Source of the DNA: Bacteroidota bacterium
GTDB taxonomy: Bacteria; Bacteroidota; Bacteroidia; UKL13-3
Assembly: GCA_947456185.1 (NCBI GenBank)
Contig: CANGPW010000007.1
Coordinates: forward strand, 1-57,250
DNA length: 57,250 nucleotides
Direction of reading: 5' to 3'
Shown here: one piece after another, positions 1-57,250 of the stretch
Layout: the number at the start of each line of letters is the position of its first letter
How positions within the stretch are numbered: position 1 is the stretch's first letter
The notes under the pieces: model-generated
The model's database searches: none
What the model was told of the DNA's origin: nothing
What the model saw: only the letters and a program-made list of their open reading frames with translations
Program-made: the position numbers and the translations under genes

Positions 1-3
1 AAA

Positions 4-2676
4 ATGAATAAAGATTATACATTACGCCTTTCGGGCTTAGAGCCATTAGTGATTACAAAAGAAACCAATTTTGTAAATGTGGGTGAGCGAACCAATGTAA
101 CGGGTTCAAAAATGTTCTTGCGATTAATTCGTGAAGGAAATTTTGAGGAAGCTTTAGCAGTTGCTCGTCAGCAGGTAGAAGGCGGTGCACAAATCATCGA
201 TATCAACATGGATGAGGGTATGATTGATGGAGAAGAATCAATGGTTCGCTTCTTGAATTTAATTGCATCGGAACCCGATATTTCACGCGTTCCAATTATG
301 ATTGATTCTTCGAAATGGGAAATTATAGAAGCAGGTTTAAAATGCGTGCAAGGTAAGTGCGTGGTAAATTCTATTTCTATGAAAGGTGGAGAAGAAGAAT
401 TTATTCGTCAGGCTAAAATTGTAAAACGTTTTGGAGCTGCAGTTATTGTGATGCTTTTTGATGAAAAAGGACAAGCAGATAACTATGAACGCAGAATAGA
501 AATTGCGGAACGCGCTTATAGGATTTTAACTGAAAAAGTTCATTTCCCAGCGGGTGATATTATTTTTGATCCAAACATTTTTCCTGTTGCCACCGGCATG
601 GAAGAACATAGAAAAAATGCGATTGATTTCTTTAACGGAACAAAATGGATCAAGGAAAATTTGCCAGGAGCAAAAATTAGTGGAGGTGTTTCAAATGTTT
701 CTTTCTCATTCAGGGGAAATGATAAGGTGCGTGAAGCCATGCACTCTGCATTTTTGTTTCATGCCATTAATCATGGAATGGATATGGGAATTGTAAACCC
801 AAGTCAGTTGGAAGTTTACAGCGAAATTGACAAAGAATTGTTAGAACATGTTGAAGATGTTTTGTTGGATAGGAGAGATGATGCTACTGAGAGATTACTT
901 GAATTAGCAGAGCGTGTAAAAGGTAAAGGAAAAGAAAATATCATAGACGAAGAATGGCGCAAAGGAACTGTGGAAGAGCGTTTAAGCCATGCGTTAATAA
1001 AAGGAATTGTTGAATTTGTAGAAGCTGACACCGAAGAAGCTAGGTTACAATATGAAAGACCATTACAAGTGATTGAAGGTCCGCTAATGGTTGGTATGAA
1101 TGTGGTTGGAGATTTGTTTGGATTGGGAAAAATGTTTTTGCCGCAGGTGGTTAAAAGTGCACGTGTAATGAAAAAAGCCGTTGCTGTTTTAATGCCTTAT
1201 ATGGAAGAAGAAAAACGTAAAAATGGAAATATGACTACCAACCAAGGCCGCATATTAATGGCAACGGTTAAAGGAGATGTGCATGATATTGGAAAAAATA
1301 TTGTGGGTGTAGTATTGGCATGTAATAACTATGAAATTATAGATATTGGTGTAATGGTTCCTGCTGATAAAATTTTGGAAGTAGCCATCAGAGAAAATGT
1401 GGATGTGATTGGTTTAAGTGGCTTGATTACCCCAAGTTTAGACGAAATGGTGCATGTGGCTAAAGAAATGGAACGTTTAGGAATGAAAATCCCTTTGTTA
1501 ATTGGCGGAGCCACTACAAGCCGTGCGCATACTGCTGTTAAAATAGATCCAGTTTATAGCGGGCCTGTAGTGCATGTTTTAGATGCAAGTAAAAGTGTAC
1601 CAGTAGCAGCAAGTTTAATTAGTCCTGACCAACGTGAAGCTACCGAAAAGAAATTTAAAGACGAATATGAACAGTTTAGAATTGATTATAAAAACCGTAA
1701 AAAAGACAAGAATTCGGTTGATTTAACAAAAGCCAGAGCCAATAAAATTCCGGTAAGTTTTGACAATATTGTAACACCTAAATTCTTAGGAACAAAAGTA
1801 TTTGATAATTTCCCGTTAGAAGAATTACGCCAACGAATAGATTGGACACCATTCTTTTTAACATGGGAATTGGTAGGTCGTTATCCAGCTATTTTTGATG
1901 ATGAAATAGTAGGTTTAGAATCAAAAAAATTGTTTGATGATGCAAACAATATGTTAGATAAAGTAATCAATGAAAAATTATTAAGGGCTCGTGGAGTCAT
2001 TGGTTTTTATGAAGCAAATTCAAATTGTGATGATGTAATTATTTCTAACAACGGACAACCAACAACTTTCAATTATTTGCGTCAGCAAGGAGAAAAAGCC
2101 GATGGTCAACCTTACTTATGTTTAGCTGATTTTGTGGCACCAAAAGAAAGTGGTAAGCAAGATTATTTGGGAATGTTTGCAGTAACTGCTGGTATTGGAA
2201 TTGAACCATTGGTAGAAGCTTTTGAAAAAGACCATGACGATTATAATAGCATTATGATTAAAGCCATTGCTGATAGATTGGCTGAAGCTTTTGCAGAAAA
2301 AATGCATGAATTGGTAAGAACAGAATATTGGGGTTTTGCGCCCAATGAGCAACTTACCGATGATGAAATTATACGTGAAAAATACAACAGTATTCGCCCT
2401 GCTCCAGGTTATCCTGCTTGCCCTGATCACACTGAAAAACGTAAGTTGTTTGATGTATTAAATGCAGAAAAAAATGCTGGAATTGTATTGACTGAAAACT
2501 TTGCCATGTATCCTGCATCGGCAGTAAGCGGATTTTATTTTGCGAACGATGCAAGCAAATATTTTGCAGTTGGTAAAATTCAAAAAGACCAAGTAGAAGA
2601 ATATGCCAAACGTAAAAATGTAAGCATTGATTACGTTGAAAAATGGATGTCTCCTAATTTGGGTTATGATAATTAG
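4..2676 (+). CDS. metH: Cobalamin-dependent methionine synthase, pterin/B12/AdoMet part (split MetH)
   Basis: This enzyme moves a methyl group from methyltetrahydrofolate via cobalamin to homocysteine in the cytoplasm. The 890 residues match MetH from its pterin-binding domain onward ([17 protein letters not shown] near the start). They continue with the cap and B12-binding domain carrying DVHDIG (D425, H427, G430) and the AdoMet reactivation domain with RPAPGYPAC from R798. The N-terminal homocysteine/zinc domain of about 340 residues is absent, which fits the two-gene MetH of many Bacteroidota; the missing half would lie just upstream, outside the window. Because only three bases precede the ATG, a longer reading frame cannot be excluded. 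The stop TAG is the first triplet of a 14-bp repeat. metF lies about 37 kb away rather than alongside. Confidence 0.95.
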
Positions 2677-2704
2677 TTGACCGTTGATAGTTGTCAGTTG
2701 ATAG
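2674..2704. repeat. TAGTTGTCAGTTGA-type tandem repeat at the metH stop
   Basis: Two 14-bp units (TAGTTGACCGTTGA at 2674-2687 and TAGTTGTCAGTTGA at 2688-2701) are followed by another TAG. The first TAG is the metH stop codon. The same unit recurs in inverted orientation at 2899-2940 and 33801-33828. Confidence 0.85.
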
Positions 2705-2710
2705 AAATTA

Positions 2711-2760
2711 CCGTCAGACGATTGTGCAAAGGTATGCATTGGCAAGGCGTCAGACGGTTA
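2711..2760. repeat. Short dispersed-repeat-like block with CGTCAGACG direct repeats
   Basis: CGTCAGACG occurs at 2712-2720 and 2748-2756 around a TGCATTGGCA core. The block is richer in G and C than its surroundings and resembles the AGACG/TGCATTGCA hairpin at 36693-36713. No gene is visible here; I read it as intergenic repeat material. Confidence 0.5.
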
Positions 2761-2807
2761 TTTGAATAACAAATATCGAATAAGAAATAAAGAATTTTAA
2801 AGAATTT

Positions 2808-2845
2808 AAGCTGCTTTGAACATTTGTTCAAGGCAGCTTTTTTTT
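2808..2845 (+). terminator. Rho-independent terminator after metH
   Basis: A 14-bp stem (2808-2821 pairs with 2826-2839, one G-U pair) with an ATTT loop is followed by a T run to 2845. It lies about 130 bases after the metH stop and reads in the metH direction. Confidence 0.85.
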
Positions 2846-2852
2846 AAGCTAT

Positions 2853-2872
2853 CCACGCCCTAAAGGACGTGG
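2853..2872. repeat. Small hairpin repeat CCACGCC...GACGTGG
   Basis: CCACGCC (2853-2859) and GACGTGG (2866-2872) form a stem around TAAAG. It sits in the spacer between metH and the DUF4249 gene, beside other repeat words. Confidence 0.45.
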
Positions 2873-2898
2873 CAACTATTAACTATTGTCCATGGTTA

Positions 2899-2940
2899 TC
2901 AACTGACAACTATCAACTGACAACTATCAACTGACAACTA
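2899..2940. repeat. Three tandem 14-bp units (TCAACTGACAACTA) ending in the DUF4249 stop
   Basis: Three perfect units occupy 2899-2912, 2913-2926 and 2927-2940. The last three bases are the complement of the TAG stop of the minus-strand lipoprotein gene, so the repeat supplies that stop codon. Confidence 0.9.
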
Positions 2941-3762
2941 TTTCACTTTATATCTTTTTCTCACCACATCGTAACAGGTAAAATAACCAATTACATTTGC
3001 TCCTACAACATTGGTAGGTAAGTTAGCTGGCGGTACTTTAAAAGGTCCTGGTGCACCCGATGTTTGTGTGTTATAAGCTTCAATAAAATCGTTCATGTTT
3101 TTATCGATAGAACGGAAAAGCAGAATTGATTCTTCCCCTTTTTGCAAACGGGTAAAAGGTAATTCAAAGGGATATTGTACACCAACTGGAGTTTGATCGC
3201 TATTGAATAAAATTCGTTGTTGGCCAAAAGAATCACGTTGAAGAATGGTATCAAATTTACCTAATTTAAAAAAAGTGTATTTAATTTTTGGTCTATCGTC
3301 AAAACCTAAGTAGTTAATTGTATATCCAGCTTTAAAAAAGCCTTCAGCCGGTTTGAAAACCTGAAAAATAGAATCTACTCTAAACATTGGGTCCAGCAAC
3401 GATTTAGCAGTATAAACACTTCCATTATTGTTAATAGTTAAATTATATACAGTTCCTGTAACTCCCACATAAGGTGATGGAGCTCTATAAATCCCGTTTC
3501 CAACATAAGGAAAGTTTATCCCATTTACATTTACGTTAGCACTGCTCACACTTGTATAAGGATCGGTTGAGTAATAATCGGCCGACATGGTCAATTTAAC
3601 ATACGAACTATCCATTTCGGTAGAGATTTCGGCTTCTACTACAAGCTTTTTTTCGATTGAGGGAAAATCTAATTTTATTTCTTCTTTGCACGATGCAATG
3701 GCAAATACAAATGCAAAAACTGTTATAATATTTTTGATTGTTTTCATTTTCGTTTTATTCAT
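2938..3762 (-). CDS. DUF4249 family lipoprotein paired with a TonB-dependent receptor
   Basis: A 274-residue predicted lipoprotein: an N-terminal hydrophobic stretch ends in the lipobox AIASC (Cys25), and the rest is beta-rich with a DUF4249-like pattern (LVVEAEIS near the start of the mature part). The start is chosen because the upstream receptor gene ends in TAATG, sharing one base with this ATG, which suggests translational coupling; a second Met at residue 6 is an alternative. DUF4249 proteins are typically encoded next to TonB-dependent receptors, as here, and are thought to act at the outer membrane; the ligand is unknown. The stop codon belongs to a tandem repeat. Confidence 0.85.
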   Translation of the reverse strand: MNKTKMKTIKNIITVFAFVFAIASCKEEIKLDFPSIEKKLVVEAEISTEMDSSYVKLTMSADYYSTDPYTSVSSANVNVNGINFPYVGNGIYRAPSPYVGVTGTVYNLTINNNGSVYTAKSLLDPMFRVDSIFQVFKPAEGFFKAGYTINYLGFDDRPKIKYTFFKLGKFDTILQRDSFGQQRILFNSDQTPVGVQYPFELPFTRLQKGEESILLFRSIDKNMNDFIEAYNTQTSGAPGPFKVPPANLPTNVVGANVIGYFTCYDVVRKRYKVK

Positions 3763-6158
3763 TAGAATTTGAAGTTATAAGTTACCGCAGGCACAAAAGT
3801 AAATAAGTACCATTTATTAACTATTGGCACATTGTCTCTAGAACTATAATCTAAGAAATAAGCATTTGCTCTGCCGTAAGCATTGTATAACGAAAACACC
3901 CAACTACCTTCAAAATTGCGTTTTTTAAAGTACCATAGCGGTTTTGCTTCTTTCTTTTTTTGGTTTAATGTTAATGATAAATCTAAGCGGTGGTAATCAG
4001 GAAAGCGAGCGCCATTTCTGGCACCATAAATTATACTTGGATTTTTGTCGTTAAAAAATGTAGTTCTGCTAGTGGCAGTAGTAAATGCTTCGCCAGTTGC
4101 ATAAACAAAACTAGTACCTACACTTACTCTTTTACTTATTTCTTGCGAAACTACAAGGGTAATATAATTGGTTCTATCAAATCTAAATGAATACCAATCA
4201 CCTTTATTTATATTATCTGCTTGTCGTTCTGATTTAGATAAAGCGTAACTTAACCAACCTGTAGTTTTTCCTTTTTGTTTTCTTAAAAAAAACTCTAAAC
4301 CATAAGCTCTTCCTTGGCCCGCTACTATCTGTCCTTCTATTGCTTCATTGAATTGAATATCGGCACCATCACGTAATTCCACGGTATTTTTCATCCATTT
4401 GTAATAAGCTTCTACCGAAAATTCTAAAGTGTTTTCATTGAAATTTTTAAAATAACCTAAAGCCACTTGGTCGCTCATTTGTGGTTTGATATAATTGTCG
4501 GAAGGAGTCCAGAATTCTTGACCAATAGATGCAGTTACATTTTGAATTAAATGCATGTATTGGAACATTCTGTTATACGAAGTTTTAATAGAATTGCTTG
4601 AGTTCAATAAATAAGTAAAATTAACTCGTGGTTCAAATCCGTAATTGGTTTTATAAATTTGTCCTGAGCTATAATTGGTATAAGGATTATTTACATCAAA
4701 ACTATTTTGCTTAATAGCACCATTATCTATAAAAGTTGGTGAACCATTTAAATAGTTAATACTTCTTCCTTCTCCAATATTTGAAAATACAGAAACGCGC
4801 CCTCCATATTCAATGGTGGCTCTTTTTCCAAATTTATATATATGACTGGCATAATAATCTTGTTCAAAAGCTCGTTTTGTTGGTAAATTTGCAGCACTAA
4901 TGATTGATTCAACTGTTATTGGAGTTCTGTTTCCAGGTTCAAACACATAATAATTTTGTTTTGTACCAAACTTTAAACTGCTTTTAGGAGTTATAAAATA
5001 ATTCCCGTCTATTTTTAAATTCAGGTCATTGATATAATTGGTTCTGGTAAAGTTTAAATTTTTAGCAATATTTAAATCAAAATTATAATCATACCTGCTA
5101 AAAGCAACAGTGGTATTTACAAAAAGCTTGCTATTAAATATATGATTCCAACGTGCTGTTGTAGTAAAATTGCCCCATCCAAAACCTAATATTCCTCCGA
5201 CTCCAAGTTTATCTCGTCCGTAATATGCCGACAGAAAAATTTTATCTTTATCACTTAACGTGTAATTTAGTTTTACATTTAAATCGCCAAAGTAAGCTGT
5301 AGTTCCATCTAATTGAGAACTTAAAGGAAAAAATATATCATAATAACTTCTTCTACCAGAAATCATGAATGACGATTTATTTTTTACAATGGGTCCTTCT
5401 AAAGTTAGGCGTGAGGAAAGTAAACCAATACCACCCGAAGCACTAAAGTTTTTAGAATTACCATCTTTCATTCTCACATCTAAAACCGATGCCAAACGTC
5501 CGCCATATTGTGCGGGAATACCACCTTTATATATTTCAAAATCCTTGATAGCATCACCATTAAATACTGAAAAGAAACCCAATACGTGCGAAGGATTATA
5601 AACTACCGCTTCGTCTAGTAAAACTAAGTTATGGTCAATATTTCCACCACGAACGATGAAATTTGAACTTCCATCGCCAGCAGCTTGTACGCCAGGTAAA
5701 AGTTGAATGGCTTTAATAATATCAACCTCACCTAATAACAAAGGAATTTTCTTTACTTCCTTGATATCCAACTTCACCACACTCATTTTATTTTGTTCTA
5801 CATTTTTTGCTGTAGGTTTATCAGAATTAATGGCTACTTCTTTTAATTGTTTATCCGATTCTTTCAATTCAATCTTTAGCTTTTGATCGGCAGATAAATC
5901 TACTATTTTCCTAATACTTTCGTATCCTATGTATGAAAAAACGATTGAATATTTCCCTGTAGGTAAGCTCAATGAATAAAAACCATAGCTATTGGTAAAA
6001 GTTCCTGTTTTTAATTCTTCGGCATATACACTTGCACCCACAAGTTCTTCTCCAGTTTTTGAATCTTTCAATTCACCACTTAAGGTATGGTTTTTCTTTT
6101 GTGAAAAGGCAGTTGTTGAAATGGCTATTAACAAAAGGATTAAAATATTTTTTTTCAT
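3762..6158 (-). CDS. TonB-dependent receptor with N-terminal carboxypeptidase-D-like domain
   Basis: A 798-residue outer-membrane receptor. It has a signal peptide (first 20 residues, ending AFSQ), a CarboxypepD_reg-like beta-sandwich (about residues 24-105), a plug domain (about 125-230, with LPGVQAAGDGSSNFIVRGG), and a long beta-barrel ending in the C-terminal aromatic residue typical of outer-membrane proteins. Such receptors import substrates using the TonB proton-motive system. The downstream DUF4249 gene overlaps by one base, so the two form a unit. The substrate cannot be read from the sequence; no SusD partner is present, so this is not a classical polysaccharide-utilisation pair. Confidence 0.93.
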   Translation of the reverse strand: MKKNILILLLIAISTTAFSQKKNHTLSGELKDSKTGEELVGASVYAEELKTGTFTNSYGFYSLSLPTGKYSIVFSYIGYESIRKIVDLSADQKLKIELKESDKQLKEVAINSDKPTAKNVEQNKMSVVKLDIKEVKKIPLLLGEVDIIKAIQLLPGVQAAGDGSSNFIVRGGNIDHNLVLLDEAVVYNPSHVLGFFSVFNGDAIKDFEIYKGGIPAQYGGRLASVLDVRMKDGNSKNFSASGGIGLLSSRLTLEGPIVKNKSSFMISGRRSYYDIFFPLSSQLDGTTAYFGDLNVKLNYTLSDKDKIFLSAYYGRDKLGVGGILGFGWGNFTTTARWNHIFNSKLFVNTTVAFSRYDYNFDLNIAKNLNFTRTNYINDLNLKIDGNYFITPKSSLKFGTKQNYYVFEPGNRTPITVESIISAANLPTKRAFEQDYYASHIYKFGKRATIEYGGRVSVFSNIGEGRSINYLNGSPTFIDNGAIKQNSFDVNNPYTNYSSGQIYKTNYGFEPRVNFTYLLNSSNSIKTSYNRMFQYMHLIQNVTASIGQEFWTPSDNYIKPQMSDQVALGYFKNFNENTLEFSVEAYYKWMKNTVELRDGADIQFNEAIEGQIVAGQGRAYGLEFFLRKQKGKTTGWLSYALSKSERQADNINKGDWYSFRFDRTNYITLVVSQEISKRVSVGTSFVYATGEAFTTATSRTTFFNDKNPSIIYGARNGARFPDYHRLDLSLTLNQKKKEAKPLWYFKKRNFEGSWVFSLYNAYGRANAYFLDYSSRDNVPIVNKWYLFTFVPAVTYNFKF

Positions 6159-6257
6159 TGAGTTTTTTAAAATTGTAATATTAATGAGGTTTAGCTATGG
6201 CTAAATTTGTTCTGTTTTATTTTTGATATTAATTAACAATATTTTTGTTAAATTGTT

Positions 6258-7088
6258 TTACAAACTTTTTTTTTCAAAAGGAACATCAAACACCAATCCT
6301 CCTTCAACCATAAATGTGTAAGAACTAAATGTATGAGTAGCACGTCCAACAGCATCTTTACCCAATTCGGTGCTTAAATAATTGGCAAAAGCATATTGGA
6401 AAGATGGTTGTATAAACAGATATTTCAAAAAGCTTATTCTTGTTGCAATGCTTGCTCCTGCTACAAAACCATGAATTCTGAATCTACCTTCATTTCTGTC
6501 ACCTAAAATGGTAGAAATGGAATAAGAAACTAAAGGTCCAACTCCCACTTTTCCTAATAAATCAAAGGTTACATATTTGTTTTTGTATAATTGGTGTGTT
6601 TTTACCAAATTTAACATCAAATAATTATTGCCATTGGTATGCTGCAAATGAATAAAATCGGGAGTTACAAAAGTGTCTTTATCAATTGTGTTTCCATTAA
6701 TTTGTCCAGTAATATGCATGCTTGCATTGTCGTTAACTACATATTTTAAATGATCCCAACTTAATTCTATTCCAAGTTTTCTTTTATTGTTAAATAAATA
6801 ACCAATGTGAAAATTATACTGAGGAATTGTTAAATCATTAGATAAAAATTGTTGTAAACCATCAGTAAAACCAGGTTTATCGTGTGCAGCAGCATTTATT
6901 AATACAAAATCATAATTTGCTGTGGTGGTGTTTTTAAAATGAATATCGCTATTTGAATAAGATTCCCTGTTATAACCCCAACTAAAATAGGCTGTTCCTT
7001 TTTTTGAATTTGTTTTGTTTTGCTGTGCAATTGAATTGTTTAAAGTAAAAAATACTAAACAAATCAATAAAATTAGAATCTTTTTCAT
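6258..7088 (-). CDS. Outer-membrane beta-barrel protein, function unknown
   Basis: A 276-residue protein starting at the Met at 7088, giving a clean signal peptide (MKKILILLICLVFF... ending SIAQ). The frame is open upstream to 7157, but that longer start lies inside the 7137-7168 terminator hairpin, so it is rejected. The mature part alternates aromatic and polar residues in short strands (GTAYFSWGYNRESY at the start, FMVEGGLVFDVPF near the end), as in small outer-membrane barrels. I do not recognise a catalytic motif. It follows the cytochrome lipoprotein gene, but the hairpin between them suggests separate transcription. Confidence 0.7.
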   Translation of the reverse strand: MKKILILLICLVFFTLNNSIAQQNKTNSKKGTAYFSWGYNRESYSNSDIHFKNTTTANYDFVLINAAAHDKPGFTDGLQQFLSNDLTIPQYNFHIGYLFNNKRKLGIELSWDHLKYVVNDNASMHITGQINGNTIDKDTFVTPDFIHLQHTNGNNYLMLNLVKTHQLYKNKYVTFDLLGKVGVGPLVSYSISTILGDRNEGRFRIHGFVAGASIATRISFLKYLFIQPSFQYAFANYLSTELGKDAVGRATHTFSSYTFMVEGGLVFDVPFEKKSL

Positions 7089-7136
7089 TGTTTGATTTTG
7101 GGTGTGCGAATATAATTTTTTATATGATTTGAACAT

Positions 7137-7168
7137 AAAAAAAGCAGATGATTTCATCTGCTTTTTTT
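7137..7168. terminator. Symmetric (bidirectional) terminator hairpin
   Basis: GCAGATGA (7144-7151) and TCATCTGC (7154-7161) form a perfect stem, flanked by seven A on one side and seven T on the other. On the minus strand it lies just after the cytochrome gene ending at 7188 and before the outer-membrane gene starting at 7088. Confidence 0.88.
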
Positions 7169-7187
7169 ATTATAATGTAAAGTGAAA

Positions 7188-7577
7188 TTATTTCAATGAA
7201 ACAATCCAATTAGCAATTTTCAATGCTTCTTCCTTGGGAACATTTGGTAATCCAATCATTGGTGTTTGGTAATCAGGCCAGTTGCTAGGTTTTGGTTTGT
7301 ATATTAATTCTACAATTTGCTCAGGAGTATAATTGCGTTTTGCTACTTCTACATAAGCGGGTCCTACCACTTTTTCGTTAGCATTATGGCAAGTTAAACA
7401 AGTGTTTTTTGACAATAATTCATTGATGTCGGCAGGAACCTCAATTTCAGCAGTTGCGTCTGGAGTTGTTGCGTCTAAAGTAGTTGGAGTTTCAGTTGAA
7501 TTAGAGTTAGTGCTTCCACCTGAACAAGCAGCTATAAATAATGCTGCAAATGATAATACGATAGTTACTTTTTTCAT
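7188..7577 (-). CDS. c-type cytochrome lipoprotein (c551-like)
   Basis: A 129-residue lipoprotein carrying one haem c. The signal peptide ends in a lipobox (FIAAC, Cys18), then a Ser/Thr-rich linker, then a class I cytochrome domain with CLTCH at residues 60-64 and a probable axial Met107 in TPMIG. Such proteins pass electrons in the periplasm or at the outer membrane. I prefer the ATG at 7577 to the upstream in-frame ATG at 7595 because a TAAATTTG -7 element overlaps the latter and only the shorter form has a standard signal peptide. Neighbouring genes do not reveal its partner; another cytochrome c domain occurs in the NirK fusion at 47.7-49.1 kb. Confidence 0.88.
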   Translation of the reverse strand: MKKVTIVLSFAALFIAACSGGSTNSNSTETPTTLDATTPDATAEIEVPADINELLSKNTCLTCHNANEKVVGPAYVEVAKRNYTPEQIVELIYKPKPSNWPDYQTPMIGLPNVPKEEALKIANWIVSLK

Positions 7578-7592
7578 TATTTTTTTAGGATG

Positions 7593-7600
7593 CAAATTTA
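7593..7600 (-). promoter_or_regulatory. Bacteroidota-type -7 element (TAAATTTG) for the cytochrome gene
   Basis: The minus strand reads TAAATTTGCATCC here, matching TAnnTTTG, 15 bases before the chosen ATG. I do not see a well-spaced -33 TTG/TTTG, so this is a partial match. Confidence 0.4.
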
Positions 7601-8268
7601 TTTCTTAATCAACTTAATAAAACATGAGTTTAAACAATCGAACTACAAACAAAAATTATATTTTGGCACTTTATATTATTAAAAAATTTTACAACTTTAT
7701 GAACTTTGAAAAGTTTAATAGGAAATAGAAAAAAGAATATTATTTGGTAAAAGTTGAACCAGTAGCAAATAAATTTTTTAGATACAATTCTAGTCAATAA
7801 AATAAAAATTAATTTATTGTAATTTCCTAGTGTATATGCAATACTTAATTCCAAAACATTGATTAAAAATTAAATATATTTTTATTTTATATTGTTAATA
7901 ATGTCAATCTTTTAGCCTTAAATTGAATTTTTGAAATACGTTTTTAATATTTTTCGCTTAAAATGATTTAAAACTTTAACCTAATTATACTTTCTATTTT
8001 TCAATAATAATTTGATTTCAATTTTATATTGGTTCAAAGGTTCAAGGATGTAATCAAACTAATATAATATATTAATTTATTATGATTTACATGGTTTGTA
8101 TTATTTTTTACAACATCATTTATTCGTAGAAATTTCAAATTTAAATAATCTCGTTTTAAAAATTGGACATAGCGACATTTTATGTAAATAACTGTAAAAA
8201 TATAATAGTTAGTAATAACTTTAATTTGAACCAATAAAAATACTTTAAAATATTAATTCAGTCTTCGA
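7601..8268. other. Long AT-rich spacer upstream of the exopolysaccharide locus
   Basis: No convincing gene. Open frames on the minus strand here (about 66 and 74 codons) are low-complexity and lack family features. An 11-bp inverted repeat, ATTGGTTCAAA at 8028-8038 and TTTGAACCAAT at 8225-8235, brackets about 190 bases; it could be regulatory or chance. Confidence 0.5.
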
Positions 8269-8802
8269 ATGAAAAACTTATTTAAGCTATTAGGATTATT
8301 TCTGTTTTTGGCTTTGCAGCAAAATGTTTATGCGCAAAAAAATACCAATGATAACATTATTGATCCTAAAATGGATATTGAAGAATTTTTGCCCCCATTG
8401 GATTCTTTGTTTGAAATTGGTTTAAGAAACTATCCATTAGTTAAGTTAGAAATTGCTCAAGCTAAATTATTAAAGAAAGAAGTTCTGGAAATAGCTAAAA
8501 TTGAAATCGAGGTTAAAATATTTAATTATAAAAAAGAGTTAGCAGATTGTTATACTAATTTAATAGGTGCTCAAAAAATTTTTAAAGTTAGAAATGAAGA
8601 TTTATTTGTTCAAAAAATTGCATGCGATGTAGCAGAAAAAGAATACAGAGAAGGCGTTATAAAAATTGCAGAATATGCACGTCAGCGTAATGCAATGACA
8701 AATTCAATGGCTGCTCATGAAGATGCGAAAAGAGATTATATCAATTACTTTGAAAGGCTTCAAGTAATTTTAGGAGTAAAATTTAATAAAATAACACGTT
8801 AA
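8269..8802 (+). CDS. Short TolC-like periplasmic/outer-membrane helical protein
   Basis: A 177-residue exported protein: signal peptide about residues 1-22 (ending VYAQ), then long amphipathic helices with heptad spacing. The pattern around residues 50-65 (GLRNYPLVKLEIAQAK) and the ending (YFERLQVILG) resemble one half of a TolC-type outer-membrane factor. Full TolC proteins are about 400-500 residues with two such halves and barrel strands; this one has a single helical hairpin and no evident barrel strands. It sits 32 bases before a Wzz/GumC-like gene and probably belongs to the exopolysaccharide unit, perhaps as a periplasmic collar or adaptor. The function is inferred from context only. 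Confidence 0.65.
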   Translation: MKNLFKLLGLFLFLALQQNVYAQKNTNDNIIDPKMDIEEFLPPLDSLFEIGLRNYPLVKLEIAQAKLLKKEVLEIAKIEIEVKIFNYKKELADCYTNLIGAQKIFKVRNEDLFVQKIACDVAEKEYREGVIKIAEYARQRNAMTNSMAAHEDAKRDYINYFERLQVILGVKFNKITR

Positions 8803-8834
8803 GGGTAGTAATAAAAAATTTAAAATATTAGCAT

Positions 8835-11018
8835 ATGAATTTTTCACAATTTACACGAATAATAGGAAGTAAACTAAAATGGCTAATTTTATTCCCATCA
8901 TTAGTTGCAGTTTTAGTATATTTTCTAACTTCAAAACTACCCAAAGAATTTGTTTCGGGTGCTAGTGTATATACAGGTATAGCATCGAGAGTTAATTCGT
9001 CAAATTCAGATGATAAAGCTCAAAATAATTTTGACTACAATGCAGTAAATAACACATTTGATAATTTAATGGTAACAATACATTCTCGTCAAACAACTGA
9101 GGAAGTTGCAGTGAAATTATTAGCCAAACATATAATGTTGAAAGAACCAGAACTTTCAACTTTAAGACAAGAAGGTTTTGATTTATTAGCTGTTCAAATT
9201 CCACTGGATGAACGCAATGGTTTAATAGGAAAAGATGAAGCAGAAACAATTGAAAAAGTGAGAAAAGAGCTACACTCAAGTGGAGATAACATTATTGCAC
9301 AAATTTTAAATAGCACTAACGGTTTTTATAGTATTGAAACAATTAACTCAAATTTAACAGTTAAGAGAAAACAAGCATCAGATTTTATTGATATTACATA
9401 TAAATCAAGTGATCCTGGTGTAGCAGTTTGGACTGTTAGATTGCTTTCAGAAACATTTATTTCTAAGTTTATATACTTAAAAGGTTCCGAAACAGTAAAT
9501 GTAGTAAAATGGTTTGAAACTCGTTTGCAAGAAGCATCAACGGATTTAAATAATTCGGAAGATAAATTAAAAGACTTTGGTGTAAAAAATAAAATTATTA
9601 ATTACGATGAACAAACTAAGTTTTTAGCAGAAGAAAAGGAATTAAATGAAACAAATTATTTTAAAGAACTTTCTAATAACGAAGCCAGTAAAAGAGCTGT
9701 TGCTAGGTTAGAAGATAAATTAGAAAACAGAGATATTTTACTTAAAAATAACGAAGAATTAAATAAATTACGTAAAAAATTAGGTGATGCCAATGAGCAA
9801 TTTGAGCGTGCTAAAATTTATGGAAATCCAATTTCAAGCATTGATATACTTTCAAATAAAGTGAATGCATTGAAAAAAGAAATTCAACTTTATGTTTTAC
9901 AATATTATAGTTTGAACCATAGTATTGAATCTGTTCCTCAAGAAAATATTTTAAATAAATGGTTAAACGAAACTTTAATTGTTGATGAATCTGAAGCACG
10001 TTTAAAAGTACATATTGATAGAAGAAAAGAATTTGATCGTCAGTATATTGAATTCTCTCCTTTAGGAATGCAAATGAGTAAGTTAGAGCGTGAAATAGAT
10101 GTTGCTGAAAAACAATATTTAGAAATTTTACATGGATTGCATTTAGCCAAATTGCGTCAGCAAAATATTGAAATGAGTAATAACTTACAAATTACTGATG
10201 AACCATCATTCCCCACTAAACCAATACAAAGTCGTAGGTTGCCTATTATAATTGTTTCATTTTTAGCTTCATTCATTTTATTATTAGTTTATTTTATTGC
10301 AAGTAATTTATTAGATTTAACAATTAAAAATAGTGAAAGAGCTGAAGAACTTACAGGTTTGAAATTATTTAGTGCTTTACCAATTGCAAATAATGATGAC
10401 TTAGCTAATGCAAAATTAGAAAATACATTGTTAGATTTTGCTGTCACTAATTTAAAAATTGAACTAGAAAATAGCAATGAATCAATTTCAAATTATTTAA
10501 TAACTGTGCTAAGTAATAGAGAACAAGAAGGAAAAACTTATGCTGCAAACAAACTTGCTGAAAAACTTTATAGTTTAGATTATTCAGTGTTGTTTTTAAC
10601 AAACGATGAAAGAGTAGATGATATAGAAACAGAAGATAGAAGATTCAGGGCCATCAGATATGATGTAACTAGCAAATTGTTTAGCGCTCGAAGCGAACAA
10701 AATCTATTACCAGAGTTTTCAAGAGTGAATAAAGAAGCTTATAACTTTATTATTTTAGAAGTTCCGGCAATCAGTGTAAATGCCATTCCTAATCAACTTA
10801 TAAAAAATTCTAAACTATCATTATTAATACTTGATAGTCGTAGATCATGGGCTACTTCTGATAATTACATGTTGAATTTATTTCAAAAAGCTACCAATAA
10901 CTCAAATAAAATAATGGTTTGGTTGAATTATGTTACACCTAAAAATTTAACTGGTTTAGTAGGTGAGTCCCATCATAAAAGTTTTGGTAATAGAAGAAAT
11001 TCTTTAGTTAAAGCTTAA
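8835..11018 (+). CDS. Wzz/GumC-like polysaccharide co-polymerase with degenerate tyrosine-kinase-like domain
   Basis: A 727-residue inner-membrane protein. TM1 is about residues 15-31, a large coiled-coil periplasmic region follows (about 230-450), then the pre-TM2 motif PSFPTKPIQSRR and TM2 (about 470-492). The cytoplasmic C-terminal part aligns with BY-kinases: a Walker A-like SNREQEGKT at 560-568, a Walker A' position reading LFLTND (585-590) and a Walker B position reading NFIILEV (637-642). The Walker A' and B acids are not conserved and no tyrosine cluster ends the protein, so ATPase/kinase activity is doubtful. The family controls chain length and export of surface polysaccharides. It is followed by polymerase and glycosyltransferase genes. 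Confidence 0.88.
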   Translation: MNFSQFTRIIGSKLKWLILFPSLVAVLVYFLTSKLPKEFVSGASVYTGIASRVNSSNSDDKAQNNFDYNAVNNTFDNLMVTIHSRQTTEEVAVKLLAKHIMLKEPELSTLRQEGFDLLAVQIPLDERNGLIGKDEAETIEKVRKELHSSGDNIIAQILNSTNGFYSIETINSNLTVKRKQASDFIDITYKSSDPGVAVWTVRLLSETFISKFIYLKGSETVNVVKWFETRLQEASTDLNNSEDKLKDFGVKNKIINYDEQTKFLAEEKELNETNYFKELSNNEASKRAVARLEDKLENRDILLKNNEELNKLRKKLGDANEQFERAKIYGNPISSIDILSNKVNALKKEIQLYVLQYYSLNHSIESVPQENILNKWLNETLIVDESEARLKVHIDRRKEFDRQYIEFSPLGMQMSKLEREIDVAEKQYLEILHGLHLAKLRQQNIEMSNNLQITDEPSFPTKPIQSRRLPIIIVSFLASFILLLVYFIASNLLDLTIKNSERAEELTGLKLFSALPIANNDDLANAKLENTLLDFAVTNLKIELENSNESISNYLITVLSNREQEGKTYAANKLAEKLYSLDYSVLFLTNDERVDDIETEDRRFRAIRYDVTSKLFSARSEQNLLPEFSRVNKEAYNFIILEVPAISVNAIPNQLIKNSKLSLLILDSRRSWATSDNYMLNLFQKATNNSNKIMVWLNYVTPKNLTGLVGESHHKSFGNRRNSLVKA

Positions 11019-11196
11019 TTTTTTATTTAATTAATTTTTCTTTTTAACTCCTTTAAAAATTTAAGGAATATTGCTTTAATATAAAAAGAAAATAATGCTT
11101 TTTAACTTTTGCTATAATATTGATCATTGAATTTTGTTATTAATTAAACATATTAATAAATTTTTTTCAGTAAAACGGTATAACAAAAAATTATAA

Positions 11197-12657
11197 ATGA
11201 TAACTAGACCTCAAACCAAACATTTAAATCCAAATATTATAAATTTTGGAGTTGGTTTTATTTTTATAATAATAGGTGCTTTATTAGCATTAATGATATC
11301 GTCTGATGATTCCTTTTATGGTGCTTTAGCAATTTTAGCACCAATTGTTTTAGGTGTTATTATTATCATTTTTTCAAATCCATATTATGGTATTTTATTA
11401 TATTTAAATTATATTTTTATATCGAATGGTTTAACTCGATATGTTCCCGAAAACAATATAGGTTTAGGATTAAATTTTATTTTATTGTTAACCACACTTT
11501 CTATGGTGGTTCATATAAAGTGGGATGATTTTAAAAAATTAAGTCAAAGTGTTTTCTATATTGCTATCATTTGGACATTTTATTCAGTTTTATTGGTAGT
11601 AAATCCTTTATTTGGTCGAGTTGATTCATTGATTTATACAATTAAAGTAATCTCTTTATATGCTGTTCAGCTTATACCATTGGTTTTACTTTATTTGAAT
11701 ACTAAAAAAGATTTCAATACCTTTTTGAAAATATTGATAGCTTGGTCGGTGATAACTACAATTTGGGCGTTTAAGCAAATTATATTTGGAACAGATTTCT
11801 ATGAACAAAATTGGCTTGATGCTGGTGGATATATTTCACATGTTTTAAATGGACAATTACGTGCATTTTCAACTTTTTCCGATGCCAATCAATATGGTTC
11901 AACCATGGCTTTTGTTTCATTTGTTTGTTTGATTTTATCATTTGGTCCTTATACTAAAATCAAAAAATACACATTATTTGTTATCTCAATTTTTACCTTT
12001 TTAGGTTGCATAATTTCGGGTTCAAGTGCATCATTGTATATTTATATTATAGGCTTTTTATTCTTTTTTATCCTTAACAAAAACTTTAAAACATTGATTT
12101 TCGGGTTAATTTTCGGCCTAATTATTTTATTTTTTTTAAAGTTTACAAATATTAGTAATATGAATTATCAAGTATTTAATATTGCTACTTCACTTGCTCA
12201 AAATGATGCATCGTTAATGGTTCATTCAAATAATCAATATTTAGCTATCAAATATTTAGAAAATAAACCATTTAGCATTGGAATTGAAAATTTTCAAATG
12301 TTTGGAATTAAAAATTATTCTGGATCTTTTTTTACAAATTTAACTTCCGAAAGTTCATTTTTATCTATTAGGAATCAAAGTGGAATTGTAGGTTTAATAC
12401 TCCATCTTATTGGAATTATTTATGTTTTGTTAGTTGGTTTTATGAAAGTTTTTCGTCTTAAAAGCAATGACCTTCGTTATAAAATGATTGCGATTTATGG
12501 AGGTTTTATTGGAGTCATTGTTACTAGTTTAGCAAGTCCTATTTTTGATCAAACTCCGCTTGGACCCATAATGTTTATTTGTATGGTTTACTTAACCACC
12601 GCTGATATACTTGATATAGAATTTGTAGCTGAAGAAACAGAGGCGAAAGAAATTTAG
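11197..12657 (+). CDS. O-antigen ligase / Wzy-like polysaccharide polymerase
   Basis: A 486-residue polytopic inner-membrane protein with roughly ten or more hydrophobic segments and one larger soluble loop (about residues 310-380) between late segments, the typical layout of Wzy polymerases and O-antigen ligases. These act on lipid-linked glycans at the periplasmic face. Sequence conservation in this family is low, so polymerase and ligase cannot be told apart; the neighbouring Wzz-like gene favours polymerase or an exopolysaccharide role. It starts 178 bases after the co-polymerase gene in very AT-rich DNA and ends 88 bases before the GT2 gene. Confidence 0.85.
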   Translation: MITRPQTKHLNPNIINFGVGFIFIIIGALLALMISSDDSFYGALAILAPIVLGVIIIIFSNPYYGILLYLNYIFISNGLTRYVPENNIGLGLNFILLLTTLSMVVHIKWDDFKKLSQSVFYIAIIWTFYSVLLVVNPLFGRVDSLIYTIKVISLYAVQLIPLVLLYLNTKKDFNTFLKILIAWSVITTIWAFKQIIFGTDFYEQNWLDAGGYISHVLNGQLRAFSTFSDANQYGSTMAFVSFVCLILSFGPYTKIKKYTLFVISIFTFLGCIISGSSASLYIYIIGFLFFFILNKNFKTLIFGLIFGLIILFFLKFTNISNMNYQVFNIATSLAQNDASLMVHSNNQYLAIKYLENKPFSIGIENFQMFGIKNYSGSFFTNLTSESSFLSIRNQSGIVGLILHLIGIIYVLLVGFMKVFRLKSNDLRYKMIAIYGGFIGVIVTSLASPIFDQTPLGPIMFICMVYLTTADILDIEFVAEETEAKEI

Positions 12658-12745
12658 CGTATGCTAATTTAGCAGCTTTAATTTTTAAAATTTTACTTTA
12701 GGTTGCTTTATTATTAATAAATTCGCATCAATTTAATTTAACATC

Positions 12746-13912
12746 ATGATTTTAGAATCAATATTTTGGACATGCATTTTTATAGTATTTTATAGCTATT
12801 TTGGCTATGGAATTATTATTTATTTGATTGTTAAAATCAAAAATGCTTTCAGCCAAACTCCTTTTTTTGATCAATTCTATGAGCCTGAAGTTACTTTAAT
12901 TGTACCTTGTTTTAATGAAGCAGCTTATATCGAAGATAAAATTCTTAATAGCTTAGCATTAGATTATCCAACCAATAAACTTAAACTAATTTTTATAAGT
13001 GATGGAAGTTCTGATGATACGCATGAAAAAATAAAAAAATATCCTTCAATTATTGCATTGCATGAAGATAAAAGAAGCGGTAAGGCTTCGGCAATGAATA
13101 GAGCAATGGAGTTTGTAAATACGCCAATTGTTGTTTTTTGTGATGCCAATACGATACTTAATATAGCTGCAATTAAAGAATTGGTAAAACATTATCAATA
13201 TGAAAAAGTAGGAGCTGTTACTGGTGAAAAACGTATTGTTTCTGCTAACAAAGAAGGTGCAAGTACAGCTGGTGAAGGAATTTATTGGAAATATGAATCT
13301 TTACTCAAACAGTTGGATTCTGATTTTTATAGCGTAGTTGGTGCGGCTGGTGAATTAATGAGCTACAGAACTAGTTTATACAAAGTTCTTCCTGCCGATA
13401 CATTATTGGACGATTTAATGCAATCAATGGAAATTGCTATTGATGGATATAAAGTTATTTATGAAAAAAAAGCTTGGGCAACTGAAACAGCCAGTGCCAA
13501 TGTAAAAGAAGAGTTGAAACGTAAAATTAGAATCAGTGCAGGTGCATGGCAATCAATGTTAAGATTGGCAAAAGCTTTCAATCCGTTTCTAAATTTCAAA
13601 TTATTTTTTGCTTTTATTTCACATAGAGTATTACGTTGGACATTAGCACCTTTATCTTTATTAGTTTTACTTATTGTTAATGTGCTTTTAGCTTCAAATA
13701 TTAACACTATTTATGCAGTTCTTTTATTCTTTCAATTAGGATTTTATGTGTTAGCAATTTTAGGATGGTATTTTGAAAATAAACGAATAAAAGTAAAAGT
13801 ACTTTTTGTTCCTTACTACTTTTTTATCATGAATTTGTGTGTTTATTTAGGATTAATTAGATTTTTAAAAGGCAAACAATCTGTTTCATGGGAAAGAGTT
13901 CAAAGAGCTTAA
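12746..13912 (+). CDS. Membrane-bound family 2 glycosyltransferase
   Basis: A 388-residue processive-type GT2. TM1 is about residues 5-30; the GT-A domain carries DGSSDDT (86-92), the metal-binding position FCDAN (131-135) and a later LLDDLMQSM acidic site. An RISAGAWQS segment corresponds to the QxxRW region of BcsA/IcaA-like enzymes. Two to four C-terminal membrane helices follow (from about residue 290). It would add sugars from a nucleotide donor at the inner face of the membrane. It closes the exopolysaccharide group (8269-13912), all in the same direction. Confidence 0.9.
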   Translation: MILESIFWTCIFIVFYSYFGYGIIIYLIVKIKNAFSQTPFFDQFYEPEVTLIVPCFNEAAYIEDKILNSLALDYPTNKLKLIFISDGSSDDTHEKIKKYPSIIALHEDKRSGKASAMNRAMEFVNTPIVVFCDANTILNIAAIKELVKHYQYEKVGAVTGEKRIVSANKEGASTAGEGIYWKYESLLKQLDSDFYSVVGAAGELMSYRTSLYKVLPADTLLDDLMQSMEIAIDGYKVIYEKKAWATETASANVKEELKRKIRISAGAWQSMLRLAKAFNPFLNFKLFFAFISHRVLRWTLAPLSLLVLLIVNVLLASNINTIYAVLLFFQLGFYVLAILGWYFENKRIKVKVLFVPYYFFIMNLCVYLGLIRFLKGKQSVSWERVQRA

Positions 13913-14037
13913 TCTACTTTATACTTAAGTTCTAATCTTTTGTATATTTATAATACTTATTTTTGCCATTTATCATTATTGTAAATATTTAAAGGAGGAA
14001 AGCCAAATTATTTTCATTTTTTTGCGCCCTAATTTTT

Positions 14038-15132
14038 ATGAAAAAAATGATAATTTTTGTTGCAATACTTTTTACCCTCACATCGGGAAGTTATATTTTT
14101 TTAGAGCAAAATCAATTTGGTAAATTACCAACAGGTGAAAGGTTAGCAAGAATAAAAAAATCGAAAAACTATAGAGATGGTGCTTTTCAAAATCAGCATT
14201 TTACTCCTGATTTGGCCGAAGGGACTTCGTATTTTGATATTTTGAAATCATTTATGAATAAACCTAAAAATACAGTACCTCCACAAAATATTCCTTTTGT
14301 AATAACTAATTTGAAACAATTAGATTCCAATAAAACACAAATAGTTTGGTTTGGACATTCAAGTTATTTTATAAAAACAAATGGTTTAAATATTTTAATT
14401 GATCCTGTTTTTAGTGGAAATGCTTCTCCATTGAGTTTTTTCGGAAAAAACTTTAAAGGAAGTAATGAATATGCGGTAGAAGATTTTCCGGAGTTGGATA
14501 TTGTTATTATCACCCATGATCATTACGATCATTTGGATTACAAAACCATTTTGAAATTGAAAAGCAAAACCAAACATTTTTATACTTCACTTGGAGTTGG
14601 AGCCCATTTAAATTTATGGGGAATTGATGATTCAAAAATTACAGAATTTGATTGGTGGGATTCTATTGCAGTTACTCCTGATATCAAAATTATTGCAACT
14701 CCTGGAAGGCATTTTTCTGGAAGAAAGTTTAAAAGAAATCAATCTTTATGGGCTTCATACATTTTACAAACACCAACCGAAAATTTGTTTTTAGGTGGTG
14801 ACAGTGGATTTGACACGCATTTTGAAGAAATAGGTAAAAAGTATGGTCCCTTTGATTTGGCTTTATTAGAATGTGGGCAATACAATAAAATGTGGGGTTA
14901 TATTCACATGATGCCAGAACAAGTGGTACAAGCTGCTATTGATTTAAAAGCCAAAGTTTTGATGCCTGTGCATTGGAGTAAATTCACATTGGCTTTACAC
15001 CCTTGGAATGAACCTATAAAACGAGTTACTGCCAATGCAAGAAAGCGAAATGTTAAAATAACCACACCGTTAATTGGCCAAGTAATCACCATCAATGAAA
15101 ACTATCCAGATAGTATTTGGTGGGAGTTTTAA
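14038..15132 (+). CDS. Metallo-beta-lactamase-fold hydrolase (NAPE-PLD/UlaG-like)
   Basis: A 364-residue protein with an N-terminal hydrophobic segment (about 4-22) that is a signal peptide or anchor. Metal ligands are visible: HDHYDH (H160, H162, D164, H165), H225 in PGRHFSGR, D255 in GGDSG and H312 in PVHWSKF. The order and the GGDSG and PVHW motifs match the NAPE-hydrolysing phospholipase D-like branch, whose members cleave phosphodiester or lactone bonds; the exact substrate is unknown. An unusual AAAGGAGG at 13991-13998 lies 40 bases before the ATG, too far to act as its ribosome-binding site. Confidence 0.85.
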   Translation: MKKMIIFVAILFTLTSGSYIFLEQNQFGKLPTGERLARIKKSKNYRDGAFQNQHFTPDLAEGTSYFDILKSFMNKPKNTVPPQNIPFVITNLKQLDSNKTQIVWFGHSSYFIKTNGLNILIDPVFSGNASPLSFFGKNFKGSNEYAVEDFPELDIVIITHDHYDHLDYKTILKLKSKTKHFYTSLGVGAHLNLWGIDDSKITEFDWWDSIAVTPDIKIIATPGRHFSGRKFKRNQSLWASYILQTPTENLFLGGDSGFDTHFEEIGKKYGPFDLALLECGQYNKMWGYIHMMPEQVVQAAIDLKAKVLMPVHWSKFTLALHPWNEPIKRVTANARKRNVKITTPLIGQVITINENYPDSIWWEF

Positions 15133-15157
15133 ATTTTTTATTTTATCAAAAATACTT

Positions 15158-15165
15158 TAAATTTG
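15158..15165 (+). promoter_or_regulatory. -7 element TAAATTTG directly before the antitoxin start
   Basis: TAAATTTG matches TAnnTTTG and ends three bases before the ATG at 15169, so transcription would begin at or very near the start codon (leaderless or nearly so). No clear -33 element is seen. Confidence 0.4.
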
Positions 15166-15168
15166 AAT

Positions 15169-15384
15169 ATGATTTACGAAGTAGAAATAGACGATAGCAA
15201 TGATATAGGCAAAAAAGCGCTTGCTTTTTTAAAAGGTTTAAATATTCCTACACATCAAGTTCCTCAACTATTGCCCGAGCAAAAAATACTACTAGAGCTT
15301 AGTTTAAAAGATATAGATGACGGGAATTTATTGACTCACGAAGAGGCCATGAAAAGTGCAGAAGAATGGCTAGACAACAAATAA
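15169..15384 (+). CDS. Antitoxin-like small protein of a ParE/RelE module
   Basis: A 71-residue acidic protein. The ATG at 15169 is preferred over an in-frame TTG at 15163. Its C-terminal part (HEEAMKSAEEWL) resembles the toxin-binding tail of antitoxins found with ParE/RelE toxins in Bacteroidota. The stop lies 19 bases inside the following toxin frame, the usual tight overlap of such pairs. It would neutralise the toxin and may repress the operon, although no clear DNA-binding fold is visible in so short a protein. The partner toxin is broken by an in-frame TAG, so the antitoxin may be an orphan in function. Confidence 0.7.
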   Translation: MIYEVEIDDSNDIGKKALAFLKGLNIPTHQVPQLLPEQKILLELSLKDIDDGNLLTHEEAMKSAEEWLDNK

Positions 15385-15671
15385 TTTGGACTGATAGAGG
15401 ATTAGCTAGTTTAAATGAAATGTTATTATTTTATAAATTACAAAATGGTAATAGCACTTAGAGTAGAAAATTATTGGTTCATTTAAAAAAATCTATCAAA
15501 ATATTGGATGAATTTCCATATACAGGAAAACCAACTAGTTTATATCCAATTAGGGAATTCGTGTTAAGTAGGAACTCTGTTTTTTATAAATTAATGGATG
15601 AAAAAATATACATTTTATTAGTTTGGGACAACAGAATGGATCCGCAATTTTTATTGAAAAAATTGGTATAA
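15366..15671 (+). pseudogene. ParE/RelE-family toxin with an in-frame stop at codon 32
   Basis: Reading from the ATG at 15366 gives MARQQIIWTDRGLASLNEML, a typical ParE start, then TAG at 15459-15461, and the same frame continues with a normal ParE/RelE second half (DEFPYTGKPTS, REFVLSRNSVFYKL, ILLVWDNRMDP) to 15671. The whole would be about 101 residues, a standard length. One substitution or a sequencing error explains the break. An in-frame TTG at 15474 could only restart translation for a 65-residue fragment. The gene overlaps the antitoxin by 19 bases. Confidence 0.85.
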
Positions 15672-15699
15672 GGTATTTATAAAAACTACCTATATAAAA

Positions 15700-15731
15700 T
15701 AAAAAAGGCCAACTTTTCAGTTAGCCTTTAA
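15700..15731 (-). terminator. Terminator after the RsmB-type gene
   Basis: GGCCAACT and AGTTAGCC pair (one mismatch) around TTTC. On the minus strand a run of T follows the stem, placing it just after the methyltransferase stop at 15753. It may also stop plus-strand reads from the toxin side, though the plus-strand T run is short. Confidence 0.75.
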
Positions 15732-15752
15732 ATATTATTACAATTAAAATTA

Positions 15753-16970
15753 CTACCCTTTTACCATCAAAGCCATGTAGAAACCATCGTAACCACTAAC
15801 AGATGGTAAAACAATTTCTTCTTTTTCCAATGTGAAGTTTGAGTGATTTGCCAAAAACGTGGCAACTTGATTTTGGTTTTCGCTTGGCATAATGCTACAA
15901 GTTACGTATAACATTTTACCGCCAGTTTTAACCATTACATGGTACTTGTCCAAAATTTCAAATTGTGTTTTCTTAATATTTTCTATAAAGTCAGCTTGCA
16001 ATTTCCATTTTGCATCGGGGTTACGTTTTAAAACACCTAAACCACTACAAGGTGCATCTATCAATAAACGGTCAGCAAAATCGGTTAATTCGGTAACTGT
16101 ATTTGGCTCAATCAAACGGGTTTCAACATTACTTATACCCGCTCTGCGTCCACGTTTTCTGAGTTCATCTAACTTCCATTGTTCTACATCCATGCTTATT
16201 AGTTTTCCTTTGCTTTGCATCAAAGCAGCAATGTGTAAAGTTTTGCCACCGGCACCCGCACAAGCATCAATAACGCGCATGTTGTTACCATCTATTTGTA
16301 AAAACTGAGCTACCATTTGGCTCGAGGCATCTTGCACTTCAAAATGGCCTTCTTTAAAAAGTTCAGTCCTGAATAAATTGGTTTTATTAATGATCAGTAA
16401 AGCATCATCGTAGCCAAGAATTTCTTGGGCTTCTACTTTTAAATCGGCTAAGTTTTTAATCAATTCTCTTTTGGTACTTTTTAAAGTATTTACCCTAATA
16501 ATAAAAGGAGCCATTTGATTCAAAGCAGTAATTTCAGTTTCCCATTGATTGCCTAATTCTTTTTTTCCCATTTCGTCTAACCAATCAGGAATCGATTGAT
16601 TAATTTTACGAATTTCCATGGCTTCATGTCTGCGTTGCATTACAATTTGATAGTTTATTCCATCAAATTCTGGCCAATAAGGAAGTTCCACTCCTTTAAT
16701 CATAAAATGTATAGCAAGAATGGCAAACATTTGATGTTGTTTTAAAGGACGCATGTCTTGATGACCCGTTAAACAATATTGGTACAAACGAATCCAACGA
16801 ACGATGTCGTAAGTATTTTCGGCTATAAAGGCTCTATCGCGAGCGCCCCAGGTGTGGTTATTACGTAAGCTTTGCTCAATTACTTTATCAGCATATTTTT
16901 TTTGATTAAATATTACGTTTAAATTATTTACCACTTCATTTACTAAAGGGCGATGTAGTTTTTGTGTCAT
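15753..16970 (-). CDS. RsmB/NOP family RNA (cytosine-5) methyltransferase
   Basis: A 405-residue SAM-dependent methyltransferase. The N-terminal NusB-like/helical part is followed by the catalytic domain with DACAGAGGKT (SAM-binding motif I), DAPCSG (motif IV, first catalytic Cys) and VTCSIM (motif VI, second Cys). The pair of cysteines defines RNA m5C methyltransferases; RsmB modifies 16S rRNA, but the exact target here is not proven. The frame starts at MTQKLHRP. It is transcribed away from hpt on the same strand and has its own terminator. Confidence 0.9.
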   Translation of the reverse strand: MTQKLHRPLVNEVVNNLNVIFNQKKYADKVIEQSLRNNHTWGARDRAFIAENTYDIVRWIRLYQYCLTGHQDMRPLKQHQMFAILAIHFMIKGVELPYWPEFDGINYQIVMQRRHEAMEIRKINQSIPDWLDEMGKKELGNQWETEITALNQMAPFIIRVNTLKSTKRELIKNLADLKVEAQEILGYDDALLIINKTNLFRTELFKEGHFEVQDASSQMVAQFLQIDGNNMRVIDACAGAGGKTLHIAALMQSKGKLISMDVEQWKLDELRKRGRRAGISNVETRLIEPNTVTELTDFADRLLIDAPCSGLGVLKRNPDAKWKLQADFIENIKKTQFEILDKYHVMVKTGGKMLYVTCSIMPSENQNQVATFLANHSNFTLEKEEIVLPSVSGYDGFYMALMVKG

Positions 16971-17022
16971 GAAATTATTGTTTTGCTATGCAAATGTTTG
17001 TATTTGCAATTTTATTAAGCGC

Positions 17023-17030
17023 CAAAGATA
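17023..17030 (-). promoter_or_regulatory. -7 element TATCTTTG upstream of the RsmB-type gene
   Basis: The minus strand reads TATCTTTGGCGC, matching TAnnTTTG followed by a GCGC-like start region, about 50 bases before the ATG. No well-spaced -33 element is evident. Confidence 0.4.
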
Positions 17031-17121
17031 ATCAAAAGCATAGCTTATTTAGTGATGGAAAATAAAACTCATTTAAAAATTTTTCAAACTTTTGAAAAAT
17101 TTAATCATAGAGAGATTGCTT

Positions 17122-17137
17122 TCCCGCTTTGGCGGGA
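17122..17137. repeat. GC-rich hairpin TCCCGC-TTTG-GCGGGA
   Basis: A perfect 6-bp stem inside a short GC-rich patch (to about 17160, ending in a TGAAATGACGC word) that contrasts with the AT-rich flanks. It is followed by AACCATTCAACCA-type words running into the hpt stop. Similar combinations occur at 38266 and 51391. Confidence 0.6.
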
Positions 17138-17208
17138 CAGGCTGTGCCTTGAAATGACGCATATAAATTATCATATCAACAATATAACAATATCAACCAT
17201 TCAACCAT

Positions 17209-17739
17209 CTAAACAACTACATAAATTTGGTCTAGATTTCGGCCATAACCATCGTAATCTAAGCCATAACCAACCACAAATTTGTTATCAATTTCGAAAC
17301 CAACATAATCAATTTCTATATTTTCTTTTAGGGCCTCTGGCTTAAAAAGCAAGGTCATAATTTTTACACTTTCAGGCTGATGTTGCCAAACCAAATCTAA
17401 TATTTTTTTTACAGTAGTTCCAGTATCTACAATGTCTTCTATGATTATTACTGGCCTATTTGTAATTGAATGATTTAAACCAATTAAAGTTTTTACATTA
17501 CCAGTACTTTCAGTTCCTTCATAGCTTGCTAATTTAATAAATGAAATTTCGCAAGGCGCTAAAAATGATTTCATTAAATCTGATGTAAACATAAACGATC
17601 CATTCAATACAGAAAGGAATATGGGATTTTTACCATGATAATCAACTGTAAGTTTATTAGCTAACTCCACCACACGAGCTTGAATGGAATGATGGCTAAT
17701 AAATGGTTCAAAATGTAAATCCTTTACTTGTACGTTCAT
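17209..17739 (-). CDS. hpt: Hypoxanthine (purine) phosphoribosyltransferase
   Basis: A 176-residue purine-salvage enzyme making IMP (and probably GMP) from the free base and PRPP. The PRPP loop is VIIIEDIVDTGTT, and the C-terminal YGLDYDGYGRNLDQIYVV is the usual HPRT ending. The frame is open upstream to 17931, but the extra 64 residues would cross the divergent promoter and into the neighbouring GT4 gene, so the ATG at 17739 is chosen. Its TAG stop runs straight into low-complexity ATGGTTGAATGGTTGAT words. It is divergent from the GT4 gene, with about 100 bases between. Confidence 0.93.
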   Translation of the reverse strand: MNVQVKDLHFEPFISHHSIQARVVELANKLTVDYHGKNPIFLSVLNGSFMFTSDLMKSFLAPCEISFIKLASYEGTESTGNVKTLIGLNHSITNRPVIIIEDIVDTGTTVKKILDLVWQHQPESVKIMTLLFKPEALKENIEIDYVGFEIDNKFVVGYGLDYDGYGRNLDQIYVVV

Positions 17740-17805
17740 AATATATAAAAAGCTTGAAATAAAATATTTGCAATGATAATGGACTCTATTCTTAATTAAA
17801 AGATG

Positions 17806-17834
17806 TTTGTTTAGTATAAATTTTACTATTTTTG
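17806..17834 (+). promoter_or_regulatory. Full Bacteroidota-type promoter for the GT4 gene
   Basis: TTTG at 17806-17809 and TATTTTTG at 17827-17834 are separated by 17 bases, matching TTTG-N17-23-TAnnTTTG. The ATG follows only six bases after the -7 element, so the transcript should start at or close to the start codon. Confidence 0.6.
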
Positions 17835-17840
17835 ACCAAT

Positions 17841-18944
17841 ATGAAAGTGCTAACAATTGTTTCTTACCCGTTTTTGCCTGCCACCACTGGAGGCGAAATT
17901 TGCACTTTAGGATTACACAATGAATTGGCAAAAACTAATGAAGTTACTGTTTATACGGTGGCGCCTTATGCTACAAATTTCACAAAGCCAAATTTTGAAT
18001 TGATAGCAAATTTACCTTTTAAGGCAATTAGGTACATCAATATATTTGTATTTTTCAAAATACTGAAATTGATCAAAACGAAGCAGATTGATATAGTTTT
18101 CTTTGAACAAACTTGGTATGGTTGGTTGCTATTATTATTAAAAACATTTACCAATAAAAAATTAGTTGTTCGTGCGCATAATATTGAACATTTGCGTTTT
18201 AAAAGCATTGGTAAGGCTTGGTGGAAACTACTTTATTATTATGAGAAAATAACTTATAAATCGGCCAATCAAGTATTTTTTTTAACGGAAGAAGACAGAC
18301 AAAAAGCAATTGAAGTTTTTAAATTAAACGCTCATCAAACTCAGGTAATTCCATATGGTGTTGATGTAAAATCAATGCCAGTGAAAAACGAAAATGCTGC
18401 AACTGAAATTAAATTAAGACATGAAATAAACGAAAACGATCATATCATTTTGTTTTATGGAACAATGGGCTATAAACCAAATAATGATGCGGTTTTATAT
18501 TTGATCAATAAATTACAACCAGCATTGCAAAAGCAACCAAATTTTTTTTATAAAATATTGGTTTGTGGTAAAAATATACCTTTGACCATTGAGCAAAAAA
18601 TAAAAGCAAATCCAAGTATTATTTATTGTGGATTTGTGCCTGATTTAAATGAATACATTGATGCTGCAAATGTGGTTCTGAACCCAATATTAAGTGGGGG
18701 AGGAGTAAAAACAAAAGCCATTGATGCTTTAGCGCGAAATGCGAATTTAGTTTCTACCGAAACAGGTGCCATTGGAATAGACAAAGCAGTTTGTGGTAAT
18801 AAATTATATGTGGTTAACGACCATGATGTGGATGGTTTTGCTACTTCAATTATTAATTATTGCGAAGCAAAAACAACAAATATTCCTAAACAATTTTACG
18901 AAACCTATAACTGGAGTAAAATTATTGAAAGAATGGATTTATAG
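17841..18944 (+). CDS. Family 4 (GT-B) glycosyltransferase
   Basis: A 367-residue GT-B enzyme. The N-terminal half begins MKVLTIVSYPFLPATTGGE with the acceptor-site Gly-Gly; the C-terminal half has LFYGTMGYKPNND and a donor-site region, NPILSGGGVKTKAIDALA, the usual place of the EX7E-like motif though the acids are not both present. The ATG at 17841 is preferred over an upstream in-frame TTG because a -7 element overlaps the latter. It likely builds a surface glycan; there is no local polysaccharide operon, so the substrate is open. Confidence 0.88.
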   Translation: MKVLTIVSYPFLPATTGGEICTLGLHNELAKTNEVTVYTVAPYATNFTKPNFELIANLPFKAIRYINIFVFFKILKLIKTKQIDIVFFEQTWYGWLLLLLKTFTNKKLVVRAHNIEHLRFKSIGKAWWKLLYYYEKITYKSANQVFFLTEEDRQKAIEVFKLNAHQTQVIPYGVDVKSMPVKNENAATEIKLRHEINENDHIILFYGTMGYKPNNDAVLYLINKLQPALQKQPNFFYKILVCGKNIPLTIEQKIKANPSIIYCGFVPDLNEYIDAANVVLNPILSGGGVKTKAIDALARNANLVSTETGAIGIDKAVCGNKLYVVNDHDVDGFATSIINYCEAKTTNIPKQFYETYNWSKIIERMDL

Positions 18945-19008
18945 GAAATCTATAATTTAAATATCAAAAAAATCTATTAAATTTTAATAATTTGCGACCG
19001 TTTTGCAA

Positions 19009-20412
19009 ATGAATCCAACTTTACAATTACCCATATTTACTGAATTACAACAGTGTGCTGACAAACTGGGCTTAGAAGCCTATGTTATTGGTGGATTTGT
19101 TCGTGATTTGGTATTAAAACGCGAGTCAAAAGACATAGACATTGTGGTAGTTGGCGATGCATTGCCATTGGCAAAAGCATTTGCTTTGCTGCATAAGCAA
19201 AGTGATTTTGCGGTTTTTAAAAACTTTGGAACTGCCATGGTAAAAACTGCAGATTGGGAAGTAGAATTTGTAAGTTCGCGTAAAGAAAGTTACCAATCAA
19301 ATAGTAGGAAACCAATGGTAAGTCAAGGCACTTTAATTGACGACCAAAACAGAAGAGATTTTACCATTAATGCTTTAGCAATTAGCATCAACAAAAATAC
19401 TTTTGGTCAATTTATTGATCCATTTGGTGGATTAATTGACATAGAAAATAAAATAATCAAAACGCCATTAGCCCCTGATATTACTTTTAGTGACGATCCA
19501 TTGCGCATGCTTCGTGCCATTCGTTTTGCTTCGCAACTTGGATTTACCATTTTACCTGAAACATTTGAAGCTATTCAGCAAAATGCTGAACGAATAAACA
19601 TTATTTCGTATGAAAGAATCAGTGAGGAGTTGAATAAAATATTACTTTCACCAAAACCATCTGTTGGCTTAAAATTATTATTTGATAGTGGATTACTTAA
19701 ATTGGTGTTTAAGGAGTTGTATAACATGCATGGTGTGGAGGTAAAAAATGGGAAAGCACACAAAGATAATTTCCACCATACCATTCATGTGGTAGATAAT
19801 ATTTGCGAAGAAACCAATAATCTTTGGTTGCGTTGGGCTGCGTTATTACATGATATTGGCAAACCTTCCACCAAAAGATTTATAGAAGCTGAGGGTGGTT
19901 GGAAATTTCATGGGCATGAAGACAAAGGAAGTAGAATGGTTTCAACTATTTTCAATAATTTGAAGTTGCCACAAAACGAAAAAATGCGTTACGTTCAAAA
20001 GTTGGTTGCGTTGCATCACAGGCCAAAAGCATTAGCCGAAGATGGAGTAACTGATTCAGCAATTAGGCGATTAATTGTTGATACTGGTGATGATTTAGAA
20101 GATTTATTTACGCTTTGCAGGGCTGATATGACTACTCGTTTTGCGGAAAAAATTGCATTGTATAAAGGTAATTTGAACAAAGTTCAACAGTTTGTAAAGG
20201 AAGTAGAAGAACGTGATGAGTTGCGAAATTGGCAGCCACCAATAACTGGTGAAATGATTATGGAAACATTTAAATTACAACCATGCAAAGAAGTTGGTAT
20301 CATCAAAAACCATATTCGTGAAGCTATTTTAGATGGAAAAATAAAAAACGATTTCAACGAAGCATTTGAGTATATGAAAACTATTGCCGCTGAGTTAGGA
20401 ATTAGACTATAG
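19009..20412 (+). CDS. cca: CCA tRNA nucleotidyltransferase / poly(A) polymerase family with HD domain
   Basis: A 467-residue class II nucleotidyltransferase. It shows GGFVRD, the catalytic DIDIVV pair, RRDFTINALA, DPLRMLRAIRFA and a downstream HD domain (LLHDIGK, then ALHHRPK). It adds or repairs the 3' CCA of tRNAs; poly(A) polymerase function cannot be excluded by motif alone. The ATG at 19009 follows an in-frame TTG at 19003 that I do not favour. The last codons and TAG stop lie in the same repeat that encodes the tail of the convergent phosphatase gene, which it overlaps by six bases. Confidence 0.92.
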   Translation: MNPTLQLPIFTELQQCADKLGLEAYVIGGFVRDLVLKRESKDIDIVVVGDALPLAKAFALLHKQSDFAVFKNFGTAMVKTADWEVEFVSSRKESYQSNSRKPMVSQGTLIDDQNRRDFTINALAISINKNTFGQFIDPFGGLIDIENKIIKTPLAPDITFSDDPLRMLRAIRFASQLGFTILPETFEAIQQNAERINIISYERISEELNKILLSPKPSVGLKLLFDSGLLKLVFKELYNMHGVEVKNGKAHKDNFHHTIHVVDNICEETNNLWLRWAALLHDIGKPSTKRFIEAEGGWKFHGHEDKGSRMVSTIFNNLKLPQNEKMRYVQKLVALHHRPKALAEDGVTDSAIRRLIVDTGDDLEDLFTLCRADMTTRFAEKIALYKGNLNKVQQFVKEVEERDELRNWQPPITGEMIMETFKLQPCKEVGIIKNHIREAILDGKIKNDFNEAFEYMKTIAAELGIRL

Positions 20413-20442
20413 ACTATGGTCCATGGTCAATGGTCTATCAAC
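20407..20442. repeat. Repeat words (CTATGGTCCATGG, TCAATGGTCTAT) spanning two convergent gene ends
   Basis: Short related words such as GACTATAGACTATGGTCC follow each other here. On the plus strand they hold the cca TAG; on the minus strand they are read through as the last dozen codons of the HAD gene, ending in its TAG. The same vocabulary appears near 2882-2895 and 45460-45481. Confidence 0.75.
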
Positions 20443-21132
20443 TATTTCATTGTTTTCAACTGTAAAAAAAGCTGTTGGTGCAGCTTGTCGTTGGGTAATA
20501 TAATCTTTATAAATTTCGCTGTAAGCCGTTCGGTGTTCCAACACTTCATTATAAGTTTCTGTTAAACCAATGAGCATTTCACACGCTTCACGAACTGCAA
20601 AATTTCCGCTTTCATGAGCTGTGATATAATCGGCTAAATTATTATTAATAACATAGTTTTTAAACAAAGGATTTGCTTTTCTATTTATAAGTATACGAAT
20701 GCCGCAAACCTTTGCGATGCTTAAGTCAAGCACATCGTCAAACATATAACAAACTTCATTTTTATTGATATTATTTGCTTTACAAAAATGTTCAAGTGCA
20801 ATGATTTTATCTGCCACTTTAAAATAGGAAGAAGAAAAATGTTCTCGGTTGCTAAAGTAAAAAGCCATTTCATTTTTTTCGCCAGAAATAATGGCGCAAG
20901 CAGGCATTTTATTATGATGTAAAAAATAATTGAATCGAAGCAAGTTTGTTCCCATGCTATCTGCTTCGTTGAAAGTAGAACTTTTATTTTCGTTTTTTAC
21001 GGCATTATTAAACACACCATCCCAATCAAAAACAAAGGCTTTGATGCCTTTTAGCTTTAAAGATATTTGTTCTGCATCGGATAAAAACACACCACCAATT
21101 TCAGTGAAAACTAATTCAATATGATTATTCAT
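20407..21132 (-). CDS. KdsC-like HAD phosphatase with repeat-encoded C-terminal tail
   Basis: A 241-residue HAD hydrolase of the small-cap KdsC type. The nucleophile motif is VFDWDGVFN (DxDG), followed by IISGEK (motif II) and MFDDVLDL (motif IV). KdsC removes phosphate from KDO-8-phosphate or related sugar-acid phosphates; the exact substrate is uncertain. About 50 residues follow the HAD core, and the final VDRPLTMDHSL is encoded by intergenic repeat words, so it is unlikely to be functional protein. It overlaps the convergent cca gene by six bases. Confidence 0.85.
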   Translation of the reverse strand: MNNHIELVFTEIGGVFLSDAEQISLKLKGIKAFVFDWDGVFNNAVKNENKSSTFNEADSMGTNLLRFNYFLHHNKMPACAIISGEKNEMAFYFSNREHFSSSYFKVADKIIALEHFCKANNINKNEVCYMFDDVLDLSIAKVCGIRILINRKANPLFKNYVINNNLADYITAHESGNFAVREACEMLIGLTETYNEVLEHRTAYSEIYKDYITQRQAAPTAFFTVENNEIVDRPLTMDHSL

Positions 21133-21402
21133 AAGTTGATAAAAATAAAATGCAATATTATACTTTAAATACGAAGATAAAAGTGCTAAAATTACACATT
21201 AATTGAGTTTGATTGTCGCAATTAAAAATCATTATTCACAGTTAAAAAACTAAATGTCTATTTTGATATGATTAGCTAATTCCTTAATTGGTAAAGGATT
21301 TAGTTGTTTTGTTTAAAAATTTATTTTCAAAAGTAGGTTTATCCACCATGTACTGCTAAAACCTTATTTTTAAGAGTAAATCAGTGCTATATATTCGTAA
21401 TA

Positions 21403-22578
21403 ATGATACTGATAAATAAATACGAAGCAGCAATTAGCATTGATGAAGCATTTGTAAAATACGAACATCAATATGAAGAGTTGAAAAAAATATTTGACTT
21501 TATTGATTTGCCTGAAGCAATAGTTGATACTGAAAAGTTAAATAGCTCAATATTGCGTAATTATTATGCCAATGCAATAGATCATAATTTATTAGAAGTA
21601 AAAACTGTAAAATATATAATTAGCAGAAATATTCGTCCATCGGGTGCTGCAGAGTCTGCTGTATTCCAATACTACAAAGCTGAAAAATATTTATTTGATA
21701 ATGTTAACCAACCATTAACTATTTCAATGGTTTATCATTTACATAAAATATTAGTTACAGATTTATTACTTCAATCACCAGAATCAAATTTATTTGATAA
21801 TAAATCGTTTTCACAACCAGAAAGATTACATCCAGAATCAGAATTAGAGCTAGAGAATTTATTTGAATTTTTAAACAGTGATACAGAATTTCATCCAATT
21901 ATTCAAAGTTGGATGTTGCATTTTAAAATCCTTTCATTACCAATGTTTGCGGAAGCTAAAAATAAATTTGCTTCACTTTTGCAAAGTTTTTGGTTAAGAA
22001 AACACAATATGGATTTAAATGGTTTATTAAGTTTAGAACACGAATTATACATTAAGAAAAATGAGTATTTGACTTATTTCCTTGAAAATAAAAATACAGA
22101 ATCACCTATTCAAGAACAAAGTTTAAACGAACAAATTGTATTTGGATTATCGTTACATGCCAATCAATTAACACGCATGTACCAGTTATTACAATCATAT
22201 TTTCGTAAGCAAATTGATTACGAAAAACTAAATCCTCGTCAAAAAAATATCATGAATTTTGTGTTCCAAAGCGGATACAAATTAAAAGAAATAGATGATT
22301 CAATTTTAAACAAACGCCAAAAGTTAATTATGTATATTATTCAACACAGAGGCTTTGTAAGTACCAAAGAATTAGTGAGTGAGTTTGAATGTAACCGTAA
22401 AACTATTCAACGCGATTTTATTCATTTATTGGAATTAAATTTGGTAAAGATTATTGGCATGGGAAGCGCTTTAAAGTATTCATTAAACTTAGATAATTAT
22501 AAACAAGATCCAATTAATCAATACCAATCTGAATACTTGAAAAACAGTGATGAACAATTAATTCTTGGTTACGAATAA
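21403..22578 (+). CDS. Fic-fold protein without catalytic motif, fused to a DeoR-like winged helix
   Basis: A 391-residue protein. Residues about 100-230 follow the Fic domain layout (ISMVYHLHKIL, a loop, LHPESELELENLFEFL, then HPIIQSWMLHF). The active-site stretch 173-188, HFKILSLPMFAEAKNK, aligns without gaps to HxxFxxxHPFxDGNGR, but the catalytic His is Pro180 and the Gly/Asn/Arg positions are lost. Residues about 305-362 form a winged helix (FVSTKELVSEFECNRKTIQRDFIHLLE). AMPylation is therefore unlikely; a DNA-binding regulator using a Fic scaffold is my inference. It stands alone, with a terminator after it and 270 bases of plain AT-rich DNA before. Confidence 0.75.
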   Translation: MILINKYEAAISIDEAFVKYEHQYEELKKIFDFIDLPEAIVDTEKLNSSILRNYYANAIDHNLLEVKTVKYIISRNIRPSGAAESAVFQYYKAEKYLFDNVNQPLTISMVYHLHKILVTDLLLQSPESNLFDNKSFSQPERLHPESELELENLFEFLNSDTEFHPIIQSWMLHFKILSLPMFAEAKNKFASLLQSFWLRKHNMDLNGLLSLEHELYIKKNEYLTYFLENKNTESPIQEQSLNEQIVFGLSLHANQLTRMYQLLQSYFRKQIDYEKLNPRQKNIMNFVFQSGYKLKEIDDSILNKRQKLIMYIIQHRGFVSTKELVSEFECNRKTIQRDFIHLLELNLVKIIGMGSALKYSLNLDNYKQDPINQYQSEYLKNSDEQLILGYE

Positions 22579-22595
22579 TTGAAATTAAACGACAT

Positions 22596-22631
22596 AAAAA
22601 AAGGAACTTTAATTAAAAAGTTCCTTTTTTT
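22596..22631. terminator. Bidirectional terminator between the Fic-like and DUF2795 genes
   Basis: GGAACTTT (22603-22610) and AAAGTTCC (22617-22624) form the stem, with A and T runs on the two sides. It separates two convergent genes ending at 22578 and 22635. Confidence 0.9.
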
Positions 22632-22634
22632 ATG

Positions 22635-22856
22635 TTACAACTCATCTTCATTGTAAAAATAATCTTCTTTAGTAGGGTAATCAGGCCAAATTTCTTCAAT
22701 ACCTTCAAAAGGCTCTCCGTCATCTTCAATTTCTTGTAAATTTTCAATTACTTCAAGTGGCGCACCACTTCTAATTCCGTAATCAATTAATTCATCTTTT
22801 GTGGCTGGCCAAGGCGCATCGTCTAAATATGAAGCAAGTTCTAGTGTCCAATACAT
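22635..22856 (-). CDS. DUF2795 family small acidic protein
   Basis: A 73-residue protein beginning MYWTLELASYLDDAPWPAT and ending in an acidic tail (YPTKEDYFYNEDEL). This matches the strongly conserved DUF2795 proteins of Bacteroidota. Function is not known; the family is small, soluble and nearly invariant, which points to a core role. The next 220 bases upstream to cphA are AT-rich and hold nothing I can name. Confidence 0.88.
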   Translation of the reverse strand: MYWTLELASYLDDAPWPATKDELIDYGIRSGAPLEVIENLQEIEDDGEPFEGIEEIWPDYPTKEDYFYNEDEL

Positions 22857-23076
22857 ATTATTATAGGTTTTAAAATTTATGCGAAAATATATTTAATTAA
22901 GACTTTAGCAACCACAAATTATTTACATTCAATATTATTTTACATTTTCAATTTATATTGACCTTTATTGTCTGAATATCAGTTTACAACAAATAAAAGA
23001 GAATTAAAAATAAACATTTATTAATAATTTATATTTCATATTTGATATCATTATTCATCTAATACTTTAATATTTT

Positions 23077-25707
23077 TTACAAACCAAACTCAACCAAACC
23101 TTCGTCTTCTTGTTCTTTCATTTTCATAATTTGATCTAAGGCATCTGGAACTACATCGCTGCAAATGGTAATAAAACTGCCTCTTGCGGCATTTTTTATA
23201 GCAAATTCTATGGCTTCAGTTTCTTTTTTAATGACAGTTACTTTTTTATTAGCATCTACTTCAGTAATTCCACGCATCATTAAATCTATTATTTCTTGTT
23301 CAGTTTTGCCTCTTAAGTTTTTATCTTGGCGAATAATTACTTCGTCAAACATATTGGCAGCCACACTTCCTAAGCTTATTGTATCTTCATCACGTCTGTC
23401 GCCAACACCTGCAATTATTCCTACATGCTTTGCATTTATTTTGCTTAACATATCGGCTATAGCTGTAAAACCAGCTGCATTGTGCGCATAATCAACCATT
23501 ACTTGAAAGTTTTTAAAACTAAAAATATTCATTCGTCCTGGTGTTTGAGCTGGACTAGGAATAAAAGTTTGCAATGCAATTCGCATGTCTTCTATTTTAA
23601 AATTACGGATAAATCCAGCAATTAAAGTTGGTAAAATATTTTGAATATTAAACGATGCTTTTCCACCAAAAGTTAATGGAATATTGATGGCTTTTTCTAC
23701 CCTAATTTTCCATGTTCCTTTGCTAATTGTTACATAACCATTTTCATAAATAGCAGCCAAACCACCAGCATTGATATGCTCTTTGATGATTGGATTGTTT
23801 TCATCCATACTAAAATAAGCAACTTTACATGCCAAACCCTTAGCCATTCCCGCAGCCCATTTATTATCGGCATTTAATATGCTATAACCATTTGGTAACA
23901 CACTTTCGGGAACTACCGCTTTCACTCTTGCTAATTGTTCAATGGTATCAATATCACCTAAGCCCAAATGGTCTTCAGCAACGTTAGTTACAATGGCAAT
24001 ATCGCAATTATGAAAACCTAAACCTGAACGTAATATTCCACCTCTAGCACATTCTAAAACTGCAAAATCAACCGTTGGATCTTTTAACACAAACTCTGCA
24101 CTTACAGGTCCGGTACAATCGCCACGCATCATCATTTGGTTTTGAATATAAACACCATCGGTAGTAGTATAACCCACTTTATAACCCATTGTTTTTACCA
24201 TGTGAGCCATTAATCGGGTAGTGGTAGTTTTACCATTTGTACCTGTAATAGCTATGATTGGAATACGTGCTGAACTTCCTATTGGATATAACATATCAAT
24301 TACTGGCTCAGCCACATTTCTTGGTAATCCTTGAGCTGGATCAATGTGCATCCTGAAACCAGGAGCAGCATTTACTTCTATTACACCACCGCCTGATTCG
24401 GCAACGGGTTCGCTTAATGTTTTAGCCATGATATCTATACCGCAAATATCTAAACCAATAATTCTTGCTATTCGTTCACACATAAAAATATTATCGGGAT
24501 GAACTAAATCAGTAATATCAGTAGCAGTTCCACCGGTTGAAAGATTTGCAGTAGGTTTTAACCAAAGCTCTTCACCTTCGGGTAAAACACTTTCTAACGT
24601 TAGGTCTTTATCTTTTAAAATATCCAAAGTAAACTGATCTACTTTGATACTTGTCAATGTTTTTTCGTGTCCAAAACCTCTTCGTGGGTCTAGGTTTGTA
24701 ATGTCAATTAATTCGGCAATGGTACTTTTTCCATCACCAATAACCGATGCTGGTTTGCGTATTGCGGCAGCAACAAACTTATAGTTAATTACCAAAACAC
24801 GATGGTCCAAACCTGAAATAAATTTTTCAACAATTACACCTCTTGAATATACTTTAGCGGCTTCTAAACCTTTAACAGCATCTTCCCAATTATTAATATC
24901 TGTGGTAGCACCTTTTCCGTGATTTCCATCAACGGGTTTAGTAACAATAGGATATTTGATACTTTCTATGGCAGCTTGTAATCCTTCTTCGCCATATACA
25001 ATTCGACCTTTTGGAACTGGAATTTCAGCCGCACCTAATAAATTTTTAGTTTCTTCTTTATCGCAGGCAATGTCTACTGCTATGCTGCCAGTAGTACTGG
25101 CAATGGTTGCCCTGATTCGTTTTTGATTGATTCCATAACCCAACTGAACCAATGAATTTCTGTTTAAACGAATATAAGGAATTCCTCTGGAAACTGCTTC
25201 TTCTACAATGCAGCCGGTGCTTGGGCCTAATCTTTCATCTTCTCTAATTTCCCTAAGTTCTTGAATATCATTTCCTAAGTCGTAGTCTGTTCCGGCTATT
25301 AATGCTTCCGCAATTCTAACGGCAGATCTTGCCGCAAAAACACCTGCTTTTTCTTCCATGTAGCTAAACACTACATTGTATACGCCTTCTTTACTGGTTG
25401 AACGCGTTCGACCAAAGCCAGTTTCCATGCCTGCCAATGTTTGAATTTCAAGTGCTATATGTTCTATTACATGACCCATCCAAGTTCCATCTTTTACACG
25501 CATAAAAAAACCACCAGCTACTTGTTCCGAACATCTATGAGAAAACATGCTTGGAAACATTTTTTCTAAACGTTCTGAAAAACCATCAATTTTATTGGTA
25601 GGGCTTTGTTCTAATTCTTCTAAATCCAAACGCATTTGAATTAATTTATGTCTGCGTACACTCCAATAATTTGGTCCGCGCATGGTTTTTATATCAAGTA
25701 TTTTCAT
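23077..25707 (-). CDS. cphA: Cyanophycin synthetase
   Basis: An 876-residue ATP-dependent ligase building the Asp-Arg storage polymer cyanophycin. Domain order: N-terminal recognition domain (MRGPNYWSVRRHKLIQ at the start), ATP-grasp domain (about 210-470, with PVDGNHGKG and a GGGVIEVNAAPGFRMH metal site), then a Mur-ligase-like domain with P-loop GTNGKTTTT, and the C-terminal ligase domain (VMVDYAHNAAG, AGVGDRRDED). Length and motifs match bacterial CphA. No cyanophycinase (cphB) or isoaspartyl dipeptidase gene is adjacent, which is unusual for this operon. The frame begins at an ATG 172 bases from the divergent DinB gene. Confidence 0.95.
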   Translation of the reverse strand: MKILDIKTMRGPNYWSVRRHKLIQMRLDLEELEQSPTNKIDGFSERLEKMFPSMFSHRCSEQVAGGFFMRVKDGTWMGHVIEHIALEIQTLAGMETGFGRTRSTSKEGVYNVVFSYMEEKAGVFAARSAVRIAEALIAGTDYDLGNDIQELREIREDERLGPSTGCIVEEAVSRGIPYIRLNRNSLVQLGYGINQKRIRATIASTTGSIAVDIACDKEETKNLLGAAEIPVPKGRIVYGEEGLQAAIESIKYPIVTKPVDGNHGKGATTDINNWEDAVKGLEAAKVYSRGVIVEKFISGLDHRVLVINYKFVAAAIRKPASVIGDGKSTIAELIDITNLDPRRGFGHEKTLTSIKVDQFTLDILKDKDLTLESVLPEGEELWLKPTANLSTGGTATDITDLVHPDNIFMCERIARIIGLDICGIDIMAKTLSEPVAESGGGVIEVNAAPGFRMHIDPAQGLPRNVAEPVIDMLYPIGSSARIPIIAITGTNGKTTTTRLMAHMVKTMGYKVGYTTTDGVYIQNQMMMRGDCTGPVSAEFVLKDPTVDFAVLECARGGILRSGLGFHNCDIAIVTNVAEDHLGLGDIDTIEQLARVKAVVPESVLPNGYSILNADNKWAAGMAKGLACKVAYFSMDENNPIIKEHINAGGLAAIYENGYVTISKGTWKIRVEKAINIPLTFGGKASFNIQNILPTLIAGFIRNFKIEDMRIALQTFIPSPAQTPGRMNIFSFKNFQVMVDYAHNAAGFTAIADMLSKINAKHVGIIAGVGDRRDEDTISLGSVAANMFDEVIIRQDKNLRGKTEQEIIDLMMRGITEVDANKKVTVIKKETEAIEFAIKNAARGSFITICSDVVPDALDQIMKMKEQEDEGLVEFGL

Positions 25708-25878
25708 TTGGCTATTTGTATTTTTTTGTAATTATAGTTATAGTTTTTATAAATTTTACAAAAACTTTTAAATGTTTTAAAATAAATTTACATGTAAAGT
25801 TTAAATCGTAAAAATGAATGATAATTTGCAATAAATGAATGAAATTTTTGCTAAACTTGCTGCTCGAAAAAAACTACA

Positions 25879-26397
25879 ATGGAAATTACAAAACCCAACT
25901 TATCGTTATTTAATCCTTACATTGCTTCTTATGTTAATTTAGTAAAATCGGAAGATTTATATACCGAATTATACAAAGAAAGCATGGAAACCATAGAGCT
26001 TTTTACTAGCTTAGATGAGGAAACTTTATTGTTTAAATATGAATCCAATAAATGGACTGTAAAAGAAATTTTCCAACACATCATTGACTGTGAAAGAGTT
26101 TTTCAATACAGAATTTTATCAATAGCGCGTAATTCTGAAGTTCCTTTGGCGGGCTTTGACCACAATATATTTGTAGAAACGAGCATGGCCGATAAAAGAG
26201 ATATTTACGACATGGTTCGTGAGTTTTCTATGGTGAGAGGTTCTACTGTTGAAATACTAAAATCGTTACCAAGTTCTGCTTGGGATAAAATGGGTGTTGC
26301 CAATAATAATCCAGCAAGTGTAAGAAGCATTGCTTACATGTTATTAGGACACGAAATTCACCACAGAACTGTTATAGAAAAGAAATATTTGTTGTAA
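25879..26397 (+). CDS. DinB superfamily protein
   Basis: A 172-residue four-helix-bundle protein. Probable metal ligands are H67 (WTVKEIFQH) and the H158/H161/H162 group (LGHEIHH), the DinB spacing. Members are thiol-dependent transferases (bacillithiol or mycothiol type) or of unknown function, and Bacteroidota carry many. The gene ends eight bases before the convergent radical SAM gene. The start gives MEITKPNLSL, matching common family starts. Confidence 0.85.
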   Translation: MEITKPNLSLFNPYIASYVNLVKSEDLYTELYKESMETIELFTSLDEETLLFKYESNKWTVKEIFQHIIDCERVFQYRILSIARNSEVPLAGFDHNIFVETSMADKRDIYDMVREFSMVRGSTVEILKSLPSSAWDKMGVANNNPASVRSIAYMLLGHEIHHRTVIEKKYLL

Positions 26398-26405
26398 TCA
26401 AATTC

Positions 26406-28073
26406 TTAAATTCTCACCATTTCCAACTGATCAAAAATTACATCTGGTTTGCTAGTTCCATTGTATTGAAAAATTAAATGGTGATTTCCTTCAACGATTG
26501 TTTCACTTTGTTGCCATGTTTCAAAATCAAAATTGATTGGAATAATAATGAACCTGAATTTATGATGATTTAATCGTAAACGCTCAATCATACTGGTTCT
26601 TTCGGCTCTTTCTATTTCTTCAATAAACGTAGTTTTAGGTTTAATATTTGGATGCAAATAATAATCTATAGCAATTAAATCAAGTAGTATTTTATCGTTT
26701 GAAAAAGTAGTTTGAGCATATTCATGGATGATTTCATAAACTGTTACCAATGCATGTTTGTGGAAATTACTTTTGCTAGCAAAAAGATTTCCTAAACCTA
26801 ATAAAAAGTCGAAAATGCTGTAATTATTCGATACATATTTTAATGTATAAAATGCGCGTTTTTTGTTCCAATAAATTTCTAATGCTTCTTCTAAAACAGT
26901 AATTTTTAAAAGCTCTTCTTCACTTAAATATTTACTTTTTATAATTTGATAGGGTGGAAGAGGATCATATACATAATCGTGTTCCAAATATTTATGGCGC
27001 ATGGGGGTTCCTTTTAAAAACTTTAAAAAACCCAATTGTAACTCAGGTGGATGAAGTTTAAAAACTTCCTCAATACTATATTTTATATCGTTCCAATAAT
27101 CTAAAGGCAAACCTACGATGAGGTCTAAATGCATTTCTATTTTATTGTCTAATGTTTTGATAACTGCACTGGTTTTATCAAAATTTTGCTTTCTACTAAC
27201 TTGTAAATTTGCCTGTTGATTTACTGTTTGAATACCAATTTCAAACCGGAATAAACCTTTTGGAACATATTCTTGAATAAATTTTACAATATCAGGATGG
27301 ACTATATCGGCAGTAATTTCAAACTGAAAAACATTATTCGGTTTGTGGTTTGACAATATGAATTTAAAAATATCGATGGTAAAATCTTTTTTTACATTGA
27401 AAGTTCTATCTAAAAACTTTATCACACGCCCATGTTCCATCAAATACAGCAAATTTGTTTTGATATCGTCTATTGGAAGTGTTCGCACTTTATTGTCTAA
27501 ACTAGCCAAACAAAATTCGCATTTATAAGGGCAGCCACGACTAGTTTCTACATAGCAAACTTTGTTGTATAGGTCTTCGGGTTTATCGTTTATATATGGA
27601 TTAAAGTTGGTGTAATTAGTTAAATCAAACATGGGAGCGGGCAAGTTCTCTTTCACTTTTCCGTCTTTTTTAAACACTAAATTTGGAACATTTTCTATGT
27701 TTGGATAATTATTGATAAATTCTTTAAAAGGAGTTTCACCCTCGCCAGTAATGATATAATCTACTTCATCTAATCCAATAACATCGTTGTATTCATAACT
27801 TACTTCTGGTCCGCCTAACAGTATTTTTATGTCTTTATTAATTGCTTTTATTAAACGTACCACTTCTAGTGTTTGCTGAATATTCCATATATAGCAACTG
27901 AAGGCAATGATTTCAAAATCTTTGCAGAAATCTGCAATTCCTGCTTTGTCTTCTTTAATGGTAAATTCTTTCCATTCCAAGCCTTCTTTGTCTTTGTTTA
28001 ACTCAAACAAAAGTCTGATGGCAAGATTGATATGAATATATTTGGCGTTAAGCGTAGTTAATAATATGCGCAT
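26406..28073 (-). CDS. B12-binding-domain radical SAM protein (DUF4080 type)
   Basis: A 555-residue enzyme. The N-terminal cobalamin-binding Rossmann-type domain (MRILLTTLNAKYIHINLAIR, then ILLGGPEVSYE) precedes the radical SAM core with the iron-sulfur motif GCPYKCEFC (CxxxCxxC) and a C-terminal DUF4080-like region. It is likely a methylase or cyclase using SAM and perhaps B12; the substrate is not known. The usual B12 histidine motif DxHxxG is not evident, as in many of this class. It converges closely on DinB. Confidence 0.88.
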   Translation of the reverse strand: MRILLTTLNAKYIHINLAIRLLFELNKDKEGLEWKEFTIKEDKAGIADFCKDFEIIAFSCYIWNIQQTLEVVRLIKAINKDIKILLGGPEVSYEYNDVIGLDEVDYIITGEGETPFKEFINNYPNIENVPNLVFKKDGKVKENLPAPMFDLTNYTNFNPYINDKPEDLYNKVCYVETSRGCPYKCEFCLASLDNKVRTLPIDDIKTNLLYLMEHGRVIKFLDRTFNVKKDFTIDIFKFILSNHKPNNVFQFEITADIVHPDIVKFIQEYVPKGLFRFEIGIQTVNQQANLQVSRKQNFDKTSAVIKTLDNKIEMHLDLIVGLPLDYWNDIKYSIEEVFKLHPPELQLGFLKFLKGTPMRHKYLEHDYVYDPLPPYQIIKSKYLSEEELLKITVLEEALEIYWNKKRAFYTLKYVSNNYSIFDFLLGLGNLFASKSNFHKHALVTVYEIIHEYAQTTFSNDKILLDLIAIDYYLHPNIKPKTTFIEEIERAERTSMIERLRLNHHKFRFIIIPINFDFETWQQSETIVEGNHHLIFQYNGTSKPDVIFDQLEMVRI

Positions 28074-28090
28074 TGATGATTTTAAAAAGG

Positions 28091-28098
28091 CAAATATA
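28091..28098 (-). promoter_or_regulatory. -7 element TATATTTG for the radical SAM gene
   Basis: The minus strand reads TATATTTGCC, matching TAnnTTTG, 17 bases before the ATG. A TTTG lies 12 bases farther upstream, closer than the normal 17-23 spacing. Confidence 0.4.
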
Positions 28099-28315
28099 GT
28101 TTTATTGTGTCAAATGAGAACAGTGAGTTTTGTTGAGTCCTTTCAGGGCAAAAAGAAAAAAAAATAAATTCTAAATTCTAAATTCTAAAATAGATATTCA
28201 TTATTCAATTTACCTTATTAATTATACTTTATTCAGTCAATATTATTTTAATTTTTTTCAGATTAATAGTAATATTCTTTCGAATTTCTTTATTCGAATT
28301 TCGAATTTTCAAATA

Positions 28316-28978
28316 TTATCTTCCCCCAAAAATAGTACTTCCAACTCTAATTAAATTGCTGCCATTGGCAATGGCAATTTGATAATCGCTGCTCATTCCC
28401 ATCGATAATTGATGGAAAGATTCCTGTGAAGAAAAATAAGTAGCTTTTACATTGTCAAAAAGTTTTTTCAAGCCTGCAAATTCATTTGCAATTTGCTCCT
28501 CATTTTCAGTAAATGTTGCCATTCCCATTAAACCAACTATTTCAATATTTGCAAATTCTTGCTTATTATATTTTAGTAAAAGTTTAAATAATTCAGCTTC
28601 TTCAAAACCAAATTTTGTTTCTTCATCGGCAATGCTAATTTGCAATAGGATCTGTTGAATTTTATTGATTTTAGCAGCTTGCTTATTGATTTCAAGTAAA
28701 ATATTTTCACTGTCAACTGAATGAATCAATACTACAAATGGAACTATATATTTTACTTTATTGCTTTGCAAATGTCCAATCATGTGCCATTCAATGTCTT
28801 TTGGCATTTGTTCAAACTTGCTTACAAGCTCCTGAACTTTATTTTCGCCAAATATTTTTTGCCCTGAATGGTAAGCTTCCATAAGGGTTTCCACCGGTTT
28901 TGTTTTGCTTACTGCAATTAATTTAATATTTTGGCTTAGTTGTTGTTTTATTTTTTCAATATTTGCAGCTATACTCAT
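28316..28978 (-). CDS. YggS-family PLP homeostasis protein
   Basis: A 220-residue single-domain PLP-binding protein of the YggS/PROSC family, which buffers pyridoxal phosphate in the cytosol. Seen: AVSKTKP with the PLP lysine, FGENKVQEL, WHMIGHLQSNK, LSMGMSSDY and the ending IRVGSTIFGGR. The length is normal. Its start codon overlaps the divergent start of the DUF4296 gene (CATG), so its promoter must lie inside that gene. Downstream (28074-28315) there are only low-complexity words (three TTCTAAA units, TTCGAATTTCG repeats). Confidence 0.93.
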   Translation of the reverse strand: MSIAANIEKIKQQLSQNIKLIAVSKTKPVETLMEAYHSGQKIFGENKVQELVSKFEQMPKDIEWHMIGHLQSNKVKYIVPFVVLIHSVDSENILLEINKQAAKINKIQQILLQISIADEETKFGFEEAELFKLLLKYNKQEFANIEIVGLMGMATFTENEEQIANEFAGLKKLFDNVKATYFSSQESFHQLSMGMSSDYQIAIANGSNLIRVGSTIFGGR

Positions 28979-29330
28979 GATGATAAATTCAATTTACAAA
29001 TATGCATTAATTGCATTAGTTATTACTACAATTGCTTGCCAAACGGATAATTCTTTAAAACCGAATCCGTTTTTTGATAGAACTAAAATGGCAAACATAT
29101 TAACAGACATTCAAATTGCGGAAGCAGGTGTAAACCAACAAGGATTTTTAATTGATAGCCTAAACAAATCAATGTTATGGCATTATGAATATGTTTACAA
29201 GAAAAATAACATTACCGAAAAACAATTCAACGATAATTATACCTATTATTTAGAAGAACCACAGCTGCTCGACAGTGTTTATAACGATGTGATAAAAAAT
29301 ATTACAAAACTGAGGTTAGAGAAAAAGTAG
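28977..29330 (+). CDS. DUF4296 family lipoprotein
   Basis: A 117-residue predicted lipoprotein, starting at the ATG at 28977 or the adjacent ATG at 28980; the frame is open upstream but that part lies within yggS. The hydrophobic leader ends in TTIAC, then DPNPFFDRTKMA-like text (here PNPFFDRTKMANIL) and a helical domain ending in a basic tail. DUF4296 proteins are Bacteroidota-specific lipoproteins of unknown function. The two start codons of yggS and this gene overlap, so there is no intergenic promoter. Confidence 0.8.
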   Translation: MMINSIYKYALIALVITTIACQTDNSLKPNPFFDRTKMANILTDIQIAEAGVNQQGFLIDSLNKSMLWHYEYVYKKNNITEKQFNDNYTYYLEEPQLLDSVYNDVIKNITKLRLEKK

Positions 29331-29343
29331 TGTTTTAGATTTT

Positions 29344-29925
29344 TTATTGCTTGTAAGTAGTTAATAAGTCTATCATTTTTTCAAATGCTTTTGCTCGGTG
29401 ACTAATTTTATTTTTTTCTTTTAAATCCATTTCAGCCAATGAAATGTTAAAACCATTTGGAATAAATATTGGGTCATAACCAAATCCAAATTTACCGGTT
29501 TTATTTTCAGTGATTTTACCTATTAATTCACCTTCAAACAAATACTCTTTTCCTTCAATAATCAAAGCAATTACAGTAACAAAACGTGCATTTTTATTGT
29601 CAAAATCAGCAAGGTTTTTTAGCAATAAATTCATATTGTCGTTGGCGTTTTTTTGTTCACCAGCATAACGCGCACTGTATACTCCAGGTTCGTTATTTAA
29701 AGCTTCTACCAATAAGCCAGTATCATCGGCAAAACAGTTGCTTTTAGTTTTATTATATATGGTTCTTGCTTTTATCAATGCATTTGCTTCTAGCGTTTCA
29801 CCATCTTCTATTATTTCATCATGATAGCCAATTGCATTGAGTGATTTAACAACAAAATCAGCACCAATTAATGCACTAATTTCTGTTACTTTATTTTCAT
29901 TATGACTTGCAAAAATTATTTCCAT
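29344..29925 (-). CDS. rdgB: Non-canonical purine NTP pyrophosphatase (RdgB/HAM1)
   Basis: A 193-residue house-cleaning enzyme that hydrolyses dITP, ITP and XTP to monophosphates and so keeps damaged purines out of DNA. Seen: FASHNENKVTEI at the start, FADDTGL, PGVYSARYAG and the FGFGYDPIF ... SHRAKAF core. Its start codon shares a base with the stop of the upstream gene (TAATG), so the two are probably translationally coupled. Length is typical. Confidence 0.94.
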   Translation of the reverse strand: MEIIFASHNENKVTEISALIGADFVVKSLNAIGYHDEIIEDGETLEANALIKARTIYNKTKSNCFADDTGLLVEALNNEPGVYSARYAGEQKNANDNMNLLLKNLADFDNKNARFVTVIALIIEGKEYLFEGELIGKITENKTGKFGFGYDPIFIPNGFNISLAEMDLKEKNKISHRAKAFEKMIDLLTTYKQ

Positions 29926-30395
29926 TATCCAATCATTTTTTTAATTCCAAAGCTCCAAAGTTGCATTTTTAAATCTTTGTTAGTTTCATAATTTATTAAA
30001 TGTTCAGCTTTTAATATTTGTGTACTTCGTACAATGGCAAACTGATGCGAAGGAATATTCCAACCTTCATTTATTATCCATTCATCGCAGCCCCAAATAA
30101 TCATTTTAAGTGGCTTGAGGCTTAATATAATATCACTAATTGTAGCACCTTCTTCTTGCTCATTTATATTTAAAAGCGCCATTTCGTTCAAGTTTAATTT
30201 TAAGCCAGCTTGAATGATATTATTCAGTAAATCCATTTCGCTGTTATTAAGTGCTTTATCTATCAATAAAACAAAGCGTTGTTGGTTGGTTCCACTGAAC
30301 TTGTATTGTATAGAATTTTGTTTTTCTTTGACCACGAAAAACTCATCGAATAATGGTTCAATGAATGGATTTTCAATTATTAAATTAGCGTTCAT
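29925..30395 (-). CDS. Unrecognised protein with WGCDEW motif, coupled to rdgB
   Basis: I do not recognise this 156-residue protein with certainty. It is mixed alpha/beta, soluble, without signal peptide. A central LLIDKAL strand, a conserved-looking MIIWGCDEWI and a C-terminal lysine/tryptophan helix (DLKMQLWSFGIKKMIG) are visible. The fold pattern (short Rossmann-like strands) could suit a small DNA-replication accessory protein such as a psi-type subunit, but that is a guess. It overlaps rdgB by one base and starts 16 bases from the divergent ilvE. Confidence 0.6.
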   Translation of the reverse strand: MNANLIIENPFIEPLFDEFFVVKEKQNSIQYKFSGTNQQRFVLLIDKALNNSEMDLLNNIIQAGLKLNLNEMALLNINEQEEGATISDIILSLKPLKMIIWGCDEWIINEGWNIPSHQFAIVRSTQILKAEHLINYETNKDLKMQLWSFGIKKMIG

Positions 30396-30411
30396 TTTTT
30401 AAATTTTACGA

Positions 30412-31473
30412 ATGACAATAAGCATCAAAATTAACAAAAACTCTCAATCTAGAATCAATTCTTGTGATTTTAATAATATAGAATTCGGAAAAATATTTTC
30501 AGATCACATGTTTAGAGTTGATTATGAAAATGGTGAATGGCAAACTGGAGAGATTTTACCTTACGGAAATATTAGTTTTTCACCCGCATTATCGAGTTTA
30601 CATTACGGACAATCAATTTTTGAAGGCATGAAAGCTTTTAAAGATGAACAGGGAAATCCCCAATTATTTCGTCCATTGGCTAATTTTGAAAGATTTAATA
30701 TTTCGGCTCAAAGAATGGGAATGCCAACTATTCCTGAAGAATTATTTATGGGAGGATTAAGTGAATTGGTAAAATTAGACCAAAACTGGATTCCAACCAA
30801 AGAAGGAAGTTCATTGTATTTACGTCCATTTATGTTTGCCACTGATGATTTTATTGGTGTAAGAACAAGTATGAATTATTCTTTTATTATTTTTTGTTGC
30901 CCGGTAAATAGCTACTATCCTAAACCCATTAAAGTAAAAGTAGAAGAAAAATATACCCGCGCTTTTGATGGAATGGCAGGAAGTGCAAAAGCGGCCGGTA
31001 ATTATGGAATCAGTATGCTTCCAACTATGGAAGCCAAAAAAGAAGGTTTTGATCAAATTATTTGGACTGATGGCCGTGAACATAAATATGTAGAAGAATC
31101 GGGAACTACCAATTTGTTTTTTGTGTTAAATGAAGAAACAGTAATTACCCCAGCATTAGACGGAAATATTCTAAAAGGTGTAACTCGAGATAGTTGTATA
31201 AAAATGTTACGAGATGCAAATTACAATGTAGAAGAAAGACATATTAGCATAGAAGAAATTGCACAAGCAGCAAGAGACGGAAAATTAACAGACGCTTTTG
31301 GAACTGGAACGGCAGCATTAATAGCCAAAATTGAAACCATAGCTTATAAAAATGAACGTTTTGAATTGCCACCGGCCGAAAATAGAAAAGTTTCTAACTG
31401 GTTATATAAAACATTAAGTGATATTCAAACTTCAAAAATTGAAGATAAATTTGGTTGGGTTGTAAAACTATAA
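30412..31473 (+). CDS. ilvE: Branched-chain amino acid aminotransferase
   Basis: A 353-residue fold-type IV PLP enzyme that performs the last step of Leu, Ile and Val synthesis (and the first of their breakdown). The PLP lysine is K193 in GSAKAAGNYG; LHYGQSIFEGMKAF and YVEESGTTNLFFV are typical BCAT motifs. Length fits the bacterial class II BCAT. It is monocistronic, with a terminator right after. A -7-like element for the divergent gene (minus-strand TAATTTTG, 30426-30433) lies inside its first codons. Confidence 0.95.
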   Translation: MTISIKINKNSQSRINSCDFNNIEFGKIFSDHMFRVDYENGEWQTGEILPYGNISFSPALSSLHYGQSIFEGMKAFKDEQGNPQLFRPLANFERFNISAQRMGMPTIPEELFMGGLSELVKLDQNWIPTKEGSSLYLRPFMFATDDFIGVRTSMNYSFIIFCCPVNSYYPKPIKVKVEEKYTRAFDGMAGSAKAAGNYGISMLPTMEAKKEGFDQIIWTDGREHKYVEESGTTNLFFVLNEETVITPALDGNILKGVTRDSCIKMLRDANYNVEERHISIEEIAQAARDGKLTDAFGTGTAALIAKIETIAYKNERFELPPAENRKVSNWLYKTLSDIQTSKIEDKFGWVVKL

Positions 31474-31494
31474 TTCATAAGTTTTTTAGAATAG

Positions 31495-31530
31495 AAAAGG
31501 AATTGGTTAATAAATCAGTTCCTTTTTTTT
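31495..31530 (+). terminator. Terminator after ilvE
   Basis: AAAAGGAATTG (31495-31505) pairs with CAGTTCCTTTT (one G-U pair) around a 10-base loop, followed by eight T. Confidence 0.85.
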
Positions 31531-31565
31531 GTTTAAGAAATACGTCCCATTTGTTTTAAAATTTT

Positions 31566-31588
31566 GGGCAGACACATAGGTCTGCCCC
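31566..31588. repeat. Dispersed hairpin GGGCAGAC-ACATAG-GTCTGCCC, copy 1
   Basis: A perfect 8-bp stem (31566-31573 with 31580-31587) around ACATAG. The same sequence recurs at 51335-51356 (3' arm decayed) and 54116-54138 (one G-to-T change), always between genes. Confidence 0.85.
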
Positions 31589-31640
31589 TACGGTCAATTT
31601 TTATCATCCAATCAACATAATTACTATATTGTGCCACTTT

Positions 31641-33767
31641 ATGCACGAAAACGATTTTATATCCATCATTGCTAATCAGCTTGGCATTCAACAAAAACAA
31701 ATAATAGCTACTGTTAAATTACTGAATGAAGGTAGCACTGTTCCTTTCATTGCTCGCTATCGTAAAGAACATACCAACGCACTTGACGAAGTTCAAATTG
31801 AAAATATCAGGTTGCTAAATATAAAATTTACTGATTTAGTAAAACGTAAAATCTCCATCATTGAAACCATCAAAGAGCAAGGAAAACTGACACCTTTATT
31901 GGAAAAAAGTATTCACGATTGTTGGGATTTAAATTTACTAGAAGACATTTATTTACCTTATAAACCAAAACGCAAAACCAAAGCAAGCATTGCTCGTGAA
32001 AAAGGTTTGGAGCCTTTGGCAATTTGGTTATTGAAAGAAAATAACAACAGTCCTGAAATAGAAGCCAGTCGTTATTTGAAAAATGGAGTTACAAATGAAG
32101 ATGAAGCCTTGCAAGGTGCGCGAGATATTATAGCTGAAATGGTAAATGAAGATGCAAAAGCCAGAAATGTCATTAGAAATCAGTTTGAAAAACATGCAGT
32201 AGTTTATACTAAAGTAGCCAAAGGAAAAGAAACCGAAGGAAGTAAATACCAAGATTATTTTAAATATGATGAACCTTTAAATCGTTGTCCATCGCACAGG
32301 TTGTTAGCAGTATTTAGAGGAGAAGAAGAAGGTTTTTTAAAATTAAGTATTGAGCCTGATGAAGAAATAACTATTCAAAATTTAGATTACATTTTTGTAA
32401 AAAGAAATAATGATAGCAGTCATCAAATTGCTTTGGCAATAAAAGACAGTTACAAACGATTGCTTTCACCTTCAATGGAAACAGAATTTAGGAACCTAGC
32501 AAAGGCCAAAGCAGATGAAGAAGCAATCAGGGTTTTTGCTGAAAATTTAAAACAATTATTGCTTTCAGCACCATTAGGAAGCAAACGTATTTTAGCCATT
32601 GATCCTGGATTTAGATCGGGTTGTAAAGTGGTTTGTTTAAATGAAGAAGGTAAATTGTTAGTTGACGACATTATTTATCCTCACGAACCACAGCGCGATG
32701 TACAAAAAGCGGAAGCTAAAATTATATATTTAGTAGAAAAATATAATATTGAAGCGTTTGCCATAGGCAATGGAACCGCTGGCCGCGAAACAGAAGAATT
32801 TATTAGAAATATAAGCTTTAAAACCGAACCGCAAATATTTATGGTGAACGAAAATGGTGCATCTATTTATTCGGCAAGTGAATTGGCAAGGGAAGAATTT
32901 CCTGATAAAGATTTAACAGTAAGAGGTTCGGTTTCTATTGGCCGCAGGCTAGCTGACCCCTTAGCTGAGTTGGTGAAAATAGATGCAAAGTCGATAGGAG
33001 TGGGGCAATACCAACACGATGTAGATCAAAATAAATTGAAACAAAGTTTGGATGTGGTGGTGCAAAGTTGCGTAAATCAAGTTGGAGTAAATTTAAATAC
33101 TGCCAGTAAAAGTCTGTTAACTTATGTGTCGGGTTTAAGTGCGCAAACAGCACAAAATATCATTAATTTTAGGAATGAAAATGGGGCTTTTACTTCCAGA
33201 AATCAGTTGAAAAAAATTCCTCGTTTGGGTGTTAAAGCCTTTGAACAATGCGCAGCTTTTCTACGCATTCCAAATGCAAAAAATGTGTTAGATAACAGCG
33301 CTGTTCATCCCGAAAGTTATGTGATTGTGGAGCAAATGGCAAAGAAAAATGCTTGTACTGTGAACGATTTAATTAGCAATGAAGCCATTCGTAAAACCAT
33401 CAAACCCGAAAACTATATTACTGAAACAGCGGGTTTATTAACCATCAACGATATTTTAAAAGAGCTTGCAAAACCTGGCCGCGATCCACGAGCAATGATT
33501 CAACAATTCAGTTTTGCTAACGTTAAAAAACCAGAAGATTTATATCAAGGAATGATACTGCCAGGTATAGTTACCAATATTACCAAGTTTGGTTGTTTCG
33601 TAAATATTGGCGTAAAACAAGATGGCATGGTTCACATTTCTCAATTAGCCGATAAATTTATTGCCGACCCAAACCAAGTAGTAAAATTACAGCAACAAGT
33701 ACAAGTAAAAGTATTGGAAGTTGATTTGCTAAGAAAACGAATTGCCCTCACCATGAAAGGTTTTTAG
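31641..33767 (+). CDS. Tex-family RNA-binding transcription accessory protein
   Basis: A 708-residue protein with the Tex layout: N-terminal helical region, YqgF-like nuclease fold (RILAIDPGFRSGCKVV), helix-hairpin-helix repeats (LLTYVSGLSAQTAQNI), and an S1 RNA-binding domain at the end (GMILPGIVTNITKFGCFVNI). Tex binds structured RNA and affects transcription and translation. The ATG at 31641 is chosen over an in-frame TTG at 31629. Its TAG stop is followed by GCTAGCAACTGGCTTCTGG words of the intergenic repeat type. Confidence 0.93.
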   Translation: MHENDFISIIANQLGIQQKQIIATVKLLNEGSTVPFIARYRKEHTNALDEVQIENIRLLNIKFTDLVKRKISIIETIKEQGKLTPLLEKSIHDCWDLNLLEDIYLPYKPKRKTKASIAREKGLEPLAIWLLKENNNSPEIEASRYLKNGVTNEDEALQGARDIIAEMVNEDAKARNVIRNQFEKHAVVYTKVAKGKETEGSKYQDYFKYDEPLNRCPSHRLLAVFRGEEEGFLKLSIEPDEEITIQNLDYIFVKRNNDSSHQIALAIKDSYKRLLSPSMETEFRNLAKAKADEEAIRVFAENLKQLLLSAPLGSKRILAIDPGFRSGCKVVCLNEEGKLLVDDIIYPHEPQRDVQKAEAKIIYLVEKYNIEAFAIGNGTAGRETEEFIRNISFKTEPQIFMVNENGASIYSASELAREEFPDKDLTVRGSVSIGRRLADPLAELVKIDAKSIGVGQYQHDVDQNKLKQSLDVVVQSCVNQVGVNLNTASKSLLTYVSGLSAQTAQNIINFRNENGAFTSRNQLKKIPRLGVKAFEQCAAFLRIPNAKNVLDNSAVHPESYVIVEQMAKKNACTVNDLISNEAIRKTIKPENYITETAGLLTINDILKELAKPGRDPRAMIQQFSFANVKKPEDLYQGMILPGIVTNITKFGCFVNIGVKQDGMVHISQLADKFIADPNQVVKLQQQVQVKVLEVDLLRKRIALTMKGF

Positions 33768-33800
33768 TTAGCTGCTAGCAACTGGCTTCTGGCAAAACTA

Positions 33801-33828
33801 TCAACTGACAACTATCAACTGACAACTA
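33801..33828. repeat. Two tandem 14-bp units (TCAACTGACAACTA) ending in the GH92 stop
   Basis: Perfect copies at 33801-33814 and 33815-33828 of the unit seen at 2899-2940. The last three bases complement the TAG stop of the GH92 gene. Confidence 0.9.
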
Positions 33829-36603
33829 CTTCACTTCTATTTCATCTACAAAAATAAAGGCATCGCCACCAACTCCTTGATGTCCTTCGGGCAATGCACC
33901 AAAGTTTTTAGCTACTACTTTTACGTAACGAGCATTTGCTTTTTTGGGTAAATTATAAACTGCTTTTTTTGTAAATGTTTCTTCTGTTTTCCAGTTTACA
34001 TTTTCTGTCCAAGTACCAACCTTTTCATAATTTATTCCATCGTTGGATATATAAAATTCCACTTCTTTTGGTAGTAAAATCCATGAACGAGAATCTTGTA
34101 AATAATTAGCCGAAATTTCACTGATTTCTTTCTTTTCTTGTAAATCAACTACCCCTTCAAAATCCTGACTTTGGTAACCTTGCCAACCTCCTTTACGCCA
34201 ATCTTTGTAACCAGACAATCCATCAATAATTCCTGCATCGCCACCAGCTGTATATTGTTTATTGTATTTACAATTCAGTTTTACAGTCCAGTTATTTGGT
34301 ATTTTATGGAAATAAGCTTCATTCAAATAATTTTCAATTTTATTGTTTGAATGTACATGAATTTTAACGGAGTTTTTTATATAAAATGCTTTGGTAAATG
34401 CTTTGATTGGCGTTTCTTTTAATAAGTTTTCATCAGCACCAACCATGGTATAAAATACGGTAGGTTTTTCAGGATTTAATGAATACATATTTACCAATAA
34501 ACTATCTTTAAACATTTTGTTTTCAGCGTCAATGATTGGTGCAATGTCTATATTCAAATTAGAAGTTTCGGTATCAATTTTTGCTTCTTCATATTCAAAC
34601 TTTTTACCCAAAATCAATACTTCATCAAATATAGATTTGGTACTTGCATATTTGTTTTCACCAGGGCAAAAAGGATAAAAACCCATGGTGCTAAACACAT
34701 ACCAAGCGCTCATTTGTCCGCAGTCTTCATTCCCTGATAAGCCATTGGTATGATTTGAATACATTTCATTGATTATTTGATGTACTTTTTGTTGCGTTTT
34801 TTCTGGCTTACCAATAAAATTATATAAATATGCCATGTGATGACTTGGTTCATTTCCGTGCGCATATTGGCCTATTAGTCCACTTATATCAGCTTGTTCT
34901 CTGCCATCAGTTTTACTCGATGTAGTAAACATTTCATCTAGTTTAGCTTCAAAATTATTATTGCCTCCATAAGCATTGATTAAGCCATTTACATCTTGTG
35001 GAACAAAGAAATTATATTGCCATGCATTGGCTTCGGTGTAATGATTATTTACTTCTTTTGGATTAAATGGTTTTAGCCAACCACCGTTGGAACGAGGTTG
35101 AATAAATCCATTTTTAGGATTGAATAAATTTTTCCAATTTTTACCGTTAAAACGTTCAATTGTATCGTTAACTTTTGTTCCGCTTAATTTTCCTAATTTG
35201 TCAATGCACCAATCGTTATAAGCATTTTCCACGCTTTTACTTACACTTTCATGCTCGTCTTCTATTGCTAAAAATCCTTTTTTATAATAAATAGGATAAC
35301 CAAATTTGTAGAAATTATGAGTTGATTTAATGCTAGCTTCTATGGCTATATTTACATCAAAATCTCTTATTCCTTTTGCAAACGCATCGGCTATAACACT
35401 GATGCCATGGTTGGCTATCATACAATTGGTTTCGTTGCTGCTGAGTTCCCACATGGGTAAGCGACCAACTTGTTTATATTGCTCCAAAAATGTTTTGATA
35501 AAATCTAAATTTCGTTCACGTTGTACAATATTAAACAAAGGATGCAAAGCCCTAAAAGTATCCCATAAACTAAAAACGGTGTAATAATTAAAGCCATCTG
35601 ATTTGTGAATTTGCATGTCACGGCCAAGGTATCTGCCGTCTACATCGTTATAAATACTTGGATGAATAAAGCAATGGTAAAGTGCGGTATAAAAAATAAT
35701 TTGTTGGTCGGCAGTGCCACCTTTTACTTGAATTTTATTTAATTCTTGGTTCCACATTGCTTCGCAATCGGTTCTTACTTTGTTAAAATCCCAATGAGGA
35801 AGTTCAGCTTGCATGTTCTTTTTTGCTCCTTCTTCATCCACACCACTGATAGCCACTTTTACAAAAACTTGTTCACCTTTTTTTACATCAAATTCAAAAG
35901 CACCACCTGTTAACATCGTATTTCCTTCGCCACGCAAGGATCTTCCTGTAAAAGGTTTTGAGAACTCAATTCTAAAATAAACACGTTGATCGGCTGCCCA
36001 AGCATAACTTTTTCTATAACCTTCAATGGTTTTGTTGTCTATTATTTTTATTTTCCCATCTATTAATTTATCACGGTGCAATAAATCTAAAATTATATTC
36101 ATTTTACCTGCTTTATTAAATGTGTATTTGTGAAATCCTACGCGTGTGGTAGTAGTTAATTCCACATCAATGTCATCATCGTTTAAATTTACACTGTAAA
36201 ATCCAGCGTTGGCTTTTTCTGTTTTATGAGAATATTTGGAAGAATAAACTTTATTATCAAAATTGGCCTCACCTTTCATTGGCATTAACATGATATCGCC
36301 ATAATCGCTGCAACCAGTTCCACTTAAATGCGTGTGACTAAAACCATAGATAACAGAATCGCTTTCGTGATAACCGCTGCAACCATCCCAACTTCCATCT
36401 ATGCGCGTATCCGGACTTACTTGTATCATTCCAAAAGGAGCTACTGCACCTGGAAAAGTATGTCCGTGTCCGCCAGTTCCAATAAATGGATTGACTATTT
36501 TGGAATAATTGGTTTGCGCTTTTAGCGAATTAGCAATTGGCAATATGCAAACAAGCAATATGCAATAAGCAACATGCAAATTATTTCTGTAACGATTTTT
36601 CAT
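33826..36603 (-). CDS. GH92 family alpha-1,2-mannosidase
   Basis: A 925-residue exported exo-alpha-mannosidase. GH92 motifs are clear: FIGTGGHGHTFPGA near the N-terminus, YAHGNEPSHHMAYLYNF (catalytic Glu region) and GNEDCGQMSAWYVFSTMG. The last 150 residues form a discoidin/F5-8C-like carbohydrate-binding module. GH92 enzymes are calcium-dependent and trim mannose from N-glycans or mannans. The signal peptide (residues about 9-30) is encoded by a seven-copy heptamer repeat, and the stop codon belongs to a 14-bp tandem repeat, so both gene ends are repeat-derived. No other glycan genes are adjacent. Confidence 0.95.
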   Translation of the reverse strand: MKNRYRNNLHVAYCILLVCILPIANSLKAQTNYSKIVNPFIGTGGHGHTFPGAVAPFGMIQVSPDTRIDGSWDGCSGYHESDSVIYGFSHTHLSGTGCSDYGDIMLMPMKGEANFDNKVYSSKYSHKTEKANAGFYSVNLNDDDIDVELTTTTRVGFHKYTFNKAGKMNIILDLLHRDKLIDGKIKIIDNKTIEGYRKSYAWAADQRVYFRIEFSKPFTGRSLRGEGNTMLTGGAFEFDVKKGEQVFVKVAISGVDEEGAKKNMQAELPHWDFNKVRTDCEAMWNQELNKIQVKGGTADQQIIFYTALYHCFIHPSIYNDVDGRYLGRDMQIHKSDGFNYYTVFSLWDTFRALHPLFNIVQRERNLDFIKTFLEQYKQVGRLPMWELSSNETNCMIANHGISVIADAFAKGIRDFDVNIAIEASIKSTHNFYKFGYPIYYKKGFLAIEDEHESVSKSVENAYNDWCIDKLGKLSGTKVNDTIERFNGKNWKNLFNPKNGFIQPRSNGGWLKPFNPKEVNNHYTEANAWQYNFFVPQDVNGLINAYGGNNNFEAKLDEMFTTSSKTDGREQADISGLIGQYAHGNEPSHHMAYLYNFIGKPEKTQQKVHQIINEMYSNHTNGLSGNEDCGQMSAWYVFSTMGFYPFCPGENKYASTKSIFDEVLILGKKFEYEEAKIDTETSNLNIDIAPIIDAENKMFKDSLLVNMYSLNPEKPTVFYTMVGADENLLKETPIKAFTKAFYIKNSVKIHVHSNNKIENYLNEAYFHKIPNNWTVKLNCKYNKQYTAGGDAGIIDGLSGYKDWRKGGWQGYQSQDFEGVVDLQEKKEISEISANYLQDSRSWILLPKEVEFYISNDGINYEKVGTWTENVNWKTEETFTKKAVYNLPKKANARYVKVVAKNFGALPEGHQGVGGDAFIFVDEIEVK
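36530..36579. repeat. Seven heptamers (NNNGCAA) within the GH92 signal-peptide coding region
   Basis: Plus-strand units TTAGCAA, TTGGCAA, TATGCAA, CAAGCAA, TATGCAA, TAAGCAA and CATGCAA follow each other with one extra A at 36551. Read on the minus strand they encode residues 9-25 of the GH92 protein, the core of its signal peptide. Confidence 0.85.
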
Positions 36604-36692
36604 GATTTTATAAAAATTCGAATCTAGGGAATTTTATAATTTTTTTTTAATCATTTTTAGAGAAGTAACATGTTACGTCTTCTTACAAAAAA

Positions 36693-36713
36693 AGACGATG
36701 CATTGCAACGTCT
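36693..36713. repeat. Hairpin AGACG-A-TGC...GCA-A-CGTCT
   Basis: An imperfect inverted repeat in the 249-base spacer between the GH92 and ffh genes. It is preceded by an A run and followed, at 36780-36840, by TTCGAATTT and CACTCCGCACTTCGCA words. The spacer otherwise shows nothing I can name. Confidence 0.5.
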
Positions 36714-36852
36714 CTTCGTAATTATCATTAAACCAAATTTTTGGATATATTATTATTTACTTTCTATTAGACAATATTTGAATTTCGTGATTTGAATTTC
36801 GAATTTAAATATTTCGCACTCCACACTCCGCACTTCGCATTTATTTTATAAC

Positions 36853-38181
36853 CTACATTTTAAACGGAAGGTTTTTCATTCCCATTCCACCACCAGGCAT
36901 TTTGTTCATGGTGCGCATCATTTTGCGCATTTCTTCAAATTGCTTTAGTAGTTGATTCACTTGTTGAATATCGGTTCCGCTGCCCATGGCAACACGTTTT
37001 CTGCGGTTTCCGTTTAGTATATCAGGAGTTTTGCGTTCAGCTGGTGTCATAGAATTAATAATGGCTTCAATACCTTTAAAGGCATCGTCACTGATATCAA
37101 TGTCTTTGATGGCTTTACTCACGCCAGGAATCATGGCCATTAAATCTTTTAAATTACCCATTTTCTTAATTTGTTGAATTTGGGTATAAAAATCTTCAAA
37201 AGTAAATTGGTCTTTGAGTAATTTTTTGTGAATTTTAGCTGCTTCTTCATCGTTAAAAACAGATTGCGCACGTTCAACTAAAGTAACAATATCGCCCATT
37301 CCCAAAATACGTTGTGCCATCCTATCGGGATGAAATACGTCAAGGGCATCCATTTTTTCGCCCATACCCACAAATTTAATGGGTTTTTGAACTACAGTTT
37401 TTATAGAAAGTGCAGCACCACCGCGGGTATCACCATCTAATTTGGTAAGAATTACACCTGTAAAATCCAATACATCGTTAAAGGCTTTTGCTGTGTTCAC
37501 AGCATCTTGTCCGGTCATTGAATCTACTACAAAAAGAATTTCTTGTGGCTTTACTTTGGATTTTATATTTCCAATTTCAGCCATCATTTCTTCATCAATA
37601 CTTAAACGACCAGCAGTATCAATAATGAGTATTTTATGATTGCCAGCTATGGCAGCTTTCACTGCATTTTCAGCTATTTGAACTGGATTTTTATTTTCCA
37701 TTTCAAAGTAAACAGGCACTTCAATTTGCTCACCTAAAACAATTAATTGCTGAATAGCAGCCGGACGATACACATCGGCAGCAGCCATCATGACGCTTTT
37801 ACCTTGTTTTTTAAAGTAGTTTGCTAGCTTAGCTGAATGAGTAGTTTTTCCACTTCCTTGCAAACCTGCCATTAATATAATAGCTGGATTACCGCTAGTG
37901 TTTAAAGTTTCGGTTTTTCCGCCTAATAATTCTGTTAACTCATCGTTTACTATTTTTACTAATAATTGTCCTGGACTTAAACTTTTTAATACGTTTTGTC
38001 CTAAAGCTTTTTCTTTAACGGTATCAGTAAATTGTTTTGCTATTTTATAGTTTACATCGGCATCAATTAAGGCTTTACGAATTTCTTTAACTGTTTCAGC
38101 TATGTTAATTTCCGATATTTTACCTTGACCTTTTAGGGTTTTAAATGCTTTTTCTAACTTACTACTTAAACTTTCAAACAT
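36853..38181 (-). CDS. ffh: Signal recognition particle protein Ffh
   Basis: A 442-residue SRP54 GTPase targeting nascent membrane proteins to FtsY and the translocon. Helical N domain, then G domain with GLQGSGKTT (G1), ADVYRPAAIQQL, IIDTAGR (G3) and TKLDGD (G4), then a Met-rich M domain ending MRKMMRTMNKMPGGGMGM that binds 4.5S RNA and signal peptides. Length is typical. The frame begins MFESLSSKLEKAF. The SRP RNA gene is not recognised nearby. Confidence 0.97.
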   Translation of the reverse strand: MFESLSSKLEKAFKTLKGQGKISEINIAETVKEIRKALIDADVNYKIAKQFTDTVKEKALGQNVLKSLSPGQLLVKIVNDELTELLGGKTETLNTSGNPAIILMAGLQGSGKTTHSAKLANYFKKQGKSVMMAAADVYRPAAIQQLIVLGEQIEVPVYFEMENKNPVQIAENAVKAAIAGNHKILIIDTAGRLSIDEEMMAEIGNIKSKVKPQEILFVVDSMTGQDAVNTAKAFNDVLDFTGVILTKLDGDTRGGAALSIKTVVQKPIKFVGMGEKMDALDVFHPDRMAQRILGMGDIVTLVERAQSVFNDEEAAKIHKKLLKDQFTFEDFYTQIQQIKKMGNLKDLMAMIPGVSKAIKDIDISDDAFKGIEAIINSMTPAERKTPDILNGNRRKRVAMGSGTDIQQVNQLLKQFEEMRKMMRTMNKMPGGGMGMKNLPFKM

Positions 38182-38265
38182 ATGAATATGGTGTATTTTT
38201 TGCTGTGCGAAGATATAAAATCAAGCTTAATTTTTTACATAAAAATTTACTAAATACAATTGGTT

Positions 38266-38360
38266 TCCCGAGGCATCGGGAGGTTGATTTATTGATTTGT
38301 TGAATTAGAGATTTGTTGATTTAGGGATTTAAAGATTTGTTGATTGAAATCTATATTTAG
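38266..38360. repeat. Hairpin TCCCGA-GGCA-TCGGGA followed by GATTTGTTGATT words
   Basis: A 6-bp perfect stem (38266-38281) is followed by near-tandem GATTTGTTGATTT repeats to about 38350, then words such as GCCTCGTAGAGGTG (near 38387) and AGTCTAGAAGAGTCGCAAC (near 38440). These fill the 284-base spacer between ffh and DUF2279; I see no gene. Confidence 0.7.
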
Positions 38361-38465
38361 AATTGCTTCAATTACTAGTTTATAAAGCCTCGTAGAGGTG
38401 AAGCAATTGTAAAAATATAAAAGCTAAAACTTTCAAAGTCTAGAAGAGTCGCAACTATTGTATCG

Positions 38466-39402
38466 CTACAAAAACAACCAATGAAAGTCGTTAGATGGTC
38501 CCAAACGCAAGGTTGGTAAAGGTATTTTTATGTAGTTTAAAGTTCTTGCTAAAATAATTTGTCCACCGGTTTTTTGCGGAATTATTTTACGCCAATCAAT
38601 GTCGAGTGACAAGTAATATTCATAATTACCCAATCCTTTAAACTGATCTTCGTTATAGCCTAAATAATAATTGTTAAGTGTATTGTCTATACCAAAACCA
38701 CCTGCTAAGCATAAGAAATCGGGCCATAGTTTTTCAGCTTTAGATCCCTTTGGTAACCAATCATTTAGAGATAAAGTAAGCCAGTAAGTTTGGTTCATAT
38801 AATCATCAATCCAATCGGCCTTACCCTCTCGTTTTACATTATAAAAAGAACCTGTCGTGTTGGTAATAACTAAACTTATAATTAATGGCTTTTAGTTTAG
38901 GAAATTTATATTTTAAATAAGGAATGGCACTGCCAAAAGTTCCCGCGGCTAAGTCGCCAACACTAAAACCATAAGTAGGAGCAAAACCATCTTTTAGTTC
39001 TATGAACGAATGCATGGTAGTGCCTAAAAGAAAAGAATATAAATACGATTGATTGTCGTTCATACCTGTCCATTTCAGTGCATCGTGAACCAATTCTGCC
39101 GTAATTAATCCTCCCATTACATGCGCACATTTATCTAAGTTTTTGGCATATTTGTAATCGGGGCCGTTGTCAAAATGGAAGTCTTTTTCATTGTTTTTCC
39201 ACCATGCATTTTGAACATAAATATAGGAAGCACCCAATGTTAATGAAGAAGCACCTAATACTAAAGCAAGCTTTTTTTTATCTGCTTTTTGTTCAATAAC
39301 TTGGTTTGAATAAACAGGATTTTTTAATTGTGCTAAAGCATTTTGGGTAAATAATAAAATAACTAATAAATTATATAAAAACCTTGCTATTGTATTTCTC
39401 AT
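38466..39402 (-). pseudogene. DUF2279 family periplasmic/outer-membrane protein, frameshifted
   Basis: Two minus-strand frames make one gene. The first (39402-38839) starts with a signal peptide (LLVILLFTQNALAQ) and runs through a DUF2279-like region (HVMGGLITAELVHDAL, FSVGDLAAGTFGSAIPYL) to YYQHDRFFL-stop. The second frame continues the family (NVKREGKADWIDDYMNQTYW ... RTLNYIKIPLP). Removing one base from the five-A run at 38843-38847 joins them into about 311 residues, the expected length. So there is a one-base insertion, either a real frameshift or a homopolymer sequencing error. DUF2279 function is unknown. Confidence 0.82.
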
Positions 39403-39449
39403 TGGAGGTAAATTATATAATTTTTAGGAAAAATTAATTGCTTGATCAA

Positions 39450-40403
39450 CTAAAATACTTGACTAGCAATTTTTCTAGTAGTTTCTGCCAATCCCATGGT
39501 GTAGTAATGTAATACCGGTGTTCCAACTGCTTTTAACTCCTTCGATTGTTGAATGGCCCATTCAATTCCAACTTCTTTTACGGCTTTATCATCCTTACAT
39601 TTTTCTATTTCATTGGTTAATATTTCAGGAATATCAATATGGAATATTTTAGGCAAAACACTCAATTGTTTTTTAGTAGTTATGGGTTTTAAACCTGGAA
39701 TAATTGGTACATTTATTCCCATCGCTTTTACTGCATCTACAAAATCTAAAAACTTTTTATTGTCAAAAAACATTTGTGTAACAATGTATTCTGCGCCAGC
39801 ATCTATTTTGGCTTTTAACCATTTTAAATCGCTCGACATATTAGGTGCTTCATAATGTTTTTCGGGATAACCACTTACCGATATACAGAAATTTGACTGA
39901 CTAGCATTCTCTAAATCTGGATCTAGGTAAATGCCGTTATTCATGTTTTTTACTTGCGTTAATAATTCTATGGATGATTTATTACCATCGGGTTCAGGAA
40001 CAAAGTTTGACTCATTTTTTACATTATCTCCACGTAAAACCAACACATTGTCTACACCCAAAAAGCTTAATTCTATTAAAGCATTTTCGGTTTCTTCTTT
40101 GCTAAAACCTCCACAAATTAAATGGGGTACTGTATCTATTTTGTAGTGGTTCATTAAAGCTGCGCAAATAGCAACAGTTCCTGGACGTTTGCGTGTATAT
40201 ACTTTATCAAAACTACCATCTATTCGCTTGCGCAACACAAATTCCTCACGGTGATAAGTTACATCAATAAAAGCTGGTTTAAATTCTATCAATGGATCTA
40301 TTCCATCATATACAGAGTTAATATCTTTTCCTTTTAAAGGAGGTAATATTTCTATTGAAAATAAGGTTTCTTTAGCATTTGAAATGATATCGGTAACTTT
40401 CAT
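39450..40403 (-). CDS. metF: Methylenetetrahydrofolate reductase
   Basis: A 317-residue FAD enzyme that reduces 5,10-methylene-THF to 5-methyl-THF, the methyl donor used by MetH (window start). Seen: FSIEILPP at the N-terminus (family FEFFPP-like), PHLICGGFSKEE, VLVLRGD and QMFFDNKKF. Length matches MetF. It appears monocistronic here; it ends 47 bases before the DUF2279 gene, whose start region is also minus strand. The 195-base gap up to moaCB is AT-rich and featureless to me. Confidence 0.95.
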   Translation of the reverse strand: MKVTDIISNAKETLFSIEILPPLKGKDINSVYDGIDPLIEFKPAFIDVTYHREEFVLRKRIDGSFDKVYTRKRPGTVAICAALMNHYKIDTVPHLICGGFSKEETENALIELSFLGVDNVLVLRGDNVKNESNFVPEPDGNKSSIELLTQVKNMNNGIYLDPDLENASQSNFCISVSGYPEKHYEAPNMSSDLKWLKAKIDAGAEYIVTQMFFDNKKFLDFVDAVKAMGINVPIIPGLKPITTKKQLSVLPKIFHIDIPEILTNEIEKCKDDKAVKEVGIEWAIQQSKELKAVGTPVLHYYTMGLAETTRKIASQVF

Positions 40404-40598
40404 TTTTTTGTATTTATAGAATAATAGATGTTTGGTGCAATTATAGTAAAAATTTTGGATTTTGAATGTTGAATGATAAAGTAAAAAGTATAAATGTTGC
40501 GAGGAATTGGTTTCAATAGTTCATGGTAAAACTTCTATTTTAAAAACTTAAAATGGAAACAATGAAAAATTAAGATAATTAAATAGCTCATTTCATAT

Positions 40599-41513
40599 TT
40601 ATATGTAATGTTGAGCGCCTTCTATAATTCTAAAAATATGTAAAATAGCAGGAAACAATGCATCCATCGATTCCTGTGCGCCTTTGGTAGAACCAGGTAA
40701 AGTAATAATTAATGTATTTCCTTTCATACCCGCAATTCCTCTAGATAACATGGAATATGGAGTTCTGTTTTGTCCATAGTTTCTGGCAGCTTCCATAATA
40801 CCTGGAACTTCTCTATCAATTAAAGGTTTAATGGCTTCTGGAGTATTATCTCTTGGTGAAAGTCCTGTTCCGCCAGTAAGAATTATTAAGTCATTTTTGG
40901 CTTCATATAAACTTAATACCTTTTCTTGAATTGCTAAAAAATCATCAGGAATAATGCAATAATCTGAAATGGAAACTTTGCTTTTTTCTAATTTACTAAT
41001 GATTGCTTTTCCTGCTTTATCAGTTTTTTTTCCAGCCGAAATACTATCAGAACAAACAATGACAGCGGCTTTTAAATCTGTTCTAAATTGTTCAACAAAA
41101 TCTGATTTTCCACCTTTTTTCTCCAATAATTTAATGGCATGAATTTCTATTCCTTTGTCAATTGGTTTGAGCATATCATATATAGTTAACGCTATAACCG
41201 ATGCACCATGCATGGCTTCTACCTCTACTCCAGTTTTGTAAATGGTGTGAACTTCTATTTCTATATTTATCTCTAAACCATTTATATGATAACGAACAGC
41301 AGTGAATTCAACTGGCATGGGGTGACAATCTGGGATCAGATCGCTGGTGCGTTTTACCGCAAATAATCCAGCAGTTTTTGCCATTTCAAATACATCCCCT
41401 TTAGGAACATTTTTGTTTACCAAAGCATCTATTGTTTCTTCCTTGCTCACTTTTACTATTGCTGTTGCAATGGCTTTTCTGAGTGTATTTGATTTAAAAG
41501 TTATGTCTATCAT
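40599..41513 (-). CDS. Bifunctional MoaC-MogA fusion (molybdenum cofactor synthesis)
   Basis: A 304-residue fusion. Residues 1 to about 145 are MoaC ([15 protein letters not shown] and [20 protein letters not shown], with the Asp and Lys of the active site kept), which makes cyclic pyranopterin monophosphate with MoaA. Residues about 146-304 are MogA/MoaB ([29 protein letters not shown]), which adenylylates molybdopterin. Such fusions are known in Bacteroidota. It is the last gene of the moa unit and starts nine bases after moaE ends. Confidence 0.93.
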
Positions 41514-41522
41514 TTAATATCT

Positions 41523-41966
41523 TTAATTATTAATTTTCCAAGTATGAGTTTCATCTTCAAAAATTTCTTTTCCCCAAATGGGCGTCATAGCTTTAATTTG
41601 TTCTACTATATCATGGCAAGCATCAAAGGCATTTTTTCTGTGCTTGGCAGAAACAAAAACAAACAAACAAATTTCACCAGTTTTTACCAATCCCAAACTA
41701 TGATAAATATGCATGCATACAATATCATATTTTACAAATATTGCTTCACGTATTTCATGAAATAAGTTTTCCGCCATTTCTTCATATGCCGAATATTCAA
41801 TTGCTGCTACTGTTTTATGATCAATCATATCATTGCGCACCTGACCTAAAAAAATATCATGCGCACCAATAGTTGTTTTTCCGCTGTGCTTTGCAATGCT
41901 ATCGGCTATGAATGTTGGTGTGATGGCACCTTGTATAAATACTTTATGTTTTTTTTTCTCCGTCAT
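41523..41966 (-). CDS. moaE: Molybdopterin synthase catalytic subunit MoaE
   Basis: A 147-residue large subunit of molybdopterin synthase, which with MoaD thiocarboxylate inserts two sulfurs into the pterin. GAHDIFLGQVRND is the start of the core; the active-site lysines are in QIKAMTPIWGKEIFED. The start codon overlaps the end of the moeB/thiF gene by four bases (ATGA), suggesting coupling. Confidence 0.93.
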   Translation of the reverse strand: MTEKKKHKVFIQGAITPTFIADSIAKHSGKTTIGAHDIFLGQVRNDMIDHKTVAAIEYSAYEEMAENLFHEIREAIFVKYDIVCMHIYHSLGLVKTGEICLFVFVSAKHRKNAFDACHDIVEQIKAMTPIWGKEIFEDETHTWKINN

Positions 41967-43096
41967 TTCAATGAAGTTTTATTGTTAAATTGTTGCCAAG
42001 CATTAATTCCACCTGATAAACTATAAGCTAATAATTGCGGATATTTTTCGTTGAATAGTTTTACTGCTTTTAAACTTCTATTCCCCGATTTACAAAAGAA
42101 AATAATTTTATTATCAGTTGGAATGCTTGCTAATAAATTTGGCAAATCATTCAAAGGAATTGAAATAAAATCAAATTCATTTACCAAAGGTAATTCATTC
42201 CTTTCACGCACATCAATAATGGTAATTTTTTCTTTAATTCTTAACTCCTCAAACTCAATGATTGAAATTACTGAAACATTAGCTTTTAAACTACAAAACC
42301 ATTCATAATTAAAGTTTAAAAACTCCATTTCATTTTGTGGAAATTTTTCTATTGGATTCAAAACTGGCGTTATTTCAAAATCATAAAATAAATTTTGCAA
42401 AGCATTATAGGAAATGATTTTATTACATAAGGTCTTGCCAACTCCAGTAATTATTTTAATAGCTTCAGTAGCTTGCATGGTTCCAATAATTCCTGGCAAA
42501 ACGCCAATAACACCGGCTTCATTACACGATAGTGCGTTTAAAGGATTAGGAGGTTCTGGAAATAAATCACGGTAATTTGTCTTTATTTGAGTTTCATTAT
42601 CCATCAAATTAAACACACCAACTTGTCCTTCAAAACGCAATACCGAACCATAAACTAAAGGCTTGTTTAATATTACACAAGCGTCATTAATTAAGTAACG
42701 AGTAGCAAAATTATCTGTGCCATCAATTACCAAATCGTAGTTAGCTAATAACTCAATAGCATTCTTGTTTGTAAGCTGAAAATTATAAACTCGAATTTGT
42801 ATTTCTGGATTTATTTGCGCTAGTTTTATGGCTGCTGTTGCTGCTTTTTGTTTACCAATGTCATTTTCGGAAAACAATATTTGTCGGTGCAAATTAGTAA
42901 TTGTTACCACGTCAAAATCAATGATACCAATGGTGCCAACACCTGCCGCAGTCAAATATAGGAGCGCAGGACAGCCCAAGCCACCAGCACCAATTACCAA
43001 TACTTTTGCATTCAGTAATTTTTGTTGTGACGTTTCACCAAATTCTTTTAATATAATTTGACGATGGTATCTATCATTATTTTGAGTAAAACTCAT
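41963..43096 (-). CDS. MoeB/ThiF-type MoaD-activating enzyme with C-terminal rhodanese domain
   Basis: A 377-residue E1-like adenylyltransferase. The nucleotide loop is VLVIGAGGLGCPALLYL, followed by DGTDNFATRYLIN and CNEAGVIGVLPG. A rhodanese domain from about residue 285 ends with the CKSGNRS active loop, so it probably adenylylates MoaD and also supplies sulfur. The zinc-binding CxxC of E. coli MoeB is replaced by NYRDLFP, as I recall being common in Bacteroidota. It lies between moaD and moaE. Confidence 0.9.
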   Translation of the reverse strand: MSFTQNNDRYHRQIILKEFGETSQQKLLNAKVLVIGAGGLGCPALLYLTAAGVGTIGIIDFDVVTITNLHRQILFSENDIGKQKAATAAIKLAQINPEIQIRVYNFQLTNKNAIELLANYDLVIDGTDNFATRYLINDACVILNKPLVYGSVLRFEGQVGVFNLMDNETQIKTNYRDLFPEPPNPLNALSCNEAGVIGVLPGIIGTMQATEAIKIITGVGKTLCNKIISYNALQNLFYDFEITPVLNPIEKFPQNEMEFLNFNYEWFCSLKANVSVISIIEFEELRIKEKITIIDVRERNELPLVNEFDFISIPLNDLPNLLASIPTDNKIIFFCKSGNRSLKAVKLFNEKYPQLLAYSLSGGINAWQQFNNKTSLK

Positions 43097-43133
43097 TTAT
43101 TTATCAGCTAATTTTTTCGATATTTTTATATTA

Positions 43134-43367
43134 TTATCCTCCCGAAAATGGCGGTAACAAAGCAACAATATCTTTATGATTCAATGGGGTGTTTTCATGA
43201 ATAATTTTTTTGTTTACGGCTATTGTAAATTTCATTTCTTCCAATATCGGATATAATTCAAACAATATTTTATTTAATTCATTGGTATTATTTATCGCTA
43301 ATAATGCTAATTCTGATGCATTTATTATTTCAGAAAGTTGTCCAAATACCAATATTTTTATTTTCAT
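43134..43367 (-). CDS. moaD: Molybdopterin synthase sulfur-carrier subunit MoaD
   Basis: A 77-residue ubiquitin-like protein ending in the essential Gly-Gly (LLPPFSGG), which is adenylylated by the MoeB-type enzyme and converted to a thiocarboxylate. VFGQLSEI and the HKDIVALLPP turn are typical. It precedes the moeB/thiF gene by 37 bases and follows the TauE-like gene. Confidence 0.93.
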   Translation of the reverse strand: MKIKILVFGQLSEIINASELALLAINNTNELNKILFELYPILEEMKFTIAVNKKIIHENTPLNHKDIVALLPPFSGG

Positions 43368-43398
43368 GTTTACCCTTGTGTTTGTTCAAAAAATTACA

Positions 43399-44133
43399 TT
43401 AAGTAAGGACTAGTTTTACAGCTGCAATAATAAGCACAACTGCTAAAATTTTATTTAAAAAGCTACTTTTCATTTTCTTTGCTCCAAAATAGGAACCTGC
43501 TAATCCACCAATTAAGGCAAGCAATAACATCAATATCATTTCACTTTTAAATTCAAAACCTTTTGAAAACAATCCAGCTAAACCAGCCAATGAATTTACA
43601 AAAATAAACAATGCAGAAATAGCCGCTGTTTGTTTCATATTTCCCCAGTGTAAAAGCAATATGATTGGACTTAAAATAATTCCACCACCAATGCCAATCA
43701 TTCCTGAAAATAAACCAATGGCAGCACCTATTAAAAGTGCTAAGTATATATTTTGCTTTGCAATAAAATCCTTTGTTTTAAATTTTACACCTAAAAGTTT
43801 TACCACCGAAAAAAGTAAAAGTACAGCTAATATTTTTTTATATAAACCAGCATCTACCGTTAAAAATCCACCAATAAATGCTGCAGGAATGGATGCCAAT
43901 GCAAATGGCCAAAATAAATTCCATTTAAAAAAACCGCTTTTGTAATACTGTATAAATGCAATGAGCGATACAAAAATATTTAACAATAAAGCTGTTGGTC
44001 GCATGATTTCGGGTGCAAATGAAAAATAGGCCATTAATGCCAAGTAGCCGCTCGCACCACCATGTCCTACTGATGAATATAGGAATGCAACTAAAACTAA
44101 CAACACATAAAATAGAAGGATTGAAGCTGTCAT
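43399..44133 (-). CDS. TauE/SafE family membrane transporter
   Basis: A 244-residue inner-membrane protein with about seven to eight hydrophobic helices. The repeated motifs SVGHGGASGYLALMAYF near residue 25 and GIGGGIILSPIILL in the middle are those of TauE/SafE anion exporters (sulfite, sulfoacetate or similar). Its place between moeA and moaD, eight bases after moeA, suggests it is co-transcribed with the cofactor genes. Whether it exports a sulfur anion or has another role in cofactor metabolism is inference only. Confidence 0.88.
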   Translation of the reverse strand: MTASILLFYVLLVLVAFLYSSVGHGGASGYLALMAYFSFAPEIMRPTALLLNIFVSLIAFIQYYKSGFFKWNLFWPFALASIPAAFIGGFLTVDAGLYKKILAVLLLFSVVKLLGVKFKTKDFIAKQNIYLALLIGAAIGLFSGMIGIGGGIILSPIILLLHWGNMKQTAAISALFIFVNSLAGLAGLFSKGFEFKSEMILMLLLALIGGLAGSYFGAKKMKSSFLNKILAVVLIIAAVKLVLT

Positions 44134-44141
44134 TTTCTTAA

Positions 44142-45320
44142 TTAATTCAACAAATAAACTTCTACTAAATCACCTTTATTGAACTCAGTTTTATCTTCAT
44201 CAAGTTGAACAATACAGTTAGCAAAAGCAAATGAACTCATTAAAAACGATTCTTGTGCTTGAAGAATGGTAACCTTGTTTTCTTCTATTTTTCCTTTCAG
44301 AAAAAATGTTAATCCAGCTTTTTTTGAATATGAATTAGCAAGCGTTAAATTTATTTTATTTTCAATTTTCAAACCCATCATTTTTTTTATAACGGGAGAA
44401 ATATATAAGTAAAAACAACTTAATAAAGCAGATGGATTTCCAGGCAAACCAAAAATTAATGTATTATTTATTTTGCCAAAATAAAGAGGCTTACCAGGCT
44501 TTTGTTTTACTTTATGAAATATCTTTTCAACCCCGCAGTTTTCCAATACTTTACTTACAAAGTCGTAATCGCCAACTGAAACGCCACCTGAAAGAATAAT
44601 CATATCAAAATTGGGTATATTATTTTTTATCACTTGTGTTAATTCAACTTCATTATCTTTAACACTTATTACTTTTTTTGGATTGATATAATATTCACTT
44701 AAGGCAGCATGTAAACTATAGGAATTACATTCAAAAACTTTTCCTGGTTCTAATGTATTTCCTGGATTATTTAATTCATTTCCAGTTGTAATTACACAAA
44801 TATTAGGTTTCCTAAAAACTTTTATTTGATCAAATCCTAAGCCTGCTAAATAGCCAATTACACCTGGAGTAATTTTAGTTTTTGCCTCTAATACAAGGTC
44901 GCCTATTTTAGTTTGAAAACCTGCAGTTCTGATGTTTGCTCCAATGTTAATTTGGTCATCATTGATATATAATTGATTGTTTACAACAGTTACTTTTTCT
45001 TGCATTATAATGGTATTGCAACCCATGGGAACTGGTGCTCCAGTAAAAATACGAACAGCTGAATTTGGTAAAAGTGGTTTTGTTGGAAAAACTCCCGCGG
45101 GAATTTCGTCAGTTATAGTAAGTGATTTGTTCTCGTCTAAATCCTTTAATCTAAAACCATATCCATCCATAGCCGACTGATCAAAAGGAGGGAAGTTAAT
45201 AGTTGAAAACATGTTTTCAGCGCTTACCAATCCTGTAGCTTCGTATAAAGGAACAGTAATAGTTTCAATTATATTTGAATTTGCTGTTATTAGTTTTTGT
45301 GCTTCTGAAACTGAAATCAT
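44142..45320 (-). CDS. moeA: Molybdopterin molybdenumtransferase MoeA
   Basis: A 392-residue enzyme that inserts molybdate into adenylylated molybdopterin. It has FDQSAMDGYGF, the MPT-binding ILSGGVSVGDYDF, KQKPGKPLYFG and GLPGNPSALL. The order and length match MoeA domains I-IV. It lies after moaA across a 158-base gap that contains a dispersed repeat, so a promoter of its own is possible. Confidence 0.94.
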   Translation of the reverse strand: MISVSEAQKLITANSNIIETITVPLYEATGLVSAENMFSTINFPPFDQSAMDGYGFRLKDLDENKSLTITDEIPAGVFPTKPLLPNSAVRIFTGAPVPMGCNTIIMQEKVTVVNNQLYINDDQINIGANIRTAGFQTKIGDLVLEAKTKITPGVIGYLAGLGFDQIKVFRKPNICVITTGNELNNPGNTLEPGKVFECNSYSLHAALSEYYINPKKVISVKDNEVELTQVIKNNIPNFDMIILSGGVSVGDYDFVSKVLENCGVEKIFHKVKQKPGKPLYFGKINNTLIFGLPGNPSALLSCFYLYISPVIKKMMGLKIENKINLTLANSYSKKAGLTFFLKGKIEENKVTILQAQESFLMSSFAFANCIVQLDEDKTEFNKGDLVEVYLLN

Positions 45321-45322
45321 GA

Positions 45323-45417
45323 TTTTTTGCCACAGATTGCATATTTTTTCATTGATACTTTCATATGGCTTATGAAATAATTTTTTGGCAATATAATAAT
45401 TTTTTTTGCCACAGATT
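45323..45417. repeat. Duplicated 16-mer TTTTTTGCCACAGATT between moeA and moaA
   Basis: Identical copies at 45323-45338 and 45402-45417, 79 bases apart. The second runs on into a GAATT...AATTCTGTG inverted repeat near 45421-45441 and then the TAG-containing words at the moaA stop. Confidence 0.75.
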
Positions 45418-45478
45418 CTAAAGAATTATTTGAATTCTGTGTAATATAGTCTAACAACCTACAACTATGGTCTATCAA

Positions 45479-46462
45479 CTATCCACCAAGCCCAATCATA
45501 CTAATTTCGCGGGTTTCGGTGTTTTCTTTTCCCCAATTAATATTTTCATTGTTACCACCAAGCATTTCTTTTTTACTGTTAACACTTTGATAAATTAATG
45601 GTTCAATGTCTTTTCCTGTTCTAAAAGCACCTAAAATATCAGTTTCATGTTTGCCAAAAAGGCAATTATACATTTTGCCCTCGGCTGTTAATCGCATTCT
45701 GTTACAACCGCTGCAAAAAGGTTCACTCATGGTACTAATAACTGCAAATGTTCCTTTGTAATTTGGAATAAAATATTTTTTTGCAGTATCATTTTTCTCA
45801 TTGATTAATTTGATGAAATTGTGTTTTGATGAAATTACATCCAAAATTTGTTCATGAGTAAATACTTTGTCTTTGCTCCATTCATTGCCCGAAAAAGGCA
45901 TAAACTCTATAAAACGAATGTGTAAAGGTTTTTCTTTGGTCCATTCTATGAAGTTTAATATTTCATGATCATTAAAGTTTTTGATGGCTACTACATTAAT
46001 TTTTACATGAAAATTGTTTATTAAAAGTAGTTCAATATTTTGCATTACTTTATCAAATTCATCTCGTTTCGTAATGGATAAATATTGCTCTTTTATAAGT
46101 GTATCCAAACTAACGTTTACTGAATTGATGCCAGCTTTTTTAAATGTTTCTATAAAATCATTTACAAAAACGCCATTGGTAGTAATGGTTAATTTGATTT
46201 GATATTTTGATAATTTTTCAATAATTTCTTTGGCGTCTTTTCTTACCAATGGTTCTCCACCTGTTAAACGAATTTTATTTACGCCATTTTTAATAAAAAC
46301 TGCCGCAATGCTATCAATTTCAGCTGCCGACATGTATTTTGAATTGGCAGATTTTCCTATTGGTAAATATTCTGCTGTGCAATATTCACAACGCAAATTA
46401 CATTTATCGGTAAGTGAAATTCTTAAATAATCATGGTTTCGATTGAATTGGTCTATGATCAT
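45479..46462 (-). CDS. moaA: GTP 3',8-cyclase MoaA
   Basis: A 327-residue radical SAM enzyme that starts molybdenum cofactor synthesis by rearranging GTP. The N-terminal cluster cysteines are C21, C25 and C28 (CNLRCEYC), TGGEP is at 67-71, and the second cluster is C250, C253 and C267 ([19 protein letters not shown]). It ends in Gly-Gly, as required for activity. Its start overlaps tatA by four bases (ATGA). The TAG stop is the first triplet of TAGTTGATAG repeat words. Confidence 0.96.
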
Positions 46463-46662
46463 TCCTGATGATTATTTTTTGAAGTTTTAGGATTTGAATT
46501 TCCGCCATTTTTTGCCTTTTTAAATTCATTTATTCCTTGTCCTATACCACGCATTATTTGAGGTATTTTTTTACCCCCAAAAAACAATAAAATAATAAAT
46601 AATATGATTAGTAATTCTCCAAATCCTAGGCCAAATATTCCCAATATTACTAAATGATTCAT
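46459..46662 (-). CDS. tatA: Twin-arginine translocase subunit TatA
   Basis: A 67-residue Sec-independent translocase protein: one N-terminal transmembrane helix ([11 protein letters not shown]), then the FGGKKIP hinge and an amphipathic helix, then a polar tail (NNHQE). TatA exports folded, often cofactor-bearing proteins, which fits its coupling (four-base overlap) to moaA: molybdoenzymes are common Tat substrates. tatC is not in the window. The 258 bases upstream are AT-rich; I see no clear promoter. Confidence 0.92.
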
Positions 46663-46920
46663 TTTGTAGTTTTATATAAATTTAAATTAAAAATAGTTCT
46701 AAAGCATAAAAAATCCTTGTTTTAATGCATTAGTTCAACAAAACTATTCAAATAATTTAAACTTACTAAACTTTAATTTTATGGATAAATGGTCAGCGCT
46801 TTATATAAAATGACTGTACACTTTTATAATTCAAACTTTCAAAATGCCAGCTAGTGCATAAATAGCTTATTGTCAATTCCCTTTTACTCATTTCCAATTC
46901 CAACATCCCATACTTTATTT

Positions 46921-47637
46921 CTACTCCTTCTTTTCATCAAAAAATTCCACCTCACCGTTTGAAATATCGTAAAAAGCACCTATAATTTTTATTTCTTTTT
47001 CTTCCACCATCAATCTTAATGTAGCACTGTTTTTAAGAATTTGTTCTATGGTTAAGCTTACATTTTTACGCGAAACAATGTCTTCCACTTCATCCTCTAG
47101 TGGATACGTTTTTTGAGGATTAATTGCTGGTTTTATTTTATTAGTTAATTGTGTTAAATGCTCCAATCCTGCATTGTCAATTGCACCTTTAACTGCGCCA
47201 CAATGACTATGACCTAATACTACAAAAAGTTTGGTATGTTTAACTTTAGCAGCAAATTCCATGCTCCCCAATACATCGTCATCTTCAATATTTCCTGCCA
47301 ATCTGCTTACAAAAATATTTCCAATTCCTTGGTCAAAAATTATTTCTGGTGGAACCCTTGAATCTATACAAGTTAATATAAATGAATGAGGATGTTGGCC
47401 TCCCTTAGTTGCTTCTATTTGTTCTTTGTAATTGGTGTTTATAAAAGCATTATCTAAAAATCGGTTGTTACCATATTTCAATTCTGTGAGTGCTTCATCT
47501 ATATTTTTTACTTTATGTATTTCTTTTTGTTTGGTATTTTTACCTGAATTATTTTTATCAGTCGACTTATTATTATTGCAAGAAACGATGGTTAAAATAC
47601 TTGCTATAACTACTAATTTATTTTTATTTAATTTCAT
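46921..47637 (-). CDS. Beta-carbonic anhydrase, predicted lipoprotein
   Basis: A 238-residue zinc enzyme interconverting CO2 and bicarbonate. Zinc ligands are in TCIDSRVPPE (Cys, with the Asp-Arg dyad) and LGHSHCGAVKGA (His and Cys). The N-terminus is a lipoprotein leader (ILTIVSC, then Asn/Lys-rich linker), so this beta-class enzyme should sit in the periplasm or outer membrane rather than the cytosol. It begins 27 bases after the NirK-cytochrome c gene stops, so the two are probably co-transcribed. Why they go together is not evident. Confidence 0.92.
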   Translation of the reverse strand: MKLNKNKLVVIASILTIVSCNNNKSTDKNNSGKNTKQKEIHKVKNIDEALTELKYGNNRFLDNAFINTNYKEQIEATKGGQHPHSFILTCIDSRVPPEIIFDQGIGNIFVSRLAGNIEDDDVLGSMEFAAKVKHTKLFVVLGHSHCGAVKGAIDNAGLEHLTQLTNKIKPAINPQKTYPLEDEVEDIVSRKNVSLTIEQILKNSATLRLMVEEKEIKIIGAFYDISNGEVEFFDEKKE

Positions 47638-47664
47638 AAGTTTATTGTTACTTTTAAATGTTTT

Positions 47665-49113
47665 TTATTTCATATTTCTAATTTTGGTAACCATTTGAGG
47701 GGAAATATCTTTTTTACTATTGCCCCAATTATTGTATACAAAAGTTAATACATTGGCTATTTCTACATCATTTAATACCTGAGCTGTCATCACACTATTG
47801 TATTTTTTACCATTTACTCTAATCTCGCCCGAATGGCCTTTTAAAATAAATCTAATTGCCCTGTTAGCATCCGCATTTAAATAATCGGAATTAGCCAAAG
47901 GAGGAAAAGCATTTGGTAATCCAAGGCCTGTTATTTGGTGGCATGCAAAACAATTGTTGTTGTAAATGGATTGGCCCTCAGCAATTCTTTCTTTTAAAGT
48001 TATTGGTTTTGGTGCTTTTGTTTCATAAGTATTGATAGGCATTTCTTGAATTGTTCCTCCTTCTGGATGATATACTATATCATATTTTTCTCCTGAAAAA
48101 ATATTTTTATTGGCTTCACCCGAAACTTTTAGCATGGCTAAACTCCCTTTGTTAAAAGTTCTGAAAATGGAATTGTCTACTAGGATAAATGTGCCTGGAA
48201 CTTCTACTTTAAAATCTACAATGGTAGAACCACCAGCGGGTATTAAAGTAGTTTGTACATTATGGTTTATTAGCGAACCTCCTTCTATATTTACATTGTC
48301 AAATATTTCGCCAATCACGTGAAATGATGATACCAAATTTGGTCCACCATTTCCCACAAATAACCTTACCGTTTCACCAACATTTGCAGTAATCGCATTA
48401 TCGCCAGTTAAAGATCCTACTTTGCCATTAAAGACCACGTAATCGGGTTCTTCTTTAATAGCTTTTGCCATATCAAATTGTTGTAAACCTTTAGCTCCAT
48501 TAGCACCTTTGGTATAAAAATCGCCTTGCATGATGTAATACTCCTTATCAACTGGAGTTAGGCCACCTTCAGGTTCTACCAATATTAAACCATACATGCC
48601 GTTAGCAATATGCATACCCACTGGTGCAGTGGCGCAATGGTAAACAAACAAACCTTGGTTAAGCACTTTAAATGAAAAAACTACCTCATGGCCAGGAGCT
48701 ACAAACGATGATGCCGCTCCGCCTCCCGGACCTGTTACAGCATTTAAATCAATATTATGTGGAAGTTTGTTTTCTGGGTTATTTTTTAAGTGAAATTCTA
48801 TTTCATCACCTACTCTTGTTCTAATAAAACTACCTGGAACACTGCCGCCAAAAGTCCAATAAATGTATCTAACTCCATCAGCCAATTCACCTTCTTTTTC
48901 TATAATTTCCATGCTTACCACCAGTTTCATAGCAGCTCTGTTTCCAATGGGAATAGGTACAAATGGAGGAGTGGTTAACTCAGCAATTGCAGTTTCCGTT
49001 GTCTTTATTTTCGCAGTATTTTTGTTATTACAATTGGTAAATAGGGTGATTATTAAGCAAAAAGCAAGTGCCATTTTTTGCTTTGAATGGTCATTGTTTT
49101 TATATTTCGTCAT
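47665..49113 (-). CDS. NirK-type copper protein fused to cytochrome c, type 2 copper ligands missing
   Basis: A 482-residue lipoprotein (FTNC, Cys28) with two cupredoxin domains as in AniA/NirK (about residues 65-335) and a C-terminal cytochrome c (CFACH, 388-392; probable axial Met442). Type 1 copper ligands are intact: H119, C160, H168, M173. Of the type 2 (catalytic) ligands, H159 remains, but the expected His in HNIDLHAVTG is Asn124 and the expected His in LVDHSIF is Asn314. The active-site Asp122 and His265 are kept. Nitrite reduction to NO needs the type 2 copper, so the enzyme may be inactive or repurposed. A Tat/molybdenum-cofactor cluster lies downstream. Family assignment is secure; function is not. 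Confidence 0.9.
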   Translation of the reverse strand: MTKYKNNDHSKQKMALAFCLIITLFTNCNNKNTAKIKTTETAIAELTTPPFVPIPIGNRAAMKLVVSMEIIEKEGELADGVRYIYWTFGGSVPGSFIRTRVGDEIEFHLKNNPENKLPHNIDLNAVTGPGGGAASSFVAPGHEVVFSFKVLNQGLFVYHCATAPVGMHIANGMYGLILVEPEGGLTPVDKEYYIMQGDFYTKGANGAKGLQQFDMAKAIKEEPDYVVFNGKVGSLTGDNAITANVGETVRLFVGNGGPNLVSSFHVIGEIFDNVNIEGGSLINHNVQTTLIPAGGSTIVDFKVEVPGTFILVDNSIFRTFNKGSLAMLKVSGEANKNIFSGEKYDIVYHPEGGTIQEMPINTYETKAPKPITLKERIAEGQSIYNNNCFACHQITGLGLPNAFPPLANSDYLNADANRAIRFILKGHSGEIRVNGKKYNSVMTAQVLNDVEIANVLTFVYNNWGNSKKDISPQMVTKIRNMK

Positions 49114-49336
49114 TACATCATTTTTTGTTTTGAATGAACAACGAAAATAAAATTAGAAAATATAAACGAATATGATTCTAGTAGCGGTTTTTTATTGTTA
49201 AATGTTTGCTTTTTTACTGAAAATTGTTTCTTGCTTTTACAAATTATAAATTCAATAATGTGCTTTATAATTTAAATTTCTAGTCATTTTATTCAATGTT
49301 TTTATTAATTTAACTACATTGTTTTGATTACATAAA
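49114..49336. other. Upstream region of the NirK-cytochrome c gene
   Basis: This stretch plus the pyrG terminator forms a 332-base intergenic gap. It is AT-rich with no open reading frame I support. I looked for an FNR/NNR-like TTGAT-N4-ATCAA dyad and did not find one. Confidence 0.4.
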
Positions 49337-49365
49337 AAAAGCGAACTGAAATTTAGTTCGCTTTT
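49337..49365 (-). terminator. Terminator after pyrG
   Basis: AAAAGCGAACT (49337-49347) pairs with AGTTCGCTTTT (49355-49365), loop GAAATTT, extended by ACATAAAA/TTTTATGT. On the minus strand a T run follows. It lies about 80 bases beyond the pyrG stop. Confidence 0.85.
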
Positions 49366-49445
49366 ATGTTATTTAGTTTATATAAATTTAGTCTTTAAAA
49401 TTTTAGATTCGAATTTGTATTTTAAGTATTTCGCGTTTAACTAAT

Positions 49446-51059
49446 TTATTTACCGGTACTTTTTGCTAAAGCAGCCTTTAAAAACCTTACAAACAAAGGA
49501 TGTGGATTTAAAACGGTACTTTTATATTCAGGGTGAAATTGCACCGCAACAAAATAAGGATGCGATTTAATTTCAACTATTTCGGCTAATTTAGTTTCAG
49601 GATTGATACCAGTGATGCTTAAACCATTTTTTTCAAAGTCTTTTTGAAACTTGTTATTAAACTCGTAACGATGGCGATGGCGCTCCGTTATTTTAGTTTT
49701 TTCATAAGCTTTATAAGCCCTGCTATCTTTGCTTACTTCGCAGGTATATGAACCCAAACGCATGGTTCCACCTTTGGCGGTTATGTTCTTTTGGTCGGCC
49801 ATCATATCAATCACAGCATGTTTGGTTTCAGGATTCATTTCGGTGCTGTGCGCATCTTTCCATCCTAATATATTTCTAGCAAATTCAATCACGGCCATTT
49901 GCATTCCTAGGCAAATTCCAAAGAAAGGAATATTATTTTCACGTACATATTTTATAGCAGTAATTTTTCCTTCTATTCCCCTGTCGCCAAAGCCTGGAGC
50001 AACTAATATGCCATCTAACTCACCTAATTTTTTAGCAACATTTTGTTCCGAAATTAATTCACTATGAATATACTGAACTCTAACCCTACATTCAATAGCA
50101 GCACCTGCATGAATAAATGCTTCTATGATTGATTTATAAGCATCGGGTAACTCTACATATTTACCAACTAAACCAATTTGTAATTCATTTTTAGGATTTT
50201 TATGGCGGGTTAAAAACTGTTTCCAGCTGTCTAATTCTGGTTCAGTTTTAGCTGAAAGTTTTAAGCGACTTAAAGTAATTTTATCTAATTTTTCCTTTAA
50301 CATCATCAAAGGAACATCATATATGGTTGGCACGTCTAAGGCTTCAATCACTGCATCTGGCGTAACATTACAGAACAATGCCAATTTACGTTTCTGCTCT
50401 TTGCTAATAGAATGTTCCGTTCTGCAAACTAATATATCGGCTTGCAAACCACTTTCTAATAATAGTTTTACAGAGTGTTGGGTTGGCTTAGTTTTTAACT
50501 CTTTGGTAGACGATAAATAAGGTAAAAGTGTTAAGTGAATTACCAAACAATCTTCGTCTTTTAACTCCCAATGTAACTGACGAACTGCTTCAATATATGG
50601 CAAAGACTCAATATCGCCAACGGTTCCACCAATTTCGGTAATTACAATTTCGTACTCACCAGTTTCGCCCAATAATTTTATTCTACGTTTAATTTCATCG
50701 GTAATATGAGGCACCACTTGTACCGTTTTTCCTAAATAAGCACCTTGACGTTCTTGGTTAATTACATACTGATATATTTTACCCGTAGTTACGTTATTGG
50801 CTTGCGAAGTTGGTACGTTTAAAAAACGTTCGTAATGGCCTAAATCCAAATCGGTTTCAGCACCGTCTTCGGTTACATAACATTCGCCATGTTCGTAAGG
50901 GTTTAAAGTTCCTGGATCCACGTTGATGTATGGATCTAGTTTTTGGATGGTAACTGAATAGCCTCGGGCTTGTAATAATTTGGCTAATGAAGCAGCAATA
51001 ATGCCTTTACCTAATGATGAAGTAACTCCGCCTGTAACAAAAATATATTTGGTTTGCAT
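49446..51059 (-). CDS. pyrG: CTP synthase
   Basis: A 537-residue enzyme making CTP from UTP, ATP and glutamine. The N-terminal synthetase domain begins YIFVTGGVTSSLGKG (P-loop) with KLDPYINVDPGTLNP; the C-terminal glutaminase domain has PFFGICLGMQ (nucleophile Cys) and VQFHPEY (catalytic His and Glu). Length and motifs are standard. The upstream gap (51060-51453) carries a -7 element about 90 bases before the ATG. Confidence 0.97.
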   Translation of the reverse strand: MQTKYIFVTGGVTSSLGKGIIAASLAKLLQARGYSVTIQKLDPYINVDPGTLNPYEHGECYVTEDGAETDLDLGHYERFLNVPTSQANNVTTGKIYQYVINQERQGAYLGKTVQVVPHITDEIKRRIKLLGETGEYEIVITEIGGTVGDIESLPYIEAVRQLHWELKDEDCLVIHLTLLPYLSSTKELKTKPTQHSVKLLLESGLQADILVCRTEHSISKEQKRKLALFCNVTPDAVIEALDVPTIYDVPLMMLKEKLDKITLSRLKLSAKTEPELDSWKQFLTRHKNPKNELQIGLVGKYVELPDAYKSIIEAFIHAGAAIECRVRVQYIHSELISEQNVAKKLGELDGILVAPGFGDRGIEGKITAIKYVRENNIPFFGICLGMQMAVIEFARNILGWKDAHSTEMNPETKHAVIDMMADQKNITAKGGTMRLGSYTCEVSKDSRAYKAYEKTKITERHRHRYEFNNKFQKDFEKNGLSITGINPETKLAEIVEIKSHPYFVAVQFHPEYKSTVLNPHPLFVRFLKAALAKSTGK

Positions 51060-51148
51060 GGTTTTGAATTTAGTAAATTGCAGCTAAACCATTTACTTAA
51101 AACCAATTAATAGGAATTCCGTAAATAGAAATGTGTCTTTACGGATGG

Positions 51149-51156
51149 CAAATATA
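51149..51156 (-). promoter_or_regulatory. -7 element TATATTTG for pyrG
   Basis: The minus strand reads TATATTTGCCATCC, matching TAnnTTTG, about 90 bases before the ATG. No -33 TTG at the normal spacing was found. Confidence 0.4.
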
Positions 51157-51334
51157 GGTGAAACTATTTCATATTTCTTTTGATGTTATTCATGTTTTTT
51201 CAACAAATGCTAATTAGCAATATTTGATTAGCATGACGTGAGGTAATTTGTAAATAATACAACACTTGGTCATGCTGTAAGCATCTTCTTATTTTACTGA
51301 CCAATATTGGAAATAATTATTGTTATTTTTTATT

Positions 51335-51356
51335 GGGCAGACACATAGGTCTGCAC
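51335..51356. repeat. GGGCAGAC hairpin, copy 2 (decayed 3' arm)
   Basis: GGGCAGACACATAGGTCTGC is identical to the copy at 31566 up to base 51354, then the 3' arm reads AC instead of CC. Confidence 0.75.
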
Positions 51357-51390
51357 ACTATGTATAATTTTCAAATCTTTCAATTTAACT

Positions 51391-51404
51391 CCCGATTTAT
51401 CGGG
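51391..51404. repeat. Hairpin CCCGAT-TT-ATCGGG
   Basis: A perfect 6-bp stem followed by GTCAACGAATCAACCATTCAACC words, the same combination seen near 17122 and 38266. Confidence 0.6.
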
Positions 51405-51453
51405 TCAACGAATCAACCATTCAACCAATCAACAATTTTCTTATAATTGCTCC

Positions 51454-52434
51454 ATGAATAAATTCAAATTTGTATTCCCATTTTTGTTGCTTACACAAGG
51501 TGTTTTTGCTTGGGGTTTTTACGGACATAAAATGGTAAACCGATTGGCGGTATTTAGTTTACCTCCTGAAATGTTTTCGTTTTATAAAGCCAATATTGAT
51601 TATTTAACCGAAAACTCAGTAAACCCTGATAAACGCAGGTACAGCGATACCGCGGAAGCTTGTAGGCATTATATTGATTTGGATCATTATGAAAAGAGTT
51701 TACCCATAGATACTGTACCTAAATTATGGAACGATGCAATTAAAAAATTAACCAAAGATACTTTATTGGCTTATGGAATTGTGCCTTGGCATATTCAAGT
51801 AATGTTAACTCGTTTAACGTATGCTTTTAAAGAAAAAGATTTAGATAAAATCCTTCGTATTTCGGCTGAGTTAGGACATTATGTGGCCGATGCGCATGTG
51901 CCATTGCATGCATCAGAAAACTATAACGGTCAGTTCACTAATCAACATGGAATTCATGGTTTTTGGGAAAGTAGATTGCCTGAATTATTCAGTGCAGATT
52001 ACGATTTATTTGTAGGAAAATGTATGTATTTAAACAATCCTTTAGAAAATGCTTGGCAAGCCAGCGAAGGCAGTTTTGCTGGTATTGATACTGTTTTAGG
52101 TTTTGAAAGAATGTTAAATAATAATTTTGATGTAAGCAGAAAATACAGCATTGAATACAAAGGTGCTACGCAAATAAAAACATATAGCAAAGAATATGCT
52201 TTGGCTTATCATCAAATGCTAAAAGGACAAGTGGAACGCAGACTAAAAGAAAGCATATTAATGGTGGCAAACATGTGGTATACCGCATGGGTAAATGCTG
52301 GTCAGCCAAATTTAGATGATTTAACAAAAGACAAAAAACAACCCAAACCTAGCGATAGTGAAATGCAACAAATTATTGCCGATGAACAAAAATTATTAAA
52401 CAATAATAGAATGATTGGAAGGGAGGAGAAATAG
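51454..52434 (+). CDS. S1/P1-type (zinc-dependent) nuclease
   Basis: A 326-residue exported protein. The signal peptide ends so that Trp20 would be the mature N-terminus, which is itself a zinc ligand in S1/P1 nucleases and phospholipase C. Other ligand positions are visible: H25, H72, H113, H142, D146, H148 and H152 (ELGHYVADAHVPLHASENYNG) and H168 with E172. It likely degrades single-stranded DNA or RNA in the periplasm or outside the cell; phospholipase C is the alternative. Its TAG stop starts a run of TAGTACTAAGTA words shared with the convergent SDR gene. Confidence 0.9.
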   Translation: MNKFKFVFPFLLLTQGVFAWGFYGHKMVNRLAVFSLPPEMFSFYKANIDYLTENSVNPDKRRYSDTAEACRHYIDLDHYEKSLPIDTVPKLWNDAIKKLTKDTLLAYGIVPWHIQVMLTRLTYAFKEKDLDKILRISAELGHYVADAHVPLHASENYNGQFTNQHGIHGFWESRLPELFSADYDLFVGKCMYLNNPLENAWQASEGSFAGIDTVLGFERMLNNNFDVSRKYSIEYKGATQIKTYSKEYALAYHQMLKGQVERRLKESILMVANMWYTAWVNAGQPNLDDLTKDKKQPKPSDSEMQQIIADEQKLLNNNRMIGREEK

Positions 52435-52501
52435 TACTAAGTAATAAGTTTTTTAATTAGTTAAAAAAACTAGGTACTAAGTACTAAAAACTAATTAACT
52501 A
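52432..52501. repeat. TAGTACTAAGTA repeat words joining two convergent stops
   Basis: TAGTACTAAGTA (52432-52443) and TAGGTACTAAGTACTA (52471-52486) flank an AGTTTTTTAA/TTAAAAAAACT hairpin that could act as a weak terminator. The first TAG stops the nuclease gene; the last CTA complements the SDR stop. Confidence 0.75.
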
Positions 52502-53287
52502 AAGGTTCCCCGTTCTGCCGCCATCTACAGGAACATTAATTCCGGTAATGTATGCAGCAAATTCACTGGCCAAAAATGCAACAGCAAAAGCTATTTCATT
52601 AGGTTCAGCAAATCTTCCCATTGGAATTTCACTCATCATTTCTTGACTCACTTCATCAGTTGTGTGTTGTTGTTTTTGAGCTTTATTATCTATAATTTGT
52701 TTCAGTCTATCAGTTGCGGTAGCACCTGGCAAAACATTATTTACGGTAATTTTAAATAGCGCTAATTCATTGGCCAAAGTTTTACTATAATTACCCATGG
52801 CACCTCTAATGGTATTACTAACTCCAAGACCACGCAAAGGAATTTTTACACTGGTAGAAATAATATTGATAATGCGACCGTAACCAGCTTGTTTCATACC
52901 CGGAAATACACTTTGCACCAAATGATGACTGCTAATTACATGTGAGTTAAAGGCATTTAAAAATTCTTCTCCCTTGGCGTCAATCGCTAATCCGGCTGCG
53001 GGTCCGCCACTGTTATTTATTAAAATATGGTATATATAATGTATTTGTGCTTTTTGTTCAATTGCTTCTTTCACTTGAGCAGGAACTGCAAAATCTGCAA
53101 CTAAAAAATCATGCTTTTGGCCCATGCTAGTATCCAAATCACGCACAATTCTTTTTAATAATTCACCATTTCTGGCCATCAAAGTTACGTTAGCACCACA
53201 CTTTGCTAATTGCATAGCAATGGCATATCCAATTCCTTTGGTGCTTCCACAAACCAATGCATTTTTATCTTTTAAATTTATATTCAT
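52499..53287 (-). CDS. Short-chain dehydrogenase/reductase, atypical active site
   Basis: A 262-residue SDR. The cofactor loop is CGSTKGIGYAIA (NADPH type) and NIISTS provides the catalytic Ser. The usual YxxxK is not there: the aligned stretch reads VSNTIRGAMGNYSKTLA, a pattern seen in a branch of SDRs with SNxxR in place of Tyr-Lys. It ends VPVDGGRTGNL. The ATG at 53287 is chosen; the longer frame to 53332 would translate repeat words. Substrate unknown. Confidence 0.85.
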   Translation of the reverse strand: MNINLKDKNALVCGSTKGIGYAIAMQLAKCGANVTLMARNGELLKRIVRDLDTSMGQKHDFLVADFAVPAQVKEAIEQKAQIHYIYHILINNSGGPAAGLAIDAKGEEFLNAFNSHVISSHHLVQSVFPGMKQAGYGRIINIISTSVKIPLRGLGVSNTIRGAMGNYSKTLANELALFKITVNNVLPGATATDRLKQIIDNKAQKQQHTTDEVSQEMMSEIPMGRFAEPNEIAFAVAFLASEFAAYITGINVPVDGGRTGNL

Positions 53288-53375
53288 ACGTCTATTTTTA
53301 TTAGCATCTAGCTTCTGGCCGCTAGCATCCAAATTTTTTTTATTTCTAATTAATATTCAATCATAATTTACTGTC

Positions 53376-53498
53376 ACCCTGAGCGGAGTCGAAGGGTAAA
53401 ATTAAACATCTTAACTTCCCATTTTTAAAATAAGTGTCTGGATTCGGCAAGCTCACCATGACCAAAAATACTGGTTACCCTGAGCGAAGTCGAATGGT
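53376..53498. repeat. Dispersed ACCCTGAGCG(G/A)AGTCGAAGGGT repeats
   Basis: Copies at 53376-53397 (hairpin ends ACCCT/AGGGT) and 53477-53498, with a related word ATTCGGCAAGCTCACCATGAC at 53442-53462 between them. All are GC-rich islands in an AT-rich spacer between the SDR gene and smpB. The spacer also holds CTAGCTTCTGGCCGCTAGC words near 53310. Confidence 0.8.
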
Positions 53499-53524
53499 AT
53501 AGTTTAATCATCCAACATCCAAAA

Positions 53525-53986
53525 TTATTCGTCTTTTCTTCTCAAATTCCGTTCCACATCACGTTCTTTGATACTATCGCGTTTATCAAAAGCTTTTTTA
53601 CCCTGTGCTAGTGCAATTTCTATTTTTATAAAACCATTTTCGGCTTCAAATAATTTTAATGGTACAATGGAAAAACCTTTTTCATCGCCACGTTTCTGCA
53701 ATTTTTTTAGTTCTACTTTTTTTAACAATAATTTCCTTACAGCTAAGGGTTCATGGTTACTAAAACTTCCTTGCTTAAACGAACCAATATTCATGTTACG
53801 TATATAAAGTTCATCGTTTTGATAAAAACAATATGCTTCAGTAATGGATGCATTTCCCGCTTTTATTGATTTTACTTCAGTACCGCCAAGTACCATTCCT
53901 GCGGTGTATTTGGTTAACAACTGAAATTCAAAACTAGCTTTTTTGTTTAAAATATTTATGCGCTTATATAGTTTATCCTTACTCAT
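53525..53986 (-). CDS. smpB: SsrA-binding protein SmpB
   Basis: A 153-residue protein that carries tmRNA to stalled ribosomes. Core motifs include GMVLGGTEVKSIKAGNAS, the basic HEPLAVRKLLLKK and the tail KKAFDKRDSIKERDVER that mimics an mRNA path. Length is normal. No ssrA gene is recognised close by. The 318 bases upstream to the lpd side hold repeats and the lpd terminator only. Confidence 0.95.
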   Translation of the reverse strand: MSKDKLYKRINILNKKASFEFQLLTKYTAGMVLGGTEVKSIKAGNASITEAYCFYQNDELYIRNMNIGSFKQGSFSNHEPLAVRKLLLKKVELKKLQKRGDEKGFSIVPLKLFEAENGFIKIEIALAQGKKAFDKRDSIKERDVERNLRRKDE

Positions 53987-54030
53987 GATTTGGAATGCAA
54001 AGAAAAACTTATTTTTTGATTTTTGTTATT

Positions 54031-54089
54031 GGTTATTAAAGTTAATAAAGTTGGTAGGATGATTGGTTAATAAAGTTAATAGGATGATT
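54031..54089. repeat. Imperfect tandem repeat GGTTAATAAAGTTAATAGGATGATT
   Basis: Two units (54031-54064, with a 9-base insertion, and 54065-54089) stand in the smpB-lpd spacer. Confidence 0.65.
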
Positions 54090-54115
54090 GAAATGACTGT
54101 GTTTTAAATTATAGT

Positions 54116-54219
54116 GGGTAGACACATAGGTCTGCCCCAACAGTTTGTCCAAACAGACTGCCCCAACAGTTTGCGCCAAAAGTTTGCATCAACGATATAC
54201 CTCAACGTTTTTATAAAAA
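54116..54219. repeat. GGGCAGAC hairpin copy 3 with degenerate CCAACAGTTTG array
   Basis: GGGTAGAC-ACATAG-GTCTGCCC (54116-54137) is followed by about six degenerate 13-14-base units of the form CCAACAGTTTGN(C) up to about 54210. Confidence 0.7.
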
Positions 54220-54248
54220 AAAATCCGTTACAAACTGCAACGGATTTT
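54220..54248 (-). terminator. Terminator after lpd
   Basis: AAAATCCGTT (54220-54229) pairs with AACGGATTTT (54239-54248). On the minus strand T residues follow. It lies about 57 bases beyond the lpd stop. Confidence 0.85.
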
Positions 54249-54304
54249 ATAATATTTAAATAAATAATCTTTCAATCTTTTAATTATTCCAACCTTGTAA
54301 TTAA

Positions 54305-55699
54305 CTACATGTGCAAAGCTCTGTTTTCAGTAGCTGCGAGGCAGGCTTCTTTCACAGCTTCGGCATAAGTTGGATGTGCATGACTCATTCTTGAAATGTC
54401 TTCGGCACTTGCTCTAAATTCCATGGCTACAACTGCTTCAGCAATTAAATCAGCTACACGCGGCCCAATCATGTGCATGCCCAAAATTTCATCTGTTTCT
54501 GCATCGGCTAATACTTTTACCAATCCATCAATATCCATACTTGCCCTGGCACGTCCTAAAGCACGCATAGGAAAACTTCCCATTTTATATTTTGTACCAG
54601 CCTTTTTTAATTCTTCTTCGGTAGCGCCAACTCCAGCCACTTCTGGCCAAGTATAAACTACACCCGGAATTAAATGATAGTTGATATGTGGTTTTTGTCC
54701 TGCAATGGTTTCAGCTACAAACACACCTTCTTCTTCCGCTTTATGAGCTAGCATGGCACCTTTTACTACATCGCCAATGGCGTAAATTCCTTTAACAGCA
54801 GTTTCCAAATGAGCATCAGTTTCTATACGACCGCGCTCATCGGTTTTTAAACCAATATTCTCTAATCCTAATCCGTCAGTATATGCTTTTCTTCCAACTG
54901 AAACCAAGCAATAATCGCCTGTAAATGTTACTTCTTCACCTTTTTCATTGTCGGCAGTAATGGTAACTTCTTTACCTTTTACTTTAGCTGATTTTACTTT
55001 ATGACTAAAGTGAAAAGTAAAACCAATTTTACGCAAACTACGTTGCAATTCTTTGCCTAAAGTACCGTCCATGGTTGGAATAATGGCATCGGTATATTCT
55101 ATTACCGAAACTTTTGCACCCAAACGAGCATATACTGAACCCAATTCTAAACCAATAACACCACCTCCAATAATTACCAAATGTTTTGGAACTTCGGTCA
55201 TATTTAAAGCCTCAGTACTGGTAATAATGCGTTTTTTATCTATTGCCAAACCTGGCAATGAAGCTGGTTTTGAGCCTGTAGCTATAATTACTTTATCAGT
55301 ATCTATCAATTGTTCAGTTTCGCCCGATACTTTAATTTGATTTTTGGTAACAAAAGAGCCAATACCTTTATAAACATCAATTTTATTTTTTTTCATTAAA
55401 AAATCAATGCCTTCACAAGTAACTTTAACTACACCACTTTTGCGGTCTATCATTTGTTTTAAATTTACTTTTACCTCACTTACATCTATTCCGTGAGTAG
55501 CAAAAGTATGCGTAGCATTGTGGTAATGTTCGCTCGAGTCGAGCAAAGCTTTTGATGGAATACAACCCACGTTTAAGCAAGTGCCACCAAGGGTACTGTA
55601 TTTTTCAATCAATGCAGTTTTAAAACCTAATTGCGCACAACGAATGGCTGCAACATATCCTCCAGGACCGGAACCTATAACGGTAATATCGTATTTCAT
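54305..55699 (-). CDS. lpd: Dihydrolipoyl dehydrogenase
   Basis: A 464-residue FAD enzyme, the E3 of pyruvate and 2-oxoglutarate dehydrogenase and of glycine cleavage. FAD loop VIGSGPGGYVAAI, the redox disulfide GGTCLNVGCIPSK, the NAD loop IGGGVIGLELGS and the C-terminal HAHPTYAEAVKEA (catalytic His-Glu) are all present. It is separated by 84 bases from the WD40 gene upstream on the same strand. E1 and E2 genes are not in the window. Confidence 0.97.
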   Translation of the reverse strand: MKYDITVIGSGPGGYVAAIRCAQLGFKTALIEKYSTLGGTCLNVGCIPSKALLDSSEHYHNATHTFATHGIDVSEVKVNLKQMIDRKSGVVKVTCEGIDFLMKKNKIDVYKGIGSFVTKNQIKVSGETEQLIDTDKVIIATGSKPASLPGLAIDKKRIITSTEALNMTEVPKHLVIIGGGVIGLELGSVYARLGAKVSVIEYTDAIIPTMDGTLGKELQRSLRKIGFTFHFSHKVKSAKVKGKEVTITADNEKGEEVTFTGDYCLVSVGRKAYTDGLGLENIGLKTDERGRIETDAHLETAVKGIYAIGDVVKGAMLAHKAEEEGVFVAETIAGQKPHINYHLIPGVVYTWPEVAGVGATEEELKKAGTKYKMGSFPMRALGRARASMDIDGLVKVLADAETDEILGMHMIGPRVADLIAEAVVAMEFRASAEDISRMSHAHPTYAEAVKEACLAATENRALHM

Positions 55700-55728
55700 A
55701 AAATTATTTTGGTAAAATTAATAGCTTG

Positions 55729-55736
55729 CAAAATTA
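55729..55736 (-). promoter_or_regulatory. -7 element TAATTTTG for lpd
   Basis: Minus-strand TAATTTTGCAAGC matches TAnnTTTG, 29 bases before the lpd ATG, arguing for transcription separate from the WD40 gene. No clear -33 element. Confidence 0.4.
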
Positions 55737-55783
55737 AACTTATTCCTCAAGCTAACGAATGATGTTTGTTATATAATGGAAAA

Positions 55784-56698
55784 TTATTCAATCTCAACCT
55801 GCCAATGCATAATTTGTTTGTCATCGCTGGCAGTTAATAATTCATTGTTCGCTATCCAAATTACTTTATTAATGGAAGTAACATGCGCTTCATTTCGTGC
55901 TTTGTCTATTACTTTTAGTAAATCAAAACTATTTGCATCCCAAATCTTTAAAGTTTTATCCATACTTACAGTTGCAAATAATTGTCCGTTTGGATTAAAC
56001 TGAATGGAATTAATATGCAAATTATGAGCAGGTACATCTTTAATGATTTCATAATTGTTTTCAGCATCAAAAAACTTTAAAAACACATCGCGGCCACCGC
56101 TTAATAAATGTTTGTTATTGTGGCAATATGCCAATGTAAAAACTGAATTTACATGGTGGTTTAAAGTTTCAATTAATTGAAAAGTATCAGCATTATAAAT
56201 TCTTATTGCATGGTCAGAAAAACCAATGGCAATATGGTTCAACGATTCATTGATGGCAATAGCTCTTGCACTTTTTGTACTGGCTTTAATGGTTTTAATC
56301 AATGAAAAATCAGCTACATTAAACACATTGATGATTCCATCTCCACCTGAAGTTATTAAAGTATCGTTATGGCGTTTAATATCGTAAATTCCTAAAGTAT
56401 GCGCTGCTATGTTTTTTATTTCTTTGTTAATAGTTAAGTCTATTACATGTAAGTTGCCTTGAGCTGAACCTATTAACAATTGATTTTTTTCGGGTAATAA
56501 CAATAAACTATAAACGGGACGCTTCACCTGGCAAATTAATTTACCATCAGATTTATGCTCAAAATCCCATTCCACCACAAATCCATCGCCAGCTCCCGAG
56601 TAAAAGCAGTTTTGGTTCATTGATTTAGAAAGAGAATAAATACAATCTTTATGTCCAGTATATTGGTGAAGTTTAATTATTTTTATTTTTTTTAGCAT
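55784..56698 (-). CDS. WD40-repeat protein
   Basis: A 304-residue cytoplasmic beta-propeller with about six to seven WD40-like blades, for example GHKDCIYSLSKS, FVVEWDF, AHTLGIYDIKRH, HHVNSVFTLAYC, AHNLHINSIQFN and KTLKIWD. There is no signal peptide. It is probably a scaffold; partners are not evident, and the neighbours (lpd and a phosphopantetheinyl transferase) do not indicate one. It is divergent from the transferase across 61 bases. Confidence 0.9.
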   Translation of the reverse strand: MLKKIKIIKLHQYTGHKDCIYSLSKSMNQNCFYSGAGDGFVVEWDFEHKSDGKLICQVKRPVYSLLLLPEKNQLLIGSAQGNLHVIDLTINKEIKNIAAHTLGIYDIKRHNDTLITSGGDGIINVFNVADFSLIKTIKASTKSARAIAINESLNHIAIGFSDHAIRIYNADTFQLIETLNHHVNSVFTLAYCHNNKHLLSGGRDVFLKFFDAENNYEIIKDVPAHNLHINSIQFNPNGQLFATVSMDKTLKIWDANSFDLLKVIDKARNEAHVTSINKVIWIANNELLTASDDKQIMHWQVEIE

Positions 56699-56759
56699 GA
56701 AATTTTAAAACTATTTTATATTGCAAAGCAACAATAAATAAAACAAAGTCAAACCTATT

Positions 56760-57250
56760 TTGCCAATTATTTCTATACAAAATATAACCAATGAAATTAC
56801 TTTAGGGATTTGGAGAATTACTGAAACTAAAGCAGATTTTGAAAATCAATTGGGAAACCATTTATTTGACTTGTCAAAGCCTATAAATCCTGCTGAAAAT
56901 GTTGGAATACATTGGTTTGCAAGTAGGGTGTTATTGCAAAATTTGTTTGATGCCAATAGCATAGAAATTCATAAAAACGAAAATAACAAGCCAACTTTGT
57001 ATATTGACCACGAAAAATATTTTATTAGTATTTCTCATTCCTATGAATATGTAGGAATTATGTTTAGTAAAACACACGAAGTTGGTTTAGACATTGAAAG
57101 AGTAGATGACAGAATTCATCGAGTTTCTAGTAAGTTTTTAAATGAAAATGAACAATTATTTGCTGAAAGCAAATTGATAAAAACATTGATTTGGAGTGCC
57201 AAAGAAAGCATGTATAAATGGTATGGTAAAAAAGAATTAGACTTTAAATT
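56760..57250 (+). CDS. 4'-phosphopantetheinyl transferase (Sfp type), cut by the window end
   Basis: The first 163 codons of a Sfp-family enzyme that loads phosphopantetheine onto acyl carrier proteins. The predicted N-terminus MPIISIQNITNEITLGIWRI fits Bacteroidota homologues but starts at TTG (56760); there is no in-frame ATG until residue 101. Seen: NNKPTL, FISISHSY, the metal-binding GLDIE (D111, E113), and WSAKESMYK (W145, K148, E149, K153). The gene has no stop within the window. Confidence 0.9.
   Translation, partial: MPIISIQNITNEITLGIWRITETKADFENQLGNHLFDLSKPINPAENVGIHWFASRVLLQNLFDANSIEIHKNENNKPTLYIDHEKYFISISHSYEYVGIMFSKTHEVGLDIERVDDRIHRVSSKFLNENEQLFAESKLIKTLIWSAKESMYKWYGKKELDFK

Follow-up and report, generated by a model that had tools for sequence, protein, structure and literature searches.

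A haem-c-tethered nirK gene with asparagine at two type 2 copper positions

The window, by which we mean the whole 57,250-nucleotide stretch of DNA analysed here, carries an open reading frame with an N-terminal hydrophobic stretch that runs to Cys28, a two-domain cupredoxin core, and a C-terminal cytochrome c domain (Table 1). Its product scored 337.9 bits against TIGR02376 (copper nitrite reductase), over the family cut-off of 296.3 bits, and has the three-domain layout of a haem-c-tethered enzyme, with a CXXCH motif (CFACH) at residues 388-392 and an axial Met442. Judged by its sequence, this nirK ORF is a haem-c-tethered copper nitrite reductase (CuNiR). Cys28 resembles a lipobox cysteine and is conserved in all four members of the clade described below; 101 of the 105 His-bearing relatives share it, while two have Phe and two a gap.

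To place the metal ligands, we aligned the protein with solved structures. The closest was 2zoo (E 3.8e-183); 3ziy matched as well, and both are haem-CuNiRs. In each alignment, residues 124 and 314 fall at type 2 copper (T2) histidine positions (motifs hnidlh and lvdhsif in the two structures). The type 1 copper (T1) ligands H119, C160, H168, and M173 are intact in all four clade members, as are the catalytic pair D122 and H265 and the gate Tyr348 in the linker. In place of three histidines, the T2 triad of all four members reads N124, H159, and N314. These alignments bear out a sequence-only reading of the window, which had given the frame and coordinates of the ORF, placed Asn124 and Asn314 at T2 histidine positions, and proposed that the T1 site, Asp122, and His265 are kept; His159 proved to be intact too.

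Table 1. Coordinates of nirK, its key codons, and neighbouring genes in the window
Feature	Position	Strand	Remarks
nirK-cytochrome c fusion ORF	47665..49113	minus	482 aa; Asn at two of three T2 ligand positions
Codon 124, AAT (Asn), first T2 His position	48742..48744	minus	His in 104/104 relatives
Codon 314, AAT (Asn), T2 His position contributed by the neighbouring subunit in known CuNiRs	48172..48174	minus	His in 105/105 relatives
Codon 159, CAT, T2 His kept, adjoins type 1 Cys160	48637..48639	minus	
Codon 122, GAT, catalytic Asp kept	48748..48750	minus	
Codon 265, CAC, catalytic His kept	48319..48321	minus	
Codon 348, TAT, linker gate tyrosine kept (Tyr323 of RpNiR)	48070..48072	minus	Tyr in 98/99 relatives and 4/4 clade members
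C-terminal cytochrome c domain	47731..47985	minus	CFACH at 47938-47952; Met442 at 47788-47790; Cytochrom_C match
Beta-carbonic anhydrase, lipoprotein-like N-terminus (by eye)	46921..47637	minus	Pro_CA 130.6 bits; 27 bases downstream of nirK
Molybdopterin biosynthesis genes after nirK	40599..46462	minus	moaA, moeA-like, TauE-type permease, moeB-like, moaE-like, fused moaC-moaB

A beta-carbonic anhydrase gene adjoins nirK in all four clade members; the 77 loci from His-bearing relatives, each 4.4-17.9 kb long, contain none. The order in the clade, as far as each contig reaches, is nirK, beta-carbonic anhydrase, and then molybdopterin genes; among the latter, moaA scored over its cut-off, moeA was assigned by domain model only, and moeB and moaE were named from reading the ORFs. 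Upstream of nirK, genomes G002 and G005 carry a mobA-like gene, fdhD, a DUF3050 gene, and an acetolactate-decarboxylase-like gene. DUF3050 is where the G001 contig starts, and G001 and G005, unlike G002, have an intervening SDR-type gene (fdhD, DUF3050, and the decarboxylase were named by profile or domain match, the mobA-like and SDR-type genes by reading). In the window, pyrG lies upstream of nirK instead. The molybdopterin genes probably serve an NAD-type formate dehydrogenase (TIGR01591, 803.1 versus 666.25 bits), the only PF00384 match in the window's genome; a nitrate reductase was rejected as the reason for these genes on the same result.

Divergence across this segment is uneven. Between G000 and G001 (window 46921-49113 against L033 and L032), dS was 0.0 for the carbonic anhydrase, 0.14 for the NirK domain, 0.62 for the cytochrome domain, and 0.21 for moaA. 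Such mosaic divergence suggests that parts of the nirK-carbonic anhydrase segment were exchanged between species.

Both asparagines are fixed in four genomes of one genus

We searched ten genomes of the window's genus and found the gene in four of them, with 100, 96, 96, and 93% identity to that of the window and no internal stop. All four carriers, a small and mostly uncultured group, have AAT at both codons 124 and 314. Outside this group, every relative (loci with E <=1e-60) has a histidine at each position that it covers (104 of 104 at position 124 and 105 of 105 at position 314); these 105 relatives were drawn from two collections and no two proteins are identical, with near-duplicates of one species possible. 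A clade sharing both asparagines, the pattern that the sequence-only reading had pointed to as informative, thus exists. In a quick tree of 106 proteins (L009, L127, and L134 left out for an in-frame stop or as fragments), the four carriers formed one group (SH-aLRT 100, no bootstrap) on a stem of 0.53 changes per column, and the nearest group was a Flavobacterium group with weak support (84).

Wider searches returned the same genus. Of 80 loci kept from 285 stretches, three had Asn/Asn, all in the window's genus. A sample of the class gave a NirK match in 29 of its 395 genomes, and Asn/Asn occurred only in G000 and G001, with G259 seen in part. The DNA pattern for HNIDxNxxTG was found in the window's genome only, among 395 sampled genomes of the phylum, most of which may be without nirK. 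No relative was found in viral contigs. Nor did we find a His/Asn intermediate among the relatives examined, which leaves the earlier proposal of two independent losses without support. The proposal that both changes were CAT to AAT holds for site 124, where the nearest six relatives all have CAT, but is unsure for site 314, where two have CAT and four have CAC.

Could the asparagines be a sequencing or assembly artefact, or the product of a reassigned codon? The window comes from a draft genome of 127 contigs, and three of the four carriers are titled MAG. Against this, the codons are identical in four assemblies. AAT in nirK also encodes asparagine at positions that are 94-100% conserved as Asn in relatives, so the genetic code is normal here. 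We consider both possibilities ruled out, their joint probability being negligible. The completeness of the four carriers is 88-99%, and absences in them are relative for that reason. With this in mind, a second, canonical NirK was not found in the window's genome (94% complete), which has one full match and one cytochrome-domain-only match.

The two substitutions stand out in an otherwise conserved gene

To find out what else has changed, we took the 149 positions at least 97% conserved in the 105 relatives. Positions with less than 80% coverage were left out of this count, as were L032-L034, whose contigs are the same as those of L003-L005. Only positions 124 and 314 differ in any clade member. 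The chance that two random hits, at equal odds over the conserved positions, would both fall on the three T2 ligands is ~2.7e-4. In a leave-one-out count, 35 of the 105 relatives break at least one conserved position and 20 break at least two; hence two broken positions are an ordinary count, and which two they are is what matters.

With conservation relaxed to 85%, 8 of 216 NirK-domain positions differ in all four carriers, H112N among them. This third fixed His-to-Asn change (48778-48780, AAC in the window) lies seven residues before the T1 ligand His119 and outside known metal sites; of 104 relatives, 94 have His and four have Asn at site 112.

Substitution rates indicate strong constraint. 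The NirK-domain dN/dS (NG86) within the clade is 0.036-0.10, with dS up to 0.6; over the whole gene, the clade values are 0.06-0.13. The nearest His-bearing group (L035-L038) gave NirK-domain values of 0.028-0.041, and six other groups gave 0.005-0.028 (one pair not computable). Constraint on the clade gene is therefore strong, if a little relaxed relative to His-bearing groups, and this speaks against a fully unchanged role. Codons 122, 124, 159, 265, 314, and 348 are all unchanged in the clade; a rough neutral estimate, with the tree length added up by hand, gives a P of ~2e-5 for this, though constraint from structure could also account for it. At the other end of the protein, the cytochrome domain of the clade has drifted a little more than usual: across 11 pairs with relatives whose NirK domains are 82-86% identical, its mean identity is 66.5%, whereas 1545 pairs of His-bearing relatives in that band average 72.4% (s.d. 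4.9).

These data agree with the earlier view of an undamaged gene in an otherwise intact frame, since there is no internal stop in any of the four carriers and purifying selection acts with no visible decay. A pseudogene is ruled out by the absence of internal stops and the low dN/dS. An early stage of decay, in which catalysis was lost recently and the gene is now being lost, is a further alternative. It would account for a dN/dS somewhat above that of the nearest His-bearing group, and one genome of the genus lacks nirK at the syntenic locus. In this genome, G008 (L203, contig C273), fdhD, DUF3050, moaA, and moeA follow in succession, with no nirK, carbonic anhydrase, SDR, or acetolactate decarboxylase gene between DUF3050 and moaA. 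By moaA, G008 is close to the carriers: its dS to G000, G001, and G002 is 0.22-0.27, while that of G005 to the same three is 0.41-0.46. DUF3050 agrees with moaA on this placement, and fdhD does not separate them. Loss is the simpler reading of the absence in G008, and we take nirK to be dispensable because so close a genome is without it at the same locus. We nevertheless regard early decay as very unlikely, given four uninterrupted frames, 147 of 149 conserved positions intact, and two asparagines that stayed fixed over dS of up to 0.6.

Nitrogen-oxide pathway genes in the genus

A Sec-dependent NosZ (clade II type) scored over its cut-off in all four carriers and in none of the six non-carriers, one of which (G008) is 65% complete; the link may reflect one lineage rather than independent events. 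The other genes of the pathway fared differently. First, no close NorB was found in the ten genus genomes, in which the only matches (in four of ten) are 23% identical. Second, NirS had no match over the cut-off in these genomes (weak matches in three), and NrfA had no match in any of the ten; both were rejected as the real nitrite reductase on these grounds. Taken with the formate dehydrogenase as sole PF00384 enzyme of the window's genome, these results mean that the usual NirK partners were not found. Third, norB (at least 45% identity) lies near nirK in none of three clade loci, compared to 22 of 77 loci of His-bearing relatives, so the clade loci do not form a denitrification unit; with only 22 of 77 linked, nirK-norB linkage is not universal in any case.

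The window's genome does encode a divergent NorC/NorB-like pair on another contig (C27; L166:8957-9370 and 9367-10704). This NorB-like family is present in 77 of 395 class genomes (E <=1e-25). We aligned 32 rows, the query and 31 loci, of which four rows come from the window's genus and two of those are the same protein. The position of the FeB ligand His207 is Asn in 22 rows, including that of the window's genome, Tyr in nine, and Ser in one; all 32 rows have Val for the following Glu and Met for one haem His. With an FeB histidine and the Glu replaced, the protein is not to be taken for a normal NO reductase. The family is commoner where there is a NirK match (16 of 29 versus 61 of 366 genomes; Fisher p 9e-6, overlap counted by eye). 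The asparagine at its metal position recalls the putative NO dismutases, as far as these are described in the accessible part of PMC3413370.

These observations bear on a third-ranked explanation, that the protein is a working nitrite reductase in which copper is bound as His1Asn2 plus waters and NO is made, perhaps slowly. The window's genome yielded no candidate for an NO-forming nitrite reductase other than the clade protein, which passes TIGR02376, and both NosZ and the NorC/NorB-like pair are present. We judge this explanation decidedly unlikely, however: two of the three ligands are gone where 104 of 104 and 105 of 105 other relatives have histidine, a close NorB is missing, and the NorB-like protein is itself without one FeB His and the Glu. 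The 267 NirK sequences of PMC4770552 likewise keep the T2 histidines, although that set was screened for them.

A selected variant with a probable loss of the catalytic copper

An asparagine side chain is shorter than that of histidine and would not extend to the copper position that the histidine rings hold. As encoded, the His3 copper site cannot form, and with a single T2 histidine left, a canonical catalytic copper is unlikely. This points to one of two broad readings: retirement of the enzyme into a different redox role, or function with an unusual metal site. The sequence-only reading had suggested that the catalytic copper was given up and the protein repurposed, perhaps as an electron carrier. 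Our data agree with its first part as far as a canonical copper site is concerned; a plain carrier role fits less well, with the pocket kept in all four members.

The most likely reading, which we hold tentatively and at somewhat less than even confidence, is a T1 copper/haem c redox role without canonical nitrite chemistry. The protein would be a selected variant of a haem-c-tethered CuNiR in which the His3 T2 copper site became His1Asn2. Because asparagine is too short, the normal catalytic copper would be lost or very weakly bound, and canonical nitrite-to-NO catalysis lost or much reduced, while electrons could still pass from haem c to the type 1 copper. We envisage a periplasmic, probably lipid-anchored protein with a redox role in a respiratory chain that may also feed the NosZ of the same genomes; the presence of NosZ in four of four carriers and none of six non-carriers counts for this redox-chain reading. 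The former pocket would still be formed, in line with what is reported for RpNiR depleted of T2 copper (PMC6038957), and may still bind nitrite, NO, or another ligand. Asp122, His159, His265, Tyr348, and the counterparts of Ile245, Gln262, and Phe295 of RpNiR are fixed in the clade, which argues against simple retirement and against a pure carrier; a mere carrier should not need these residues and should have freed some of them.

The same residues are the main fact behind the second-ranked explanation, a re-tooled active site whose pocket still does chemistry on nitrite, NO, or another small ligand. Its metal could be held by His159, Asp122, and His265 (a 2-His-1-carboxylate arrangement) and/or by the Asn carboxamides, with the gate Tyr and the haem exerting control. 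All four members retain the known proton-relay, bridge, and gate residues, and it is asparagine, not scattered residues, that is fixed at both sites (P ~0.03, roughly, for two neutral codons to stay unchanged). Asn in place of a metal His has been described for putative NO dismutases, for which a different reaction was proposed (accessible part of PMC3413370). Set against this are three points. In known CuNiRs, a water bridge joins the catalytic Asp and His to the copper, according to the accessible sections of PMC6038957, and thus the metal would have to move. The available model is poor (AlphaFold2 monomer, mean pLDDT 64.2), and the T2 site lies between subunits. In addition, the open-access literature, as far as its text was accessible, yielded no precedent. 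On balance we consider a re-tooled site somewhat unlikely. A fuller version, in which the pocket is rebuilt around His159/Asp122/His265 and the two asparagines, has the linker Tyr as its gate and haem c and T1 copper as its supply of electrons, and is devoted to a non-nitrite reaction with the carbonic anhydrase as partner in the same compartment, appears unlikely.

nirK is a marker gene for denitrification. Organisms of a conserved clade that passes the family cut-off without a catalytic copper site would be wrongly scored as reducing nitrite, which touches on the marker use of nirK with which PMC4770552 is concerned. With two ligands replaced and all other highly conserved positions as they were, the clade also amounts to an experiment by nature that separates the catalytic parts of a CuNiR from those for electron transfer, gating, or folding. 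A different metal in the pocket, if there is one, would make this a novel active site in a fold that has been studied at length. We found no earlier report of a natural T2 His-to-Asn NirK variant in the accessible text of the open-access literature, which is weak evidence of absence.

Comparison with known systems

Among solved enzymes, the AniA-type NirK (1kbv) resembles the clade protein in core sequence (E 1.1e-127 over residues 45-348). Unlike the clade protein, its solved chain has no cytochrome domain, and it presumably has histidine at the T2 sites. PMC2924362, consulted for natural AniA defects, contains nothing on a T2 His-to-Asn change. Similarity extends further in PhNiR of Pseudoalteromonas haloplanktis (2zoo), where the cupredoxin core and the C-terminal cytochrome c align over query residues 41-479. 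The T1 ligands, the catalytic Asp and His, and the gate Tyr (Tyr313 of PhNiR, in the accessible sections of PMC6038957) are shared, whereas PhNiR has His where the clade protein has Asn124 and Asn314.

The putative nitric oxide dismutases offer a parallel for the substitution itself: according to the accessible part of PMC3413370, these N-oxide enzymes consistently carry Asn in place of a metal-binding His and are conserved otherwise. Their fold is unrelated (haem-copper family), and the likeness is an analogy only.

RpNiR of Ralstonia pickettii (3ziy and others) was compared residue by residue in the pocket. The two proteins have the three-domain layout in common, and numbering was matched by counting along the pairwise alignment. 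Asp97/D122, His240/H265, Ile245/I270, Gln262/Q287, Phe295/F320, and Tyr323/Y348 (RpNiR/clade protein) are identical, kept in all four clade members, and have roles in the pocket according to the accessible text of PMC13324648 and PMC6038957. They differ in two respects: RpNiR has all three T2 histidines, and its gate-loop Leu319 corresponds to Tyr344, which is fixed in the clade and found in 3 of 99 His-bearing relatives. When RpNiR is depleted of T2 copper, the pocket is still formed and the gate Tyr is closed, as reported in the accessible sections of PMC6038957.
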